From: Coptis chinensis
Taxonomy: Eukaryota > Streptophyta > Magnoliopsida > Ranunculales > Ranunculaceae
NCBI GenBank assembly: GCA_015680905.1
Contig: CM027378.1
Location: 71,267,501-71,331,500, forward strand
Direction of reading: 5' to 3'
DNA: 64,000 nt
The position numbers and the translations under genes are program-made. Shown here in pieces: positions 1 to 64,000 of this stretch. A model generated the notes under the pieces. That model ran no database searches. It worked only from the letters and a program-made list of their open reading frames with translations, and was not told the DNA's origin. Within the stretch, counting starts at the first letter, position 1; each line of letters begins with the position of its first letter.

Positions 1-137
1 TAGTTTGAGTATTATCTATATTTGACTTATGTTGTTTCAAGACAATTCAAATTCAAATTGAAATTGAAATTACAATATTGGAAATGAACTAACAACAACA
101 ATGGAAATGAAAGAACTAAAACAATATTAAAATTAAT

Positions 138-1060
138 CTAAATAGTAGAAACACCACCCCCACTAGAAGCACCACTTGGAGTTCCAAACATTCTACTCTC
201 TCTCCTTTGGCGAATTATCTTCATTTTCATCGTCTTGAAGTATTCGACAACTTCCAGCTCAAGGGTGGAAGTATCATATGTTAATATTTTGTTGTCTTCT
301 TTTCACTTCTTAAGCTCCATCATCTTCACCCTATTGGTGGTGGCATTCGTCATTTCTGCCAAATACTTCTCCATCATCTTGTAATTCTCTCCTCCTTTTT
401 TCAACCTTTCTTTCTCACCCCTTCTTTTCGGTGGTCATTTTTTCTTATTTACACTTCCACTTCCACCTCTACGTCCACCACCATTTCTACCCCCAACTTG
501 TGTAGGAAATGGATAAATTAGAATGCCACCAAGAGTTGTCGCCGGCGTTGTGGGTGTTGAAGGCACAACTTTGTCATCTACATCGAGAATGACGTTGGTT
601 GGTCTCCTCGATGTAGTTGTGGACCGGCTCTCCAATTCTTCATTCTATTTTGGGCTATCCCTGAGGAAGACCCAACAATGCTCAAATTGAAAGTGTGCGT
701 TATGAGCAAACATATATGTTGTTTTTGCCTCGGTTAACTGATCTTGGATCGTTGTGCCACTTCTTGATGTCCTCTCCAAAGAGGAGAGAATTCCCACCCA
801 CCGGTTGGAAGATTTTTGGATGTGTCCAAATCGAGTGGACACCGAATTCTTGATTCTCTTGTTGTTTTCGCCAACTTTCTCTTTCGAAATTTCTCTAATA
901 TTCTCTCCCAATTGTGTGTGACTCGTTACCCTGCACCAATAATTGGATCTTGATTAACATATATCCACACTTTGCAAAGAGCCTCGTCTTCTTGAATTGA
1001 AAATTTGGCATACCTTGTAGATTTCTTTCCTTTTGATGTGGTTGCATGTTTATTTGGATC
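138..1060 (-). pseudogene. Myb/SANT, NAM-associated accessory protein of PIF/Harbinger, decayed
   Basis: In the family this protein is the DNA-binding partner of the PIF/Harbinger transposase. The N-terminal part (about 920-1020) reads KFSIQEDEALCKVWIYVNQD, resembling the usual EED-x2-L-C-x-AW-x-N-x-S-x-D start of the SANT-like domain. The next part (645-911) has GHIQKSSNRWVG, LTEAKTTYMF and FEHCWVFLRDSPK, which match the core of the NAM-associated C-terminal domain. Downstream in the same frame, 435-635 continues with RPTNVILDVDD and a Gly/Arg-rich tail; the end (near 138) reads FGTPSGASSGGG. Visible damage: a TAG stop right after RDSPK, where the family has Trp (probably TGG to TAG); a frame change near 911-925 between the two SANT pieces; and another frame change in the last 100 codons. 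It is a plain DNA-transposon relic. The overall fold assignment is fairly safe; the exact start is not. Confidence 0.6.
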
Positions 1061-1220
1061 AATTAGTTGTACTTAAAGTAGTGATTGTTGTAGTTGGAGT
1101 AGATAGAAATTTTATGAGAATTGGGAGTAAATGGTGAGAGAGTTGTGTGAATTAGTTGCTATAAATTTGCAATTTCAGAAAAACTAGTCATTTCTAGCCG
1201 TTGGGATGTCTAGACTAGAC

Positions 1221-1290
1221 AGACGGCAGAGTTTCTATCGTCCGTTACAACTTAATATACGGACGGCAGAGTTTCAGTCGTCCGTCTCCC
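1221..1290. repeat. Two tandem copies of a GACGGCAGAGTTTC unit in the transposon's subterminal region
   Basis: Two near-identical units containing GACGGCAGAGTTTC and TCGTCCGT occur at about 1221-1246 and 1262-1287. Each unit can pair with itself through GACGG and CCGTC. Short repeated motifs near the ends are common binding sites for transposon-encoded proteins; that role here is inference. Confidence 0.5.
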
Positions 1291-1425
1291 GAACTTAACA
1301 GTTGCTAAAAAGTGTGATTGGAATGGTTTTTGGAGTTTGGGCTGCCAAATTTGGATTGGGGTGCTAAAAGGCCTATGTGACACTTTTTAGCAGCCAATTA
1401 TAGCAACCCTCCATTGGACTTGCTC

Positions 1426-1730
1426 TCATATGGGTTGTACATGAAGGTTGCGGCTATTATTCAAGTAAACTGAAAAGTTTTTTTAACCTAATAAACTAAT
1501 ATGGTATCAAATGACCATTTACGCCCTCAACATGTAACATATTTACTGTATTACAACTTGCCATTTTGGATCAGATATTATCCGACGGATATCCTTAATA
1601 ACTAAATTGGTATCCGATATCTTTTTGGATGTTAAAAAATATAAGTATCCAAATCCGATATTCGAAATTTTCAAATAATATCTGATTTTTCGAATCGAAT
1701 ACGGATTTTCGACTATCCATCTGCACCTTA
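1426..1730. other. Non-coding, AT-rich; no gene seen
   Basis: I see no ORF with family resemblance here. The stretch 1560-1700 is built from repeated words such as TATCCGA, CCGATAT and AATCCGATATTCG in both orientations, which suggests a decayed MITE, but no terminal repeats or target duplication could be read. Confidence 0.4.
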
Positions 1731-1893
1731 GTCCAACATCGCTAAAAGCTGAAGTAACCACTAAGTATAAAATTGTAGATTTTTATAAACTAGTATCGAT
1801 GTTTTTTCTAAAAAAACCCCACACCTTGATCTAGTCTAGGATGGTTAAGTGGGGACAATATCGATACTAGTAAGATTTGTGGGCCTAACATTT
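1731..1893 (-). repeat. Fragment of a short LTR (TRIM-like), same family as the solo LTR at 27694-27933
   Basis: Read on the minus strand, the block starts TGTTAGGCCCACAAATC and carries ACTAGTATCGATATTGTCCC, CACTTAACCATCC, GTGTGGGGTTTT and ATCGATACTAGTT in that order. The solo LTR at 27694 has TGTTAGGACC, ACTAGTACCGATATTGTCCC, CACTTAACCACCC, GTGTGGGGTTTT and CGGTACTAGTT in the same order. The outer border on the low-coordinate side is not clear, so this may be a fragment. It is treated as a fossil LTR. Confidence 0.55.
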
Positions 1894-2004
1894 TGGTGGT
1901 AATGTAGTATGAAGATTAATTCTAAGATATCTTTGGCATGTTGAGCCATACGTTCTGAAATATCCTACTATCTTAGTATATTAAAGTTCTGGTAAGACTG
2001 TAAA

Positions 2005-2393
2005 TCTATCTAACAAAACAGAACGGTGTGGGGCCCGAAGGGCCCATCCGGTGGCTACAAATCTTCCTCACAAAATATGACATGGCGAATCCAAGTGATT
2101 TTGGGGTTTGTGTAATTTTGTTAAACCAAATCAGCATCCATGTGATCTATCTAAAAGTCACTCAAAAGTCAACAATTGCGGCTGGGATTATAAACACTGG
2201 GCTAGCCTATAAACTGTTGGGCCTCCAAATTTAACATGATATTGCATATAGGGCTGGCCCAATTGATGCTATTGAGCTTATGGATAATGACCAATTGGGC
2301 TTGTAGAGGAGATAGCGCGGCGTCAAGTTCATGTTAGATAGGGCTGAAGGCGCGTTGAGTTCATAAGTATCGTACCGCACGGGCATACCCTAG
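2005..2393 (+). mobile_element. Small non-autonomous Helitron (candidate)
   Basis: It starts A|TCTATCTAACAAAACAG and ends GTACCGCACGGGCATACCCTAG|T. That gives a 5' TC, a 3' CTAG (CTRR) and insertion between A and T with no target duplication, as expected of Helitrons. The hairpin before CTAG is weak (CCG..CGGG). No coding capacity is seen. Confidence 0.45.
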
Positions 2394-2585
2394 TTTTTTT
2401 TATAATAGTATTCTTGTGTGCCCAATTTTTTTTTATATGACTCGACACCAATAGCTGGACGAGGGATGAGGGGCTCTAGACATTCTAGTTGTGAGTATTT
2501 CACTGTCTTCTAGTATGGTGGCAGCAGAGTCGCATATATGTACATATCAGATATTTAGATTTACATGAAGTTAGGTACTTATAAG

Positions 2586-2880
2586 TAGGGGCAACCCTGA
2601 GGACAATCGACATAGGCGTGCGGCTAGCCCCCAAAAGTTAGCTCAACATTAGGGCCCATCCTCCTCCGGAACAATTTATTGTATATTAGTTTAGTAAAAA
2701 ATAAACTAAAACACAAAGTAGCTCAGCTGACAGTAAGACAGACATATAACTTGTCGTTCATGGGTTAGTCTGCTCAGGTCAACTTTTGCATCTTCTTTTT
2801 AAAAAAAATCGGGATTTACATTTTAATTAGCCTCCTAATTGGATTTTGGCTTAGGCCCCAAAGTCTCAGGGCCGCCCTTG
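2586..2880. mobile_element. hAT-like MITE
   Basis: The terminal inverted repeats are TAGGGGCAACCCTGAG on the left and, read inward on the other strand, CAAGGGCGGCCCTGAG on the right. The flanks CTTATAAG (2578-2585) and ATTATAAG (2881-2888) agree in 7 of 8 bases, an 8-bp hAT target duplication with one change. The 295-bp length and lack of an ORF make it non-autonomous. Confidence 0.75.
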
Positions 2881-2964
2881 ATTATAAGCATTTGATTTTT
2901 GTGGTACCAAACTGCCAAATTACAAAATGATCCCACAGATATCTACTATATACTATCACCTCTC

Positions 2965-3293
2965 TCTATATTAAAGCAGAGTACATCTTATATAGACAAT
3001 CTCTTTTCTAGGTAGCACATTCTTGAGACATAGATATGTCATGTGGACACTCTTAATTAATCATAAGAAGTTTCCTAATACAACATGAACTCTTAATCTT
3101 AAGAAATTTCCTAATACAACACAACTCTAATAAGTCAATCAAACAAGAAAATTTTATAAGACTCCAATAAAAAAAAAAACATTGCTAAAACAACTCCAAA
3201 AACTTATGATAATAATTGTCAAACATTGAATTCCTCACAAAAATTTAAGGGATGGGAATTTAGAAATGATTCCGGCCATATGGCCGGGTCTAA
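2965..3293 (+). mobile_element. Small Helitron (candidate)
   Basis: The 5' end reads TCTATATTAAAGCAGAGT, the same start as the next element at 3301. The 3' end has a strong hairpin, CCGGCCATATGGCCGG, followed by GTCTAA, a CTRR terminus. The base after CTAA is A rather than the usual T. There is no ORF. The hairpin plus CTRR is the main support. Confidence 0.55.
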
Positions 3294-3300
3294 AACCTTG

Positions 3301-6300
3301 TCTATATACTAAAGCAGAGTCCTCCAATGGAGAATTTTCTCTCTCCTATGTGATACTATAATATGAGAGTTAGCATTTTCTCTCTCCTATGTGGCACTCT
3401 AATATGAAAGATAGTCTTTTCTAATAGCCTATAATCCCACGTATATGGAACCTCTTTGGAGAGTTTGAGTGTATTTGTAATTCTTATATTTGGAGAGTTT
3501 GAGTGTATTTCCAATTCTTATATATTTGATCAAATAAAAAAAATTGCTAAAAAATAGGTGATTTGTAAAAGGTAATTTCCTATTACGAATCAAACACTTT
3601 TAGTATTCCAATTCATATATATTTGATCAAATAAAAAAAATTGCTAAAAAATAAGTGATTTGTAGAGCACCAAATTATTTCGAATATATCCTTAACGCGG
3701 CCTCAAAAACACTACATATTATGTAGTTAATAACTTATTATAGGGTGTAAAATCAGCTTCCGACGGTTCCCCACATTCTCTAAGGATTATGTGAGATATA
3801 CCGAATTAGAATACTCAAAATGTTATTCACATAACCCTTTCATATACCTAAAATTTGCATTTGTTGTTGGTTATTAACTTCTTAAGAAGTAGACCAATAT
3901 ACTTCCCGAGTAAGTTCTCGAATACCCATCACGCACTTTCACATTTTTAATATATGCATTTTTCTTTCTTGGATCTCATTCTGATTTTCAAACATATGCA
4001 TGCTACAATATGATAATACATATTGAAAGTCTAAACCTGTAAAAAGAACACCTGCTTATTATGAAAGAGTGCTTTTATTTGCACATTTGATTTATGTTTC
4101 TTTGTATGACATTGTTTCTTTAGACAATCTAATGATATATCTAATACTCATCCAAACACGCACAACCTCTCATATACATACACTCGAACACTCGATTAAG
4201 AAAATGTCAAAGTTAACACAAGATTAAATGCCAAGATGCAAACTCTCCCAAGTTCTTTCTCATTAATGTAGAGAACTGTGCTTCTATCAGCTTAAGAACA
4301 TTATGAAAGGATCGGACGATCACCGGTAGTCATATTTGGAAGACAGGTAGATGTAATACATGGTTATGTATGTGATGTTGTTTTTCTATTCAATTTATAT
4401 AGAGCAATATAGTACGTTTACATGTGAATCCATACAACTTTTTCCATCACAATAAGAGCTGACTATAACATCAATCTAGATTTTGTATTCGGATATCATC
4501 GGGAAACACAAATGAACTGAAAAACAAAATTGTATTTGGCATTTGGGACGGTTTCCTTTAGGGCCCAATTGGTAAGCAAAACCTTAAGTATATGTACTTA
4601 ACTAATTTCATTTATAAACAATACATTAGCTTTCTTTGAACTGAATATATACAACCTTCTTACATTTTATTTCAGCTCCTGGAACAGAAATTGGAATTGA
4701 CTCTTATAACAAATACAAGATACGTTGAGTGAAATTACTTCATTCAGGAGCGATGATTAAATTAACTGATCGAGGCGGCTGTCATTGGTTTCCCAAGTTT
4801 TTTTTTTCCGAGTATAGGAAGATAGGATAGTGCTAAAAATAAATTTTCAAAATTTGTGTTCATTCTGAGTGCACGAAAATGTGATAGTGCTAAAAGATAT
4901 GGGTTAAGATGCTTATAGAATGTCCATATCATGGAGTAAGATCCTACCAAGTATGTTTCACCTCTTTAACTTTATAAATGAGTGTGGATGCTTATAGAAT
5001 GTCAATATCATCATGGAATAGGATCTTGCCAAGTTATATAATAATATGATGTCCTATACGAGCTACTCTTGGTATTGCATAAGAAAGTTATTATTGAATT
5101 TGCATTGTGATAAGCATTTCAAAGTGATGGAACTACAATTGAACTTGTAATAGCTCAACAACTTTTATTCGATACGCAACAAACTTTGGTTGCAAAGAGA
5201 GCCACCTAAATATTTTTTTGTTATAGAAATTTTAATAATTTTGGAGTAAAATATATCGAAGCTTAAAAATTCTTACGAGTGGTCTACTGATAATGGATGG
5301 ATACTAATCTTTAATTGATCCAAAATAGTGAAAAGTGTTTCTGTGAATTATTGTTATGCTTATTTTTATGGCACTTTATTGATACCATCAAACTTAACCT
5401 TTTCAACATTAGTGTACTATTGGAAAAATTTTATGGTATTATTTCTTCATCCAAACTTTGTTTTGCAATGTGTTTGCAGAAACATTGAGAATAGATAAAT
5501 CTACTTTAAGAAATAAGAAAAAAATGTGAAATAAGATGGAATATTTGAGCATTTTATTGTAAGTTCAATTAAGGTGTGTGTTAGAAGTTTCAAGTTTGGA
5601 AAGGAAATGTTATTTGAAAGATTTACTCTTCGATTTTCCATCCATTTGATTATTAGATTGTTCAAATCTAAAAATTAATGGTCATTACTCATTTTACCTA
5701 CTCAATCTTACATTAACACTTTGACATGTTCACACTGACGAAAGACATAGAACGATATGATCTTTTGTTATTCATCTTGGAATTGAATAAGTATATTTTA
5801 CATGTATACAAACAATCACCTAGAAAAAAAAAGAAAATACTTGGAGAAGTATTCTAAGTAGGTGAACACATTTTCTTGAATGAGAATTTATTTTGTATTA
5901 ATCAATTCATCGTAGAACACAGTAATGTGATAAATCTTTTCAAGTGGGAGTAGTGTATTCTTTGAAGATATGGAAACAATCAATATATTTTAGTGATTTG
6001 ATAGATATTTTAGTGATTTGTACACATTAGTACATAAGCCGAGTAGTGATAATTTACCGTTAAATCACCATAAATTTAAGAAAACTATTATACAAGCTAG
6101 ATCGAGTTTAAGATAATTTCATTTGAAAATTACAGATTAATATCCTAAACTATAAAGTAATATCTCAATTTGATCATTTAGTTTCCAAATACTTATATGC
6201 ACCATAATCGCTACTCATTAACGTATTTCGATTTATTTTCAATAAAAATATATTATGATTTGAAAATTTGTGTGAAATATTTTGTAAAGCATTTTCAGTA

Positions 6301-6348
6301 CGCAAAATATTTAATAGATCCCGTACGTATGCCCGGGTCAAAATCTAA
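3301..6348 (+). mobile_element. Larger non-autonomous Helitron (candidate); no gene seen inside
   Basis: The 5' end TCTATATACTAAAGCAGAGT is the same terminus as in the 2965 element. The 3' end reads CCCGTACGTATGCCCGGG then TCAAAATCTAA|T, a decayed CCCG/CGGG hairpin close to a CTAA terminus with T following. Over the 3 kb between I find no helicase or Rep motif and no ORF worth calling, so it would be a non-autonomous member or two partial elements sharing termini. The region is strongly AT-rich. A 46-bp duplicated block near 4910 and 4987 (GATGCTTATAGAATGTC..) lies inside. Confidence 0.45.
3335..3665. repeat. Cluster of short direct repeats near the Helitron 5' end
   Basis: Three duplicated blocks follow each other. 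TTCTCTCTCCTATGTG occurs at about 3338 and 3379. TTTGGAGAGTTTGAGTGTAT occurs at about 3453 and 3490. ATATTTGATCAAATAAAAAA occurs at about 3522 and 3617. They look like stepwise local duplication. The palindrome TTTGATCAAA lies in each copy of the last unit. Confidence 0.7.
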
Positions 6349-7070
6349 TGTATTCTAAATTGTTGACATTGTAAGCCCGTAAATGGCATATTTGTTTACC
6401 TAAAAAAAATAGCATATTGTTGTGTGCCTTGCATTTATGCTACAGTGAATCCTCAATGACAAAACTCTCGCTCACTTTCGCCTGAATTGATTTTTGAGCT
6501 ATTGATCAGCAGAGTGACTTCGATCCAACAGATGACTTTAGAGTTGATCAATTATCAAGTTTTCATTACGTTTACTAATACTACTAGGTAGTGACTACTA
6601 CACAGGCTATGAGGGTAAGGAGTACAACTTCAACGTCAAAGATCTAGTATGAAAAGAAGACTTTTATGACCCTGCATTAAACACCGATGTCTAGGGTCTG
6701 GACAGCGATAAAAAGTGAAGTCATAAAGATGCTGATACGTATGGACTAGTTGAAGAAAAAGACGCGAGGGCATAAGATTGTGCCAACTTTGAACACGTAA
6801 TTAATTTAACTGCGTGCATGGGTAATTGCGGACAAGTATGGGTGTCAGCTCTATAGTGATTTCGTGTCGCTACCTTCACCACATCATATAAGTCAACAAC
6901 ATTATCTTCTTGGTTGCACTCACTCTTTTTAGTTAAAAATACGTAACATATTATTATTTGGATCATGATCATATAGACCTTATCTAATCAGTGGTATTGT
7001 GGTGCTACATCAATTATTTGAACGCATTTTGTTGTCATGCCAATACGTATATCTGTGGCCGTGCTTCTTG
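6349..7070. other. Non-coding between Helitron and MITE; no gene recognised
   Basis: Several short frames occur but none shows family resemblance. One frame around 6600-6660 reads TGYEGKEYNFNVKDLV and DFYDPALNTDV, which looks protein-like but is interrupted by stops and matches nothing I can name. It could be a worn gene fragment. Confidence 0.35.
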
Positions 7071-7244
7071 CAGGGCCGCCCTGTGTTTCGAAAGTCCCAA
7101 TACAAAGTCTGAAAAATTGAGCTTTTGTATGTGTTTCTAACACTATAGTGGGGCTTTAAGAGCTTTACGAAGCCTTTTTTTTTTTTTTGTTTATATTGAG
7201 CCCTGTGCAAAGCCTTAGACAGCATAGGCCTAGGGCCGGCCCTG
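7071..7244. mobile_element. hAT MITE with exact 8-bp target duplication
   Basis: A 174-bp element starts CAGGGCCGCCCTG and ends AGGGCCGGCCCTG, so each terminus is itself a palindrome. GCTTCTTG flanks it exactly on both sides (7063-7070 and 7245-7252). Open frames that overlap it on either strand are therefore incidental. Confidence 0.88.
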
Positions 7245-7547
7245 GCTTCTTGAAGCCCTCCATACGTTTCTTTTTTCTCTCTTTGGCTTTCTTCTCCAAC
7301 ACACTTTCTCTTTTTATTGTTGTTGAGCACATGAGTTCGCATGGCTCTTGTCCAACAGCCATCTGTCACGTGTATGTCCATTCTCTTTTTTCTCTTGTTC
7401 CTGCAACTTAAACTGATACATCGGCCCTAAACTGATATTGCATTAGAAACTAATTGAAATATTCAGAATATTGTTAGTACGTATACGATATTTGGCCACT
7501 ACAAGTCTACAATATCCAATTCAGGGGAAACCACGAGGATTATTATG
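7245..7547. other. Spacer; nothing recognised
   Basis: This is pyrimidine-rich on the plus strand (7260-7400) with no recognisable coding, RNA or repeat feature. It ends at the GAGAT target duplication of gypsy element A. Confidence 0.4.
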
Positions 7548-7552
7548 GAGAT

Positions 7553-8115
7553 TGTAAAGGTGTGAATTAGTTTGGGCTTTACAAATGTGATTAAGGTGGA
7601 GGAGAAGGGGATTGTAGATTGGAAAGACCGAGTTCATTTGGAGCGAACTGCTTACGTATCTAGCTCTCACTTCTGGGGGGATAGTAGAATCAGGTCTGGC
7701 GTAGTTCATATATGTAGTATTTATAGTTGATAAATCATGAGGATCCACACAACACGTGTACTGACAAGCAAAAATATATGGTTGAGATTGAGAAGGAGTG
7801 TATCGATAGTGTTAATAGGAATACCGTAATGATGAGGGGTGATTGCAGTGGTTCATATTTTTTACGGTAATGGATTATGTAAGGATGGCTTTGGTAATGA
7901 TTGCATCTAGATGATGGATGCATATGATGTCATTAGATGGAGCGTTCTGCGTGAGGATGTGCGAGTTGAGCTACTTTGGAGCGATCTCATAGATCGGGTA
8001 TGCGAGCTGATGATGTGAGTCACTCTGAAGCCAGCTCGGAGGACGAGGACATGAGGTCGGTATGGTGGCCGGGCACGTGCTTGATATTCTTGGATGAAAA
8101 TATCACTCTCTCACA
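7553..8115 (-). repeat. 3' LTR of gypsy element A
   Basis: A 563-bp terminal repeat whose plus-strand reading starts TGTAAAGGTG and ends CTCTCACA. It matches 14504-15054 along its whole length. It contains CTGCTTACGTATC (plus strand), the A-family version of a motif shared by other LTRs in this window. Confidence 0.93.
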
Positions 8116-8130
8116 TAGCCCCCTCTTAGT
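8116..8130 (-). other. Polypurine tract of gypsy element A
   Basis: Directly inside the 3' LTR the minus strand reads AAGAGGGGGGCTA next to the LTR start TGTGAG. This is where a plus-strand primer tract is expected. Confidence 0.7.
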
Positions 8131-8187
8131 AGGTCGTTTTGTACATTGAAGCGATCTGCTGAGAGAAAACGGTGGCGCATGTTGAGC

Positions 8188-8427
8188 ATAAGAAAGCGTG
8201 TTGCTCGCGGAGAGCGTTCTCGCTGAATTGAGCCTAGAGTTGTAGGTCATCAACTAGTAAAAATTGTAGAGGCTGAGAAGCCTATGAGCTAGAGTGAGTG
8301 TGTTAGCTTAAGAAAGTGTGTTGCTCACGGAGAGCATTCTCGTTGAGTTGAGCCTAGAGTTGTAGGTCATCAACTAGTAAGAACTGTAGAGGCTAAGAAG
8401 CCTATGAGCTCGAGAGAACGTTTTGTG
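8188..8427. repeat. 120-bp tandem duplication between integrase and 3' LTR
   Basis: Two adjacent units of about 120 bp, beginning near 8188 and 8308, share AGAAAG-GTGTTGCTC, GAGCCTAGAGTTGTAGGTCA and GAAGCCTATGAGCT with scattered substitutions. Tandem repeats in this position are common in Tat-lineage elements. Confidence 0.75.
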
Positions 8428-8599
8428 CTTGAGAACGTTTGAACTCATGAGAGTGTTTAGTTCGATATAGAGCGAGTTGTGTGGGTGTTTGGAGATTTAA
8501 TGAACTATTTTGATAGCGATGAGGCATGTATACATGGTAATAGCAATAAAAGTAAGAATACAATGTAAATGAAAAACTTTATTGATAAAATTTCTTCAA

Positions 8600-9811
8600 A
8601 GAATAAGTGTTCCAGGGATGTGGTAATGCTTGACCATCCTGTGTTTTGATCCAATATGCTCTATTGCCAACAACTCGCTCCACAATGTAAGGGCCTTCCC
8701 ATGTTGGTGCCAGCTTAGAGTCATCCTTAGTTTTTTTCAGGACTAAGTCCCCAGGCTGAAAAGATCGAGGATTGACTCGCTTATTGTATGACTTTTTGAG
8801 AGTTTAATGATAAGAGGCCACTCTGATGGTTGCTAGGTCACAACGTTCTTCAAGTAAGTCGACCTCTCGCGTGAGAATGGAGTCATTCTGTCATGATTCG
8901 ACGATTTCAGACCAAGTCGTGGTAACTGTCAGTTCGGTGGGAATAACGACCTCCACGCCATAGCATAGTAAAAATGGTGGCTCGCTTGTGCTAGAGCGAG
9001 CTGTAGTTCGATGAGCCCATATGATGTTCTCCAATTGATTCGACCATTGGCTCTTGTTCTTTTCAATCTTTTTCTTCAAATTTTCCAAAATTGCTTTGTT
9101 GTTGGCCTCTGCTTGGCCGTTGCTTTGGGCATACTGGGGAGTGGAGAATGCATGAATGATCTTCCACTTTGCCAGAAACTCCTTGACTATTTTTCCCTTG
9201 AACTGGGAGCCATTGTCCATGACAAGTGTATGGGGTAGATCAAATCTGGTAATGATATGTATCCAGATGAAGTTTCTGATGTGTGACTCTTTGACATAAG
9301 CTAAGGGGACCGCTTCCACCCACTTAGTGAAGTAATCAGTGACAGCAAGGACGAATTGAAATCCGGTACTTTTATGTGGGATGAATGGTCTTATGATATC
9401 TAAACCCCACATGTGAAATGGCCAAGGGCTGACGATGTTGATTAATTTGCGAGCGGGATGGATGATATTGTGGCCAAATGTTTGGCATTTGAGGCATTTC
9501 AGTACGTACTTGTTGGCATTTACCTGCATTCGTGGCCAGAAGTACCCTTGGGAGATCGCTTTGTGAGCTAAGGAGCGACCTCCAACATGATTCCCGCATT
9601 CGCCCTCATGGATTTCTGCGAAAATCAGCTGACCTTGTTCTGGGCTTATGCACAGCAAGTGAGGTCCGCCAGCAGACTTTCTGAATAGTTTGTTGTTGAC
9701 CAGGTAGTAGCGACATGCTTGATATTGAACTTGTCTGGCTCTGGCACGGTCTTCTGGGGTTATACCATGTTGGATGTACTCTATGATGGGTTGTATCCAT
9801 GTTTGACTCAT
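8600..9811 (-). pseudogene. Integrase region of gypsy element A (fossil)
   Basis: The order on the minus strand is as follows. An N-terminal His/Cys zinc-binding part (HEGECGNHVGG, then CLKCQTFG) comes first. The catalytic core follows with WGLDIIRPF and LVMDNGSQFKG for the two aspartates and NGQAEANNKAI for the glutamate. The chromodomain-less C-terminal part ends near 8610, where LAPTWEGPYIV-type sequence can be read in a short frame. These are typical of Ty3/gypsy integrases. Treated as part of a broken element. Confidence 0.88.
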
Positions 9812-10063
9812 CTGAATGTCAGAGAGTAGGCATAGGTCGCTGATTTCCAGGATGTGCTAAGCTTGGTAAGTAGGTCGGTCAATGACTTCGATAAGTAATT
9901 GTCTAAGGGCGCAGTTCAGTGTTTGAGTAGCAAGATAAACTAAACTATATGTGTGGCGATTCTCATCATGCAATAAGTGGTGTATGGTGGCTTTCTTGAA
10001 AGAAGGAAGCAATTGATAAACAACATGAAAGTATTTAGAAAGGTTACCTTCATGGGTAGTGTA

Positions 10064-10798
10064 CTATTTAGCAATCTGACGAACAACCAGTTGTGAGTCA
10101 CTAAAGACTTGAAGCTCCTGGACACCGAGCTGTAGTGCCATTATGAGTCCCATGATTAGAGTTTCGTACTCCGCCTCGTTATTAGAGGTCGTGAAGTCGA
10201 TGCGAACTGATTTCTCAACCATAGTGCCATCTGGGGACACTAAGACGACTCCGATTCCGCTTCCTCTGGGGTTGCTAAAACCATCCACAAAGAGTGACCA
10301 GGTTGACTTGTCCTGCTGTTTAGTGGACGGGATATCTGTTTCTGGTTCCAAGTTCAGGTTGTCGATAGGAAAGTTTGCTAGAAAGTTAGCAACGACATGT
10401 CCTTTCTGAGAAGTGCGCGGGACGAACTCAATATGATGTTCACCAAGTTTTTCTGCCCATATAGCCATGCAAGTTGTCTTGTTGTCTTTAAGAAGGATCT
10501 TATTCAGTGGGAGGTCGATAAGTACTTTGAGTGGATGTGCTTGAAAGTAAGGCTTGAACTTCCTTGTAGAGTACAACAATATGAGTACTACTTTTTCAAT
10601 GTAGGAGTAGTTCTTTTCAGCTAGTGTTAGTGTCTTGCTTGTGAAGTAGATCGGCTTTTCTGAGCTGTTGTCCTCTTTGAAGAGAACCGAACTGATGGCG
10701 AAGTCATATACTGTGAGGTAGATCCCCAACGTTTCACCATCTGTTGGTTTGGCCAGGACAGGTGGTGTTGTTAGGTATTCTTTGAGAGTAAAGAACAC
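10064..10798 (-). pseudogene. RNase H plus archaeal-type second RNase H of gypsy element A (fossil)
   Basis: The first half reads as the usual Ty3 RNase H next to RT (LGIYLTVYDFAISSVL, PIYFTSKTLTLAEKNYS). After a linker with HIEFVPRTSQKGHVVANFLA comes a second domain starting WSLFVDGFSNPRGSGIGVVL and containing NNEAEYETLIMGL and FSDSQLVVRQI. These are the D-E-D positions of an archaeal-type RNase H. Two RNase H domains in tandem are characteristic of the plant Tat lineage, which is the main evidence for naming the lineage. Confidence 0.88.
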
Positions 10799-10799
10799 T

Positions 10800-11700
10800 T
10801 GCTGGCACTGCTTGCTCCATGAAAACGGTTCACCCTTTTTAAGAATCTGTAGGAATGGTCAGCATTTATTTGTCGCTCTCAATATGAAGCGGTTTAGAGC
10901 TACCACCATTCCTGACAGCTTATGTATTTGCTTCTTTGTCGTTGGATCGGGCATATCCAAGAACGCTCGGATCTGGTATGGATTAGCTTCGATTCCTCGC
11001 TCTGAGACTTGATAACGCTCTAAAGAGGCATTTCTCCTGGTTGAGTTTCATTTGATTTCGCATAATCTGGAGAACGCCTGCTCGAGGTGACCTAAGTGGT
11101 CAGCCGCTTTCTTGCTTTTGACCACCATATCGTCTATGTAGACTTCCATGGTGTCGCCTAATATGTCCTGAAACATGTCAGTAATGAGTCGCTGGTAGGT
11201 CGCTCCCGCGTTCTTGAGGCCGAATGGGAGGACGTTGTAACAGTAGATCCCTTGCTCTGTGATGAATGAAGTTTTCTCTTGGTCTTATTCTACGAGTGGG
11301 ATCTAGTTGTATCCACTATATGCATCCATAAATGACAGGAGCTCGTGGCCGCAGGTCTGGTCCACGAGTCGGTCGATTCTTGGTAGAGAGAAACTATCTT
11401 TAGGTGTTTCTTGGTTGAGATTGGTGAAGTTTACGCAGAGGTGAACCGTGCCGTTCTTTTTTAGGACTGCTACTATGTTAGCGATCCACTCTGGATAGTC
11501 TACCTTTCTGATGAAGCCTACTTTTTTGAGTTTGTCGACCTCATCATTAATTGCTTTTTGAAATCTCAGGGATAGTTTCCTAGGTCGCTGACGAACTGGT
11601 TTAGTATTAGGGTTGACATTTAAGGTATGACATGCAATACTAGGATCTATACCAGGGACATCGATATATGACCAAGAAAAAATATCTTTATTCAATGATA
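10800..11700 (-). pseudogene. Reverse transcriptase region of gypsy element A (fossil)
   Basis: The region 11303-11695 reads VRQRPRKLSLRFQKAINDEV, VGFIRKVDYPEWIANIVAVL and LPRIDRLVDQTCGHELLSFM followed by DAYSGYN. These are the fingers and first palm motif of Ty3/gypsy reverse transcriptases. The rest, with the YIDDMVVKS-type box antisense to 11120-11150, lies between 10800 and 11300 in broken frames. Confidence 0.88.
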
Positions 11701-11994
11701 AAAAGCTTACAAGTTGTGCTTTTAAAGTAGAATCAAGGTTAGCTCATATATAAACAAACTTAGGATCATCCTCTGTTCCTAGGTTCACTCGCTCCTTTTC
11801 CTCACTCTGAACTGCTTCTTTAGAAGATGAAGCTACCTCTGTGAAGCTGGGCTCGGGTGATGCCTTTTCGACCTGAGGAATGGAGATCTTGGCAACATGA
11901 GTGGGTGCGACCTCTGAGGTCTGGGGAACAGGGGCTGGGATGATCTCTGGGGTCTGGACAACATGAGCTGGGGCGACCTCTGGGGTCTTGACAA

Positions 11995-12326
11995 TAGGGC
12001 AGGGAATCGGGTCGGGTTTGACCCGAATCCGAATAGTTCGGGTTTGGGTTAATTTTTTTATCCATTTACTTATTCGGGGTCAGATTCGGATTCGGGTCTG
12101 TCGGATTCGGGTTCGGGTTCGGATATATTTTTTGGGCTATTTTTGAATTTTTAGTGTTATTCGATCGGGTTAGTCGGGTTCGGTTCGGGTTCGGTTCGGG
12201 TTCAGGTCGGATTCAGATATTAAATTTCGGTTTTAATCGGGTTCGGGTTCTAATATTATGAAACTATTCGGATTCGGATTCGGATATAGCCATATCCGAC
12301 CCGAACTCGACCCGTTCCCTGCCCTA
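11995..12326. mobile_element. hAT MITE rich in GGGTTCGG words, inside gypsy element A
   Basis: A 332-bp element with long inverted ends, TAGGGCAGGGAATCGGGTCG on the left and, read inward, TAGGGCAGGGAACGGGTCGA on the right. The 8-bp duplication CTTGACAA (11987-11994 and 12327-12334) is exact. The interior is built from GGGTTCGG and GGATTCGG words, superficially telomere-like. Its exact duplication shows that it inserted after the gypsy element was in place. Confidence 0.92.
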
Positions 12327-12398
12327 CTTGACAACATGAACTGGGGCGTCCTCTGGGGTCTTGACAACAAAAGTTGGGGCAACCTCTGGGGTCTTGTC

Positions 12399-13050
12399 TT
12401 ATGGAGGGACCTTTCTGACAAAGCCTCTAGCGTTTTCCCTTGGCATTTTGGTTTTGACCTCAGCAACGAAGTCTTCTACCCTCTTGATGCTAGCGAACTC
12501 TCCCTTGGGTCTGACTGAGAGGATCTGATTGCAGTTGTAAGCCTCGAGCTGGTTGGTATGAAGCTCCATCATACCTCTGTGGTTGGGAAAGCAGAGTACT
12601 TGATGGAGAGTTGATGGTATTGCTTGCATCTTGCGGATCCAGTGACGTCCAAGGATGGCATTATATAACGAGCTGACATTCAGAACGCTAAAACACGTGT
12701 TGATGTTGACTTTGTCTTCTCTGGATCCAACGGAGACAAGGAGTATGATGTCCCCAATTAGATCAACTCGAGACCCATTGAATCCATAGAGTGGGGCGAT
12801 TGAATCTATGAAGACCGACCTAGGTAGGTTTATCTCTTTGATGGTCTGATAGAACAAGATGTCATATGAGCTGCCTGGGTCGACCAGGACGAGCTTGACT
12901 GTCCAGTCGCTAATTTTGACGTGGACAACTAGGGCATCATTATGGGGGAGGCAAACTTTGTTAAGGTTGGCCTTAGTGAAAATTATGTCGCCTGAATTGC
13001 GACCTGAAGTGCGTAGGGCAGGTGCTGCTTGCGAAGAGAACTAGTAGACT
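12399..13050 (-). pseudogene. Protease region of gypsy element A (fossil)
   Basis: The minus-strand frame shows FIDSIAPLYGFNGSRV, a beta-rich stretch with VNINTCFSVLNVSSLYNAIL and GRHWIRKMQAIPSTLHQVL. This is the LGRPWL-A-PSTLHQ pattern that follows the retropepsin core in Tat/Athila-type elements. The upstream VLVDPGSSYDI-type active-site stretch falls at about 12860-12910. Confidence 0.8.
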
Positions 13051-13099
13051 TCCTAGAGAGTGCCTACACGTCGCCTTTTTTCCCTGGTGGACGTTACAG

Positions 13100-14477
13100 A
13101 ATCGTCTTGGAACGTAATCATGTTGATCGTCCTATCGTTGTCTCGGTCAGATGAGTGTTGACGAAGGTCATGACGGGATCGGTCACTGGGACGTCCTCTT
13201 GGTTGAGAGCGAGCTTGGCGATCGTTATAAGCTAGAGATATGCTATGCTCTCTGCGAGCTATGAGCTTATGGCGCAGGTCGCCATCGGCTATATTGGTAT
13301 AATGCTTGATATATCCTGATTCAATGAGGTCTTGGAGGTAGTGCTTGAGCCCCCAACATTTGTTGGTGTCGTGATACTTAGCCTCAATGAAAGGCGCAGT
13401 ATGGCTTCCCTGGTCGATCTTCTGGTTGCCGTACCTCAGGTCGGTAATAGGCAGCTTTCTTGATCTTCTCCATTATATAACTGGGAGATCGGGTAACTAC
13501 AAATAACTCACGGTTCTTGGCATCGATCCGCCTCGACTTCCGTCCGTTACGGGGGGTTGCTTCTTAGAAGGTGGGGCATCATCAGAGATCGCTACCACTT
13601 GTTGTTTTTCGGTAAGGCCTTCACATTTCAGTCCTTCTTGCAGCTTGATATATTTGTCTACTCGGGCGTACAGCTCTGCTAAAGTTTATGGACGTTCTTT
13701 CAGTAGCGATCTGAACAGTGCTGTGTTGCAAACACGGCAGGCGTTGGTGAACGCTAATGTGGTGAACGACTCTTTGAGGCCGCTCTCCATACATAGCCGC
13801 TCGGTTTTGAACCGTCCTAAGAAGGAGCGAATGTCTTCATCTTTGCCCAGAGTTAGCTGGAAGAGTGAATCTAGGTCAGCTTTTTTACGCCTGTTGTGGA
13901 CGTACTGGCTAGCAAATAGATCGGTGAGATTTTTGAAGTTCTTTACTGAGTCTGGCTCGAGTAAAAAGAACCAATCGAGAGCGCCATCTTTAAGGCTAGT
14001 AGGAAACAAACGGCAATGGAGATGGTCGAACTTCTGGGCACTATAGAGTGCGAGGCTCTGAATGTAGTGAGCCATGTATTGACCGGGACATGTGCTGCCA
14101 TCATACATTGCAAAGCGTGGTTGGATAAAATCTGGAGGAGAGGGTTTACTAAGTACCTCAGTAGTGAAGGGGGAATCACGATACGTCTTCATCATCTTTT
14201 GCACTATCTGGGTGGCATCTTTCTTGACTGCACTCTGATCGCTTCGTTGGGACAGCTCGTTAATCTGCTGATTAACTTCATTGATGCCGTCCTCGGCTAT
14301 GGCACCATTTGGGTTTTGTGCTTGCACTTGTGCTTGTAATGCAACATTTTCTTGCCTGAGCAGGGTGATCTGCTCGTTCATTGTGCCTAGTTGGTTTGCT
14401 AAGCTCTGGATTTGGGCTTCGAGGCTTGCCATACTTCGTGGGCTTGAGAGTTTTTCTTGTGTAAAGTGGTTTCTCAA
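13100..14477 (-). pseudogene. Gag region of gypsy element A (fossil)
   Basis: The N-terminal part (13686-14477) starts with a coiled-coil-like stretch (LEAQIQSLANQLGTMNEQIT). The retrotransposon Gag domain follows: GSTCPGQYMAHYIQSLALYS, FPTSLKDGALDWFFLL, LASQYVHNRRKKADLDSLFQ and LGRFKTERL. This is the standard Tat/Athila Gag. The remainder towards 13100 is Arg/Asp-rich and carries HCDFHGSRNHTTEECWGL-like sequence in short frames. The ATG lies just inside the 5' LTR and primer-binding site, as expected. Confidence 0.85.
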
Positions 14478-14487
14478 GAAATCGAGA

Positions 14488-14502
14488 CCACAGACGGTGC
14501 CA
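14488..14502 (-). other. Primer-binding site of gypsy element A
   Basis: One base inside the 5' LTR the minus strand reads TGGCACCGTCTGTGG. The first nine bases differ by one from TGGCGCCGT, the complement of the 3' end of plant tRNA-Asp. Element B has the unchanged TGGCGCCGTCTGCTGG. Confidence 0.65.
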
Positions 14503-14503
14503 A

Positions 14504-15054
14504 TGTAAAGGTGTGAATTAGTTTGGGCTTTACAAATGTGATTAAGGTGGAGGAGAAGGGGATTGTAGATTGGAAAGACCTAGTTTGTTTGGAGCGAACT
14601 ACTTACGTATATAGCTCTCATTTCTGGGGGGATAGTAGAATCAGGTCTGGCGTAGTTCATGTAGGTGGCATTTATAGTTGCTGAATCATGAGGATCCACA
14701 CAACACGTGTACTGACAAGCAAAGATGTATGGCTGAGATTGAGAAGGAGTGTATGGATGGTGTTGGTAGGAATACCGTAATGATGGGGGGTGGTTGCAGT
14801 GGTTTGTATTTTGCGGTAATGGATTGTATAAGGATAGCTTTAGTAATGATTGCATCTAGATGATGGATGATGTCATTAGATGGAGCGTTCTGCGTGAGGA
14901 TGTGTGAGTTGAGCTACTTTGGAGCGATCTCATAAATTGGGTGTGTGAGCTGATGATGTGAGTCGCTCTAAAGCCAGCTCGAAGGACGAGGACATGAGGT
15001 CGGTATGGTGGACACGTGCTTGATATTCCTGGATGAGAATATCACTCCCTCACA
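14504..15054 (-). repeat. 5' LTR of gypsy element A
   Basis: A 551-bp partner of 7553-8115. Shared landmarks include ATCATGAGGATCCACACAAC, GTTCTGCGTGAGGATGTG and the final ATATCACTC-CTCACA. Confidence 0.93.
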
Positions 15055-16289
15055 GAGATTAATAAGCTAATGCCTAAGGCCCTAAACTAATGCATAAAGC
15101 GTCGAGATTACAGTTTAGTTCGTGGAAGCCTCAGTTGACACCGCATAATGGAAGTAAAGGTAAGTTATTAAATCATAATTCTGTAGACATGTAGGCTGTG
15201 TTTGTTTATTGGTAAATGTGGGTGACAAACTGTATTTTCCCACTAGAAACACCATTTGTCAGTGTTTGGGTGCATTTAAGGGCAGTGACAAATACTATTT
15301 ACTATTTACCAGCAAATGAAATTTTCCCACTAGAAGTGAAGTGGGAAAATAGAATCCACCTCCCCTCTAAACTCTTTTGCCAGCGATTTTTTCTCACTAT
15401 GGGAAGAAAGTTTTCCACCCATTTCTCTCATGCGTTCTTCTCTCCTCTCTCTCATTTCAGAAACTGTCTCTCTCCCCACTCCCTCGAGCTCCCCCATCTC
15501 CCACACTTGCTCTCTTCTTTGTTCTCTCTCCATTTCTTCCAAACAAACCCTTGTTCAACAAATCCTCAAATTGAATTTCTTCCTTAAATATAAATGAAGA
15601 TCAATCTGTGAAACAAACAATAAGTTAAAGAGAATTTGTGTTTTCTATCGGAGTAAATCTGGGAATAGACAAGTCGATGCTGCTCTTGTGTTGGGAAATG
15701 AACTAGTATATATGATTTCTACCTACCCCTTTGTTCAATCTTATATGTTACTTACTTGTTAGAACTAGTGCTTAAGTTTGTGTCAAATTTGAGTTATTGA
15801 GTGAATGGAATTGTAGATTTGATTGAGTTCGTATATTTTCTTTTTTTGAGTTTGTCAATCTTGAATTGGATGATTTACTAATTGCACTAAGCATCATAAA
15901 GCTTTTTCATGTTAGATAAAATACAAGGAAGCAAACCAGGCCCATAAAAAATGGTTGAACCATACTTAAACATTCTCATCTATGATATGGAAAGGCTTCG
16001 TTGAATTCACATCACATATGAGTACATGTCTGAATGAATTTGATGCGATGATCATGGGCACACGAACCATTATGTGAGAAAATTTTCCATCGTCTAGAAA
16101 GAATTCTAATCAATGTAGTGTGTGGATGAATTTTTTAAAATATAATAGATAGATACATTTCTTCTCTATTTTTTGTTCCATCACGTTATTCGGGAGTTGA
16201 ATTAGTATGGATCTTTCGTTATTTTTTTTGTTTCAAACTAGGTATGGTAGCTGGTGCTATGAACCCTTTAAGTGGTGTTGTGAATCAAA

Positions 16290-16545
16290 CTAGGTGGTAG
16301 TCGTGTGGTGTATGTGAGTGTCTGTGAAGGTGGTGGTGGTAGTGTGTGTGTGACTGGTGAGTGCATGTGCATGTGTGTTGTGGTGATGGGTGGTGTAGTG
16401 TTGTTGTTGCTGGGTGGAGTGTGTGATGGGGACTGCTACGACTATGGTTGTTGTTGTTGCTGTTGGGTGGAGTGTATGTTGGGTGCTGCACGCTGCTGCT
16501 GGGTGGAGTGTGTACGTGTTGGGTGCTGCTGCCTGCAGCTAGTAG
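16290..16545. repeat. TGG/TGT-rich low-complexity tract
   Basis: Runs of GGTGGTGGT, GTGTGTGTG and TGTTGTTGTTGC with several copies of TGGGTGGAGTGTGT. Long open frames on both strands here (Cys/Val/Gly-rich and His/Ser/Pro-rich) come from the composition, not from a gene. Confidence 0.75.
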
Positions 16546-16778
16546 ATGCAACTAGTAGATAAACAAATGGTTTGATGTGCATGTCTTCTGGCCTATACTG
16601 CTGTGTTACTAGATTGTTCTATTTGTCCTCACAATGAACGTTTCTTAATTTCACATTCACTTGTATTGTGATTGAATTAGGATTTCCATCCATGAACCTA
16701 ACCATGTTTGAGGGCGAACATGTATAGTAGGTTTAGAAAGGTTAGTATAAGCATGTTTAAGTAAAATTACCACCTAAC

Positions 16779-16863
16779 AGATCTTAGCTCAAATGGTAGA
16801 GCACTTGGGAGATTGCATATTCATGTATCCGAAGGTGGTGGTGGTTCAAATCCACCAAGATCC
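16779..16863 (+). tRNA. tRNA-like sequence, possible tRNA-Ala-derived pseudogene or SINE head
   Basis: AGATCTT pairs with AAGATCC at the ends, except the first base. The D arm TAGCTCAAATGGTAGAGC is the exact D arm of plant tRNA-Ala and fits the A box. GGTGGTTCAAATCCACC forms a perfect T arm and fits the B box (GGTTCAAATCC). The middle, CTTGGGAGATTGCATATTC to ATCCGAAG, makes only an imperfect stem with a large loop, so the anticodon arm is abnormal or contains an insert. No poly-T terminator stands right behind it. A functional tRNA is unlikely; a tRNA-derived relic is more likely. Confidence 0.4.
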
Positions 16864-17323
16864 TTCATTTATCAGTCTTTTATTATGTAACAATGGTGTT
16901 AATGGATAAAACTATATGGTTGAATATGTTTTTAGTATTATTTTGCACAATAGTACATAAAAATTATTTAGTATTGTGTATGTTGTCATTGGTAGATTGT
17001 TGAGAAGTTCGCCGAGAGTGATCTTGTTTATAATTATTTTTTGTTTTTTCTTATACTTCATTGAGTTTGAAAAAAAAAAAAAAAAAATCCACTTGAAACA
17101 AAAGAGAGGAAAAAAACAATCTAAAAGTTGAAATATTATTTGCCATGGGAAAAAATCACGCAAACAAACACTGACAAAACTGACAAATCTCATATTTTTC
17201 CCCTATAATTTTTTGCAAACAAACACTGGCAAACTAAAATTTTCCCATTACAAATTTGCCTAGCAAATCTCTAGTGGAAAAACATTAGTAAATCTCATAT
17301 TTTCCCACTAGAGGTTTGCCACT

Positions 17324-17780
17324 TGTAGATGTGTGGATTTCTACCTACGACCTGATGTTGAGGTTTATGGGGAATGACTGCACTCTTTCTTGGGATAAGA
17401 GTTGCCTACGTATCAAGTTTCTTGGGTGAACTTGAATCAAGCCTTATGTAGTTCATCTCTCTTTACTTATAGGTGTTTGATCTGACTTTCTTTATTTGTT
17501 TCAGGCTGTTGTCAAGTGTAGATCCATATTTTGTACTCTCTTGATGATTCGTCAATACTTATACTGTTACAAAGTAAATGTCTCCTTCATTGGTGCGTTG
17601 ACTGAGCTTCAGGATCGCGGTAGATCATTTGTTTCCATGTATGACTGTATTTGATATTTAGGATGATCTGAGTTTAGGTCATGGTTACGTCCTGGTGGCG
17701 TGGTTTGACCTGGTGATATACGACCTGATGTGTGGACACGTGTGTTGTAGTGATTGGTTTGAGAACGGAGGGTACTTACA
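17324..17780 (-). repeat. 3' LTR of gypsy element B
   Basis: It starts TGTAGATGTGTGGATTTC and ends GGTACTTACA on the plus strand. It matches 39399-39855 over its length. It contains TTGCCTACGTATC followed by GAATCAAGCCTTATGTAGTT, a motif pair shared with other LTRs here. Confidence 0.93.
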
Positions 17781-17794
17781 CAGCCCCCTTTATT
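17781..17794 (-). other. Polypurine tract of gypsy element B
   Basis: The minus strand reads TAAAGGGGGCTG immediately before the 3' LTR start TGTAAGTACC, the expected primer tract position. Confidence 0.7.
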
Positions 17795-18168
17795 TTATTT
17801 TTTTGGATAACGCTGCTATGAAAAGAAAAGATAAAATAAAGCTCTTTACACATGTCATATAGCTGGTTTATTTGAAAGAAATGAACAGTTTTGGAAAATG
17901 TGTGGGAACTATTTGGATTTGATCCATGGGCCCAACTCACGGCGGGTTTTGTGGGAGAGGTAAGTTGGTTATGATTGTGTTTTGTGGGGAAGGTAAAACG
18001 TTTTGGTTGTTTCGAGATTTGTGCGGCTAAAGGGTTATTGTGTTTGAAGGTCATTCGTCTCCTCATTTTATCAAAGCAAAGAAAGAAAAGCAGAAAGAGA
18101 AAAACAAAAAATTTCCAACCTTTCGTCTCCAAGTGCGTTTCTTTTTTATAGAAAAAAATTAGATCATT

Positions 18169-20569
18169 GTGTTTCCTTTTTGCATTTGTGTTGTTATGTT
18201 GATTACTAGTGGTAGTGTGAGTGGGGAAGTGGCATTGAATCAGTCGAGGGAGACAACTGTGAGTGATGGAGATGGTGGTGTTAGGGCGCGTAGTGGAGAT
18301 GAGGAGTCATTGTCTTCCTCATTGGAGACGATGGCTGAGGAGGCGGTACCTAGGTCGGTGGTAATACTGTTGATTTGAAGGGGGAGTTTGGTTTGGATAA
18401 CTCCTACCTGGAAATATACGACCTGAGTGGTGAGAGGAACATATTTGGCTTGGATTACGTTCCTCGGGATGGGGGTGTTGTTGTTTGTTATGGGCAATTG
18501 AAGGCTGGGCTGAGGTTACCGTTCTAACGTTTTACTGTGGAGTTTTTGAACTTTTGTGGGAAAGCCCCTTGTCAGTTCGTGGGTAATAGTTGAAGAGTTT
18601 TACATGTGTTGGATTTGTTGAATGAGTGGGGTTATAACATATGTTTAACGGATGTGCTTGAGCATTTGTCGGAAAAGAGGTCGTCTGCTATGAATTTTAG
18701 TTTGCAGGTGTTAAGGGTAAATCTCATGTGATTGTGGGTGTGAGTAAGGAGGATTGGGGGAGTAGGCTTTTACTGGTCGTGGGTAATTATTATCCTTCTC
18801 ATTGGGAGTTGGCGAATCGTACTATAAAATGGGATGGTAGGTCATTATGTGATAGGTCGTAGTATATGTAGGTTAGTTGATATTACAATGTTTTGATAAT
18901 TTTATTTCGTTTTGCAGAGGTTGCGATTCGTGGGCGTACGAACACCGGAGCTATAAAAGAATTTGCTTGTTTAAGTTGGGAGGAGAACCGATCTATTTTG
19001 GGAGAGGTTGCGCATTACTTCAAGAAGCGTGGAGGTGAGAAGATCAACCGGAAGAAGATTGAGCAAAAGAAGAGGGCCCGAAAATTAATCTTTGAGATCT
19101 CTGATTCTAGCTCGGACACTAATCGAGATGGAAAAAGAGGATCAAAGGAAGGGGCCTGTTTCTGGGTCAAGGACTGTTGGAGGAGGCGTGCACTGGTAGC
19201 CGTCCTATGTCTAGACGACCTGCGGAAGGGGGTGAAAATGATAGGGGTGGACGTGGAGGTGGCAATGCTAGGGGAGGTGGTGATGTTCCTACTCCATTTC
19301 GTAGGCCTCATTTGAAGAGGCGAACTAAAGGTGGCAAACCTGAGGTGGCTAAGAGGACGCGACCTGAGCCTGAGGAACGACCTGTTATAGGGGAAGGTCG
19401 TACTTCATCAGGTCGGGCTCCTTTGAAAAGGATGAATCTGAAGGAGCTGGTGGTTGATGTCGGTGTTTCTGATGATAGGGGCAAGAAGAAGGCTAGTGAT
19501 ACTGAGCCAACTGCCCAAAAATGTAAAGGGTCTACCAGTACGTTCCAAGGTGATGAGGCTGGTAAGTCCAACGTTCTGGATAGGACGGTCACCTATTACG
19601 ATCCAGTGAGTGGGCTGACGCGACTGGTAAAGAATAAAGACTGCAGTTTCAAGTCTTCACTAGTTGGGAATGGATTGCTGTAGAATATTGTCCTTGATGG
19701 GGAGAGGAACGCGCTGGACACTAGAAAGGATCTGGAGGCGAATCTGAAAAACATGGATCACTCAATCTATTTTGTAAGTATCTTTCCGATCTGAGCTTTG
19801 TTTTGTGTTTTGTGTTTTGTGTTTTGTGTTTTGTGTTTTGTGTTTTGTGTTTTGTGTTTTGTGTTTTGTGTTTTGTGTTTTGTGTTTTGTGTTTTGTGTT
19901 TTGTGTTTTGTGTTTTGTGTTTTGTGTTTTGTGTTATTGATTTTTCACTTATTTTGTTGGTTTGTCAGGTTTTGGCTATGTATAGGAAGTTGAGAGAGAT
20001 GGTAGTTATTTTTGACTTGTATAAGAAAAAGCTGGAGGTTGCCAAGGAGACTTATGACAAATTGGTGGCTGTGCAAGAAGTTAAACGAGCTGAAGTGGTG
20101 GGGCTGAGGGCTCAGGTCGGTGATTTGGCTAGGAAAGTGGCCTTATTGTTGCCATCTCTCGACTCTTCAAGGGTGGAGGTAGCGCATTGGATTGCTAAGA
20201 GCGCGCAAACAATCACATGCCATTGTTGAACGAGCTCAGAAAGAGTACAACAACCTGGTCGATCTGGTAGATAGTGGTGATGTCTATGTTCTAGTGGATG
20301 ATTATATGGAACTAGATTGTAAGTACAAAACCTTGAAAAGGTCTGTTGAAAGTGGGGTTGCAACAGTAACTATAGAAAGTACTGCTGTAGATGCTAGTAG
20401 ACGATCTGCTCTTCCTACCGACTTGAGTGCTACCCCAGCTACCCAATTGACTGAGGATCCTGCTACTGAAGTGCTTACTGCAAGTGGAGATCTGGTTGGT
20501 GGCTCTATTGGTGAAGAGGGTTGCAATCTAGATCCCTTGAATGTGGAGAATATGTCTCGTGTCAACTAA
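18169..20569 (+). pseudogene. Antisense additional ORF of gypsy element B (putative gypsy-type transposon domain), fossil
   Basis: This gene runs opposite to gag-pol between integrase and the 3' LTR, the place of the extra gene of Tat elements. The N-terminal part has acidic Ser-rich sequence (SGDEESLSSSLETMAEEA). The stretch near 18430-18700 carries YVPRDGGVVVCYGQLKAGLR, FTVEFLNFCGKAPCQF and VLDLLNEWGYNICLTDVLEH-type sequence, close to the Pfam putative gypsy-type transposon domain (PF04195). A basic linker follows (KRARKLIFEISDSSS, FRRPHLKRRTKGGKPEVAKR), then a C-terminal coiled coil (ELYKKKLEVAKETYDKL-like, near 20020-20160). Splice-like borders are visible: TTTTGCAG before 18917, GTAAGTATC at 19768 and TTTGTCAG before 19969. 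The function of these proteins is unknown. Part of a broken element. Confidence 0.7.
19799..19935 (+). repeat. TTTTGTG minisatellite, about 19 copies, in an intron of the antisense gene
   Basis: A nearly perfect 7-bp period runs for about 135 bp. It lies between the donor-like GTAAGTATC (19768) and the acceptor-like TTTGTCAG (19961-19968), so it is probably intronic. The open frames through it (repeating Val-Leu-Cys-Phe) are artefacts of the repeat. Confidence 0.9.
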
Positions 20570-20999
20570 TTTGTTATTCTTGTGATATGTTTGATGTGGG
20601 TGAATTTATTGAACTATTTTTGTTGTTGATATTGATAACTTCAATTTTTTATGGGGATACTGAGGTCGTTTTCTCAGGATAACTTGGGGGCCTCTAGTAT
20701 TTAACAGACTTTGTAGTAAGTAAAGTAGTTAAATTACTTACTTATTTTGAAATGAGATTGTTCGTGAATTTTGTATGAATGTGATTGCTTCCCTTGCTTC
20801 TTGTTTTGTTATTTGACGACCTGTCCTGCATAATAGTAGACTTGACGACTTGTCATATTTTGGTAGATAGCTTGATGCTTTTAGGTCGTAAATATTTTTA
20901 CACGACCTGATAGATGTGCATAGATGGCACTTAGGTTTTTTCGTGTCCTTAAGTGTGTGTGGATTGATTGAGTGGTTCCTTTTGGAGGAACTTCTTATT

Positions 21000-21300
21000 G
21001 ATTTTTGATTGACTGATAATTAGCCTTGGAGTGATAATTATAGTTGAGTCAAACTTAACCCTTTCAAAGGCCTTAAGTTGACTTGTGGTCATTTTAAGGG
21101 TACATTGGATTGGATTTGAATGATAATTAGCCTTTGCGTGGCAATTATAGTTGAATCGTGCTTAACCCTGACGTTAGTGTTGAGTTGATTTGCGGTCCTT
21201 TTGGGGGACCGTGGATTGGATTTGATTGATAATTAGCATTTACGTGATAATTATAGTTGAGTCGTGCTTAACCCCGGCGTTGGTGTTAGGTTGGTTATTT
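21000..21300. repeat. Three diverged tandem units of about 106 bp in the spacer of gypsy element B
   Basis: TGATAATTAGCC/A recurs near 21015, 21121 and 21226, each followed by ATAATTATAGTTGA-TC and GTGCTTAACCC or a variant. The stretch 20570-21000 just before it holds no gene that I can recognise. Confidence 0.75.
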
Positions 21301-21439
21301 TGATATCCTAGATCGGGCAGCGAGTGCAAGATGCGTGGTACTCATGTAATGCAAGGAGAACACTTATACGTAAAATGCTGATGAAATTTTATTCATATTG
21401 ATTGATACATCTGGAGAAAAATTATTGGTAAAAGCGCTT

Positions 21440-22990
21440 GAGTAGAGTTGTATTCCAAAGTCGGGGAAGCACATCACCGAGCTGAGTTTTGATCCAATAA
21501 GCTCTATTTCCAACGACTTTATGAACTATATATGGGCCTTCCCAAGTTGGGTCAAGCTTGGCTGGTGCTAAGGTCCTTTTGAGGACTAGGTCGTCAGCTT
21601 GGAAAGATCTTGGGACGACCTTCTTGTTGTAAGATTGTTGGATGGTTTGGTGGTACCGAGCTAGGGCTATTGCAACAGTTTCCCTACGCTCTTCTAGGAG
21701 GTCTATCGACTTCTTTGGATAAGATGTTGTCGTTTTCTTCTGATTTGATGATGTCAGAACGTGTAGTTGTGATTGTAAGTTCTGATGGTATTACTGCTTC
21801 TGTTCCGAAGCAAAGTGTGAAAAGAGACTTGTTGGTACTAGCTCGGGTTGTTGTTCTGTATGCCCATAAAATGTTCTCGAGTTGTTCTGGCCATTGGTTT
21901 TTCTTGCTCTCCAACTTCTTTTGGAGATTCTCTTTGATGGATTTGTTTGTGACCTCTGCCTGGCCATTGCTTTGCGCGTATTTAGGTATAGAAAATACTT
22001 GAATGATGCACCACTTTTGTAGAAATGCCTTGACTTGTGTGCTGACAAATTGGGTTCCATTGTCCATGATGAGGGTGTGGGGTAGACCAAATCTTATGAT
22101 GATTGTTTCGGCAATAAACTGCTTCAACACAACGAGAGCAATGGTAAAGAACGCACTAAGAAACGGAGGAATTTGATGTTGGGAGAGATAAAACTGAACC
22201 AAGATAATGTCTGCCTACGTACCCAAGATCTATTATCTAGGGATCAAGTTTCCACATAGTTCCTTATGAAAAATAGTTTGGTATTTATAGAGGTAGAGTA
22301 GAGAGTCCTTGTAGCTCAAGTAATCTTGTAGCTTGAGTAACTGTGATAGACTATAACTCTCAACTGATAATTATCTCTTTGATAAGAAATGAATTTGGAC
22401 ATAAATCAATGTACATTAGTGGCAAGCCATGTGGCTAAGGTTCAGCCTTAGACACATGAGTTAATGGGCCTGTACATCCATGGTATTGCAAATTGGGCTT
22501 TAGCCCTGTTGATTCAATGAATAAAATGGAGACCCCTACTAATGGACGTTTGCCACGTATGTGGGGGTCGAAACAATGATATTGGTCCATATGAAGTTAA
22601 TGATGTGGAATTCGTTGACTTGAACAAGTGGGATTGCCTCAACCCCCACATATGAAAAGTAATATGTGGCTGCAAGGACGTATTTGAGTCCTGTTTCTTT
22701 TGTGAGATAAATGGTCCCATGATGTCTAACCCCCACATATGAAAAGGCCACGGGCTGGCTAGGTTGATCAACTCCCGTGCGGGACTTAGGTGGTTGTGAC
22801 CAAATGTTTGACATTGGTGGCATTTGAGAACATACTTTTTTGCCTCGATGTGCATGCTTGGCCAATAATACCCTTGGGCGATTGCTTTATAAACAAGAGA
22901 TCTTGCTCCTGTATGGTTGCCACATTCGCCGTTGTGAATTTCGTTGAAGATGAGTTGGCCTTCGCGTGGAGTTATTCACCTTAGGTAGGG
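21440..22990 (-). pseudogene. Integrase region of gypsy element B, interrupted by a solo LTR (fossil)
   Basis: The catalytic-core pieces are FGLPHTLIMDNGTQF (second aspartate) and NGQAEVTNKSI (glutamate) on one side of the inserted LTR. WGLDIMGPF and the zinc-binding stretch KCHQCQTFGHN lie on the other side. The C-terminal part towards 21440 reads in short frames. The interrupting LTR is at 22104-22575 with its own target duplication. Confidence 0.85.
22104..22575 (-). repeat. Solo LTR inserted in the integrase of gypsy element B
   Basis: A 472-bp unit starts TGTTTCGGCAATAAAC and ends GGGTCGAAACA, with the exact target duplication ATGAT on both sides (22099-22103 and 22576-22580). It carries CTGCCTACGTACC followed by ATCAAGTTTCCACATAGTTC, the same motif pair as the LTRs of A and B. 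It is therefore related, but not a copy of either. No internal region is left, so it arose by LTR-LTR recombination. Confidence 0.88.
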
Positions 22991-23124
22991 TCCTCTTGCG
23001 GATTTACGGAACAATTGTCCATGATCCCTGATCACGATATACCTGGGAGCGCGAAATTGTATGGCACGAGCATTCCTTGCCTCTGCTGGGAGCTCGACAT
23101 GTAAGATAAATTTCATAAATGGGC

Positions 23125-24060
23125 CTATCTAAGATTGGGTGATCTATCTTTGGATGAGGGCTGGAAGTCCGTGAGGCTGTTGACACTTTCATGTTGGTAG
23201 GCGGGCCTCTCTAGGATGTCAATGTAAATTGTTCTGGGACATGCATCTTGGGTTTTTGAGGCTAAGAAAGCCAAGCTGTCTGCATATCTGTTATCCTCTC
23301 GGGGAATGTGTTCCAAGGAGAATGTTGTGAACGAGCTGATAATATTATTGATGACCTGAGCATACTTGGCTAAGTTTGCTCCATTTGCCACATAATCTTT
23401 GGTGATCTGTTTGATGATTAGTTGTGAGTCACTGTAAGCTTTGAGCTTTCGGACTTGTAATTGTTGTGCCATGCGAGAACAAGTGATTAACGCTTCATAT
23501 TCTGCTTCATTGTTAGATGTTGCGAAATCGATCTTTATTGACTTTTATAGTTGTGTTCCTTCTGGTGAAGTTAACACATCCCCTAGTCCACTACCACTGT
23601 TGTTGCAGGCTCCATCTACGTAGAGCTGCCATGTGTCTGGGTTGGTTGGTTGATGGAGTGAAGTGATGGGCTAAGGTTCCTAGTTGATATCTTCGACGGG
23701 GAAGTTAGTAAGGAAGTTGGCAACGACCTGACCTTTGCGAGACGTTATGGGAAAAAATTCGGTGTGATGTTCTCCGAGTTCTTTAGCCTATTTGGCCATG
23801 AGGGCTGTTTTGTTGGTGGAACTCAAAACCTGCTTGATGGGTACATCTGTTAAGACCTTGCTGCCGTGTGCCTGGAAGTATGGTCGAAACTTGCGAGTAG
23901 AGTATAACAAAGATAACATTGTTTTCTCAATTGGAGAGTGGCGCTTTTCTGAATTTGCCAATGTCTTGCTGGTGAAATAGATTGGTTTTTCGATTCCCTC
24001 GCTTTCGTGAAAGATAACCTAGCTGATGGCAAAATCGGTAGTGGCAAGGTAAAGCCCCAG
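23125..24060 (-). pseudogene. RNase H plus archaeal-type RNase H of gypsy element B (fossil)
   Basis: The second RNase H is seen as LQVRKLKAYSDSQLIIKQIT with FSLEHIPREDNRYADSLAFL behind it. The N-terminal GAxNNxGSG-type start is antisense to about 23580-23630. The first RNase H lies at about 23750-24060 with the usual SSTNKTALMAKxAKELGEH-like content in short frames. The arrangement matches element A. Confidence 0.8.
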
Positions 24061-25020
24061 TGTTTCTCCTTTATTTGGTTTAGACACGACGGGCAGAGTT
24101 GATAGGTAAGACTTCAGGTCGTTGAAAGTTTTGTGGCATTCGTCTGTCTATGTGAATGTTGCGCCATTCTTTTGTATTTGTAGGAACTGTCTACATTTGT
24201 CAGATGGATGCGAGATGAATCTGTTGAGGGCTGAAACCATGCCAGATAGCTTGTGTATTTGTTGTTTGGAAGTTGGTTATGGCATTTCAAGGAGAGCTCG
24301 TATTTGTCCTGGATTTGCTTCAATGCTTCGTTGTGAGACGAGGTATCCTAAGAATTTTCCTGAGGCTACCTCAAATACGTATTTTGCTGGGTTGAGCTTC
24401 ATTTTGTTGTGGCGCAATCTTCCAAAGGCTTCTTGTAGGTGAGAAATGTGGTCGCCCGCCTTGGTGCTTTTGACTACCATGTCGTCTATGTAGACTTCCA
24501 TAGTGTCGCCCAGCATGTCTTTGAACATTTTTGTGACAAGTCTCTGGTAGGTCGCGCCGGCGTTCTTCAAGCCGAATGGTAGGACATTGTAGCAGAACGT
24601 TCCTTGTTCGGTTATGAAGGACGTCTTTTCCTGGTCCTATTTTGCAAGTGGTATCTGATTGTATCCGCTATATGCGTCCATAAATGATAAAAGTTCATGA
24701 CCGCAAGTTTGGCCTACCAGTATATCAATCTTGGGTAGGGGGAAGCTTTCTTTTGGTCAATACTTGTTGACGTTGGTGAAATCGATGCAGAGTCGTACCT
24801 ATCCATTTTTCTTAGGAACGACTACAATGTTAGCTAACAAGGTCGGGTATTTGACCTCTCTAATGAATCCAACCTTTTTGAGCTTTTTTATCTCTTCATT
24901 AATGGCTTTTTGAAATTTAAGTACTAGTTTCTGAGGTCATTGCTTGATAGGCTTTATAGTTGGATCTATATTTAATTTGTGGCAAGCAACCTGAGGGTCA
25001 ATTCCTGGCATATCGATATA
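24061..25020 (-). pseudogene. Reverse transcriptase region of gypsy element B (fossil)
   Basis: Residues KNAGATYQRLVTKMFKDMLG followed by VYIDDMVVKS (24277-24570) are the palm motif of Ty3/gypsy RT, with the YIDD box. HISHLQEAFGRLRHNKMKLN and YVFEVASGKFLGYLVS follow in standard order. The fingers region lies at 24600-25020. Confidence 0.88.
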
Positions 25021-25079
25021 CGACCAAGCAAAAATATCTTTATTGAGAGATAAAAAATTGACAAGTTGCTCCTACATAA

Positions 25080-25720
25080 ACAAATTTTGGGTCATCATTT
25101 ATGCCCAAATTGACTTTCTCTCCTAGTTCGACTTGTGCTTGTTTTTCCTTGAGCTTGTATGTTGTTGGTGCTAGAAGGCTAGAAGCTTGAGGATCTTGCA
25201 ACTTTGGGATGTCGTTTGTCTTGACGACCTGAGTTTTGGCCTTGGTTGTTGTGCTTACTTGATTGCATAAATGAGCTTCTAGTTGGTTGCTTCTGAGCTC
25301 CATGATACCTCAGGGTCCGGGGAACCACAGGACTTGGTGTAAGATTGATGGAACTACTTGGATCTTGTGAATCCACCTGCATCCTAGGATGGCAGTGTAC
25401 AATGACTTGACATCTATCACACTGAAGCGTGTTGAGGTCTTAACCATGTCCTCCTTTTCTCCAATTGAGACTGGTAGGATAATGTCTCCAATGGCATCTG
25501 TTTGGTCTCCATTGAACCCGTAGAGTGGTGCATTTGACTATATCATCACCGAGTCTGGTAGGTGCATATCCTTGTATGTTTGGTAGAAAAAGATGTCGCA
25601 GGAGCTACCTAGATCAATTAGGACCTGCTTGATTGTCCATTTGCTGATCTTGACGTGCACTACCAGAGCATCATTATGGGGTAGGCACACCTTGTCGAGA
25701 TATTCTTCGGTGAACGATAT
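25080..25720 (-). pseudogene. Protease region of gypsy element B (fossil)
   Basis: The frame at 25538-26038 contains KWTIKQVLIDLGSSCDIFFY, a retropepsin-type active-site stretch. The LGR-W and PSILHQVL-type downstream block is antisense to about 25320-25400. The arrangement matches element A at 12399-13050. Confidence 0.75.
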
Positions 25721-26807
25721 TGCTGTCATAGTTTGAAAGCTGGTAGGAGTGATCACTTCAGCTTTGTGGGATAGGTGGTAGATTTCTTGCAGTGCTTTTA
25801 TGCACCAGCGTTTTTCATGACCGGAGGTCTCGTTGCTGGAGGTGTCTGTAATCATGTGGATTACCTTTTCCTCATCGTGATCGGAGGAGTGCTGTCGTCT
25901 GTTTTGCCTCGACCAACCTTGAGATTTAAATCGTCGGGCTGTTCTGCTTCTGCTCGCTCCTTCTGCGTGCAGGTCGTTCATGACTACGACTCCTGCTTCC
26001 ATTACATTCAATTTATGCATGAGGTCGCTTTCTGGCATGAACTTTTTCAGCTTTCACTCTTCGACTAAGTCTTGGAGGTAGTGCTTTACGCTCCAACATT
26101 CATCTGTGTCATGGTGATGGAGTTTGTGGAAGTGGTAGTATGGGCGTCCTGCAGGTATTGCTATCACCTTGTTAATGTTTGGTTTGAAGTAATGTACTGT
26201 ATATATCTTCTTCAGGATGTGGCCTAGCGTTCTGGAGAAGTTGGAGAATTCTCTCTTGGTGTAAGATGGCTTTTGGAAGTTAGTGCTCTTGTTGTTGCCG
26301 AAGTATTGCTTGCTTTCTTTAGGTCCCCATTTGTCACTTACTGCAAGGACTTCTTTGCCTTTGTGCTGGGCCATCCATTTTTCGTACTTCATGTACTTGT
26401 CGACTCTGTGGTATAGGTTGTCTAGACGTTCTGGCTTATTGCGTATGAGAGACCCTACTAGCTCAGAATCGTCTAGGAGGGGATTGGTGAATGTCGAGGT
26501 TGCAAAGTTGTCTTTGAGGCCTGACTCCATTGATTGTAGTTCCTTTTTGAGATGTCCTAAGAAAGCACAAATAGTCTTGTCGTGTGCTTGCTTCAGCTGG
26601 AACAACGAGTCTAGGTCGGCTTGCTTCTTCCTGTTGTGGACGAACTCTGCTGTGAATGTCTCATCCAGCTTGTCGAAGTTGTGGATTGAATAAGGAGTTA
26701 GCGTGTAGAACCAGTCTAATGCTTCGTCCTTCAAGCTGGGTGGAAAGAGTTTGCATTTTATGTAGTCAAAGTCTGGAGCGTTGTAGAGCGGCAAGATTTG
26801 GCTGAAA
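25721..26807 (-). pseudogene. Gag region of gypsy element B, part on the left of the CACTA insertion (fossil)
   Basis: The frame 26054-26807 carries KCKLFPPSLKDEALDWFYTL, FTAEFVHNRKKQADLDSLFQ, FLGHLKKELQSMESGLKDNF and the HFHKLHHHDTDECWSVKHYL His/Cys stretch. All are typical of Tat Gag and homologous to element A. The CACTA border is at 26808; the N-terminal part is at 38940-39316. Confidence 0.85.
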
Positions 26808-26819
26808 CACAACACCATA

Positions 26820-27180
26820 ATAGCCTATTTGTAACGGATATGCATCCGTTACAAAAAATATTAGTAATGGTTATCTTGTGTTGACACAAAAGCGTGACAA
26901 ATATTAGTAACGGATATCTGTAACACTTATTATCCGTTACAAAAATTACTAACCGTTATAAAGTGTCACTGAAATTAATTTTAGTAATAGATACTTAACC
27001 GTTAGAAGTTATTAGTAATGGTTACTAAATTTGTTTATCCTCAGTCAGTAACAGATATAAGTGTCACTTTGATTTTCTGTTGCTAACGGTTCCTTATCCG
27101 TTACTAGTGAATTTTCATTGTATAAAAAAAAATTATGTTGCTAACGGTTACTTTTCCATTACTAACGAATTTTCATTATA
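26820..27180. repeat. CACTA subterminal repeats, left end
   Basis: Repeated GTAACGGATA, ATCCGTTAC, AACCGTTA and CTAACGGTT words in both orientations, roughly a dozen in 350 bp. In CACTA elements such arrays bind the TNPA-type protein; that role here follows from the family. Confidence 0.8.
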
Positions 27181-27437
27181 TATAAAAAAAAAATAAAATA
27201 AAAAAAATAAAAAAAATAAAAATGGTTTCTCTAGCCATTTTATATGTGGGCCATCTGAGAAGCACATAATTCCAATACACAATTAATAAGCTTTCGATCA
27301 AACCAATATTGTTTTTCGAGTACATTAGGAGGAAAGGAAAAGCATACCAAGCACACTTGGAGACTCAATTCTTCTGGGAATTCTTCATAAATAGTGAAAG
27401 AATATCAGAAGATAGCAGTATGAAGGGGTGTAAAAAG

Positions 27438-27680
27438 GAATAACAATTCGATTAAATCATTTTTTGAAGCTACCGAACTGTTGTTGTTGGCCAAGGCTTG
27501 AGAAGAATTCCTCTCCACCTCCAACCTCGGCAGAAAATTCCAAAAGGGATCTACCGAGGCCCGATCCACTTCCCATGGCTCAGCCCATGTGAGTTGCAGG
27601 AGGTCCCTTTTCCTTCTCATCGGATCCATCACTGATTCCACTAACAATTCCAATATATGCTAAATCTTCTTGGCTGCAGT
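27438..27680 (-). pseudogene. Unrecognised protein C-terminus, probably a captured host exon
   Basis: One minus-strand frame reads QEDLAYIGIVSGISDGSDE, KEKGPPATHMG, an in-frame TGA, then GSGSGLGRSLLEFSAEVGGG, FFSSLGQQQQFGSFKK and a stop. The acidic-then-Gly-rich composition and a preceding GGGACTGCAG, which could be a splice acceptor, make it look like a real last exon. The element has no reason to encode it. I do not recognise the protein. Other frames over the same bases are less gene-like. Confidence 0.4.
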
Positions 27681-27693
27681 CCCAACACAAACC

Positions 27694-27933
27694 TGTTAGG
27701 ACCTGGGCACACCCGCCAGGCCTGGGCCTCCGCGCCCATGGGATAACTAGTACCGATATTGTCCCCCACTTAACCACCCATTGGGCTTGGGCCACATCTT
27801 GGCCATGGGTGTGGGGTTTTATCTTAAAAGGCCTCGGTACTAGTTAGTGAGCTTCCCACTTTATCAACCCATGATGAACTCCTTTCTTGTTCAATGTGGG
27901 ACTATTTCTTTTTTCGGTCCACACACTCTAACA
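27694..27933 (+). repeat. Solo LTR, 240 bp (TRIM-like family)
   Basis: It starts TGTTAGGACC and ends CACACTCTAACA, with the exact target duplication AAACC on both sides (27689-27693 and 27934-27938). The interior holds ACTAGTACCGATATTGTCCC and CGGTACTAGTT, an inverted pair about 100 bp apart, plus TTCAATGTGGGAC near the end. A diverged family member lies at 1731-1893. Confidence 0.9.
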
Positions 27934-27938
27934 AAACC

Positions 27939-28826
27939 CAGGCAATCAAAGAAACAAAATACTAGTTAGAGATATTTACAACTTTCATACTTCAACAATG
28001 TGACCCTAAATTCATGAATCATTAGACAAACACCACGCTCAAAACGTCACACCCAGATGGACAATGACTTTTCATGGTGTATTTGTGTCTAGGGTAATAA
28101 GGAGTTACATGTTTCAAAAAGGATGTATATCCCAAGTTGTGAGATTTGTTAACACTCCAAACTAGAAAGGTTCCGAGCTTACTCATTGGCCTGCCAAGTA
28201 CGTTAAAAGGAGCTATGATCAAAGGAGCTATGATCGCTAGTGAATTAAGACATTACATCTATGGTGATGGAATATTTTCAAAATATGCAGATAATCCAGT
28301 CTATTAAGGTGCAATATTTTCGTAAGTTGTGTCCAAAGCTGCATGTATTATAAGTGAACACCGTATTAACTGCCTCGAGATTTCAAGTACAAGATTTTAG
28401 TTGATCAAGCATGCCAAAGCTTTAGAAAATGTTATATAGAATAGTGTCATATCTTTCCCTCATAATCAACGCCCAAGGGGATATGCATAAATGAGGTGTT
28501 TTACAATCGAAATCAAATTAATCGCAAATGATATACCACAACATGGAAATAGTCAAATTAACAAAGAAGAAGACTAATCAGTCAATCCAAGCCTCTACCC
28601 ATAAAAATAAAAAAAAGATTTTGGGGCCATTTCTTTCCAGGGTGCAAATTGAGAGACTTTTACTCCAAGAAAAGTGACATGGGTCCCTAGGTGGATGCCT
28701 GAAAGCCTAACTAGCCTAGTTGTAGTGGTTCACTTGGCCCCATACATACATTATGATGTTACCAGAATACATTAGATTTATGACTGATAAGATTCTTTGG
28801 TCCTTTTTCTTGCAAATAGAAACTAA
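27939..28826. other. CACTA interior without a recognisable gene
   Basis: This is AT-rich, and short frames on both strands show no family resemblance. It could be intron or untranslated sequence of the captured fragment above, or plain filler. Confidence 0.4.
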
Positions 28827-29281
28827 GAGCATCTCTAGGTGGACGTATCCGTGGTCGCATTCTTCAAATTTGAAGAAATGCGTCGGAATTTCCCGGAATT
28901 CCAACTCTAGGTGGTCGCATTCGTGGTCGCATCACCTGCTTGTTCGCATTCTTGTTCGCAAATTTGGCAATTTGGATGCGGATGCGGAGCGACATTAGTA
29001 ATGTCGCGCGCCATTACTAATGTCGCGCAACTTTATTGACTTTGACCCACAACCAAGGCGCGCCATTATCACTGTCGCGCGCCACTACTACTGGCGTGCG
29101 CCACTCCTAATGTCGCGTGCTCCAACGGGCAAAAAACGGGCAAAAAACGGCCTGATTTCTACCTTCTATATCTACACTCATCTCCTTCTTCATTGTACAC
29201 ACACTCAACTCAAACATTTGTATCAAACAACTCAACCATTTCACATCAATCCTTAACAAACAACACACACATTGCGAAAAA

Positions 29282-29980
29282 ATGGATCATGAAGTATATG
29301 AGATATTTCCGCTTAAGTCTTCATCTTCATCTTCATCTTCATCTTCATCGTCGTCTTCTTCTTCATCTCCTCCAGCGGAAGACTCGGTAGATAGTCTTGA
29401 TGAAGAATTTGTTAATGCCATGCCTCTTATGAAACACACTTTGGCTGTACTTGCACAAGCACAAGTACATGCTCCGAAGGCACCACATGGTGGTTCAAAG
29501 AAGGGTCGAAAAATTAAACATAGAAAATATGCTCTGACTTTGGAAATCTTGAAGAACAACTACTTCGCCGTCGATCGTCCGTCTTTCGAAGAGGATTTCA
29601 AACGGCGCTTTAGATGAAAAATCTTTATTTGTTCACATCTTCAACGATATTCAAACTCATTTTAAGTTTTTCAGCCTAAAGTTAACAATCTTTGGTAAAC
29701 CACGGTATAGATCCTCTGGTCAAGGTGGCTGCGACTTTCGCGTATTCTTGGTTATGGCACGATTAATGTCGATCAACTTGACGATCAATTATACATTTCG
29801 AGCAAAGTGGAAACCAGGCGTTGAGGCATTTACGTGATGCAATTATCAAATTGTACGGTTCAGTCTACTTGCGAAGGCCAAATATTGCAGATACAGAACG
29901 CTTGCTTGCACATTCTGCCACACTCTGGAATTCAGTGCTACATCTCAACGGATTACCTAATCCTATACTCAAACCAGATA
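29282..29980 (+). pseudogene. Truncated ALP1-like (Harbinger DDE) transposase
   Basis: The protein starts MDHEVYEIFPL followed by a Ser run (a TCA/TCT microsatellite) and an acidic stretch. It ends in KYALTLEILKNNYFAVDRPS and FEEDFKRRFR, the standard ...LxxDYF-x3-P-x-FRRRFR start of ALP1-like/Harbinger transposases. After a stop and a large internal loss, 29821-29900 reads LRDAIIKLYGSVYLRRPNIA plus DTERLL, the family's AxxxFCDAVIxLYGxxYLRxPNxxD block. The DDE catalytic core is missing altogether. The antisense plant-mobile-domain fragment begins about where the transposase resemblance stops. Confidence 0.7.
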
Positions 29981-30646
29981 TCATGCAAAAATCTAATGGA
30001 GTGAAGCCCAACTCTCCCTGAGGGAAGTGAAAAGTATGTGTACTATCCCACCATCTCTCAACTAAACCATTAATAACTCCCTGAATGTCAGTCTTATTGT
30101 AAGGGATGTCAACTAGATGAGCAAAAGGAGTCGCTAAAATTGCATCTCTAACATGGTCAAGTGCACCGACTTTCTTAATATCATCCCACCACGTCCTAAG
30201 CGCACGTGGAGTGCACCGAACCCGATACATAACACATCTCTGATGTACGCAAAATGAAACTAAAATTAAAAAAATAAAAATAAAAATATACGTATTGTAT
30301 TGAACTACTAAAATTAACTACTACTACTACTAATTTATGAAATTAAAATACATACCTGTTGTTCAAGAACAACTCTTGAGACATGCCTTTCATGAAACCT
30401 CTTAGACACCGGCCTAAGATGGCTGAAATCAATAGCCTCCGCAGGAAATTCAAAATCGACTTGCTGATATTGAAGCAGCAATGGATCGTCAGCCTCAGCT
30501 CCTTGATTTCCAGCTCCGGAAGTGGTTGGTTCATCATCTAGATCACCACTGGGATTATCCCAAATGTATGCACTGTTTTCTTCTTCCTCACCGCCACCAC
30601 TCCATCGTGTTTGGTTATTATAGACGGATTCGTCGTCGGAACTCAT
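29920..30646 (-). CDS. Plant mobile domain (MAIN/MAIL1-like) protein fragment, two exons
   Basis: Exon 1 (30646-30356) starts MSSDDESVYNNQTRWSGGG, is acidic, and ends HLRPVSKRFHERHVSRVVLE then QQ. A 116-bp intron (30355-30240, GTATGT..CAG) joins it in frame to exon 2: ALRTWWDDIKKVGALDHV, FAHLVDIPYN, LVERWWDSTHTFHFPQGE and LGFTPLDFCMISGLSIG. The block V-x-RW-x-ETHTFHFP-x-GE-x-TLxD-x-GLxxG is the core of the plant mobile domain found in MAIN and MAIL1 and in some transposons. Homology fades at about 29930, in the antisense of the transposase. The remaining frame to 29865 is therefore probably not native, and the domain's C-terminal half is missing. The start at 30646 was chosen over an upstream ATG at 30700, whose extra residues are hydrophobic and non-family. 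No stop interrupts the two exons. Whether it is expressed is unknown. Confidence 0.72.
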
Positions 30647-30946
30647 TTTTTTCCTACTAACTAGAGTGAATGAGTTGAAAAAAAAATTGTAAAATGACAA
30701 AAGTCCGACTGTCGCGCGACATTAAATAAAACACAGCACGCGACATTAGTCTTGGGGCGCCGATTAGACACGTCGCTACGACAATGGGCGATCCACGCCA
30801 TTACTAATGTCGCGCAGGTGGGTCCCCAATAAATTTTATGCACCATTTAATTTGCGACCACCTAGAGTTGGTCGAAATTTGCTATCAAATTGTGTGGTAG
30901 CATTCTTCAAATTTGAAGAGTATGCTACCACCACCTAGAGATGCTC

Positions 30947-31331
30947 TAAGACAGAGCTAACTTTTTTCATTTTCATTTATATCAAGCATATGCATTCCTC
31001 TTGAGTGCTTTATTCTATCATCCCATGTTCCTTTACAAGGAAGCTATGTTCTCAGGAGCGAGGTGCTAGGTTTCCCATGTCCCGCTCAAGCGACGCTTTT
31101 GCAACAATCAACAAAATTGTTCAGTTTAACTAAAATATGCCGCCTTTGACAGCATAGCATCTGCCGTTACTGGACTTGTGGGGTTGTCTGTCCCTTCTTT
31201 TAAGTCCAACTTATGATAACTATATAAATTATTTCTCCAAGCAATTTCCAAATTAATTCAACCTCGTGGTCATACTGGCAATAAAACATAAAATACAAAA
31301 GTACAAGGGGATTCCAACTTGTATGAAATAA

Positions 31332-31368
<37 letters not shown>

Positions 31369-31600
31369 GGGAACATGGTCCTTTTTCTTTGTAGGAGAGG
31401 AGAAGTGATCTAAAGTGAAGAACAGAAAAATAGAGTGGAGAGAGGTTGGTGAAGAAAAAAAAAAAAAGTAGGAGAGAACTAGAGGAGAAGAAGTGAAGAA
31501 TAGAAGAAGAGAGTAGAGAGGCTGGAGAAGAAAAAGAAAAAAAATAGGAGTGTAGGAACGTACCTTGAGAAAAAGAAAATTCTGAGCTAGAGGCTATTAC
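30947..31600. other. CACTA interior; no gene recognised
   Basis: 31380-31560 is a purine-rich plus-strand tract (GAGAGG, GAAGAAG), so the Ser/Phe-rich frame opposite it is compositional. The rest is unremarkable AT-rich sequence, plausibly intron of the captured transporter next to it. Confidence 0.4.
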
Positions 31601-31610
31601 TACCACGTAC

Positions 31611-31859
31611 CACAAGAAGAGAGCATCTTCCAGCTTTATCGACTAAACTTATACCAATTGCAGTTACTACGACCTGTAAATCAGTACGTATTAGACATAC
31701 ATCAACTTTGAAGATAAAGAATGGTATGGGTATTACAATATTAAAGGGATCTACTTATAACAAAGTTTAGGAGGTATATATTTACCTGCAGTAGCGAAAA
31801 TTCCGCTCGTATAGAAACATACTCCATTTATTCCTCCAAATTGTTGGCAAACCATCAAT
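31611..31859 (-). pseudogene. Two captured exons of an ERD6-like sugar transporter
   Basis: ERD6-like proteins are tonoplast or plasma-membrane monosaccharide carriers of the major facilitator superfamily. On the minus strand, exon a (31859-31786) reads LMVCQQFGGINGVCFYTSGI-type sequence (MVCQQFGGINGV, FYTSGIFATA), the QQFGGINGVxFY block of transmembrane helix 7. It is framed by GATCAG| and |GTAAATA. Exon b (31674-31611) reads VVVTAIGISLVDKAGRCSLL, the VDKAGRRPLLL loop, framed by TTTACAG| and |GTACGT. The two exons are in native order with an intron between. I find no other exons of the gene here. It is probably captured by the CACTA from a host gene and is far too short to function. Confidence 0.72.
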
Positions 31860-32997
31860 CTGATCATAAAAGAGTACTTTCAATTTAAAAACTAAATCGT
31901 AATAAGAAATGATAAAGGAGTACAAAAGTCTATATACTGAACAAATACCAATAAAACCAGACGACATGTTTACCTTTGAAATGGATCACCAACCCTAGAC
32001 TTCCAAGAGACCCCTTTCTTCCTCCTCCTTTATTCGGGCTCGGAACCGGCAATGCAAAAACTTAATTTTATAAGTTTGCATTGGCGGAGTTAAAAAGGGG
32101 TTAGAAAACTCATAAACCTATAAAACAAACAAGCATATATATAATACAATCAACAATAATGAAAATTATATACATATATCCAAAAAAAGTTCAACAAGTT
32201 GCAACTAGAACCCTTATCCAATATGTCCAAAAAGATTACATAATTAAAACTAAAACATTAACCATACTTAATTCTTCTGTCAGCCCATATGTCCAAAAGG
32301 ATTGTTAAATTATAACTAGAACATTAACCATACTTAATGTTTATGTCAACCCATATGTCCAAAATGATTTGCTAAACAATATGTCCAAAAAGATTAGCAC
32401 TAATCAACCATTCTTAATCATATTTTAACCGCCCATTAGCCCAAATCAACCACCCTCCAGCAACATAATCATGAAGGGTTTTATTTTCATCTTGGGGACC
32501 ATCATAGAGTAACGCATCACCTATAAACACTTCCTCAATATTGATATTTTTTTTCACTTCTAAGCACTCTTCTGCCATGACAAATATCTTTGTGCATAGG
32601 ATCGGTCACCACAAACCCCTTGGCTACTTCATTACCTTCTTTATCCAATAGGGTAACTCTAGGCTGGTCAGACAATCCTACACGAGCACTTGTCGCATCA
32701 AAATGAGAAGCTAAATTTTGAGGAGACATTGGAGATCGATGATGTGGTGAGTTTGAACCATGAGGTGTATTCATCGCAGACTGTGGGGGGACAATTCCCG
32801 GTGCAATGTGAGCCTGTGATAATAGAAAACACATGTAAGGGAAAAAATACAAGTTATATGTATGCCTAATTGTATAAGTTACAAACTCACCAACAATAAG
32901 TTAGTCAAACTGGCAATGGAAGCTTTAACCTCAGCCAACTCTTTCTCGATGTTGGGACTAGCACTAGCAGATGATGCCAATGCTTTTTCAAGTAAGT

Positions 32998-35760
32998 TGT
33001 TACAGTCCAAATTTCCAGAAAATTAAAAATAGGGAATTATCCACACCCTATTCCATCTTTTGAAAATCTAGGATGAAACAAAACCTTAATAACCCATTAT
33101 CAACCACTGCACGATATTAAATTATGGGATCAAATTAAAACCAAAAGAACAACTCTAAATGTACAAATTCATTACATCTGTTTCAAATCAAAACTTATAC
33201 CAGTAAGACTCCAAGAGCGAATCCAAATCAAGCGTCTTCATCTACTGCATTCATCTATGTTCCCAAGAACACACCCACGTTGCCAAAACAAAACAAACAT
33301 GGGTCAGCAAAAATGGAATTTGCTGGTATGAGTAGACCAACAACATAAAAACAATTCCCTACTTTAATTATTCAAACAAATAATTTATATGTACCCATAA
33401 CTTAATCATTCTCAACTTGGAAGATAGGTAGTTCCGTCATTTCAACCGGCATAGTTTCTTCCCAAACAAGACATCCATTCGATTAACTCATGATAATAAC
33501 TCATTTTAATAACTTAGTAATTGAATTAAATCTTACCTATATCCCCTTCTGTATAAGGGTAGGGCATCGTCCCCACACAAAATATCATTAAGTCCTACCC
33601 TCCTGCAAAATAAAGTTAGGTTTCCCAAACCTAAACATTTAATTCATACATCTACTTCTCTCATAATACCCATGAGAATATACAATCTGACATAATATAT
33701 CATCAATATTAACATTCATGTCACCCCATCACATATACATCATTTATTAAAATCATAAAATTTTACTTTGCTTATTAACATTCATATACATCATAATATA
33801 TAAATATTCATATGCAATAACTCCATCACACGTAAAATCAATATTTTACTTTGCTTATTAATTATCTCGTTGACTCATTTATTAAAAGACACAGCCCAAC
33901 CTTTAGTTCCTACTCCACGATTTGCACTTCACACATTTGCCAAATCACACATATTTGTATGCCTTACTCACACCGATTACCACTACAAGACATATGTCTC
34001 AAGCGGGGATATCGCCTCCAAGAAATATATTTTCATCTTGTAAACTCGTAACTTGTGAGTCACAGCCATCTCTGGGCTTTCCATACACATAATCACAAAG
34101 CCACTTTTGGGCATAACAAAATATCGGGTCATTCATGGCACATTCAATGAATACCTTGGGTCATTCCCGCCACATTCAAGGAATACCCATCATAATACTA
34201 ACAGGTCATTCATGGCACATTCAATGAATACCTTACGTCATTCCTACCACATTCAAGGAATCCAGACCTACATTCCCGTACACTCAAGGAATATAGCCTA
34301 CCCACAAGGCGAATGCCTTAGTTCCTCTCTAAGGCGGCTTTTCACATGACATCATTAGTCATAAATATTTCTTTTCATCAAAGAGGCGTGGAGAGATCTA
34401 AAGATGTGGGCGACACATTAAATTTTCACCGAACACTTTTACACCGGATTTTAACACTCAAGAGTTATCATTTATTATAATATTTTCATTATAAAATAAA
34501 CATCGTCTCAAGCAATAGAATCATTAATAAAGATTCTAAACACAATAACCAATCAACTCACCTCATTATCCATTATATAAATCATAGATATCAAAAGGTT
34601 CAATTAGGAATAGCGTATTAGTTAAATGTCTTGTGAATACATTTTAAACAACCACCATCACGTACACAATTTAATACTAATATTGTAGTCATATAGTTAT
34701 CACTAAAACTAATATATAATATATAATATGGTGGCTACACTTTTACTTAAAGCTGCCTACGTATCCAAATCTTTCAAGATTAGAATCAAGCCTTCGTAGT
34801 TCTTAACCAATAAATATAAATATCATTGTATGTGCCTTTAATGAAAACAACAATTTATAATATATAGAATCACATACAATAAGTTTCAAATACTCCCACT
34901 ATCATATACATAAAGTTTCATCCCTAGAGATACACTATGAACCTTTAAGTCCAAAAAGCTCAAAAATGGATATTTCTCTACTTTCGATTCTCCAGAACGA
35001 TCTTATGAACTATGTCAATTCCAAATAAAACCACAGTGTAAAAGTAGGCTACGAACACTATATAAAATACCCAAGAAAAGTTTAAAAGACTCTTAGTTCA
35101 TTACTAGACATATTTCCCAAAACAGGTTCGTGCACATAAAAGATAGCACGGTAGGTTTTCTAGCCAACTTGTCAATGCTATAGTTTTTCCTACATTCATC
35201 CAAATGACATGTAACTTAATTATTTAGAAACTAGGGTATGTAGACTTACTTTTTCATGTAGAACTCGAAGTCCCAACCTCAGCCCATCTAGAATAAAACT
35301 TAAGTCGAAAACGGTATAAATCTTAATTTTCAACAAACTAGATTTCTGACGGACTATTTTCCAAATGACACAACTCTTTCCACAGGTATCCAAATGTATC
35401 GAGGCGTTTTACGTTGAAAATCTAACACACAGAACTTACTTTCGTATGTTTTACAAAAATACTCAACCTCATTCTAAATATGTGAAAATTAGGCTCGAAT
35501 ACAGGGCGCAGAAACGGAATTATGATGCACTGTTTTCTGTCAACCAAACTTCCAGACATCATAACTGTCTCCACAAGATTCGGAATGGGACTAGACCAAT
35601 TGAGTTAGAAAGAAGACTTATAAAACTCACATTTTCATGTTTTACAAAAATTCTAACTCTCCCCCTAGCTTTATGCAATTTGTGATCAAACCTTGTACAT
35701 GTTAATGGAAGCCTTATCCTAATTGGTTTGTCTTCCCCAGTCAAGAATTTAAATCACATA
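32998..35760 (-). repeat. Long LTR-like block in an intron of the TNPA-like gene (borders uncertain)
   Basis: The low-coordinate end, read on the minus strand, is TTTTCTGGAAATTTGGACTG followed by TAACA, a typical 3' end of a long plant LTR. Further in are GCTGCCTACGTATCC and GAATCAAGCCTTCGTAGTTC (34750-34800, plus strand), the same motif pair as in the other LTRs here. No internal gag-pol is seen, so this is a solo LTR or fragment. I could not find a matching target duplication; the high-coordinate border is a guess. 34107-34350 contains an internal direct repeat (GGTCATTCATGGCACATTCA twice). Confidence 0.45.
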
Positions 35761-36039
35761 GCCAATAAAAATAAGACTTCAGAACAAAATAGTAGTTTCT
35801 TTAATTTTAATAAGCACCGAAGTTTGGCTTTAAGGAAAGCTCCAGTTATGTGGTGTAATATACTTATACAGGCCCTTGATACATAGAAGCTGAAATCACA
35901 AACACATGTAGTTATTATTTTGTCCTTTTGATATTGAAAACTCTTAAATATCAACTCATTGAGTCAACGTCAAGTCTTCAAGACAGATCCTTTTATCTTA
36001 GATTCATCTTATAAGTAGCTTGACAATGTGTGGTATATA

Positions 36040-36365
36040 ATGCAGAGCATATATATATATATATATAGTAAACTAAGAATACTGACCTTATAAAATCCCA
36101 CATAATTCCACCGAATAAAAAGTTGGCAAACAAGCACAAATTTCAGAAGCTCAGCCAATGGTGCAGCCACCGAAGAACAAGAGTCATCATCGTACGTTGT
36201 AGTGGACAAATGCAACCCAGTTAACGTCAAAACCAAAACCATATGTTGCCATTAAAGCTTTATTAACAGTAATGATTCCAACAGAAGTGACATTGAACAT
36301 CCATGCGGCCACATCCACTGCAGCCTTCTTGTCAGCCTTGTTAAAGTCACAGATCGAGGAATAAA
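36040..36365 (-). pseudogene. Captured exons of a nucleotide-sugar transporter (URGT/UUAT-type)
   Basis: On the minus strand: [38 protein letters not shown], then in the next frame [21 protein letters not shown] and NYVGFYK followed by GTCAGT, a splice donor. The pattern D[47 protein letters not shown] is the N-terminus of the UDP-rhamnose/UDP-galactose and UDP-uronic acid transporter families (Golgi, drug/metabolite superfamily). One frame change lies in the ATYGFGF-LTLTGLH stretch, and the region behind TTT is diverged. Only the first one or two helices remain. Probably captured by the CACTA from a host gene, and in the same orientation as the TNPA-like gene. Confidence 0.75.
36047..36068. 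repeat. AT dinucleotide microsatellite
   Basis: About ten AT units directly downstream of the transporter donor site. Confidence 0.9.
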
Positions 36366-37992
36366 GGACTTATTGTTTATAAAAGGATGATTATGTCTCT
36401 CTTTCCCCAAATGATCTAACCATGGCTAATAACTATGATGGAAAGACATTTGTGAAACAATGCTTATTCTGAAGAACACAAAACCAGGAAATATGAGTGC
36501 AGACAAGTAAATTGATTAGGGTTCGTAAACAAAATTTATTACCAAAACCGGCCAACACCCCTTCTTCTTCCCAACTCTCTGTGTTCATTCCTTCTCTCTC
36601 TTTTTTCTTATTTTTATATATTTTTTTCTCCGTAAAAATCTTTCTCCATTCAAACTCCTATATTTGTTTCTCCTCTTTTTGAAAACCCCCGAAAATAGAG
36701 AATGGGGTTTATCCTCTTTACCCTATCTTTTTCTAATCTTTATCCTTTTTATTTTTATCTTATTTATTTTTATCTTATTTATTATTATTTTTTTATTGTA
36801 CTATTAAATATATAAAAAAATGAGATGTTATATAAGTACTCACCAACCGCAGCATGTTCAACTTGTGCAGGTGAGTTTGAGAGCCAACAGCACGAGTACG
36901 CCCTTTTTTGTCCTTCCCAAAGACTTCAACTAGTACATCACCTTCAAGGTCTATGACCTCGTCAGTATCTTCCTCTCCCCTAATGCTTGCTTCAATAGCG
37001 TTCCTTTCTTTAACAGACTTCACTTGTTCCTGAAACAACAAGCACAACCAAATAAGGACACCCCATGTATATATACTTACATAACAACAAGCTCAACACA
37101 TTTAAATGTAGAAAGGATAAATACTTACATATGCTACACAAGCACTCTCCAAAACAGATCCACCACGACGTTCGTGACCGGTTAGCCAATTGTCCTCTCG
37201 ACGTACTTTGACATTAGGGTTCTTTTGTTTCTACACAAAAATATATAAAATGATATTACATACCACTTCTAATAATAAAGACATTGAGATAGGACGGTAC
37301 CTTCTTGTAACGTATTTGGGCATATTTTTGTTGCCCAAGAGTATGACCAATAGCGTTCATTTTCCTATTTGATGCATTCTTTGCATTCCTTTGTACGACT
37401 TCAGGTCTGAATTCACGGGTCACAAACTCGACCCAAATTGTTGGATTCATACCATCTGGACAAGCGACAATAGTAGCTTCCTCGCTTAAGGCTTTCTTTA
37501 TGATCTTTTTTTGATAGTTAGTTGCTTTTTGCAGTCCTGAATTTAGAGGAAAACTCCCTCTGAAGTTGTTTGTAAGCCAAAGCCATGGGCACATCATATT
37601 CAAAATCACCTTATCAAGGATTTTAATAGTTAGAAATTCATTTTTGGTCAAGTTAAAATGATAACATTATTAACATGAATTATTGAATGTTACCGCCAAA
37701 GCTTCCCACACTGCATCCTTAAAGGATTGTTTCACAAGCCTCCAATCCTTGTAATTTAATGGGATGGTTACTCGAATAAAATGCCCCAAGCGGGTTGCCC
37801 ATTTTGCCCCATAAGACCAACAGCAGTCCCCTTACTAAACACCAAGACAAGCATCTTAGCCTTAACTGATGAAGGTGCTCCAGATAATTCAGATGTTATT
37901 GGGGGTGTTGCTTGACCTGCTGGGGGTGTTGCTTGACCTGATGGGGGTGGCTGCAAGGCACTAGGACCTGACGATTGACCACTTGATTCCAT

Positions 37993-38760
37993 TAAAATAT
38001 CTTGCAAATAGTGACAATTATAATGGATGCATATATTGGGTACTGCATATGATATTGAACCCCATATCATAAATTCAACAAATATTGATTAAAAGTAAAC
38101 CATTGGTTCAAACCAAACTATTAAAAAATCATAAAATAATAATAAAAAAAAGGTAATCAATACTTTATGAGCATAGAAATCATAAAGCTCTCAGCTTGAT
38201 TGATATATGAATTAGAACCATTAGAAATAGAGATAAACTTGTTAATTAGAAAACTCAAAAATCATTCTTAAGCAAATTTACCATCAAAACCCACTCTTTT
38301 ACATATTAAAAATAATCTTGTACTAATCCATTGAAAATCAGCATAATAAACAACAATCAACTAATAAAATTAAATATGTTCAGCAGATAATGAAAACCCT
38401 AAACATCAACTACTCACCTCGGTTAAAGAGAATCTTTTCTTCAGTAGATTGAAAAAATGAAAATCTCGAAACCCTAGACATACAAAACCAAAACCAAAAT
38501 CAAAACCTTAAATAATTTGTAGGAGGAAGAAGAGAAGACGAACAAGAAGGAAGACGAGGATAGAGCAACTCACCGAGTGAAGAAGAAGTCCATGGCAGTA
38601 GTGGCAGCACCACTCATCGAAGCTTTAGTTTATCTGTTTTCCCTTTTTTTTCTATTGTTTTTTTTGGATGAGCGCGAGAAGTGAAATACTCCCGCTTCAG
38701 TTTATCTTTTTTTTTTCCCATGTAATATTCTTTTTCTTGTTTTTTTTTCTTAGTTTCTAA
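37993..38760 (-). promoter_or_regulatory. 5' flank and probable leader of the TNPA-like gene
   Basis: No coding resemblance is seen. The region lies between the first recognised exon and the right CACTA terminus and holds several splice-like sites, so untranslated exons are likely (for example the purine/pyrimidine-biased stretch near 38520-38600). The promoter of such elements normally lies just inside the 5' terminus; no clear TATA box was picked out. Confidence 0.4.
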
Positions 38761-38936
38761 CATATGTGAAAACGTTGCTAAATATCTAAAGAAATGTCAC
38801 ATAATAATTCAACTATTTAAGCAACGGTTGATTGTTTTGCCAACGGATGATATATGTGACTAATTTCCTAACGGCTATATAAGTGTTACTAATGAAAAAA
38901 ACCCAATTGTTGCAATTTCACCCAAATGGTGTAGTG
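38760..38936. repeat. CACTA subterminal repeats, right end
   Basis: CAACGG, CTAACGGC and GTTACTAATG words repeat before the terminus CACTACACCATTTGGG (read inward), mirroring the left end. Confidence 0.7.
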
Positions 38937-38939
38937 AAA

Positions 38940-39316
38940 CGAACTATGTGCTGACCTGGACACGAGCTACCGTTGTATATCGGAAACTTTGGGTTGATGA
39001 AATCAGTTGGAGGCTATTTGTCCCTGACTTCAGTGGTGAATAGTGACCCTTTGTATGACTGGAGCATCTTCTGAACGATCTGGGCTGTGCTGGCTTTTTC
39101 GCTTGACTTGTCTAACCGCTGGGAGAAGTTGTCAAGGCGTTGATTTGTGGTGGTTGTAAGTGCTGCGACACCGTTGTTATCAATGGCGTCGGGATCTATG
39201 TTGTTAGTGTTGGATGTTGTTTGTTCGCGAAGAGTTTGATTCTCTTGTTGAAGGGCTGTAAAAGAATCTTGGAAAGTCTTCATTTGATATGCTAAAGCTT
39301 TGAGCTGTCCTTCCAT
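38940..39316 (-). pseudogene. Gag N-terminal region of gypsy element B, right of the CACTA (fossil)
   Basis: The minus strand starts MEGQLKALAYQMKTFQDSFT, a coiled-coil-like start as in element A, and carries STAQIVQKMLQSYKGSLFTT, homologous to element A's ATQIVQKMMKTYRDSPFTTE. It begins about 80 bases inside the primer-binding site. Confidence 0.85.
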
Positions 39317-39381
39317 GGTGGTTTTACCAAGTTTTGTGGGCTTGAGAAAATGGTATGAATGGTTTTTCTCAAGAAGATGAA

Positions 39382-39397
39382 CCAGCAGACGGCGCCA
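39382..39397 (-). other. Primer-binding site of gypsy element B
   Basis: The minus strand reads TGGCGCCGTCTGCTGG one base inside the 5' LTR. TGGCGCCGT complements the 3' end of plant tRNA-Asp. Confidence 0.7.
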
Positions 39398-39398
39398 A

Positions 39399-39855
39399 TG
39401 TAGATGTGTGGATTTCTACCTATGACTTGATGTTGAGGTTGATAAGGAAAGGATGCACTCTTTCTTGGGATAAGAGTTGCCTATGTATCAAGTTTATTGG
39501 GCAAACTTGAATCAAACCTTACGCAGTTCATCTCTCTCTATTTATAGGTGTTTGATCTGACTTTCCTTATTTGCTTCAGGTCATTGTCAAGTATAGATCC
39601 ATATTTTGTACTTTCTTGATGATTCATCATTACTTCTGCTGTTACAAAGTAAATGTCTCCTTCATTGGTGCGTTGATTGAGCTTCAGGATTGCGGTATAT
39701 CATTTGTTTCTATATATGGCTATATTTGATATTTGGGATGATCTGAGTTTGGGTCGTGATTACGTCCTGGTGGCATGGTACGACCTGGTGATATACGACC
39801 TGATATGTGGGCACATGTGCTGTAGTGATTGGTTTGAGAACGGATGGTACTTACA
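39399..39855 (-). repeat. 5' LTR of gypsy element B
   Basis: A 457-bp partner of 17324-17780. Shared landmarks include AAATGTCTCCTTCATTGGTG, GATCTGAGTTTGGGTCGT or its variant, and the final GGTACTTACA. Confidence 0.93.
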
Positions 39856-39874
39856 CCACTAAACAAACGCACCC

Positions 39875-40959
39875 GTTGTGTATGGGTGATTTACCATGTG
39901 GAATGGTCTTAAACATTGTTGGTCTGGGAACAAGAATTATATTTGTGAGCTGGCCCTACTAGGAGGAACTCCCTAATGAGAGTTACATACTCACTAGTAT
40001 GTGGCACGTTCGTTGCACATGTTTTTTTTTTTACAACCGAATTGTTTTTGAGAATTGAGAATAGTTAGTCTTGTGGTGGGTCCTATCTTAGGGATATCCA
40101 CATAGGGACTAGCTACATAGTCCATTAGATCGTCACAAATCTCGACAGATGGCATACACAAACAACAAAATTAAAAAAGAAAAAGAAACTGACGGAAAAA
40201 AGGGAGAAAATATTAAAAAAATGAGGAACAAAAGAAAAGTGGTCGTCTTCTTCACATTCCATGAACTCATCTTCATTATCCCCTTTCTTTATTTTGAAGA
40301 ACTATTTTGCTATACACATGAGATATTTTATGAAATTATCTGATAATTTCTTCTAAATCACAACATTCTTTCTTTTCAGCCTTTCTTTTTGCATCACCAT
40401 GACAAACCCAATAATTTTTATTTTTCTATGCACACTTAAAAGGACTAATCATAACCTTCCATGAATTGAGTTTCATGCTCGTTATATAAACTCTATTTAT
40501 ACGAACTCTAAAAAAACTCCACCATGAAAAATAATGAATTAGAAGCTGATTTTTGGTTTAGATGTTCTCCTCACAATATAGATCATCTTTAGAAAAAAAT
40601 CAGTACATTTGAAGATGTCTAAACGTATCAAAATTAGCTTACAATATTATAAAATTATCCAACGGTCCAAATCTTTCAAATTTCAAAACAACTTTTAACA
40701 AGGTTAAACATTTAGGTTTGGGCAGATTTTTTGTAGGGAGATTATATTCTCCATTATGAGAAGACCATCTTCACCAAAAATCAACCCTCAATTCATCTAA
40801 TAAATCCACTTTGGTGGTGGAGTTCATATAAGGCAGTTCCTATAACGGGCTTGATTGAGTTTTATAAGTTTGTTTTTGGCATTAAATAATTTGAACTCCG
40901 GTTCTCTATAAAATGATCTCTATAATGAATAATTGAATCTACAAAAAGTCTTCTTATAA
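39875..40959. other. Spacer; possible Helitron 3' end on the minus strand near 39996
   Basis: On the minus strand GTGCAACGAACGTGCCAC forms a 6-of-8 hairpin, followed by ATACTAGT, a CTAG|T Helitron-type end. The matching 5' end could not be placed. The rest (40000-40959) is AT-rich with no recognised gene; short frames here are not gene-like. Confidence 0.35.
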
Positions 40960-40974
40960 GGGCATGTTTGGCAG

Positions 40975-42400
40975 TGTGGACAAGGAGTCCCTATTCATGA
41001 ATAGGTGACATGGTATACATGTTTTAGTTATCTAGTGTTTGGTTGGTAACAAACTTGAATACCGTATATAACCCGATGGATTGCGTGAACACAAAAGCGG
41101 GTATATGAGAATCAAAGGGGATAGGAGAGATATGGCTAATCTTGTTTCCCAAACTAAAATAACAAAAAAAGAAAAAGAAACTGAAAGGTTTTTGCTGGAA
41201 AGTGGAAACCCTTGTTCTAGTCGTTTTCTCCACACTGCCAACTGCTCATCTTTTGCAACTCTATCCTCTCATGTAAATTCCTTTATTTCTATACTCTCTT
41301 TATTTCTCCATCTTTTCCTCTCTTTCTCTACATTTTGGGTTTCAAAGAAAAAAATGGTTTTTTTCTTATACTAAATCATACGTATTTAATTAGTAAATTC
41401 ACAAAGAAACCATGATCACAAAGCTGCCCTCAAAGTTCAGTAAAGTTTAGATGTCTGTTATGTTTCAAATAGTAAATTTAATATGAAGTCATATACCTGT
41501 TGATACATTATATGTGATTGTTGGCTCTTCTATCTTGCCTGACAATCCTGTACGAGTTTGAAAGCTTTCTCTCTCTTTTTGGATGAACAACAAGTTTGAG
41601 AATATGGGTCTAGTGTTTTAATATAATAATAGTCTTGCATGTCATCACAAAATCAGTAGTCTCTTAGGTTTGGGTGGTCATAGATAATTAGTTACCTTAT
41701 GCCTGTCACCCTTATCCCTAAGAAAACGCTATTGGTGAGGAAATTAATAGAGAGACTGGACTGTAAATGTGGCATGTATGGAGGATCATGCCTGCTGATA
41801 AGTATACTATTTTACAAGATCCAATGGTCAACAATGCACAATCTAAAAGCTTCATGGTTACACACAGACGCACCCATTCAGAGCGTCTGTTCATTTGAGA
41901 TCTATGTCACCTATAACTTCCTTTGCCTAATCTCTAAAGTCTTTGTCTGTGTTTTATGAAGAGAGGGGGAGAAAAGAAGGGAACGAATAGCATGGACGTT
42001 AATTTCTATCTACCAGTACAATTTCTATGTATGTTAAGAGAACAATTGATTTATTTATTTGCCAGTACAAAAATCATTCGTCTTTTTCCTTCTTGATTTA
42101 TTTATGACTTGGTTTCTTCATGTATATGTCGTCGCGAAAAAAACCTTGTTTATTTAGTGTCTGCTTCTCTCAAGTGATATGGGTATACCCAATATTGCAC
42201 TTGGGCTGTAGCTGTTAGGTCCGTAATCCATGGATTTTTTTCAAAAAAAAAAAATCATACGTATTTGATTAGGAATGTGGTTTTGTGAGTGTTGTTTTTA
42301 TTCTTTCTCAATCTATGAATCAACAATCAAACAATAACTAGGGTCATTTTTTACTAACTTACTTACTACTTTAGTTAGTTATTGATTATACTATAACTTA
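40975..42400. other. 5' flank of the PIF/Harbinger genes; no gene seen
   Basis: This is AT-rich with a pyrimidine-rich stretch at 41250-41340. It presumably holds the promoter of the Myb/SANT gene; no individual site was convincing. Confidence 0.4.
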
Positions 42401-42503
42401 TTTGCGGTTCGCTCATTTATCGGCATGTCGTGCATCTTGTACTCAAATTGATTTTGGTTTATGGAGTCATGAATATGATAAATATTTCTTTCATTTAGAA
42501 CAA

Positions 42504-43496
42504 ATGGAAAATGAAATGAAGAATATTCAAGTCCCTTCAAGTAAGAGGACCAATTGGACAACACCAATGGATCGATATTTTGTTAAGCTGATGGTGAATC
42601 AAGTGCACAACAGGCAATATCTTGATGGTCAATTTAGCAAACATGCTTGGAGGCAAATGGAGGAGAAGTTTAAAGCTAAATTTGGGCCTTCTTTTACAAC
42701 TGAACTTCTAAAGAATCATTATCGAGCATTGAAGAAGAACTACAATTGTATAAAGACTCTTCTAAGTGAGAGTGGATTTGGTTGGGATAATGAGAGAGAA
42801 ATGGTTTATGCTGATCATGATCATGTTTGGGATGATTATATCAAGGTACTTTCCTAGTCCTTTAATTCAATATAAGAACCTACTATTTTTTCTTAGCAAA
42901 AAAATAATTAGAAACCCTTATATACTTATTACTATGTAGGCCTACCCAGAATTTAATATGTGGAGAACTAAATCTATGTCTGGCTATGAGGACTTATGCA
43001 TTGTTTTTGGTGATAGGGGTGCCACTGGAAAGTACAGTCGTGCGCTTGAAGAGAAAGATGTGACCAATGAAAAATCTAGTGCGACGAATGTGGAAAATTT
43101 GAATGGAGATGGGTCTCAAAGTCCAATTCTTGTTGGTGGTGGGGTATAGGTTTTGATACTCAAGAACCTATAGACTTAGACAATGAAGTTAAAACTCCCA
43201 AACCTCCCAAAAGAAGTCAATCAACAACGCCATCAAGCTCTCATAATGTTAAAAACCCACGAAAAACCACTAGAGAGGGTATGGTAGAGGCAATTCATGG
43301 CATGGCAACTGCAATTACTGAAATGGCTCGTAATAAGAAGAAAGAAGTTCCTGATTCTAGTGTTGAACTTACACAAGAAGCAAAGTTGATTGCTGAATTA
43401 GAAAATGTGCCTGGGCTTGATAACTTAGCTTTCATGCAAGCTTTAGAGCTTCTTGAGGATGAGGAAAAAAGCAAGGGTGTTAGTTCATGGGATTAA
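42504..43496 (+). pseudogene. Myb/SANT-like DNA-binding protein of PIF/Harbinger, nearly intact
   Basis: The partner protein binds transposon ends and recruits the transposase. Exon 1 (42504-42845) holds the Myb/SANT-like domain: RTNWTTPMDRYFVKLMVNQV, WRQMEEKFKAKFG, LLKNHYRALKKNYNCIKTLL and GFGWDNEREMV, then WDDYIK before GTACTTT. Exon 2 starts at 42940 behind TATGTAG and continues AYPEFNMWRTKSMSGYEDLC and IVFGDRGATGKYS. That is the usual P-x-a-x-x-R-x-K-x-x-x-x-Y-x-x-L-x-x-I-x-G block of L10-interacting MYB-type proteins. Near 43140 a G-rich run shifts the frame once; after it the expected GFDTQEPIDLDNEV, KNPRKTTREGMVEAIHGMAT and a C-terminal helix follow to the stop at 43496. The start was set at MENEMKN; an ATG at 42402 lies in frame upstream. 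Confidence 0.75.
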
Positions 43497-44022
43497 AGGT
43501 GGAGAGGCGAAGGGAATGGTTAATGGTTACTATTTTATCTTCATAAAAACTAATTTAGGATGTGGGAACTAAAGTGGTGATCCATTTTTATGCATGTTGT
43601 TGAAAATGTGTATCTTGTTGGGGATCATTAGGTGTTTTAGTTTTTATAAGTGAGATTTAGAACGTGGGGGCTAATGTGGTAATCTATTTTGTATATGGTG
43701 CTGAAAATATATATTTTGTTGAGATTATTAGGTGTTTTAGTTTTTTATGAGTCTGATTTAGAATGTGGGGACGAGAGTGATGATCCATTTTTTGGATGTT
43801 GCTGAAAATGTAAATTTTGTTAAGGAACATTACTCATTAGGTGCTTGTGTGGACTTGATACTCATGACTTAATGAAGTTATAATTTATTTTGGATGTGAT
43901 GATTATTGTTTTATGTAACTAGATGCAATTTTTTATTTATTTCCAATGTATTCCAATTGAGATTTATTAAGTGTCAGAGTGTCATAACTTACAAATATGT
44001 GGATACAGGGAAAATCGTGTCT
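43497..44022. other. Spacer between the two PIF/Harbinger genes, with a decayed internal repeat
   Basis: A unit with TGTGG(G)A-CTAA-GTGGTGATCCA, TTTTG-ATG-TGCTGAAAATGT and TTAGGTGTTTTAGTTTTTAT recurs about three times between 43550 and 43860 (period near 115). No gene. Confidence 0.6.
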
Positions 44023-44069
44023 GATTCTATTAGAAGACAGCGCACATGCGCTCTGACATAGTACCAATA

Positions 44070-44950
44070 ATTTATGGCATTATGGCTTAGGACATCTCTC
44101 TTCCACTCCTTTGCAGATTTTAGCTAAGCAATTTCCTTTCATTTCTAGTTCCAATAATGCCACTTGCAATGTATGGCCGCAAGCTAAGCAAACACGCTTA
44201 TCTTTTTCTCATAGTTCAATAAAAACTATTAGACCTTTTCAAATGATTCATTGTGATATTTGGGGTCCTTTTCATTTACCATCCTATTCCAATGCACATT
44301 TTTTCTTAACTATTGTCAATGATTTTAGTCGTGCAACATGGATTTATTTTATGAATGTCAAATCTGAAACTGCCATGCATTTACAATCTTTTTTTGCCAT
44401 GGTTCATACTCAATTTCATTCTACAATACATTCGCTCATATCTGGCCATAGCAACATTAATGACAATTTTCATGAAATCCAAGTCCTTCAAACCGACAAT
44501 GGTTCCAAATTTATATCCTATAACATGCAATAATTTTTTTTCCAAACATGGGATAATCCACCAACGTAGTTGCGTTGCTACTCTACAACAAAATGATGTT
44601 GTTGAAAGAAAACATCGTCATTTACTCAACGTTGCACGAGCATTACATTGTCAAGCTCATCTCCCATTATCCTTCTGGGGTGAATGCATTCTCACTACAG
44701 GCTATCTCATTAACAAAATTCCTAGCCCCTTGTTAAATATAATGGCAAATCACCTCATGAGCTTTTGTTTACAACACCTCCCACTCTTGTCCATCTTCGT
44801 GTTTTTGGTTGTTTATGTTTTGCTCACAACACTTCCATTAAAAATAAGTTTGATCGCTGAGATAAACCTAACATCTTCATTGGTTATCCTTATGCTTAGA
44901 AAGGCTATCGTATTTATGATCTATCTTCCTAAAAAAATTTACTTACTGTG
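44070..44950 (+). pseudogene. Pre-integrase and integrase region of the copia element (fossil)
   Basis: Sequence of the form LWHY-LGHLSSTPLQIL opens the GAG-pre-integrase domain. MIHCDIWGPFHLPSYSNAHF, VNDFSRATWIYFM and [10 protein letters not shown] mark the first two integrase aspartates. [20 protein letters not shown] marks the glutamate region. Confidence 0.85.
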
Positions 44951-45544
44951 ACGTGATTTTCCATGAGAATGTATTCCCCTATCAACATTTAACTTCCCCG
45001 CCATCACATCTGCCTGTTTATCCCTTACCCATCCCAGACAATGAAACTTTTGACATTCAATCCTCTCTTGTAGCTCCAGTAGACAGAGCGTGCATGCCCT
45101 CTGATCCAACATAAATTGAGCGCGTGCCGCCCCCTCCCTAACTCCAGTAGTCGAGGCGTCGCCCCTCGATCCAAGACAAACCGAAATGAAAGCACGCCTC
45201 CCCTCCCCAATCTTCTTCCACCTCCACCTCGGCTCTGTCACCTGCAGTTTTGGAACTCCCTCAGCCACCACAACTCAACCCTCCTACCTCACCTCGATCT
45301 ACTAGAGTGCGAAACCCCCCACCACTTCTCATCAAAGATTATCACTGCCCTACTCTCACCAAGGCACCTACAGTCCCTCGGTCGGCCAACCTCATCAATC
45401 GGACTGTAAGGTAACACGGTCTTCCACTCCATATCATATGGCTTTCTGACACTAATTTTTCTACTTGTCATAAAGTTTTTTTGTCTAAAGTGTCTTCTTC
45501 AGTTGTTCCTACATCTTTTCCTTAAGCTATCAAAATTCCAAAAT

Positions 45545-47044
45545 GGAGAGCTGCTATGGCTGTTGAAATTGCAGCTTTAGAACAGAATAACATATGGACT
45601 CTTGTTCCATTATCCTCTCATCTTAAGCCTATTGGTTGTAAATGGGTTTTCAAGATTAAATATCATGCAAATGGCTCTATTGAGCGTTACAAAGCTCGTC
45701 TTATTGCCAAGGGTTACAATCAAATTGAAGGACAAGACTATTATGACACTTTTGCACCCGTTGCTAAATTAGTCACTGTTCGATTACTTCTCTCCATTGT
45801 TGCTATCAGACATTGGTCTCTTCATCAGATGGATGTCCACAATGCCTTTCTCCAAGGCAATTTGGATGAAATTGTCTACATGACCTTATCTCCTAGCTTT
45901 GCCAAACAGGGGGAGCATAGGATCTGTCGCCTCAATAAGTCCTTATATGGACTCAAGCAGGCTTCTCAGCAATGGTTTGCCAAACTATCTTCCACTCTTG
46001 TTAATGTCGACTTCACTTAGTCTAAGTCTGATTATTCTCTGTTCACTAATATTCGTGGTTCTAATTCTACTTTTGTTCTTGTTTATGTGGACGACATTCT
46101 AATCACAGGCAACAATCCATCTCTCATTCAGAACTTGAATCAATTTTTAGAAGCAAAGTTCTATATCAAGGACTTGGGACGCCTTAAATATCAATTTCTT
46201 GGGTATTGAGGTAGCTCGATCCAAAGAAGGATTATTTCTTACACAGAGCAAATGTCTTTTGGACATTCTGTCTGATTGTGGTACCACTGGTGGTCGTATT
46301 TCTGAGTTCCCTATGGAACAAAACATCAACCTCAATACCAATGATGGCACGTTACTTTAGGATCATACTGCCTATCATCGCTTGATTGGGCGTCTCCTAT
46401 ATCTCACAGTTACATGACCAGATATCACTTATTCTGTTAATTATCTCAGCCATTTCATGCAGTCCCCACGGACTCCACATCTAGATGATGCTGATCGTAT
46501 ACTCCGCTACCTTAAATGTTCGATCAACAAAAGGATTCTCTTATCCGCTACTAGTTCTTTACACATCTTTGGCTTCTGTAACTCTGATTGGGCTGGTTGC
46601 CCTATCATTCGTTGTTCTACTAGTGGTTATTACACTTTTCTTGGTTCTAGCCCTATCTCCTGGAAAACAAAGAAACAGAGCACGATATCCCGTTCTTCTA
46701 CTGAATCCGAATATCGATCCATGACTACTCTTGCATGTGAAATTCAATGGTTGAAGTATATTCTGCATAACTTAGGCATATCTCACCCCTCTCCGATGAC
46801 CATGTTCTGCGACAATCAAGCTGCACTCCTTATCTCTCAAAATCCAATTTTCCATGAACGAACGAAGCACATCGAATTGGATTGTCATTTCTTACGTGAC
46901 AAGATACATACCAAGTTATTATCTCCTACGTTCGCTCCATCCTCAGATCTGGTGGCTGACACCTTCACTAAACCTCTCGGCAAGGACACTTTTCTGAGAT
47001 TAATTCGCAAGTTGGGAGTTTTTGACATTCACTCTCCAACTTGA
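45545..47044 (+). pseudogene. Reverse transcriptase and RNase H region of the copia element (fossil)
   Basis: RT motifs: [57 protein letters not shown] and [16 protein letters not shown]. The YVDD box falls near 46085. RNase H motifs: SDWAGCPIIRCSTSGYYTFL, STESEYRSMTTLACEIQWLK, DNQAALLISQNPIFHERTKH and IELDCHFLRDKI. All are canonical for plant copia. Confidence 0.9.
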
Positions 47045-47051
47045 GGGGCAA

Positions 47052-47297
47052 TATTAGAAGACAGAGCGCGCACGGGCTCTAACATAGTACAAACTGGAGC
47101 ACGCACGCGCCTTCCATCCCAGTAAATAACTCTCGCAGCTTGTACAGTTTGTTTCCTATTTGTTTTAGGATTTCTACTAACGTAGATAGCAACAATGTGT
47201 ACGGATTAGGAACTTTTAATCTCTATATAAACAACTGTGTAAACAGTAGAAATCAATTAAGTAAATATTCTCTCAAATCTCTCTCTCTAATTTATCA
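47052..47297 (+). repeat. 3' LTR of the copia element
   Basis: 246 bp, directly behind the polypurine tract AACTTGAGGGGCAA and ending TTTATCA at the GATTC duplication. It contains CTCTATATAAACA, a TATA-like box. The start TATTAGAAGACAG matches 44028. Confidence 0.85.
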
Positions 47298-47319
47298 GAT
47301 TCAGAAGAAGAGGATATCA

Positions 47320-48622
47320 TAATAGCAACTGCAAGTGCTACTGCCACATTCACATCTCAGTATTATCTATACCATATAAGTAAAACTTCTCTTGTCATGA
47401 TTCAACACTTAGTGGTGCAGCATATATGGAGGAAGTGCTTAATGGTCATGATAAGCGTTGCCAATAAAACTTTCGCATGGAAAAACATGTCTTCTTGCAG
47501 TTATGTGATATTCTATATACGAAAGGTCTACTTACCGACACTGATGAGATAAGGCTTGAGGAACAACTAGCAATGTTTATGCTTATAGTTGGTCATAACG
47601 AAAGGAATCAAATCATTCAAGAACGTTTTCAACATTCTAGGGAAACAATTAGTTGCCACTTCAACAATGTTTTGGATACAATTGTGGCATTATCTGGAGA
47701 TTTTTTCCAACCTGCTGGGTCCAGTACGCCTCCTGAAATTCTTGAAGATGATAGGTTTTATCCATATTTTAAGGTATTATTTATGTCCGATTGTTTTATT
47801 ATTTAAATTGATCGAGTTTGAATAAGGTCTAACAATAGCTCAAAAAAAAATTCACTAGGATTGTGTTGGAGCTATTGATGGAATACATATCCCCGCATTG
47901 GTTGGTTCAAAGGAGAGAGGTCCTTTTATAAATAGGAAAGGCATTGTTATGCAAAATGTTTTGGTGGCATGTTCATTTGACTTGCAGTTTCAGTATGTAC
48001 TTGCTGGTTGGGAAGGTTCCGCCATGGATTCATGTATTTTGATCGACTTTGGCATTAACAAGAGCAGACAAATTACATGTACCAGAAGGTATATTACACT
48101 TATATTTGTTTATCATTAAATCTAGATTTTCTTTCAAAGCTAACAAATAGTTTCTTTGCTTTCTTAATGTAGGTAAATATTATGTTGTTGATGTCGGGTA
48201 TGCCAAATACGCCAAGTTTTATTGCTCCATTTCATGGCACTCGCTATCACTTGAAAGAATATGGTGTCTTGGAACCTACAAATAGCAAAGAATTGTTCAA
48301 TCTGCGATATTCATCGTTGAGGAATGATGTCGAGCGTATCATTGGTATCTTAAAGAAGCATTTTCCTATTTTGACTCTTGCTCCTCTATATCCATTTGAA
48401 ACGCAAGTAAAGATAGTGATAGCATGTTGTATTCTACACAATCACATACGAAGAGAGAAAACGTATGATTTAATTTTTAACTTGAAAGATTTTGAAGGCC
48501 AACAAGAATCTAAAATAGTGCATAACGAAAGTATTAGTAGAGAAAGAATACGAGAAATGGCAGCAGAGTTTAGAAAATCAATTGCTGATGCAATGTGGAG
48601 TGACTATGAAAGTTCAAAATGA
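47320..48622 (+). pseudogene. PIF/Harbinger DDE transposase (ALP1-like), three exons, lightly damaged
   Basis: The start of the gene lies on both sides of the copia insertion. Exon 1 (to 47773) has KHVFLQLCDILYTKGLL, LEEQLAMFMLIVGHNERNQI and ERFQHSRETISCHFNNVLDT, the family's helix-turn-helix part. Exon 2 (47859-48088, behind TTCACTAG, before GTATATT) has DCVGAIDGIHIPA with the first catalytic Asp, QNVLVACSFDLQFQYVLAGW and EGSAMDS. Exon 3 (from 48173) has VVDVGY with the second Asp, PNTPSFIAPFHGTRYHLKEY, NLRYSSLRNDVERIIGILKK with the catalytic Glu, and CCILHNHIRRE, then a stop at 48622. The DDE triad is preserved. Seen damage: a frame change before 47477, one near 48055 after AMDS and one near 48205 between VGYA and PNTP. 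Confidence 0.82.
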
Positions 48623-48844
48623 TGTAGTACTTATGAAGTTTTCTTTTAATTTATTTGTTTAATATATATGAAAAATGTAATAGCGATACTTATTTTGAAT
48701 GACTTATATCGCCAAGTGTTTTTGTTTGATTAGATTTATATTTATTTGGACTTTTCTTATCCTATGCATTTCATTTCATATTTATTTGAAGTATACATGT
48801 AAAATGAAGAAAGAATAATTCACCGCTAATATGTTGTTCATGAT

Positions 48845-49701
48845 TAGGGGTGTAATACGGGGCGGGCCGGATCAACCGCGGGTCAAATAGTGATGGGTCG
48901 GGACGAGGCGAGTCTAGGGGATACAAATCCAGTGGTCCCCGTCGGGGCGGGGCGGGGCGGGTTGAAGTGTCATGTCTTAGTACCATCACCTGGCCCGTTG
49001 GGTCAGCTTACGGGGCGGGTCATCTGGGTCGGGTGGAAATTATCATTTTAACCCAATTTCACTAAAAAAAACTTTCTAATTCTGCAAGTAATATATTTCC
49101 AATTCACAGCATAGAGAAAAAATGGAATCAATCAATAAAAAATAAACAAAAATAAAAAAACTTGAATTTGAACCCAAAACCATATCTGTAAATTTGAAAC
49201 TTATTTATCGTGATTTACCATTTGTAAATTGATTATTTTCCATAGTATGATAAAATGAAGATGGGAGCAAGGATCTATGGTACAAAACAATAAAATATAA
49301 ACTAAAAGAATTCGAAATTAATACAAGGATGAATGATTTATCTTCTCCAAAATTCGAAAGTTGAATTTGAACTTTTGATATTTTCCCAATGTTCAAACTT
49401 GAATATGTGAAATTGATGTTGAACTCATAAGTTTGTATTCATATCTATCAAATTCCTACAAAAGTTAAAAGAAATTATAAACAAAATACAAAAATATTAG
49501 ACTTAGAGTCTTGAAATTGTGCGGGTCAACGAGGTTGGGTCAACGGCTTTTGACACGGTGCGGGTCGGGCGGTTTGACAGGTCGGGTTTGAGCATAGAAC
49601 CTACACCCATAGTCCGACCGCACAAAAACGGTGGCGGGGCAGAGTGGGTCTATTTCCGGGTCGGTGCGGATTTGGGTCAATGGTTTTTTTTTACACTCCT
49701 A
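48845..49701. mobile_element. hAT MITE, 857 bp, with exact 8-bp target duplication
   Basis: The ends are TAGGGGTGTAATACGG and, read inward, TAGGAGTGTAAAAAAA. TTCATGAT lies on both sides (48837-48844 and 49702-49709). Both ends are rich in GGGTCGGG/GGGGCGGG words and the middle is AT-rich. There is no transposase. Confidence 0.9.
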
Positions 49702-49872
49702 TTCATGATAAACAAATTACTGTGTCAACCAAACACAAAACAAGTTAAAACCGTGACAGAATAACTGAGGCCAAACAGCTTCCAGATTAATCATCTTTTA
49801 TTAATACATTGCAGAATTGGAACACCTAATCAGTGTTAAGCAATACAAAATCTTCTGCTGCCAAACAGAGCC

Positions 49873-50431
49873 TAAGTGTTTATTTATTTGGGTTTAGTCT
49901 AGTAGCAAGTATTAGTTTGGCTATGAGAATTATAATCTCTTTCTAATAAGAACTATTTGGATGAGAAATCAAAACCCAAAGCTTTTTTTTGTTTTTTTCG
50001 TTTAAGACGTAGCGAAGAGGAATAAGAAGAAACGTATGCTCTTCTTTTCTTTTCTTTTTTTTTTTGTTTGTCACTTCCTCTTGTAAATATTTTCGCCCAT
50101 TTTTTCTGTTGTTTTTTTTAAGACTTTTTGTTGTATGCCATCATCTGACGAGATTTGTGATGATCTAACAGACTATGTAGCTCGTCCCCATGGGATAGTT
50201 GGATGGTCAGATGGGTCCATAAAGTTTTACTTTGTCAGAAGCATTTAGGCTTTGGTCTCACATTTACAAAAATAACCTTGGATTTTAACAGAATTGATTT
50301 TTGTGTTGAGGACAAAATAGTAGTTGCAGTAGGTGAAGTTACTTACCAGGTGCAATTAGCCACCAACCAAGTTGCTTCTTTAAGCCGTCACATTTGGCTT
50401 TACTTATAAGACTGAAAACACTGTTTTCTCA
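49873..50431. other. Spacer; no gene recognised
   Basis: AT-rich with a T-rich tract at 49985-50075. A short plus-strand frame (50203-50409) has no family resemblance. Confidence 0.4.
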
Positions 50432-50809
50432 GGGCATCACCAATGCAGGCCTTTAAAACCCAGGGCCACGTCAGTATTTTGAAGGGCCACGTCAGCGTTT
50501 TTGGAGGGCAATAAGGAGGAGCTAAAACTCTATATCAGGGGTGTTCCAACGGAGAAGATGACTGCTCCTTTATAACATGTAAAACAAGACTGAAAAATCA
50601 AAAAGTGAAGTCACGTCTTTGAACTTAAGTGAAGTCATGTGCAAAGTTTTGGGCTTCAGGTTCTTTATAAACATCTGTAGAAATGAAGACAAATATCCAG
50701 GATGGTTAAATTGGAGGCCCATTTAGAGGCTGCATTGGAAACAGTTTTTTGCTAAAGTCCGTTAAATTTAGAGATAGAGGCCCGTATCCAGGCCCCATTG
50801 GTGATGCCC
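50432..50809. mobile_element. MITE with PIF/Harbinger-like ends
   Basis: The inverted ends are GGGCATCACCAATGCAGGCC and, read inward, GGGCATCACCAATGGGGCCT. The 3-bp flank TCA is on both sides (50429-50431 and 50810-50812). The size (378 bp) and 'GGGCATCACCAATG' style fit PIF/Harbinger MITEs, though TCA is not the usual TWA duplication. Confidence 0.75.
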
Positions 50810-51569
50810 TCAGTCAGCTTGTTTGAGTCAACTAATTAAAGGGAGGACAAGCCTCATAATCATAAATACAGTAGAGCTAGCGATAGACGGGTCAAGAGTC
50901 AACTAAGGACAATCCCTCTTCTGGAAAACAAAAATCAACAGGAAAAGAAAACTAGAGTGCCAATTGGCTTTCCCGTGTTAAGCATCTTGCATATACTGAG
51001 AATTGCTAGAGCCTGCCCCTCTAAAGGGGTAGGACCATTCTAACCCGATTGAATACAAGAACAAGAACCAGAAGTCCAGAACCAGATAACTTTATCAACC
51101 AGTTTACATTTTAAAAGCAAAGGTAGATGAGCTGAAAGCATTAGTTAATAAAATTGTGAAGAAAAGGAACGCTGAATAAGTTTGCCGATCATGCTTTCAC
51201 ATAACTTTAGTAGCACACAATGGTAATAAGATCCAAATGAAAAAACCCATGTCGAAATTAAAAGTTTTTTTATTTTATTTTTATTTTTTTTATTTTACAA
51301 ATTCTATCTCAAGATCCAATAAAATGGATAAATTATCCCATTTCAAAATTAAAATTAAAAAAAAAAAATGAACAGAGAAAATTCTTCTTAGCATTCCAAA
51401 TGAGAAATCCATCCTTCTAACATAAATGGCAAGGGTTATACATTCTTTGACTCCATTACAGAACACACACTCCTTCAGTTTTTACTTCTTGCGTTTAACT
51501 GGCTGAACAATTGCTAAGTAGGTATTGTTTGTCTTTAAGTGGGTCACCAGTAGAATTTGATTAGCTTCC
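50810..51569. other. Spacer; no gene recognised
   Basis: Non-coding, with A/T homopolymer runs at 51265-51370. It ends at the CTTCC duplication of copia element B. Confidence 0.4.
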
Positions 51570-51816
51570 TGTTATTTTATATATACTAGGAGAGTCATAC
51601 ACTTGTTAGCTGGTTAGGTTAAAGAGATGAGGTGGAGAAGAAGAAGGATGGAGGCACAAGAAGAAGGTAGGGTTTAGAGTCAATATTCTCTACCCACTTA
51701 TTCATATATTTATACTAAACTTATATTGGGTGATAAGTTTCCCTTATACACCAAAATAAAAACTACTAAAGACGTGTCCACACTTATAACATTGTGGGAC
51801 TTTACATACTTCAACA
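51570..51816 (-). repeat. 3' LTR of copia element B
   Basis: 247 bp, TGTTATTTTATA to CTTCAACA on the plus strand. It matches 56493-56735 with few differences. Confidence 0.93.
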
Positions 51817-51830
51817 CCACCCTTCAAGTT
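51817..51830 (-). other. Polypurine tract of copia element B
   Basis: The minus strand reads AACTTGAAGGGTGG just before the LTR start TGTTGAAG. Confidence 0.7.
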
Positions 51831-51860
51831 GGAGCATAGATATCGCTCATGCCCAGCTTG

Positions 51861-53250
51861 TTACCAATATAATTCAAAACTGGACAAATTAACCACTGGT
51901 TTGGTGAAGATACCAGCTAACTGATCTTGAGACGCCATATAAGGAGTACTTATCTCCTTTGTTTCAACCTTATGTCGAACATAATGAAAATCTACCTCTA
52001 TGTGCTTAGTTTGCTCATGAAATACTGGATTAGAGGCGATATGCATGAATGGCTGCCTGATTGTCACAATGAAGTGGTATCGGTAGTTGTATCTCAAAAC
52101 CTAACTCATGTAGCAGATTACGAATCCACATTAACTCACTAGTCCCCTGAGCCATAGTTCTATACTTAACCTCTACACTAGACTTTGACACAATTGTTTG
52201 CTTTCTACTCTTCCACGTCACCAAATTTCCACAAAGGAAGGTACAATACCCAGTGGTGGATCGTCTATCTAAGACTGATCATGCATAATCAGCATCTGAA
52301 TATTCGACAACATCAAATTTTCCATTAAAATGATATACCAATCCATGACCAGGAGAACATTTCAAATACCGCACAATACGAATAACTGCCTGGTAGTGAG
52401 GAATCCGTGGTGCATGCATATATTGAGATATTACACTAACGGCAAACGAGATATCTGGGCAAGTGACAGTAGCATAGATCAGCTTTCCCACCAGTCTACG
52501 GTACCTTCAACATCGGCATACAACTCTCCAACATTTAACTGGAGTTTGTTGTTCGAATCCATAGGAGTCTCTGCTGGGCGAACTTCTAAATTACTTGTCT
52601 CACTGAGCAGGTCTAATACATACTTTCTCTGTGAGAGATGAATTTTACCAGGGTACCTTGTAACTTCAATGCCTAAGAAATACTTCAGTTCTCCTAGATC
52701 TTTGCTCTAAACTGTCTTGAGAGATTGACTTTAAGTCGAGCAATACCCTATTTGTCAGACCCTGTGACAATAATATCATCAACATACACAACTAAGATAA
52801 TAATTCATTGCTGGGTCTTTCGATAAAACACGGAATGATCATATTCACACCTAGTCATTCCATTAGCCATCAAAACCTGGCTAAACTTCGCAAACCAAGC
52901 TCTAGGTGACTGCTTGAGTCCATAAAGAGACTTCTTTAATCTATAGAATTTCCCCCCTTAGCTTGAGCAACAAAACCAGGAGGTTGTACCATATAGATTT
53001 CCTTTAGGAGATCTCCATGTAAAAAGGCATTCTTCACATCTAACTGAAACAAAGGCCAGTGATGATGAACATCAATAGAAATAACAATACGCACAGAGGG
53101 TAACTTTGCAATAGGAGAAAACGTCTCGGAGTAATCAATACCATAAGTTTGAGTAAAGCCTTTAGAAACAAGGCGAGCCTTTAAATGAGAAATAGTATAT
53201 ACCATCCGAATTATGCTTAATAGTGAAACCCCACTTACAAGCAACTGCTT
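51861..53250 (-). pseudogene. Reverse transcriptase and RNase H region of copia element B (fossil)
   Basis: [38 protein letters not shown] and [18 protein letters not shown] (52936-53244). RNase H: GKLIYATVTCPDISFAVSVI, VEYSDADYA, YRTMAQGTSELMWIRNLL and HCDNQAAIHA. These are the standard copia motifs in order along the minus strand. Confidence 0.9.
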
Positions 53251-53329
53251 TCTTCCTAGGAGGAAGATCTATAAGGACCCAAGTGTCATTAGAATACAAG
53301 GCACTCAACTCCTCTTGCATTGCTTGGTT

Positions 53330-54800
53330 CTAGCCAGGATTGGATAGAGCGTCCCTGTAGTCAGAAGGGACAGAGACAGACAACAAGGACGTAGCAAAAG
53401 ACTTGACAAATGGTGGTAAATGATTAGTGGAAACATACTGAGAAATAGAATACTGGGCATACTTACTAGGAAGACGCATACTGGCAGGTGGACGTTCAAG
53501 TTTCCGTAGGGCAATAGGAACATTGAGGTCAGACGGAATGACAATAGGATCCATAGACACAGTGGGAAGAGGTGAGGGCTGCGGAGCAGTGGAACTTTTG
53601 GCCTCAAGCTCGCGAACATCAGTTGCAGGCAAGGGGCGCGCACACACTCTTGTAAAGGCATCTGTAGGGCATGCACTCGCTCCGTCTGCTTGCTCTCCAA
53701 CATCAGTAGCGGTAACATGATCATTAGCTCCCTTATTAACACCCTCAGCCAACATTGGAGGGGTTAAGAGTACACTAGATGGAAGAACACAATCCTCAAA
53801 TGGTTCAGAGGACACCTTCCTTTCTGAAGAGTAAAATGGGACATCTTCAAAAAAAGTAACATCAGCACAGACAAAGGATTTGCGCAGATGAGGACTATAA
53901 TAGTTGTACCCTTTCTGTGTACGTGAATACCGAAGGAAAACACACTTAATACCACGAGAGTCCAATTTATCACTACTCGGTTGAAGATTATGAACAAAGC
54001 AGACACAACCAAATATACGAGGGGGAAGATGGAAAGAAGGTTGACCAGGAAAAATAACAGAGTGTGATGTTTTTCCACCTAACACTGAAGAGGGCATATG
54101 ATTAATCAAGTATGTGGCAGTAAGGACTACCTCTGCCCAATAAAACTTTGGGAGATTCGTTTGAAACATTAAGCATCGGGCAACTTCAAGAATGGGTCTG
54201 TTCTTTCTCTTAGCAACCCCATTTTGTTGAGGTCTATCCACACATGAGGTTTGATGTGTAATGCCATGGTCATCTAAAAAACACTTGAATATGGAAGAGG
54301 TATAATCTTTGGCATTATCAGTTCGAAAAACATGCATGTGTGCAGAATACCGATTAGTAATCTAAGTATAGAATTTTTGAAAGACAGAGAATACTTGAGA
54401 ACGATTTTCCATAATATATACCCAACAAACACGAGAGAAATCATCGATAAATGTAATAAAGTACTTGGCTCCAAAAAGGCCAGTGGTTCTACAAGGACCC
54501 TAGACACCTGAATGAACTAACTAAAAAGGAGCACTAGAACACTTATTTAACCTATCTTTGTAAGTAGCATGACGATGTTTAGCTAACTCACAAACCTCAC
54601 AACTTAATGATTGAATACTAGAAGAAATACTGGGAACTAAACTTCGCAAACTAGCCAGAGGAAGATGACCAAGACGTCTATGCCACTAAACAGGAGAGAC
54701 TGAGACTATGAGAGCCTACTTATGGTGAGAGTGCCCATAACCATCTTGAAAGTAATAGATGCCGCCATGCTCATACCCCCCACCAACTAGTGTCTTTGTC
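53330..54800 (-). pseudogene. Integrase region of copia element B (fossil)
   Basis: VFRTDNAKDYTSSIFKCFLD with the second aspartate, then HGITHQTSCVDRPQQNGVAK with the GVAKRKNRPILEVAR glutamate region. The copia-specific C-terminal block with FGCVCFVH and RGIKCVFLRYSRTQKGYNYY follows. Confidence 0.9.
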
Positions 54801-55078
54801 TATAGATCCAGGAGCACAACATGAGTGGAAGAAAAATTGATATTACAATGAAGAGATTGGGTGAGACGATGAATAGACAATAGATTAAAGGGAAAATTTT
54901 GAATAAGCAAGACAGAGACAAGTGATACATAACGAGTTAACTGAATAGTACCCTAACCAATAATACTAGCCTAAGCCCCATTTGCTAATATGACATATGA
55001 TGGTGTGTGAGTATACTCAAGATTAGAAAATAACTGGGGATTACCTGTCATATGATTAGAAGCTCCTGAGTCAATGAC

Positions 55079-55960
55079 CTAAGAGTTGTTACCACTTGTA
55101 TGAAGACATGTTTTACCTGAATTGGCTAGGGCTGTAGTGGGTGGATTGGATAGACTCGATGAACTGACTGGAATAGCTTGTATCCACTTCATCAGGGCTG
55201 CAAGATCTTCTTGAACTTGTTGAAAGTCGATCTCTTTGCGATCAATTACTGTGGCATTATTGGCTTTATGCAAAGGTGGGCATCCTGTTATATCCCAACA
55301 AAAATCAAAACTATGATTTGTGCGCCCACAATGCTCACAAGGATCAAAACCGCCTATACCACGACCACAACCACTCCCTTGGTTAAGACCACCTCCACGT
55401 CCACGACTGGCTCTACCCCATCTACCTCTATTACCACGACCAGAGGAGGGGTTGTTATAATTATTGCTGCTTGGAGGGATCAATAAAGCCACACTTTCAT
55501 TGTGCCTTGGGGGAGGTGCAATAATACGAGAAAGACGAGAATAAGCTTCGGACAGAGTAGGGAGCTTAGATTCAGCTTGAACTTGGGCCTTCATATTAGC
55601 AAACTCTAGACGTAGCCCAGATAGGAATTTTGAGACTTGAAATTTCTCTCTTTGTTTCTTCAACTAATTTATGTCTGTAGTTAGTGGGTGATAAATATTC
55701 AATTCTTCCCACTTGCTACGAAGAGAATTATAATACTCAGAGATAGACATATCGCCTTGAGTTAGATCAAAGATGTTCTCATACAATTGAAAGATACGTG
55801 AAGTATTATGAGATTGAGAGTATGATTCTTGTAGATACTCCCAAATCTCCTTAAAGGTTTTGAAAAACTGCACAGTATTACAAACATCCTTCTCCATAAT
55901 ATTCCACAGAAAACTCTTAACCAAGGCGTCATCTTTCGTCCAGGTTGTTTTTACTTTATC
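55079..55960 (-). pseudogene. Gag region of copia element B (fossil)
   Basis: FFKTFKEIWEYLQESYSQ, SISEYYNSLRSKWEELN, FLSGLRLEFANMKAQV and a CCHC knuckle, CEHCGRTNHSFDFCW. These are the expected gag_pre-UBN2 and zinc-knuckle features of copia elements. Confidence 0.88.
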
Positions 55961-56480
55961 ATCTGGGGGATCATGTCAGATGACTTTCCTTACCTTTTCC
56001 AGTAAGATAAACAGTGACTGCTTCTGCCCATTGAAGGTAATTGGCAACACCCTCCAATTTGACAGAGGTCATACCAACAGAGAAAACAGGCGTATTACCA
56101 ACTTCATCAGATTTTAGAACAACTTCAGTCATTGTAAAGAGAAGAATAACTCACTGTATGGAAAGGAAGATAGAGTGCGAGACAAACAGCCCAGAGCGCG
56201 TGTGCGCCAGCCACAAGAAACTGTGACATACAGGCCCAGGGCGCGTGCGCGCCTTGCTCAAGAAGAAGCTTGAAACCGAGTGTGTGCACGCTTGTAATTA
56301 GAAACTGAGAGATACAGAGAGATGGTGATGCCACGCCTTCCCCCTCTGAAAACCTGTCATACTCCTCTTTATCAATACCGAGAGATTGCGGAAGCGAAAC
56401 AATACTAAGACGGCAATTAATACTAAAACTGGAACCTTGAAACTGCGGATCTCTCTCCTAGCATTCTCTAAATAGAATCA

Positions 56481-56492
56481 GCTCTGATACCA
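56481..56492 (-). other. Primer-binding site of copia element B (initiator Met tRNA)
   Basis: The minus strand reads TGGTATCAGAGC directly after the 5' LTR. This is the exact complement of the 3' end of plant initiator Met tRNA, the usual copia primer. Confidence 0.92.
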
Positions 56493-56735
56493 TGTTATTT
56501 TATACTAGGAGAGTCATATAGTTGTTAGCTGGTTAGGTTAAGGAGATGAGGTGGAGAAGAAAAAGGATGGAGGCACAAGAAGAAGGTAGGGTTTAGAGTT
56601 AATATTCTCTACCCACCGATTCATATATTTATACTAAAATTATCTTGGGTGATAAGTTTCCCTTATACACCAAAATAGAAACTACTAAAGACGTGTCCAC
56701 ACTTATAACATTGTGGGACTTTACATACTTCAACA
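56493..56735 (-). repeat. 5' LTR of copia element B
   Basis: 243 bp, partner of 51570-51816. It shares GAGGCACAAGAAGAAGGTAG, GATAAGTTTCCCTTATACAC and AACATTGTGGGACTTTACAT. Confidence 0.93.
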
Positions 56736-56740
56736 CTTCC

Positions 56741-57039
56741 CACCTTGATATCAGGATTGATTCCCCTCTTTTTTTTCTCCTCAAAACTGGCTGCATTTTC
56801 GCTTAAGCCTTGATAAGAACTTAGTTGATGCAGAGCCTTCTACAACTAACATTTTTCATAGCCATTTGAGATGTAATGTGGCAAGCAAGAAATAGTTGAA
56901 TATTCAGCCAATGGAGTACTTGATATTAGTCAATTTCTACCGAGGCATGCTAATTAAATATGGGCAAATTTCTTGAAGAAGAAGTGGGAGATGCCCTCTG
57001 AACAAATTGGTGCCCTCTGAACAGATTGGTACTAAATGA
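56741..57039. other. Spacer; no gene seen, one small tandem duplication
   Basis: GGTGCCCTCTGAACAAATT and GGTGCCCTCTGAACAGATT stand side by side at about 56990-57030. Nothing else is recognised. Confidence 0.5.
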
Positions 57040-57434
57040 CAAGGCCCAAAATATCGAATTCGGTGAATATTTCGATGTACCCAAAAATCGATATATATCA
57101 AAAATATCAGAGATATCTATTTTTTTATTGACCAGTCAAAATTTTGTTTTGTATGTCGATATATCAGAAATATCGTCGATTATATTGGAAATATATCGGT
57201 CAAAGTCAACAATATTTGGTCAAATCAACAATATCAGTCAAAGTCAACAATTTATATTGGATATATCGTATATATCGGTCGATATATATCGTTATATCGG
57301 AAATTACGATATATATCGGGGAAAAAAGGATTCAATATTCGGTTGAGATATATCGAATATATCCATGTCGGTGTACTAAAAAAATGATATATATCGATAA
57401 TATATCGGATATATCCGCGATATTTTGGGCCTTG
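57040..57434. mobile_element. hAT MITE made of ATATCG palindromes
   Basis: The ends are CAAGGCCCAAAATATCG and, read inward, CAAGGCCCAAAATATCG (identical over 17 bases). The flanks are CTAAATGA (57032-57039) and CTAAATGG (57435-57442), 7 of 8 equal. The 395-bp interior is almost entirely ATATCG/CGATAT/GGATATATC words. The frames inside (Ile/Tyr/Ser-rich) are compositional. Confidence 0.88.
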
Positions 57435-57705
57435 CTAAATGGAACTGACACCACATGGTTGGATGAACATTGATTTTGTCAAAGCATTTTAAAATGAGAA
57501 GCAACACATTGCACGCCTTCCCCACTTTTTTATTGCAAATGATAGCCTTTAAAGCGATGTCTGTTGTACCCCTAACACTATTACAACCACTATTCTCTAT
57601 TTCTCAGGCACTATTACTACTCACATCCTTATTCACTCCCTCTCCTCTCTTGTGGTCGCTCTCTTTTTCCTAGGTCATCTCCCCTTAGAAGAAATGAATC
57701 CGCCC

Positions 57706-57737
<32 letters not shown>

Positions 57738-58168
57738 TTTCCTTTATATTCTTCCCTCTCTCCATCCTAGCCTTCCATCTGTCCCTTCATCTCGTGGCCT
57801 TCTCCTTTCCACGTGTAGGGTTTCCATACCGCGACCTCGTGTCTTTATCCTGATCCTGTGCACAGCGGCGCGGTACCTTACGTTGCCGTGGGCGTATCCG
57901 ACAGTTGATCTCATATGTCCCAGATCCTACCACCACAGATGCCCCCTCTCGAGATCCACACGCAATCGGGGGGTTGAGAGCCCGGCTTCTGCTACTTGCT
58001 CAGTCGCGGCCTACCATTCTCCTTGCCCCGCTGGACTCACGTGTTCCCCACATGCCTACTGCCTGCGCCCCTTCGAGTTCTGCGCCTCCACGCATCATCC
58101 TTTGGCTGGTCTTTTTCGGTGTCCCCTCGATTTCAGTGTCCCCAAATTACGGTTTTACCCTTTCCCCT
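57435..58168. other. Pyrimidine-rich flank upstream of a TATA box; no gene called
   Basis: A TC microsatellite (57713-57739) lies inside. Long plus-strand open frames (57652-58173, 57905-58207) are Pro/Ser/Leu-rich without family resemblance and are explained by the base composition. The block may be the 5' part of an LTR or promoter belonging to the gene fragment at 58449. Confidence 0.4.
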
Positions 58169-58176
58169 TATAAAAG
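58169..58176 (+). promoter_or_regulatory. TATA box candidate
   Basis: TATAAAAG stands 280 bases before the ATG at 58449 and is followed by a long C/T-rich leader, typical of plant core promoters. Leader length and composition resemble transcribed LTR or plant 5'UTR sequence. Confidence 0.5.
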
Positions 58177-58448
58177 CCCACTCAATTTTTCCTTCTTTCT
58201 CATTTAGTCTCTTGTTCTTCTCTGGTTTTATTTCTTCTATCCTTCGCTCATCTTCTCCTTTTGGTCGCTCCGGTCAAACATGCGGTTATCCCTTGTGCTT
58301 CTCCTCTTGCTCAAGATTTAGTGTCAGAACACTCTCTTCCTTCCCTAGGTTGGTCTTCTTCTCTCTTTATTTCCTTTGTTTTTCTTTTTGTACTATGCAT
58401 TCCCCTTTTACACTGTGCTCCTCTCTATCTCTTTTGAATCTGCCCCTT

Positions 58449-58626
58449 ATGTCGGATTCCGGATCTGGCACCTCCTCCTCCTCCCATTCCCGGAGCGTGG
58501 CCTCTCCCCCACCCTTGGACCCAACTAAGGCTCCATCCACTTCAGGGCAACATTTTGCCCTTCCGTCGCCACCCCCTCATAACCGTAGACCTAATCTAGA
58601 GGCGATCAAGGCCGCTTACGACATCC
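58449..58626 (+). pseudogene. N-terminus of a gypsy-associated additional ORF, cut by the CACTA (tentative)
   Basis: The frame MSDSGSGTSSSSHSRSVASP, PTKAPSTSGQHFALPSPPP then RRPNLEAIKAAYDIP stops resembling protein at the CACTA border (58627). Ser-rich starts followed by an IKxxYxIP block are what I expect just before the putative gypsy-type transposon domain of Tat additional ORFs, such as the one at 18169-20569. It could equally be a host gene's first exon. The rest would lie beyond the CACTA, outside the window. Confidence 0.35.
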
Positions 58627-58639
58627 CACACCAAAACAG

Positions 58640-58800
58640 CAAATCAGTAACGCGCACTTTTTTTGTTTACTAACGCTTTTTAGGCGTAACTACGTTCCTA
58701 ACGTTTGTTTAGCGTTAAAATTGCAAATAATGTGTTAGTTAATTTTCCCAGATTTGAGAATTAATTTGTAACGTATTTATAAAGTTTTGTTTTGACAGGA
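58640..58800. repeat. Subterminal TAACG repeats of the second CACTA
   Basis: About seven TAACG/CGTTA words in 150 bp, including GTAACGCGC, CTAACGCTTT, CCTAACGTTTG and TAGCGTTA. The word differs from the TAACGG of the first CACTA, so the two belong to different families. Confidence 0.65.
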
Positions 58801-59460
58801 AACCGTAAAGGTTAAGGTTAAGATAATAGAAACTAGATTAGTGAAGAAAAAAAAAGATAATAGAAACTAAATAAAGTCCAAAATTAGAATTTTGGGCGAG
58901 AGGGAAAAAATAAAAAATCGCGCTCTTCTCTCTTCTCTCTTCTCTCTTCTCTCTCTTATATTTTTCATCCCCTCTTATTGTTTTTCCAATGCCTCTCTCT
59001 CGCTCAACCAAATAAACACTTCTGCCGCCACCGACATCCAGTAGTTTTCTCTTCCTTTGCCTTCTTCTTATACGGTTTGTTAATTTTCATTATCTAATTT
59101 CTACTTTTATGCTTTTTTTTCACACTGCCCTAGCTATTTAATCCACAACTGCAAGTAATTTCGGTGCTAGTTTGCTTCAGTTATAACCAAAGGTATGATA
59201 TTTATTTTGAAATACAACGAAAAATTTCGATTTTTATTTGATGTCTTGTGTTCTTTAAATAAGTTTTCTTGGTTATCCATCCATGTACACCTGACACAAA
59301 CTATTGAGAAGTATGTGTTGTTGAAGCATGCCAAACAAGCACCTTAGGCATTACTAAACTTGTTATGCTAAAATATACTGAAGCCTAGTGTACGAGCCCT
59401 TTAGTTTTCCTTGTAGATACACCATCAAACCAGTTAAAGAGAGCCCAAAAAATAAAAGAA
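58800..59460. other. CACTA 5' region; no gene seen
   Basis: Contains a CTCTTCTCT-type pyrimidine tract at 58920-58955, otherwise AT-rich. Probably promoter and leader of the TNP2 gene. Confidence 0.4.
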
Positions 59461-59575
59461 AAGTTGGAGAAAAGTAAAGTGGCTCAAGTTATGCTCTTGC
59501 TTGTCACGATTCTAGGCTGTTCCTTGGTGATTGGAGATGAAATTTTGACTCCATCTATCTCGGGTAAGTTGTATA

Positions 59576-59669
59576 GACTCCCATCTGATGTAACAACCGT
59601 CCAGTTATCATCCCACATAACAGGATTAAAGCTACCCATTGTCAGCATTGGTTTGTGGATTGTTAGATT
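59576..59669 (-). pseudogene. Captured fragment of a methionine aminopeptidase gene
   Basis: The minus strand reads LTIHKPMLTMGSFNPVMWDD followed by NWTVVTSDGSL. Type I methionine aminopeptidases of plastids and mitochondria have FTIEPxLTMGSxNPVxWDDNWTxVTxDGSLSAQFEHT here. The Glu of TIEP, a metal ligand, is replaced by Lys (TIHKP), and the SAQFEHT that should follow is absent. Flanking frames on both sides are unrelated. The fragment is antisense to the transposase. Probably one captured exon; no function expected. Confidence 0.68.
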
Positions 59670-59699
59670 GTTAGTAGTATCTAACTCCCTTTTTTTTGG

Positions 59700-60253
59700 A
59701 GTTAGATAGCGTGGATAGGGTTTTCTAGAGTTCATGTTGGAATGGGTTGAAATATTTAAACAAAGAATAACCCATGTCTTGTTTCTGGCAACTGTGGGTT
59801 TTAATAGATAAAATCTGAACTGGCACACAAAGTATCTCTTTTTGAAATTCAGACTCATATTTGAAGCAGGTTCAAAATTTTCAAACTTGTATCGAAGTGA
59901 TTTGACAGTCCGCATCCTATTGGCCAAGCCTTTGGAATAAAATCTACAATGAACTACATAAGTTTGTATATATGTGCAAACCGATAGCATATATTTATAT
60001 TTTTTTAAGACTGAATTTCAGGTAATTATCTTGAGTAGAGTGTGCGCGTGTTGGGGGGAATGAGAAGTCTTTATACAACTGTAACATTTTTACCACTACT
60101 TTTCGTGTACTTGGGTTATTTTAACCTGTTAGCAACGTTTTGAAAATTTGCATGTTTGGAATGGTTGGTGCTTGTACTTTCTGTTATAACTTTATTTAAT
60201 GCTATGCTTGACTGTGGTGAATGGATTGTGCTGAACTACTGATAAGAATTGTG

Positions 60254-60295
<42 letters not shown>

Positions 60296-60640
60296 GGGGG
60301 GGTTCAATCTGTTCCATTTTTATTTTGTCTTGCATTCTGTGCTTATATGTTATAATGCCTTCAAAGTAAAGCGTTTGAAATCAGTCCACACTTAATCCTT
60401 CCAGTGCCAAAGTAGTTCGTATCTAATTGTGTTTACTAATTGAAGTACATCTGATCATGTTTAGCAATTTAATGGTTAAAATGTAGGCACCGTTTAGCTT
60501 GTTTACCGAGATAGTTCAATATTTATAGAACGTTATGCATCAAATTTTCATAAACAGATAGTGCTAAAAGCCGGGCTAGTAGGAAATGACATCGACCCTA
60601 TCACTTGTTCCTTGTGTTTACTTGATGTGCTACTTGCAGG
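59700..60640. other. Non-coding stretch before the transposase start
   Basis: Holds the GT microsatellite (60254-60293) and otherwise AT-rich sequence. It may be leader or intron of the transposase gene: CTACTTGCAG ends right before the first ATG-containing exon at 60641. Confidence 0.45.
60254..60300. repeat. GT microsatellite followed by a G run
   Basis: About 19 GT units ending in a run of about ten G. Confidence 0.92.
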
Positions 60641-62991
60641 ATGTCTCAACCGATTCTAAAAGATTGGATGAATGAAAATGACAAACTTGGGAGTGTGTAT
60701 AGGCAGGGGGTTTCCGATTTTATTCTATTCGCTAGTGGCAAAGACGAAACGTCGACCACATGTCCTTGCCCATGTAACAAATGTCGAAATAGGAAAAGGT
60801 TTGCATATGATATAGTTAGAAAACATTTGATTCATAATGGTATAGAATCAACATATCGTGTATGGGATTTACATGGTGAGAACCCATATAAGGATCAAAT
60901 GGTAAACCGAGTTGAAGAAGAAAATAGTGAGGAAGGACTAGGGATAGGGAATTTTGTTGATGTTGCTTATGGCATGCATGAAGAATTAGTGGGTGATTTG
61001 ACCGAGGCGATGGAAGTCAAGCCAAGATGTTGAACCACCTATTGTTCTAGAACCCTGATTTAGGTAAGAGGTACAATGAATATAAGAAAAAAGCGAAGAA
61101 AAATTATACCCCTCATGTGAGGCTCTGTCCACAACCCTTTCTTTCGCCCATTTGTGGACCTCCATCACTTGAAGAAACAATATAATTGGTCGGGAAATAG
61201 TGTGACCACGCTTTTGTCTATGTTGAAAACATGGTTGCCTGATGGAAACACTTTACCTTCTAAGTATCCTGCAATGAAGGCAATGTTGAAAGATCTTGGA
61301 ATGAAAGCTGAGTGCATAGATGCGTGTGAAAATAACTGTATGCTATATTATAAGACTGAAGCTGATTTGACGGTGTGTCCTCAATGTGAAACTCCTAGGT
61401 ACAAAGTAAAGGAGGGGAAATCGGGAAAGAAAGAAACAAAAGAGGCGAGAAAAGTATTGAGACATTTCCCTTTGATTCCTAGACTCAAAAGGTTGTACAT
61501 TATACCATGGATAGCTCGTGAAATGACATGGCACAGTAGAGCGACACCTTCTTGGAATTATATGAGGCATCCAATCGACTTGCTTCAGTGGAAGACATGT
61601 AAAGATGATTGACCAGATTTTGCTAAGCAAGGGCGTAATGTTTGGCTTGGAATTGCAACTGATGGATTCAATCCACATGGTGTTCAATCCACTGGTTATA
61701 GTTGTTGGCCTATTTTTGTGGTGCCTTATAATCTGCCACCGTCTTTGTGCATGAAATCTGAGTTCCATATGATGTCGTTGTTAATACCTGGGCCGAAGGC
61801 ACCGAGTCAAAACATCGATGTATTCCTTAGATCACTAGTTGATGAGTTACAACAGTTATGGAAAGAAGGGGTGGTGACTTATGACATGCACAAACAGGAG
61901 CATTTTACTTTGAGGGCTATGTTGATGTGGGGCATTCATGATTTACTAGCGTATGGCAATTTATCAGGCTGTGTAACACATGGTTACAAAGGCTGTCCTA
62001 TTTGTGGTGATGAAACTCCGTCTATGCATCTTCGGAACACAAGGAAGATCGTCTATACAAATTACCGGATGTTTCTTAAATCTGATCACCCATTTAGGCA
62101 AGGCAAGTATTTAGGACTTAAGACAAAAGAGTTAAACCCTCCTCCGCCAAGGTTAAAGGGAGAAGTAATTGAGAAAATGTTAAGTCGTGTCCATTATGTA
62201 CCTAGGAAAGTATTAAAAGGTACCAAACAGAGTATAGATGATGTGGATGTGGTTGCTATTGGAGATGATGAAGATGATGAAGATTATGAAGTTACTGAAG
62301 CATGGTATAAGAGGTATATTCTCTTTGAACTGGAATATTGGCTGAAGCATAAAATTCGACATGTTATTGATGTGATGCACGATGAGAAGAACGTGGCAGA
62401 ACACATAATAAATGCGATTCTTGACAAGAAAGACAAAACAAAGGATCTGATTCGGGATTCGAGAGGATTTGAAGAAAATAGCGATTCATAGTGGTCAATG
62501 GATGCAAACAGACCCAATCACAGGGAGATCTGTTAAACCAAAGGCCCCATTTGTCTTGAATAAAGATGAGAAGCTTCAGTTCTACACAATTTTGAAGAAC
62601 TTAAAGCTTCCTACAGGTTTTTCATCGAACTTAAAAAATGTTGTCACTTTGAGTCCTCCTGGTTTGCTTACAATGAAATCACATGACTATCATGTGATTA
62701 TGTGTTACTTGCTTCCAGTTTTGCTTCAACACGCTTTTCCAAAACACCGCGATTTGCGTAGAGCTATTCATCAGATTAGCTTATTTTTTAATCTTCTATG
62801 CTCGAAAGTCTTAATCCGAAAGGAAATCCAAGATGCCAAATACATGGTTGCAGAGGCATTGTGTGTATTGGAAAAGTATTTTCCAACCGCTTTCTTTGAT
62901 ATCAGCATCCACCTCTTGGTGCATTTGGCTGATGAAGGGTTGATTTGTGGACCTATGTATCCTAGGTAGATGTATCCATTTGAATGGTATG
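60641..62991 (+). pseudogene. TNP2-type CACTA transposase, main part, with several disruptions
   Basis: The protein cuts and joins CACTA ends. It starts MSQPILKDWMNENDKLGSVY with the transposase-associated zinc domain (CPCPCNKCRNRKRFAYDIVR, HLIHNGI, W-LHGE). Next come GNSVTTLLSMLKTWLPDGNT, MKAMLKDLGMKAECIDACEN, CMLYYKTEADLTVCPQCETP, NVWLGIATDGFNPHG with the first catalytic Asp, WPIFVVPYNLPPSLCMK, LMWGIHDLLAYGNLSGCVTH and KGCPICGDET, IDVMHDEKNVAEHII, and a DUF4218-type end (LPVLLQHAFP, VHLADEGLICGPM, MYPFEWYVK). Damage seen: frame changes in 61033-61150, a TGA at about 61611 between KTCKDD and PDFAKQG, a frame change near 62480 and a TAG between MYPR and MYPFEW near 62967. The start ATG directly follows CTTGCAGG, so an upstream exon is possible. 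Confidence 0.85.
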
Positions 62992-63079
62992 TAAAATGTC
63001 TTTACTTTTATTTCTTATTTAGTGGCAATTATTATCGACGAAACTACAAAGTACAATTTTGGTTTTGTTTATTTTAACA

Positions 63080-64000
63080 GGGCAATGAAGGAGTGTAAAA
63101 ATATTCTGAGCAATAAATGTTATGTTGAAGGCTCCATTGCGGAGTCCTATATTGTTTCTGAGTCTGTTAGGTATGCTATGGAGTACATGCCAAATTATCG
63201 GGATGGAAATCACAAAGCTACTCGTGAGGCGTTTCTAGATGAAGATGGAGAGTATAGTGATGAAGGACCTATACTTGAGGGTAAAACTGTGATCCTAGGC
63301 AAGGAACAATGGATACAAATCCGTAGGTGGGTTCTTTTTCGACTCGACATTGAAAAGCTTGATGAACATTACAGGTTTGATTTTTTTTGATAGATTTGAC
63401 TCAAACATTTACTAGTCTAAAAAGTTGTAATAAATAGTCGTGTCAAACTGCATAAACAAATTGTAGTGAATATCGTGCCTTGCAAGCAACTGCACGTGCC
63501 AGAAGAAAAGGGGTAGCAAAGATAGAAGTGGAGATACAGACTGAGTTTATTGTGTGGTTATATGACAAGGTATTGTTTTATATATAATTTAGTTTTGTAG
63601 GATATTACAATTAGTATTTTAATTTTATCTTTCTAATTGTCGTTTTTTTTTACTTCACAGTTGTTGGCTGCAAAAGACACAGATTGTGACTTATGGCGAT
63701 TTGTCCAAGGACCATTGTTCAAAGCTAAAACATATAAAAAGTACCGTTTTAGTGGTTTTGTGTTCTCTACTAGGTCGCATGACAAAACAGTTTCCACACA
63801 AGATAGTGGTGTTTGCATGAAAGCAATCACTACGTTTACGTCGAGTAGGAAAGACAAAAATCTCATTGATGCATCGACTAAGTGGTATGGGGTTATCGAA
63901 CAGATAATAGAGTTAGACTATATGACCTTCCAGCATGTTGTCTTTTACTGCAATTGGGCGAGGGTGGAGGACAAGACCAATGGTTGTAAACTTTGTCCAG
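63080..64000 (+). pseudogene. C-terminal exons of the TNP2-type transposase (DUF4216-type), continuing past the edge
   Basis: An exon at 63080-63374 (behind TTTTAACAG) reads AMKECKNILSNKCYVEGSIA, ESYIVSESVRYAMEYM and VILGKEQWIQIRRWVLF. A second (about 63467-63570) reads EYRALQATARARRKGVAKIE and WLYDK before GTATTG. A third (behind CTTCACAG at 63659) reads LLAAKDTDCDLWRFVQGPLF, TYKKYRFSGFVFSTRSHDKT, TQDSGVCMKAI, KWYGVIEQIIELDYM and VVFYCNWARVED. These are the normal C-terminal blocks of CACTA TNP2 proteins (RPEGSIAEGY-, GYRF-T-x-D-R-TQNSGV-, YG-I-EI-ELDY-). Splice borders look canonical and this part has no obvious stop, unlike the N-terminal half. Confidence 0.8.

Follow-up and report, generated by a model that had tools for sequence, protein, structure and literature searches.

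A short PIF/Harbinger element of Coptis chinensis is an internally deleted member of a modular transposon family with plant mobile domain genes

The small transposon described here lies in a 64,000-nucleotide stretch of the Coptis chinensis genome (contig CM027378.1, positions 71,267,501-71,331,500; hereafter the window) and derives from a type A element of about 4.6 kb by loss of the middle; it is non-autonomous. It belongs to a modular family of three element types – with common ends and TWA target site duplications – and in the copies sampled the two mobility proteins, a transposase and a Myb/NAM-associated protein, appear to be carried by separate elements that share their ends. We judge it probable, at roughly 70%, that the window copy arose by deletion within such a modular PIF/Harbinger family, whose element types would cooperate in trans through their common ends. 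An earlier first-pass annotation of the window described a PIF/Harbinger element in which a fragment of a plant mobile domain (PMD) gene meets a transposase fragment tail to tail, an arrangement borne out by full-length relatives in which both genes are present and convergent; it missed the modularity of the family and, as far as sampled, the allocation of transposase and Myb genes to separate element types.

The window copy is 2,120 bp long and has, as first described, perfect 16-bp terminal inverted repeats (TIRs) and exact TAA duplications as flanks; its features are listed in Table 1. Eight exact inverted 16-mer pairs with a spacing of 0.5-6 kb occur in the window, and a matching flanking triplet is present only at the 28827/30946 pair. 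The transposase part is frame-broken, with the DDE/catalytic region deleted, and because Pfam names no transposase on the pieces of the window element, its identity rests on the full-length relatives; the nearest copy to this part is L013 (94.4%), and the six nearest copies are all of type A. The two-exon PMD fragment on the minus strand, which the first-pass annotation had read as open over the 116-bp intron, is confirmed: the frame continues across the intron if spliced and meets a stop at intron codon 7 if unspliced, and exon 2 matches PF10536 at 37.1 bits (cut-off 34.9), although over profile positions 17-66 of 347 only. Within exon 2, 29923-30239 is PMD-derived and 29865-29922 is antisense transposase sequence (the last approximately 19 codons of the reading frame), so that as a consequence of the internal deletion the PMD reading frame is terminated by antisense transposase codons. 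The catalytic region, the remainder of the PMD, and the middle of the element are all missing. The idea that this copy is a lone oddity was rejected, its short length being due to internal deletion.

Table 1. Features of the window copy (positions are those of the window)
Feature	Position	Strand	Remarks
Whole element	28827-30946	.	internally deleted non-autonomous type A derivative; TIR/TSD search, both halves match full-length relatives
Target site duplication (TSD) TAA, left	28824-28826	.	
TSD TAA, right	30947-30949	.	
TIR, GAGCATCTCTAGGTGG	28827-28842	+	transposase-gene side
TIR, exact reverse complement of GAGCATCTCTAGGTGG	30931-30946	-	PMD-gene side
Subterminal repeat cluster, ~21-bp near-palindromic, core CGCCATTACTAATGTCGCG	28989-29118	.	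types A, B and C have the motif in their end zones too
Subterminal repeats, of like kind to the 28989-29118 cluster	30740-30815	.	opposite end
PIF/Harbinger transposase gene, N-terminal part, ATG at 29282	29282-29922	+	translation; match to transposase half; Plant_tran in full-length relatives
Internal-deletion junction	29922/29923	.	PMD match stops, transposase match starts
PMD gene exon 1, 97 codons, ATG at 30646	30646-30356	-	also present in relatives
Intron, 116 bp, phase 0, GT..AG	30355-30240	-	
Truncated exon 2 including stop, start of plant mobile domain	30239-29865	-	PF10536 match; match to full-length relatives

Searches covered the 935.6-Mb genome (116 contigs, of which nine measure 85-125 Mb), and each DNA search scored the best 37-40 of 165-2,077 candidates. 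With 29865-30646 as the query, all 40 places scored (the best of 450 candidates, and including the window itself) share the PMD fragment, at 94-100%, and 33 of the 39 other matches stop at position 722 or 725 of the query – corresponding to window positions 29925 and 29922 – with the other six ending at 695-708. Twenty 10-kb loci around copies of the PMD fragment together with nine further loci yielded 24 elements that could be read from TIR to TIR. Type A, with the PMD gene and the PIF/Harbinger transposase, accounts for seven (L018, L025, L028, L034-L037); type B, with the PMD gene and a Myb/NAM-associated ORF1-like protein, for twelve (L009, L011, L012, L015-L017, L020-L024, L027); and type C, with a cysteine-rich CCHC-knuckle protein and the transposase, for five (L029-L033). 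No complete pair of ends was present in five of the first twenty loci (L010, L013, L014, L019, L026), among which L013 and L019 contain both type A halves. L010 was considered as a fourth type and rejected, since its match extends 72 bp into the transposase half and its coordinates indicate a truncated type A element.

In every full-length element the two genes converge tail to tail, the left slot being occupied by the PMD or the CCHC-knuckle gene, and the right slot by the transposase or the Myb/NAM-associated gene. Identical TSDs (TTA or TAA) flank 23 of the 24 complete relatives, with L022 taken at its outer TIR, and those of L031 are mismatched. When whole elements were used as queries, both ends were matched within 1 bp in 8/40 and 13/40 of the best-scored candidates for type A, 16/37 for type B, and 17/40 for type C. 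The trees have the star shape expected after a burst. Beyond the PMD end of L028 (G000:C9:46892170-46892674) there are fragments of this family directly alongside the element, with a further TIR-like end and TAA, possibly a small relative adjoining it.

PIF/Harbinger members that lack one or both of the transposase and Myb-like ORF1 genes are known as non-autonomous elements. The placement in this superfamily therefore stands on the TWA TSDs, the short TIRs, and the Plant_tran/DDE transposase (the last seen in the relatives), even though a transposase together with a Myb-like ORF1 on one element was found in none of the 24 complete relatives. A scan of IMG/VR for relatives outside this genome returned two pattern matches and no relatives.

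In L033 the transposase has 446 open codons and matches PF04827 at 276.5 bits and PF13359 at 31.6 bits, and in L028 the Plant_tran match is 228.4 bits. Plant Harbinger ORF1 proteins carry a NAM-associated domain, and the right-slot protein of type B has such a domain (PF14303, 48.0 bits; cut-off 27.7), together with a Myb/SANT match at 16.3-18.4 bits that lies below the Pfam cut-off of 27; a PDB search with the Myb part gave weak matches only, the best being GT-1 (E 0.12). The left-slot protein of type C is 166 residues long with two CX2CX4HX4C knuckles and further cysteines – a motif read by eye – and matches no Pfam family above cut-off.

We scored the partners of the 40 best matches to each of these genes, either within 5.2 kb or in the loci read. 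The Myb gene is partnered by the PMD half in 33 cases and by the transposase or the knuckle gene in none (seven have no partner assigned), and the transposase by the PMD half in 17, the knuckle gene in 18, and Myb in none (five without an assigned partner). For the knuckle gene the partner is the transposase in 27 cases, never Myb or the PMD, and 13 matches have no partner assigned, among them L041, which is a truncated knuckle piece only. Among the places listed, where one element may appear more than once, there are no transposase-Myb pairs within 8 kb (106 transposase and 69 Myb places), and no knuckle-Myb or knuckle-PMD pairs within the same distance (72 knuckle, 69 Myb, and 102 PMD places). 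PIF/Harbinger mobilisation requires both proteins, according to PMC2836001, and cooperation in trans between the types is thus the natural reading. Under it, transposase from type A or C and the Myb protein from type B would act in trans on the common ends, and the set would move as a consortium with short copies such as the window copy carried along.

The division could nonetheless be only apparent. In active PIF/Harbinger elements the two genes reside together, and if an autonomous element with transposase and Myb exists, or once existed, types A, B, and C would be non-autonomous swap products that it has amplified. We regard this as a serious, if minority, possibility. An element with both genes could exist beyond the sample, because only the best 37-40 of hundreds of candidates were scored; the few matches to either gene without an assigned partner leave room for it, and none of the sampled type B copies has been demonstrated to contain an intact Myb gene. 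Against it, none of the 35 transposase and none of the 33 Myb matches with an assigned partner has the other gene nearby, and the differences between the transposases of types A and C suggest that a constrained transposase has been kept in both lineages.

Those transposases form separate groups in the trees, and their fixed or near-fixed differences (nine type A and six type C copies) are 8 S to 4 N, compared with 87:187 on terminal branches (p 0.023). This suggests that the transposase is under constraint, the p-value being one of several tests. Branch ratios for the transposase, 0.46-0.60 on internal and 0.71-0.79 on terminal branches, do not differ significantly (p 0.31-0.74; the window copy was left out of the main runs as partial). 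For the Myb gene the internal ratio is 0.22-0.41 and the terminal 0.87-1.15 (p 0.13-0.20), with 9-15 internal N+S changes, and for the five knuckle copies the internal ratio of 0.88-1.45 rests on 2-4 changes, against 1.17-1.39 on terminal branches.

The PMD side of type A has 2.78 kb in common with type B, its last 1.79 kb are in common with type C, and the stretch shared between A and C starts approximately 10 bp beyond the stop codon of the L028 transposase, at the point where the 3′ sides of both genes meet; the combinations observed would follow if an end and its gene were exchanged as a unit. The types also share a subterminal near-palindromic motif of about 19-21 bp, which with up to 4 mismatches is present in the right zone of 23 of the 24 relatives, in the left zone of 13 of 24 (the zones of L022 being counted from its inner TIR), and in both zones of the window copy; simple base shuffles average 0-0.05, and the motif is absent from the element middle in the 24 relatives and the window copy. 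The Myb protein, the PMD protein, or the transposase may use these repeats as sites.

In the longer relatives the PMD gene is present at full length, as the first-pass annotation had proposed to check. It has two exons, of 97 and then up to 484 codons, and in L023 matches PF10536 at 121.3 bits over positions 13-300 of 347 (cut-off 34.9), which fits the suggestion that the window copy derives from an element family encoding the domain. The other suggestion made at that time, a Pack-type capture by the window copy itself, did not survive. Pack-type elements are small and non-autonomous and hold part of a spliced gene, a description that suits the window copy, and under this explanation the small element would recently have captured a fragment of a host PMD gene. 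However, the same fragment is in every one of the 40 places scored and in two element types, the relatives hold the full-length gene, and there is no close host parent among the other PMDs compared, leaving a recent capture highly improbable. PMDs are very common in this genome (3,775 first-look candidates, of which the best 117 were scored), and the family PMD is 22-27% identical to four others, among which identity is 33-65%; with a fifth (L042, the C-terminal part) it gave no significant match. Since identity to the four is so low, a recent copy from a host PMD gene appears unlikely on comparison with these five, and capture into an ancestor of the family is possible. The label 'MAIN/MAIL1-like' given in the first-pass annotation is too specific for this PMD, the comparison being with PMDs of the same genome, and a PDB search with an E limit of 1 turned up no relative of it.

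The PMD gene copies are in decay. None of the 27 sampled has both exons intact: exon 1 is open in 15, and only L023, whose exon 1 is broken, has an exon 2 without interruption over all 484 codons. The splice donor GT is kept in 27/27 aligned copies and the acceptor AG in 20/27. In a search with the PMD protein (97 scored of 3,347 candidates), 90 matches are interrupted by in-frame stops within the aligned part, and seven are free of them; among these seven, one spans the whole query and two start at position 12 or 13. The PMD halves of types A and B intermix in the trees, and their majority codons differ at 7 of 529 positions with none fixed. Higher-diversity patches in the PMD half (L009-L028, L034-L039) are found at matching positions across several copies, at about 75-225, 640-660, 975-1050, 1950-2025, and 2250-2450 in L023 element coordinates; some look like the same bases reshuffled. 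Errors of assembly where bases are modified, or else local gene conversion, may account for the patches.

Comparison of dN/dS across copies, also proposed earlier, could be carried out, and the signal for the PMD is weak and mixed, with amino-acid constraint not detected. After masking, the internal ratio is 0.56-0.70 in three runs with 24 copies, against 0.78-0.89 on terminal branches (p 0.08-0.57), and 0.63 with 26 copies; before masking the direction is reversed, at 0.79 internal and 0.71 terminal. The main runs left out the window copy, L026, and L014 as partial.

A contribution of the PMD gene to spread is to be weighed against the simpler explanation that it is a passenger between functional ends, with no role in the spread of the elements, an explanation we rate at a little below even odds. 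The widespread stops and the want of a copy intact in both exons speak for a passenger, as does the spread of type C without a PMD gene; variants shared by at least 4 of 24 copies are 21 N to 10 S, similar to the 161:88 of singles (p 0.84), and diversity in the intron equals that in the first third of exon 2 (both 0.042). Running counter to this, a full-length two-exon PMD gene is present in two element types, the domain has been retained despite deep divergence from other PMDs, and stops are rarer in variants shared by at least 2 copies (4/142) than in singles (22/271; p 0.035), though not in the class shared by at least 4 copies taken alone (0/31; p 0.14).

The proposal that the PMD helps the elements to persist by countering silencing follows a speculation made for PMDs on transposons, and we rate it as rather doubtful; the PMD protein would interfere with host silencing and the elements so persist, a weaker step in the scheme than cooperation of the mobility proteins. 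MAIN and MAIL1 are PMD proteins that silence transposons in Arabidopsis, and in the excerpts of PMC5418596 and PMC8616336, the origin of PMDs and their use by transposons are treated as open, Ty3/Gypsy and MULE elements are named as carriers of PMDs, and an anti-silencing use is suggested. The family resembles these carriers in that a transposable element encodes a PMD, and is unlike them in its superfamily and in having a separate convergent PMD gene with no transposase fusion; the excerpt of PMC5418596 names MULE and Gypsy only as carriers, and that of PMC7156037 treats genic PMD-C. Within the open-licence literature, the excerpts of two papers that mention both the plant mobile domain and Harbinger draw no link between them, and titles and abstracts contained no report of a modular family of this kind. 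With the present family, multicopy PMD genes of full length would extend to one more transposon superfamily, and the idea of counter-silencing becomes testable.

Other elements with additional genes offer partial parallels. The VANDAL elements with VANC anti-silencing proteins (excerpts of PMC5735166 and PMC10398659) are likewise DNA transposons with an extra gene, and clustered short motifs occur here in the non-coding end zones; unlike VANC, the extra gene here is a PMD known from sequence. Harbinger lineages have also taken up genes linked to epigenetic marks – TET/JBP in fungi and SET (HarbingerS) in oomycetes, according to PMC12730594 – although in other hosts and with other genes, and the TET/JBP families are described there as having the additional gene on the same element as the transposase.

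The family also resembles PIF/Harbinger elements such as rice Ping, in which a transposase and a Myb-like ORF1 are combined, and with which it shares TWA TSDs, short TIRs, a Plant_tran/DDE_Tnp_4 transposase, a Myb/NAM-associated partner protein, and short derivatives. It differs in that the transposase and Myb genes are never together in the sampled copies, each being paired instead with a PMD or a CCHC-knuckle gene (the knuckle with the transposase only). If true, the division of transposase and Myb over types with common ends would be a natural split transposon, in which the spread of the parts is interdependent. In its most complete form – in which no type is autonomous, A/C and B depend on each other through shared ends, the PMD on A and B, from a protein family that hosts employ in silencing, is a mobile counter-silencing module, and end-plus-gene cassettes are swapped where the convergent genes meet – the consortium is a scheme that we consider unlikely to be right in all its parts.

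The window contains several other features. An open fragment of a CACTA-type Transposase_21 (tnp2) gene is located at 61613-62491 (226.6 bits), and two pieces of retroelement integrase lie on the minus strand, one at 8891-9856 (rve and Integrase_H2C2) and the other at 53330-54361 (SH3_retrovirus and a weak rve match). The 7-mer TGTTTTG is repeated without error 19.6 times at 19799-19935, and there is a weak tRNA match (32.3 bits; gathering score 29) at 16779-16864.
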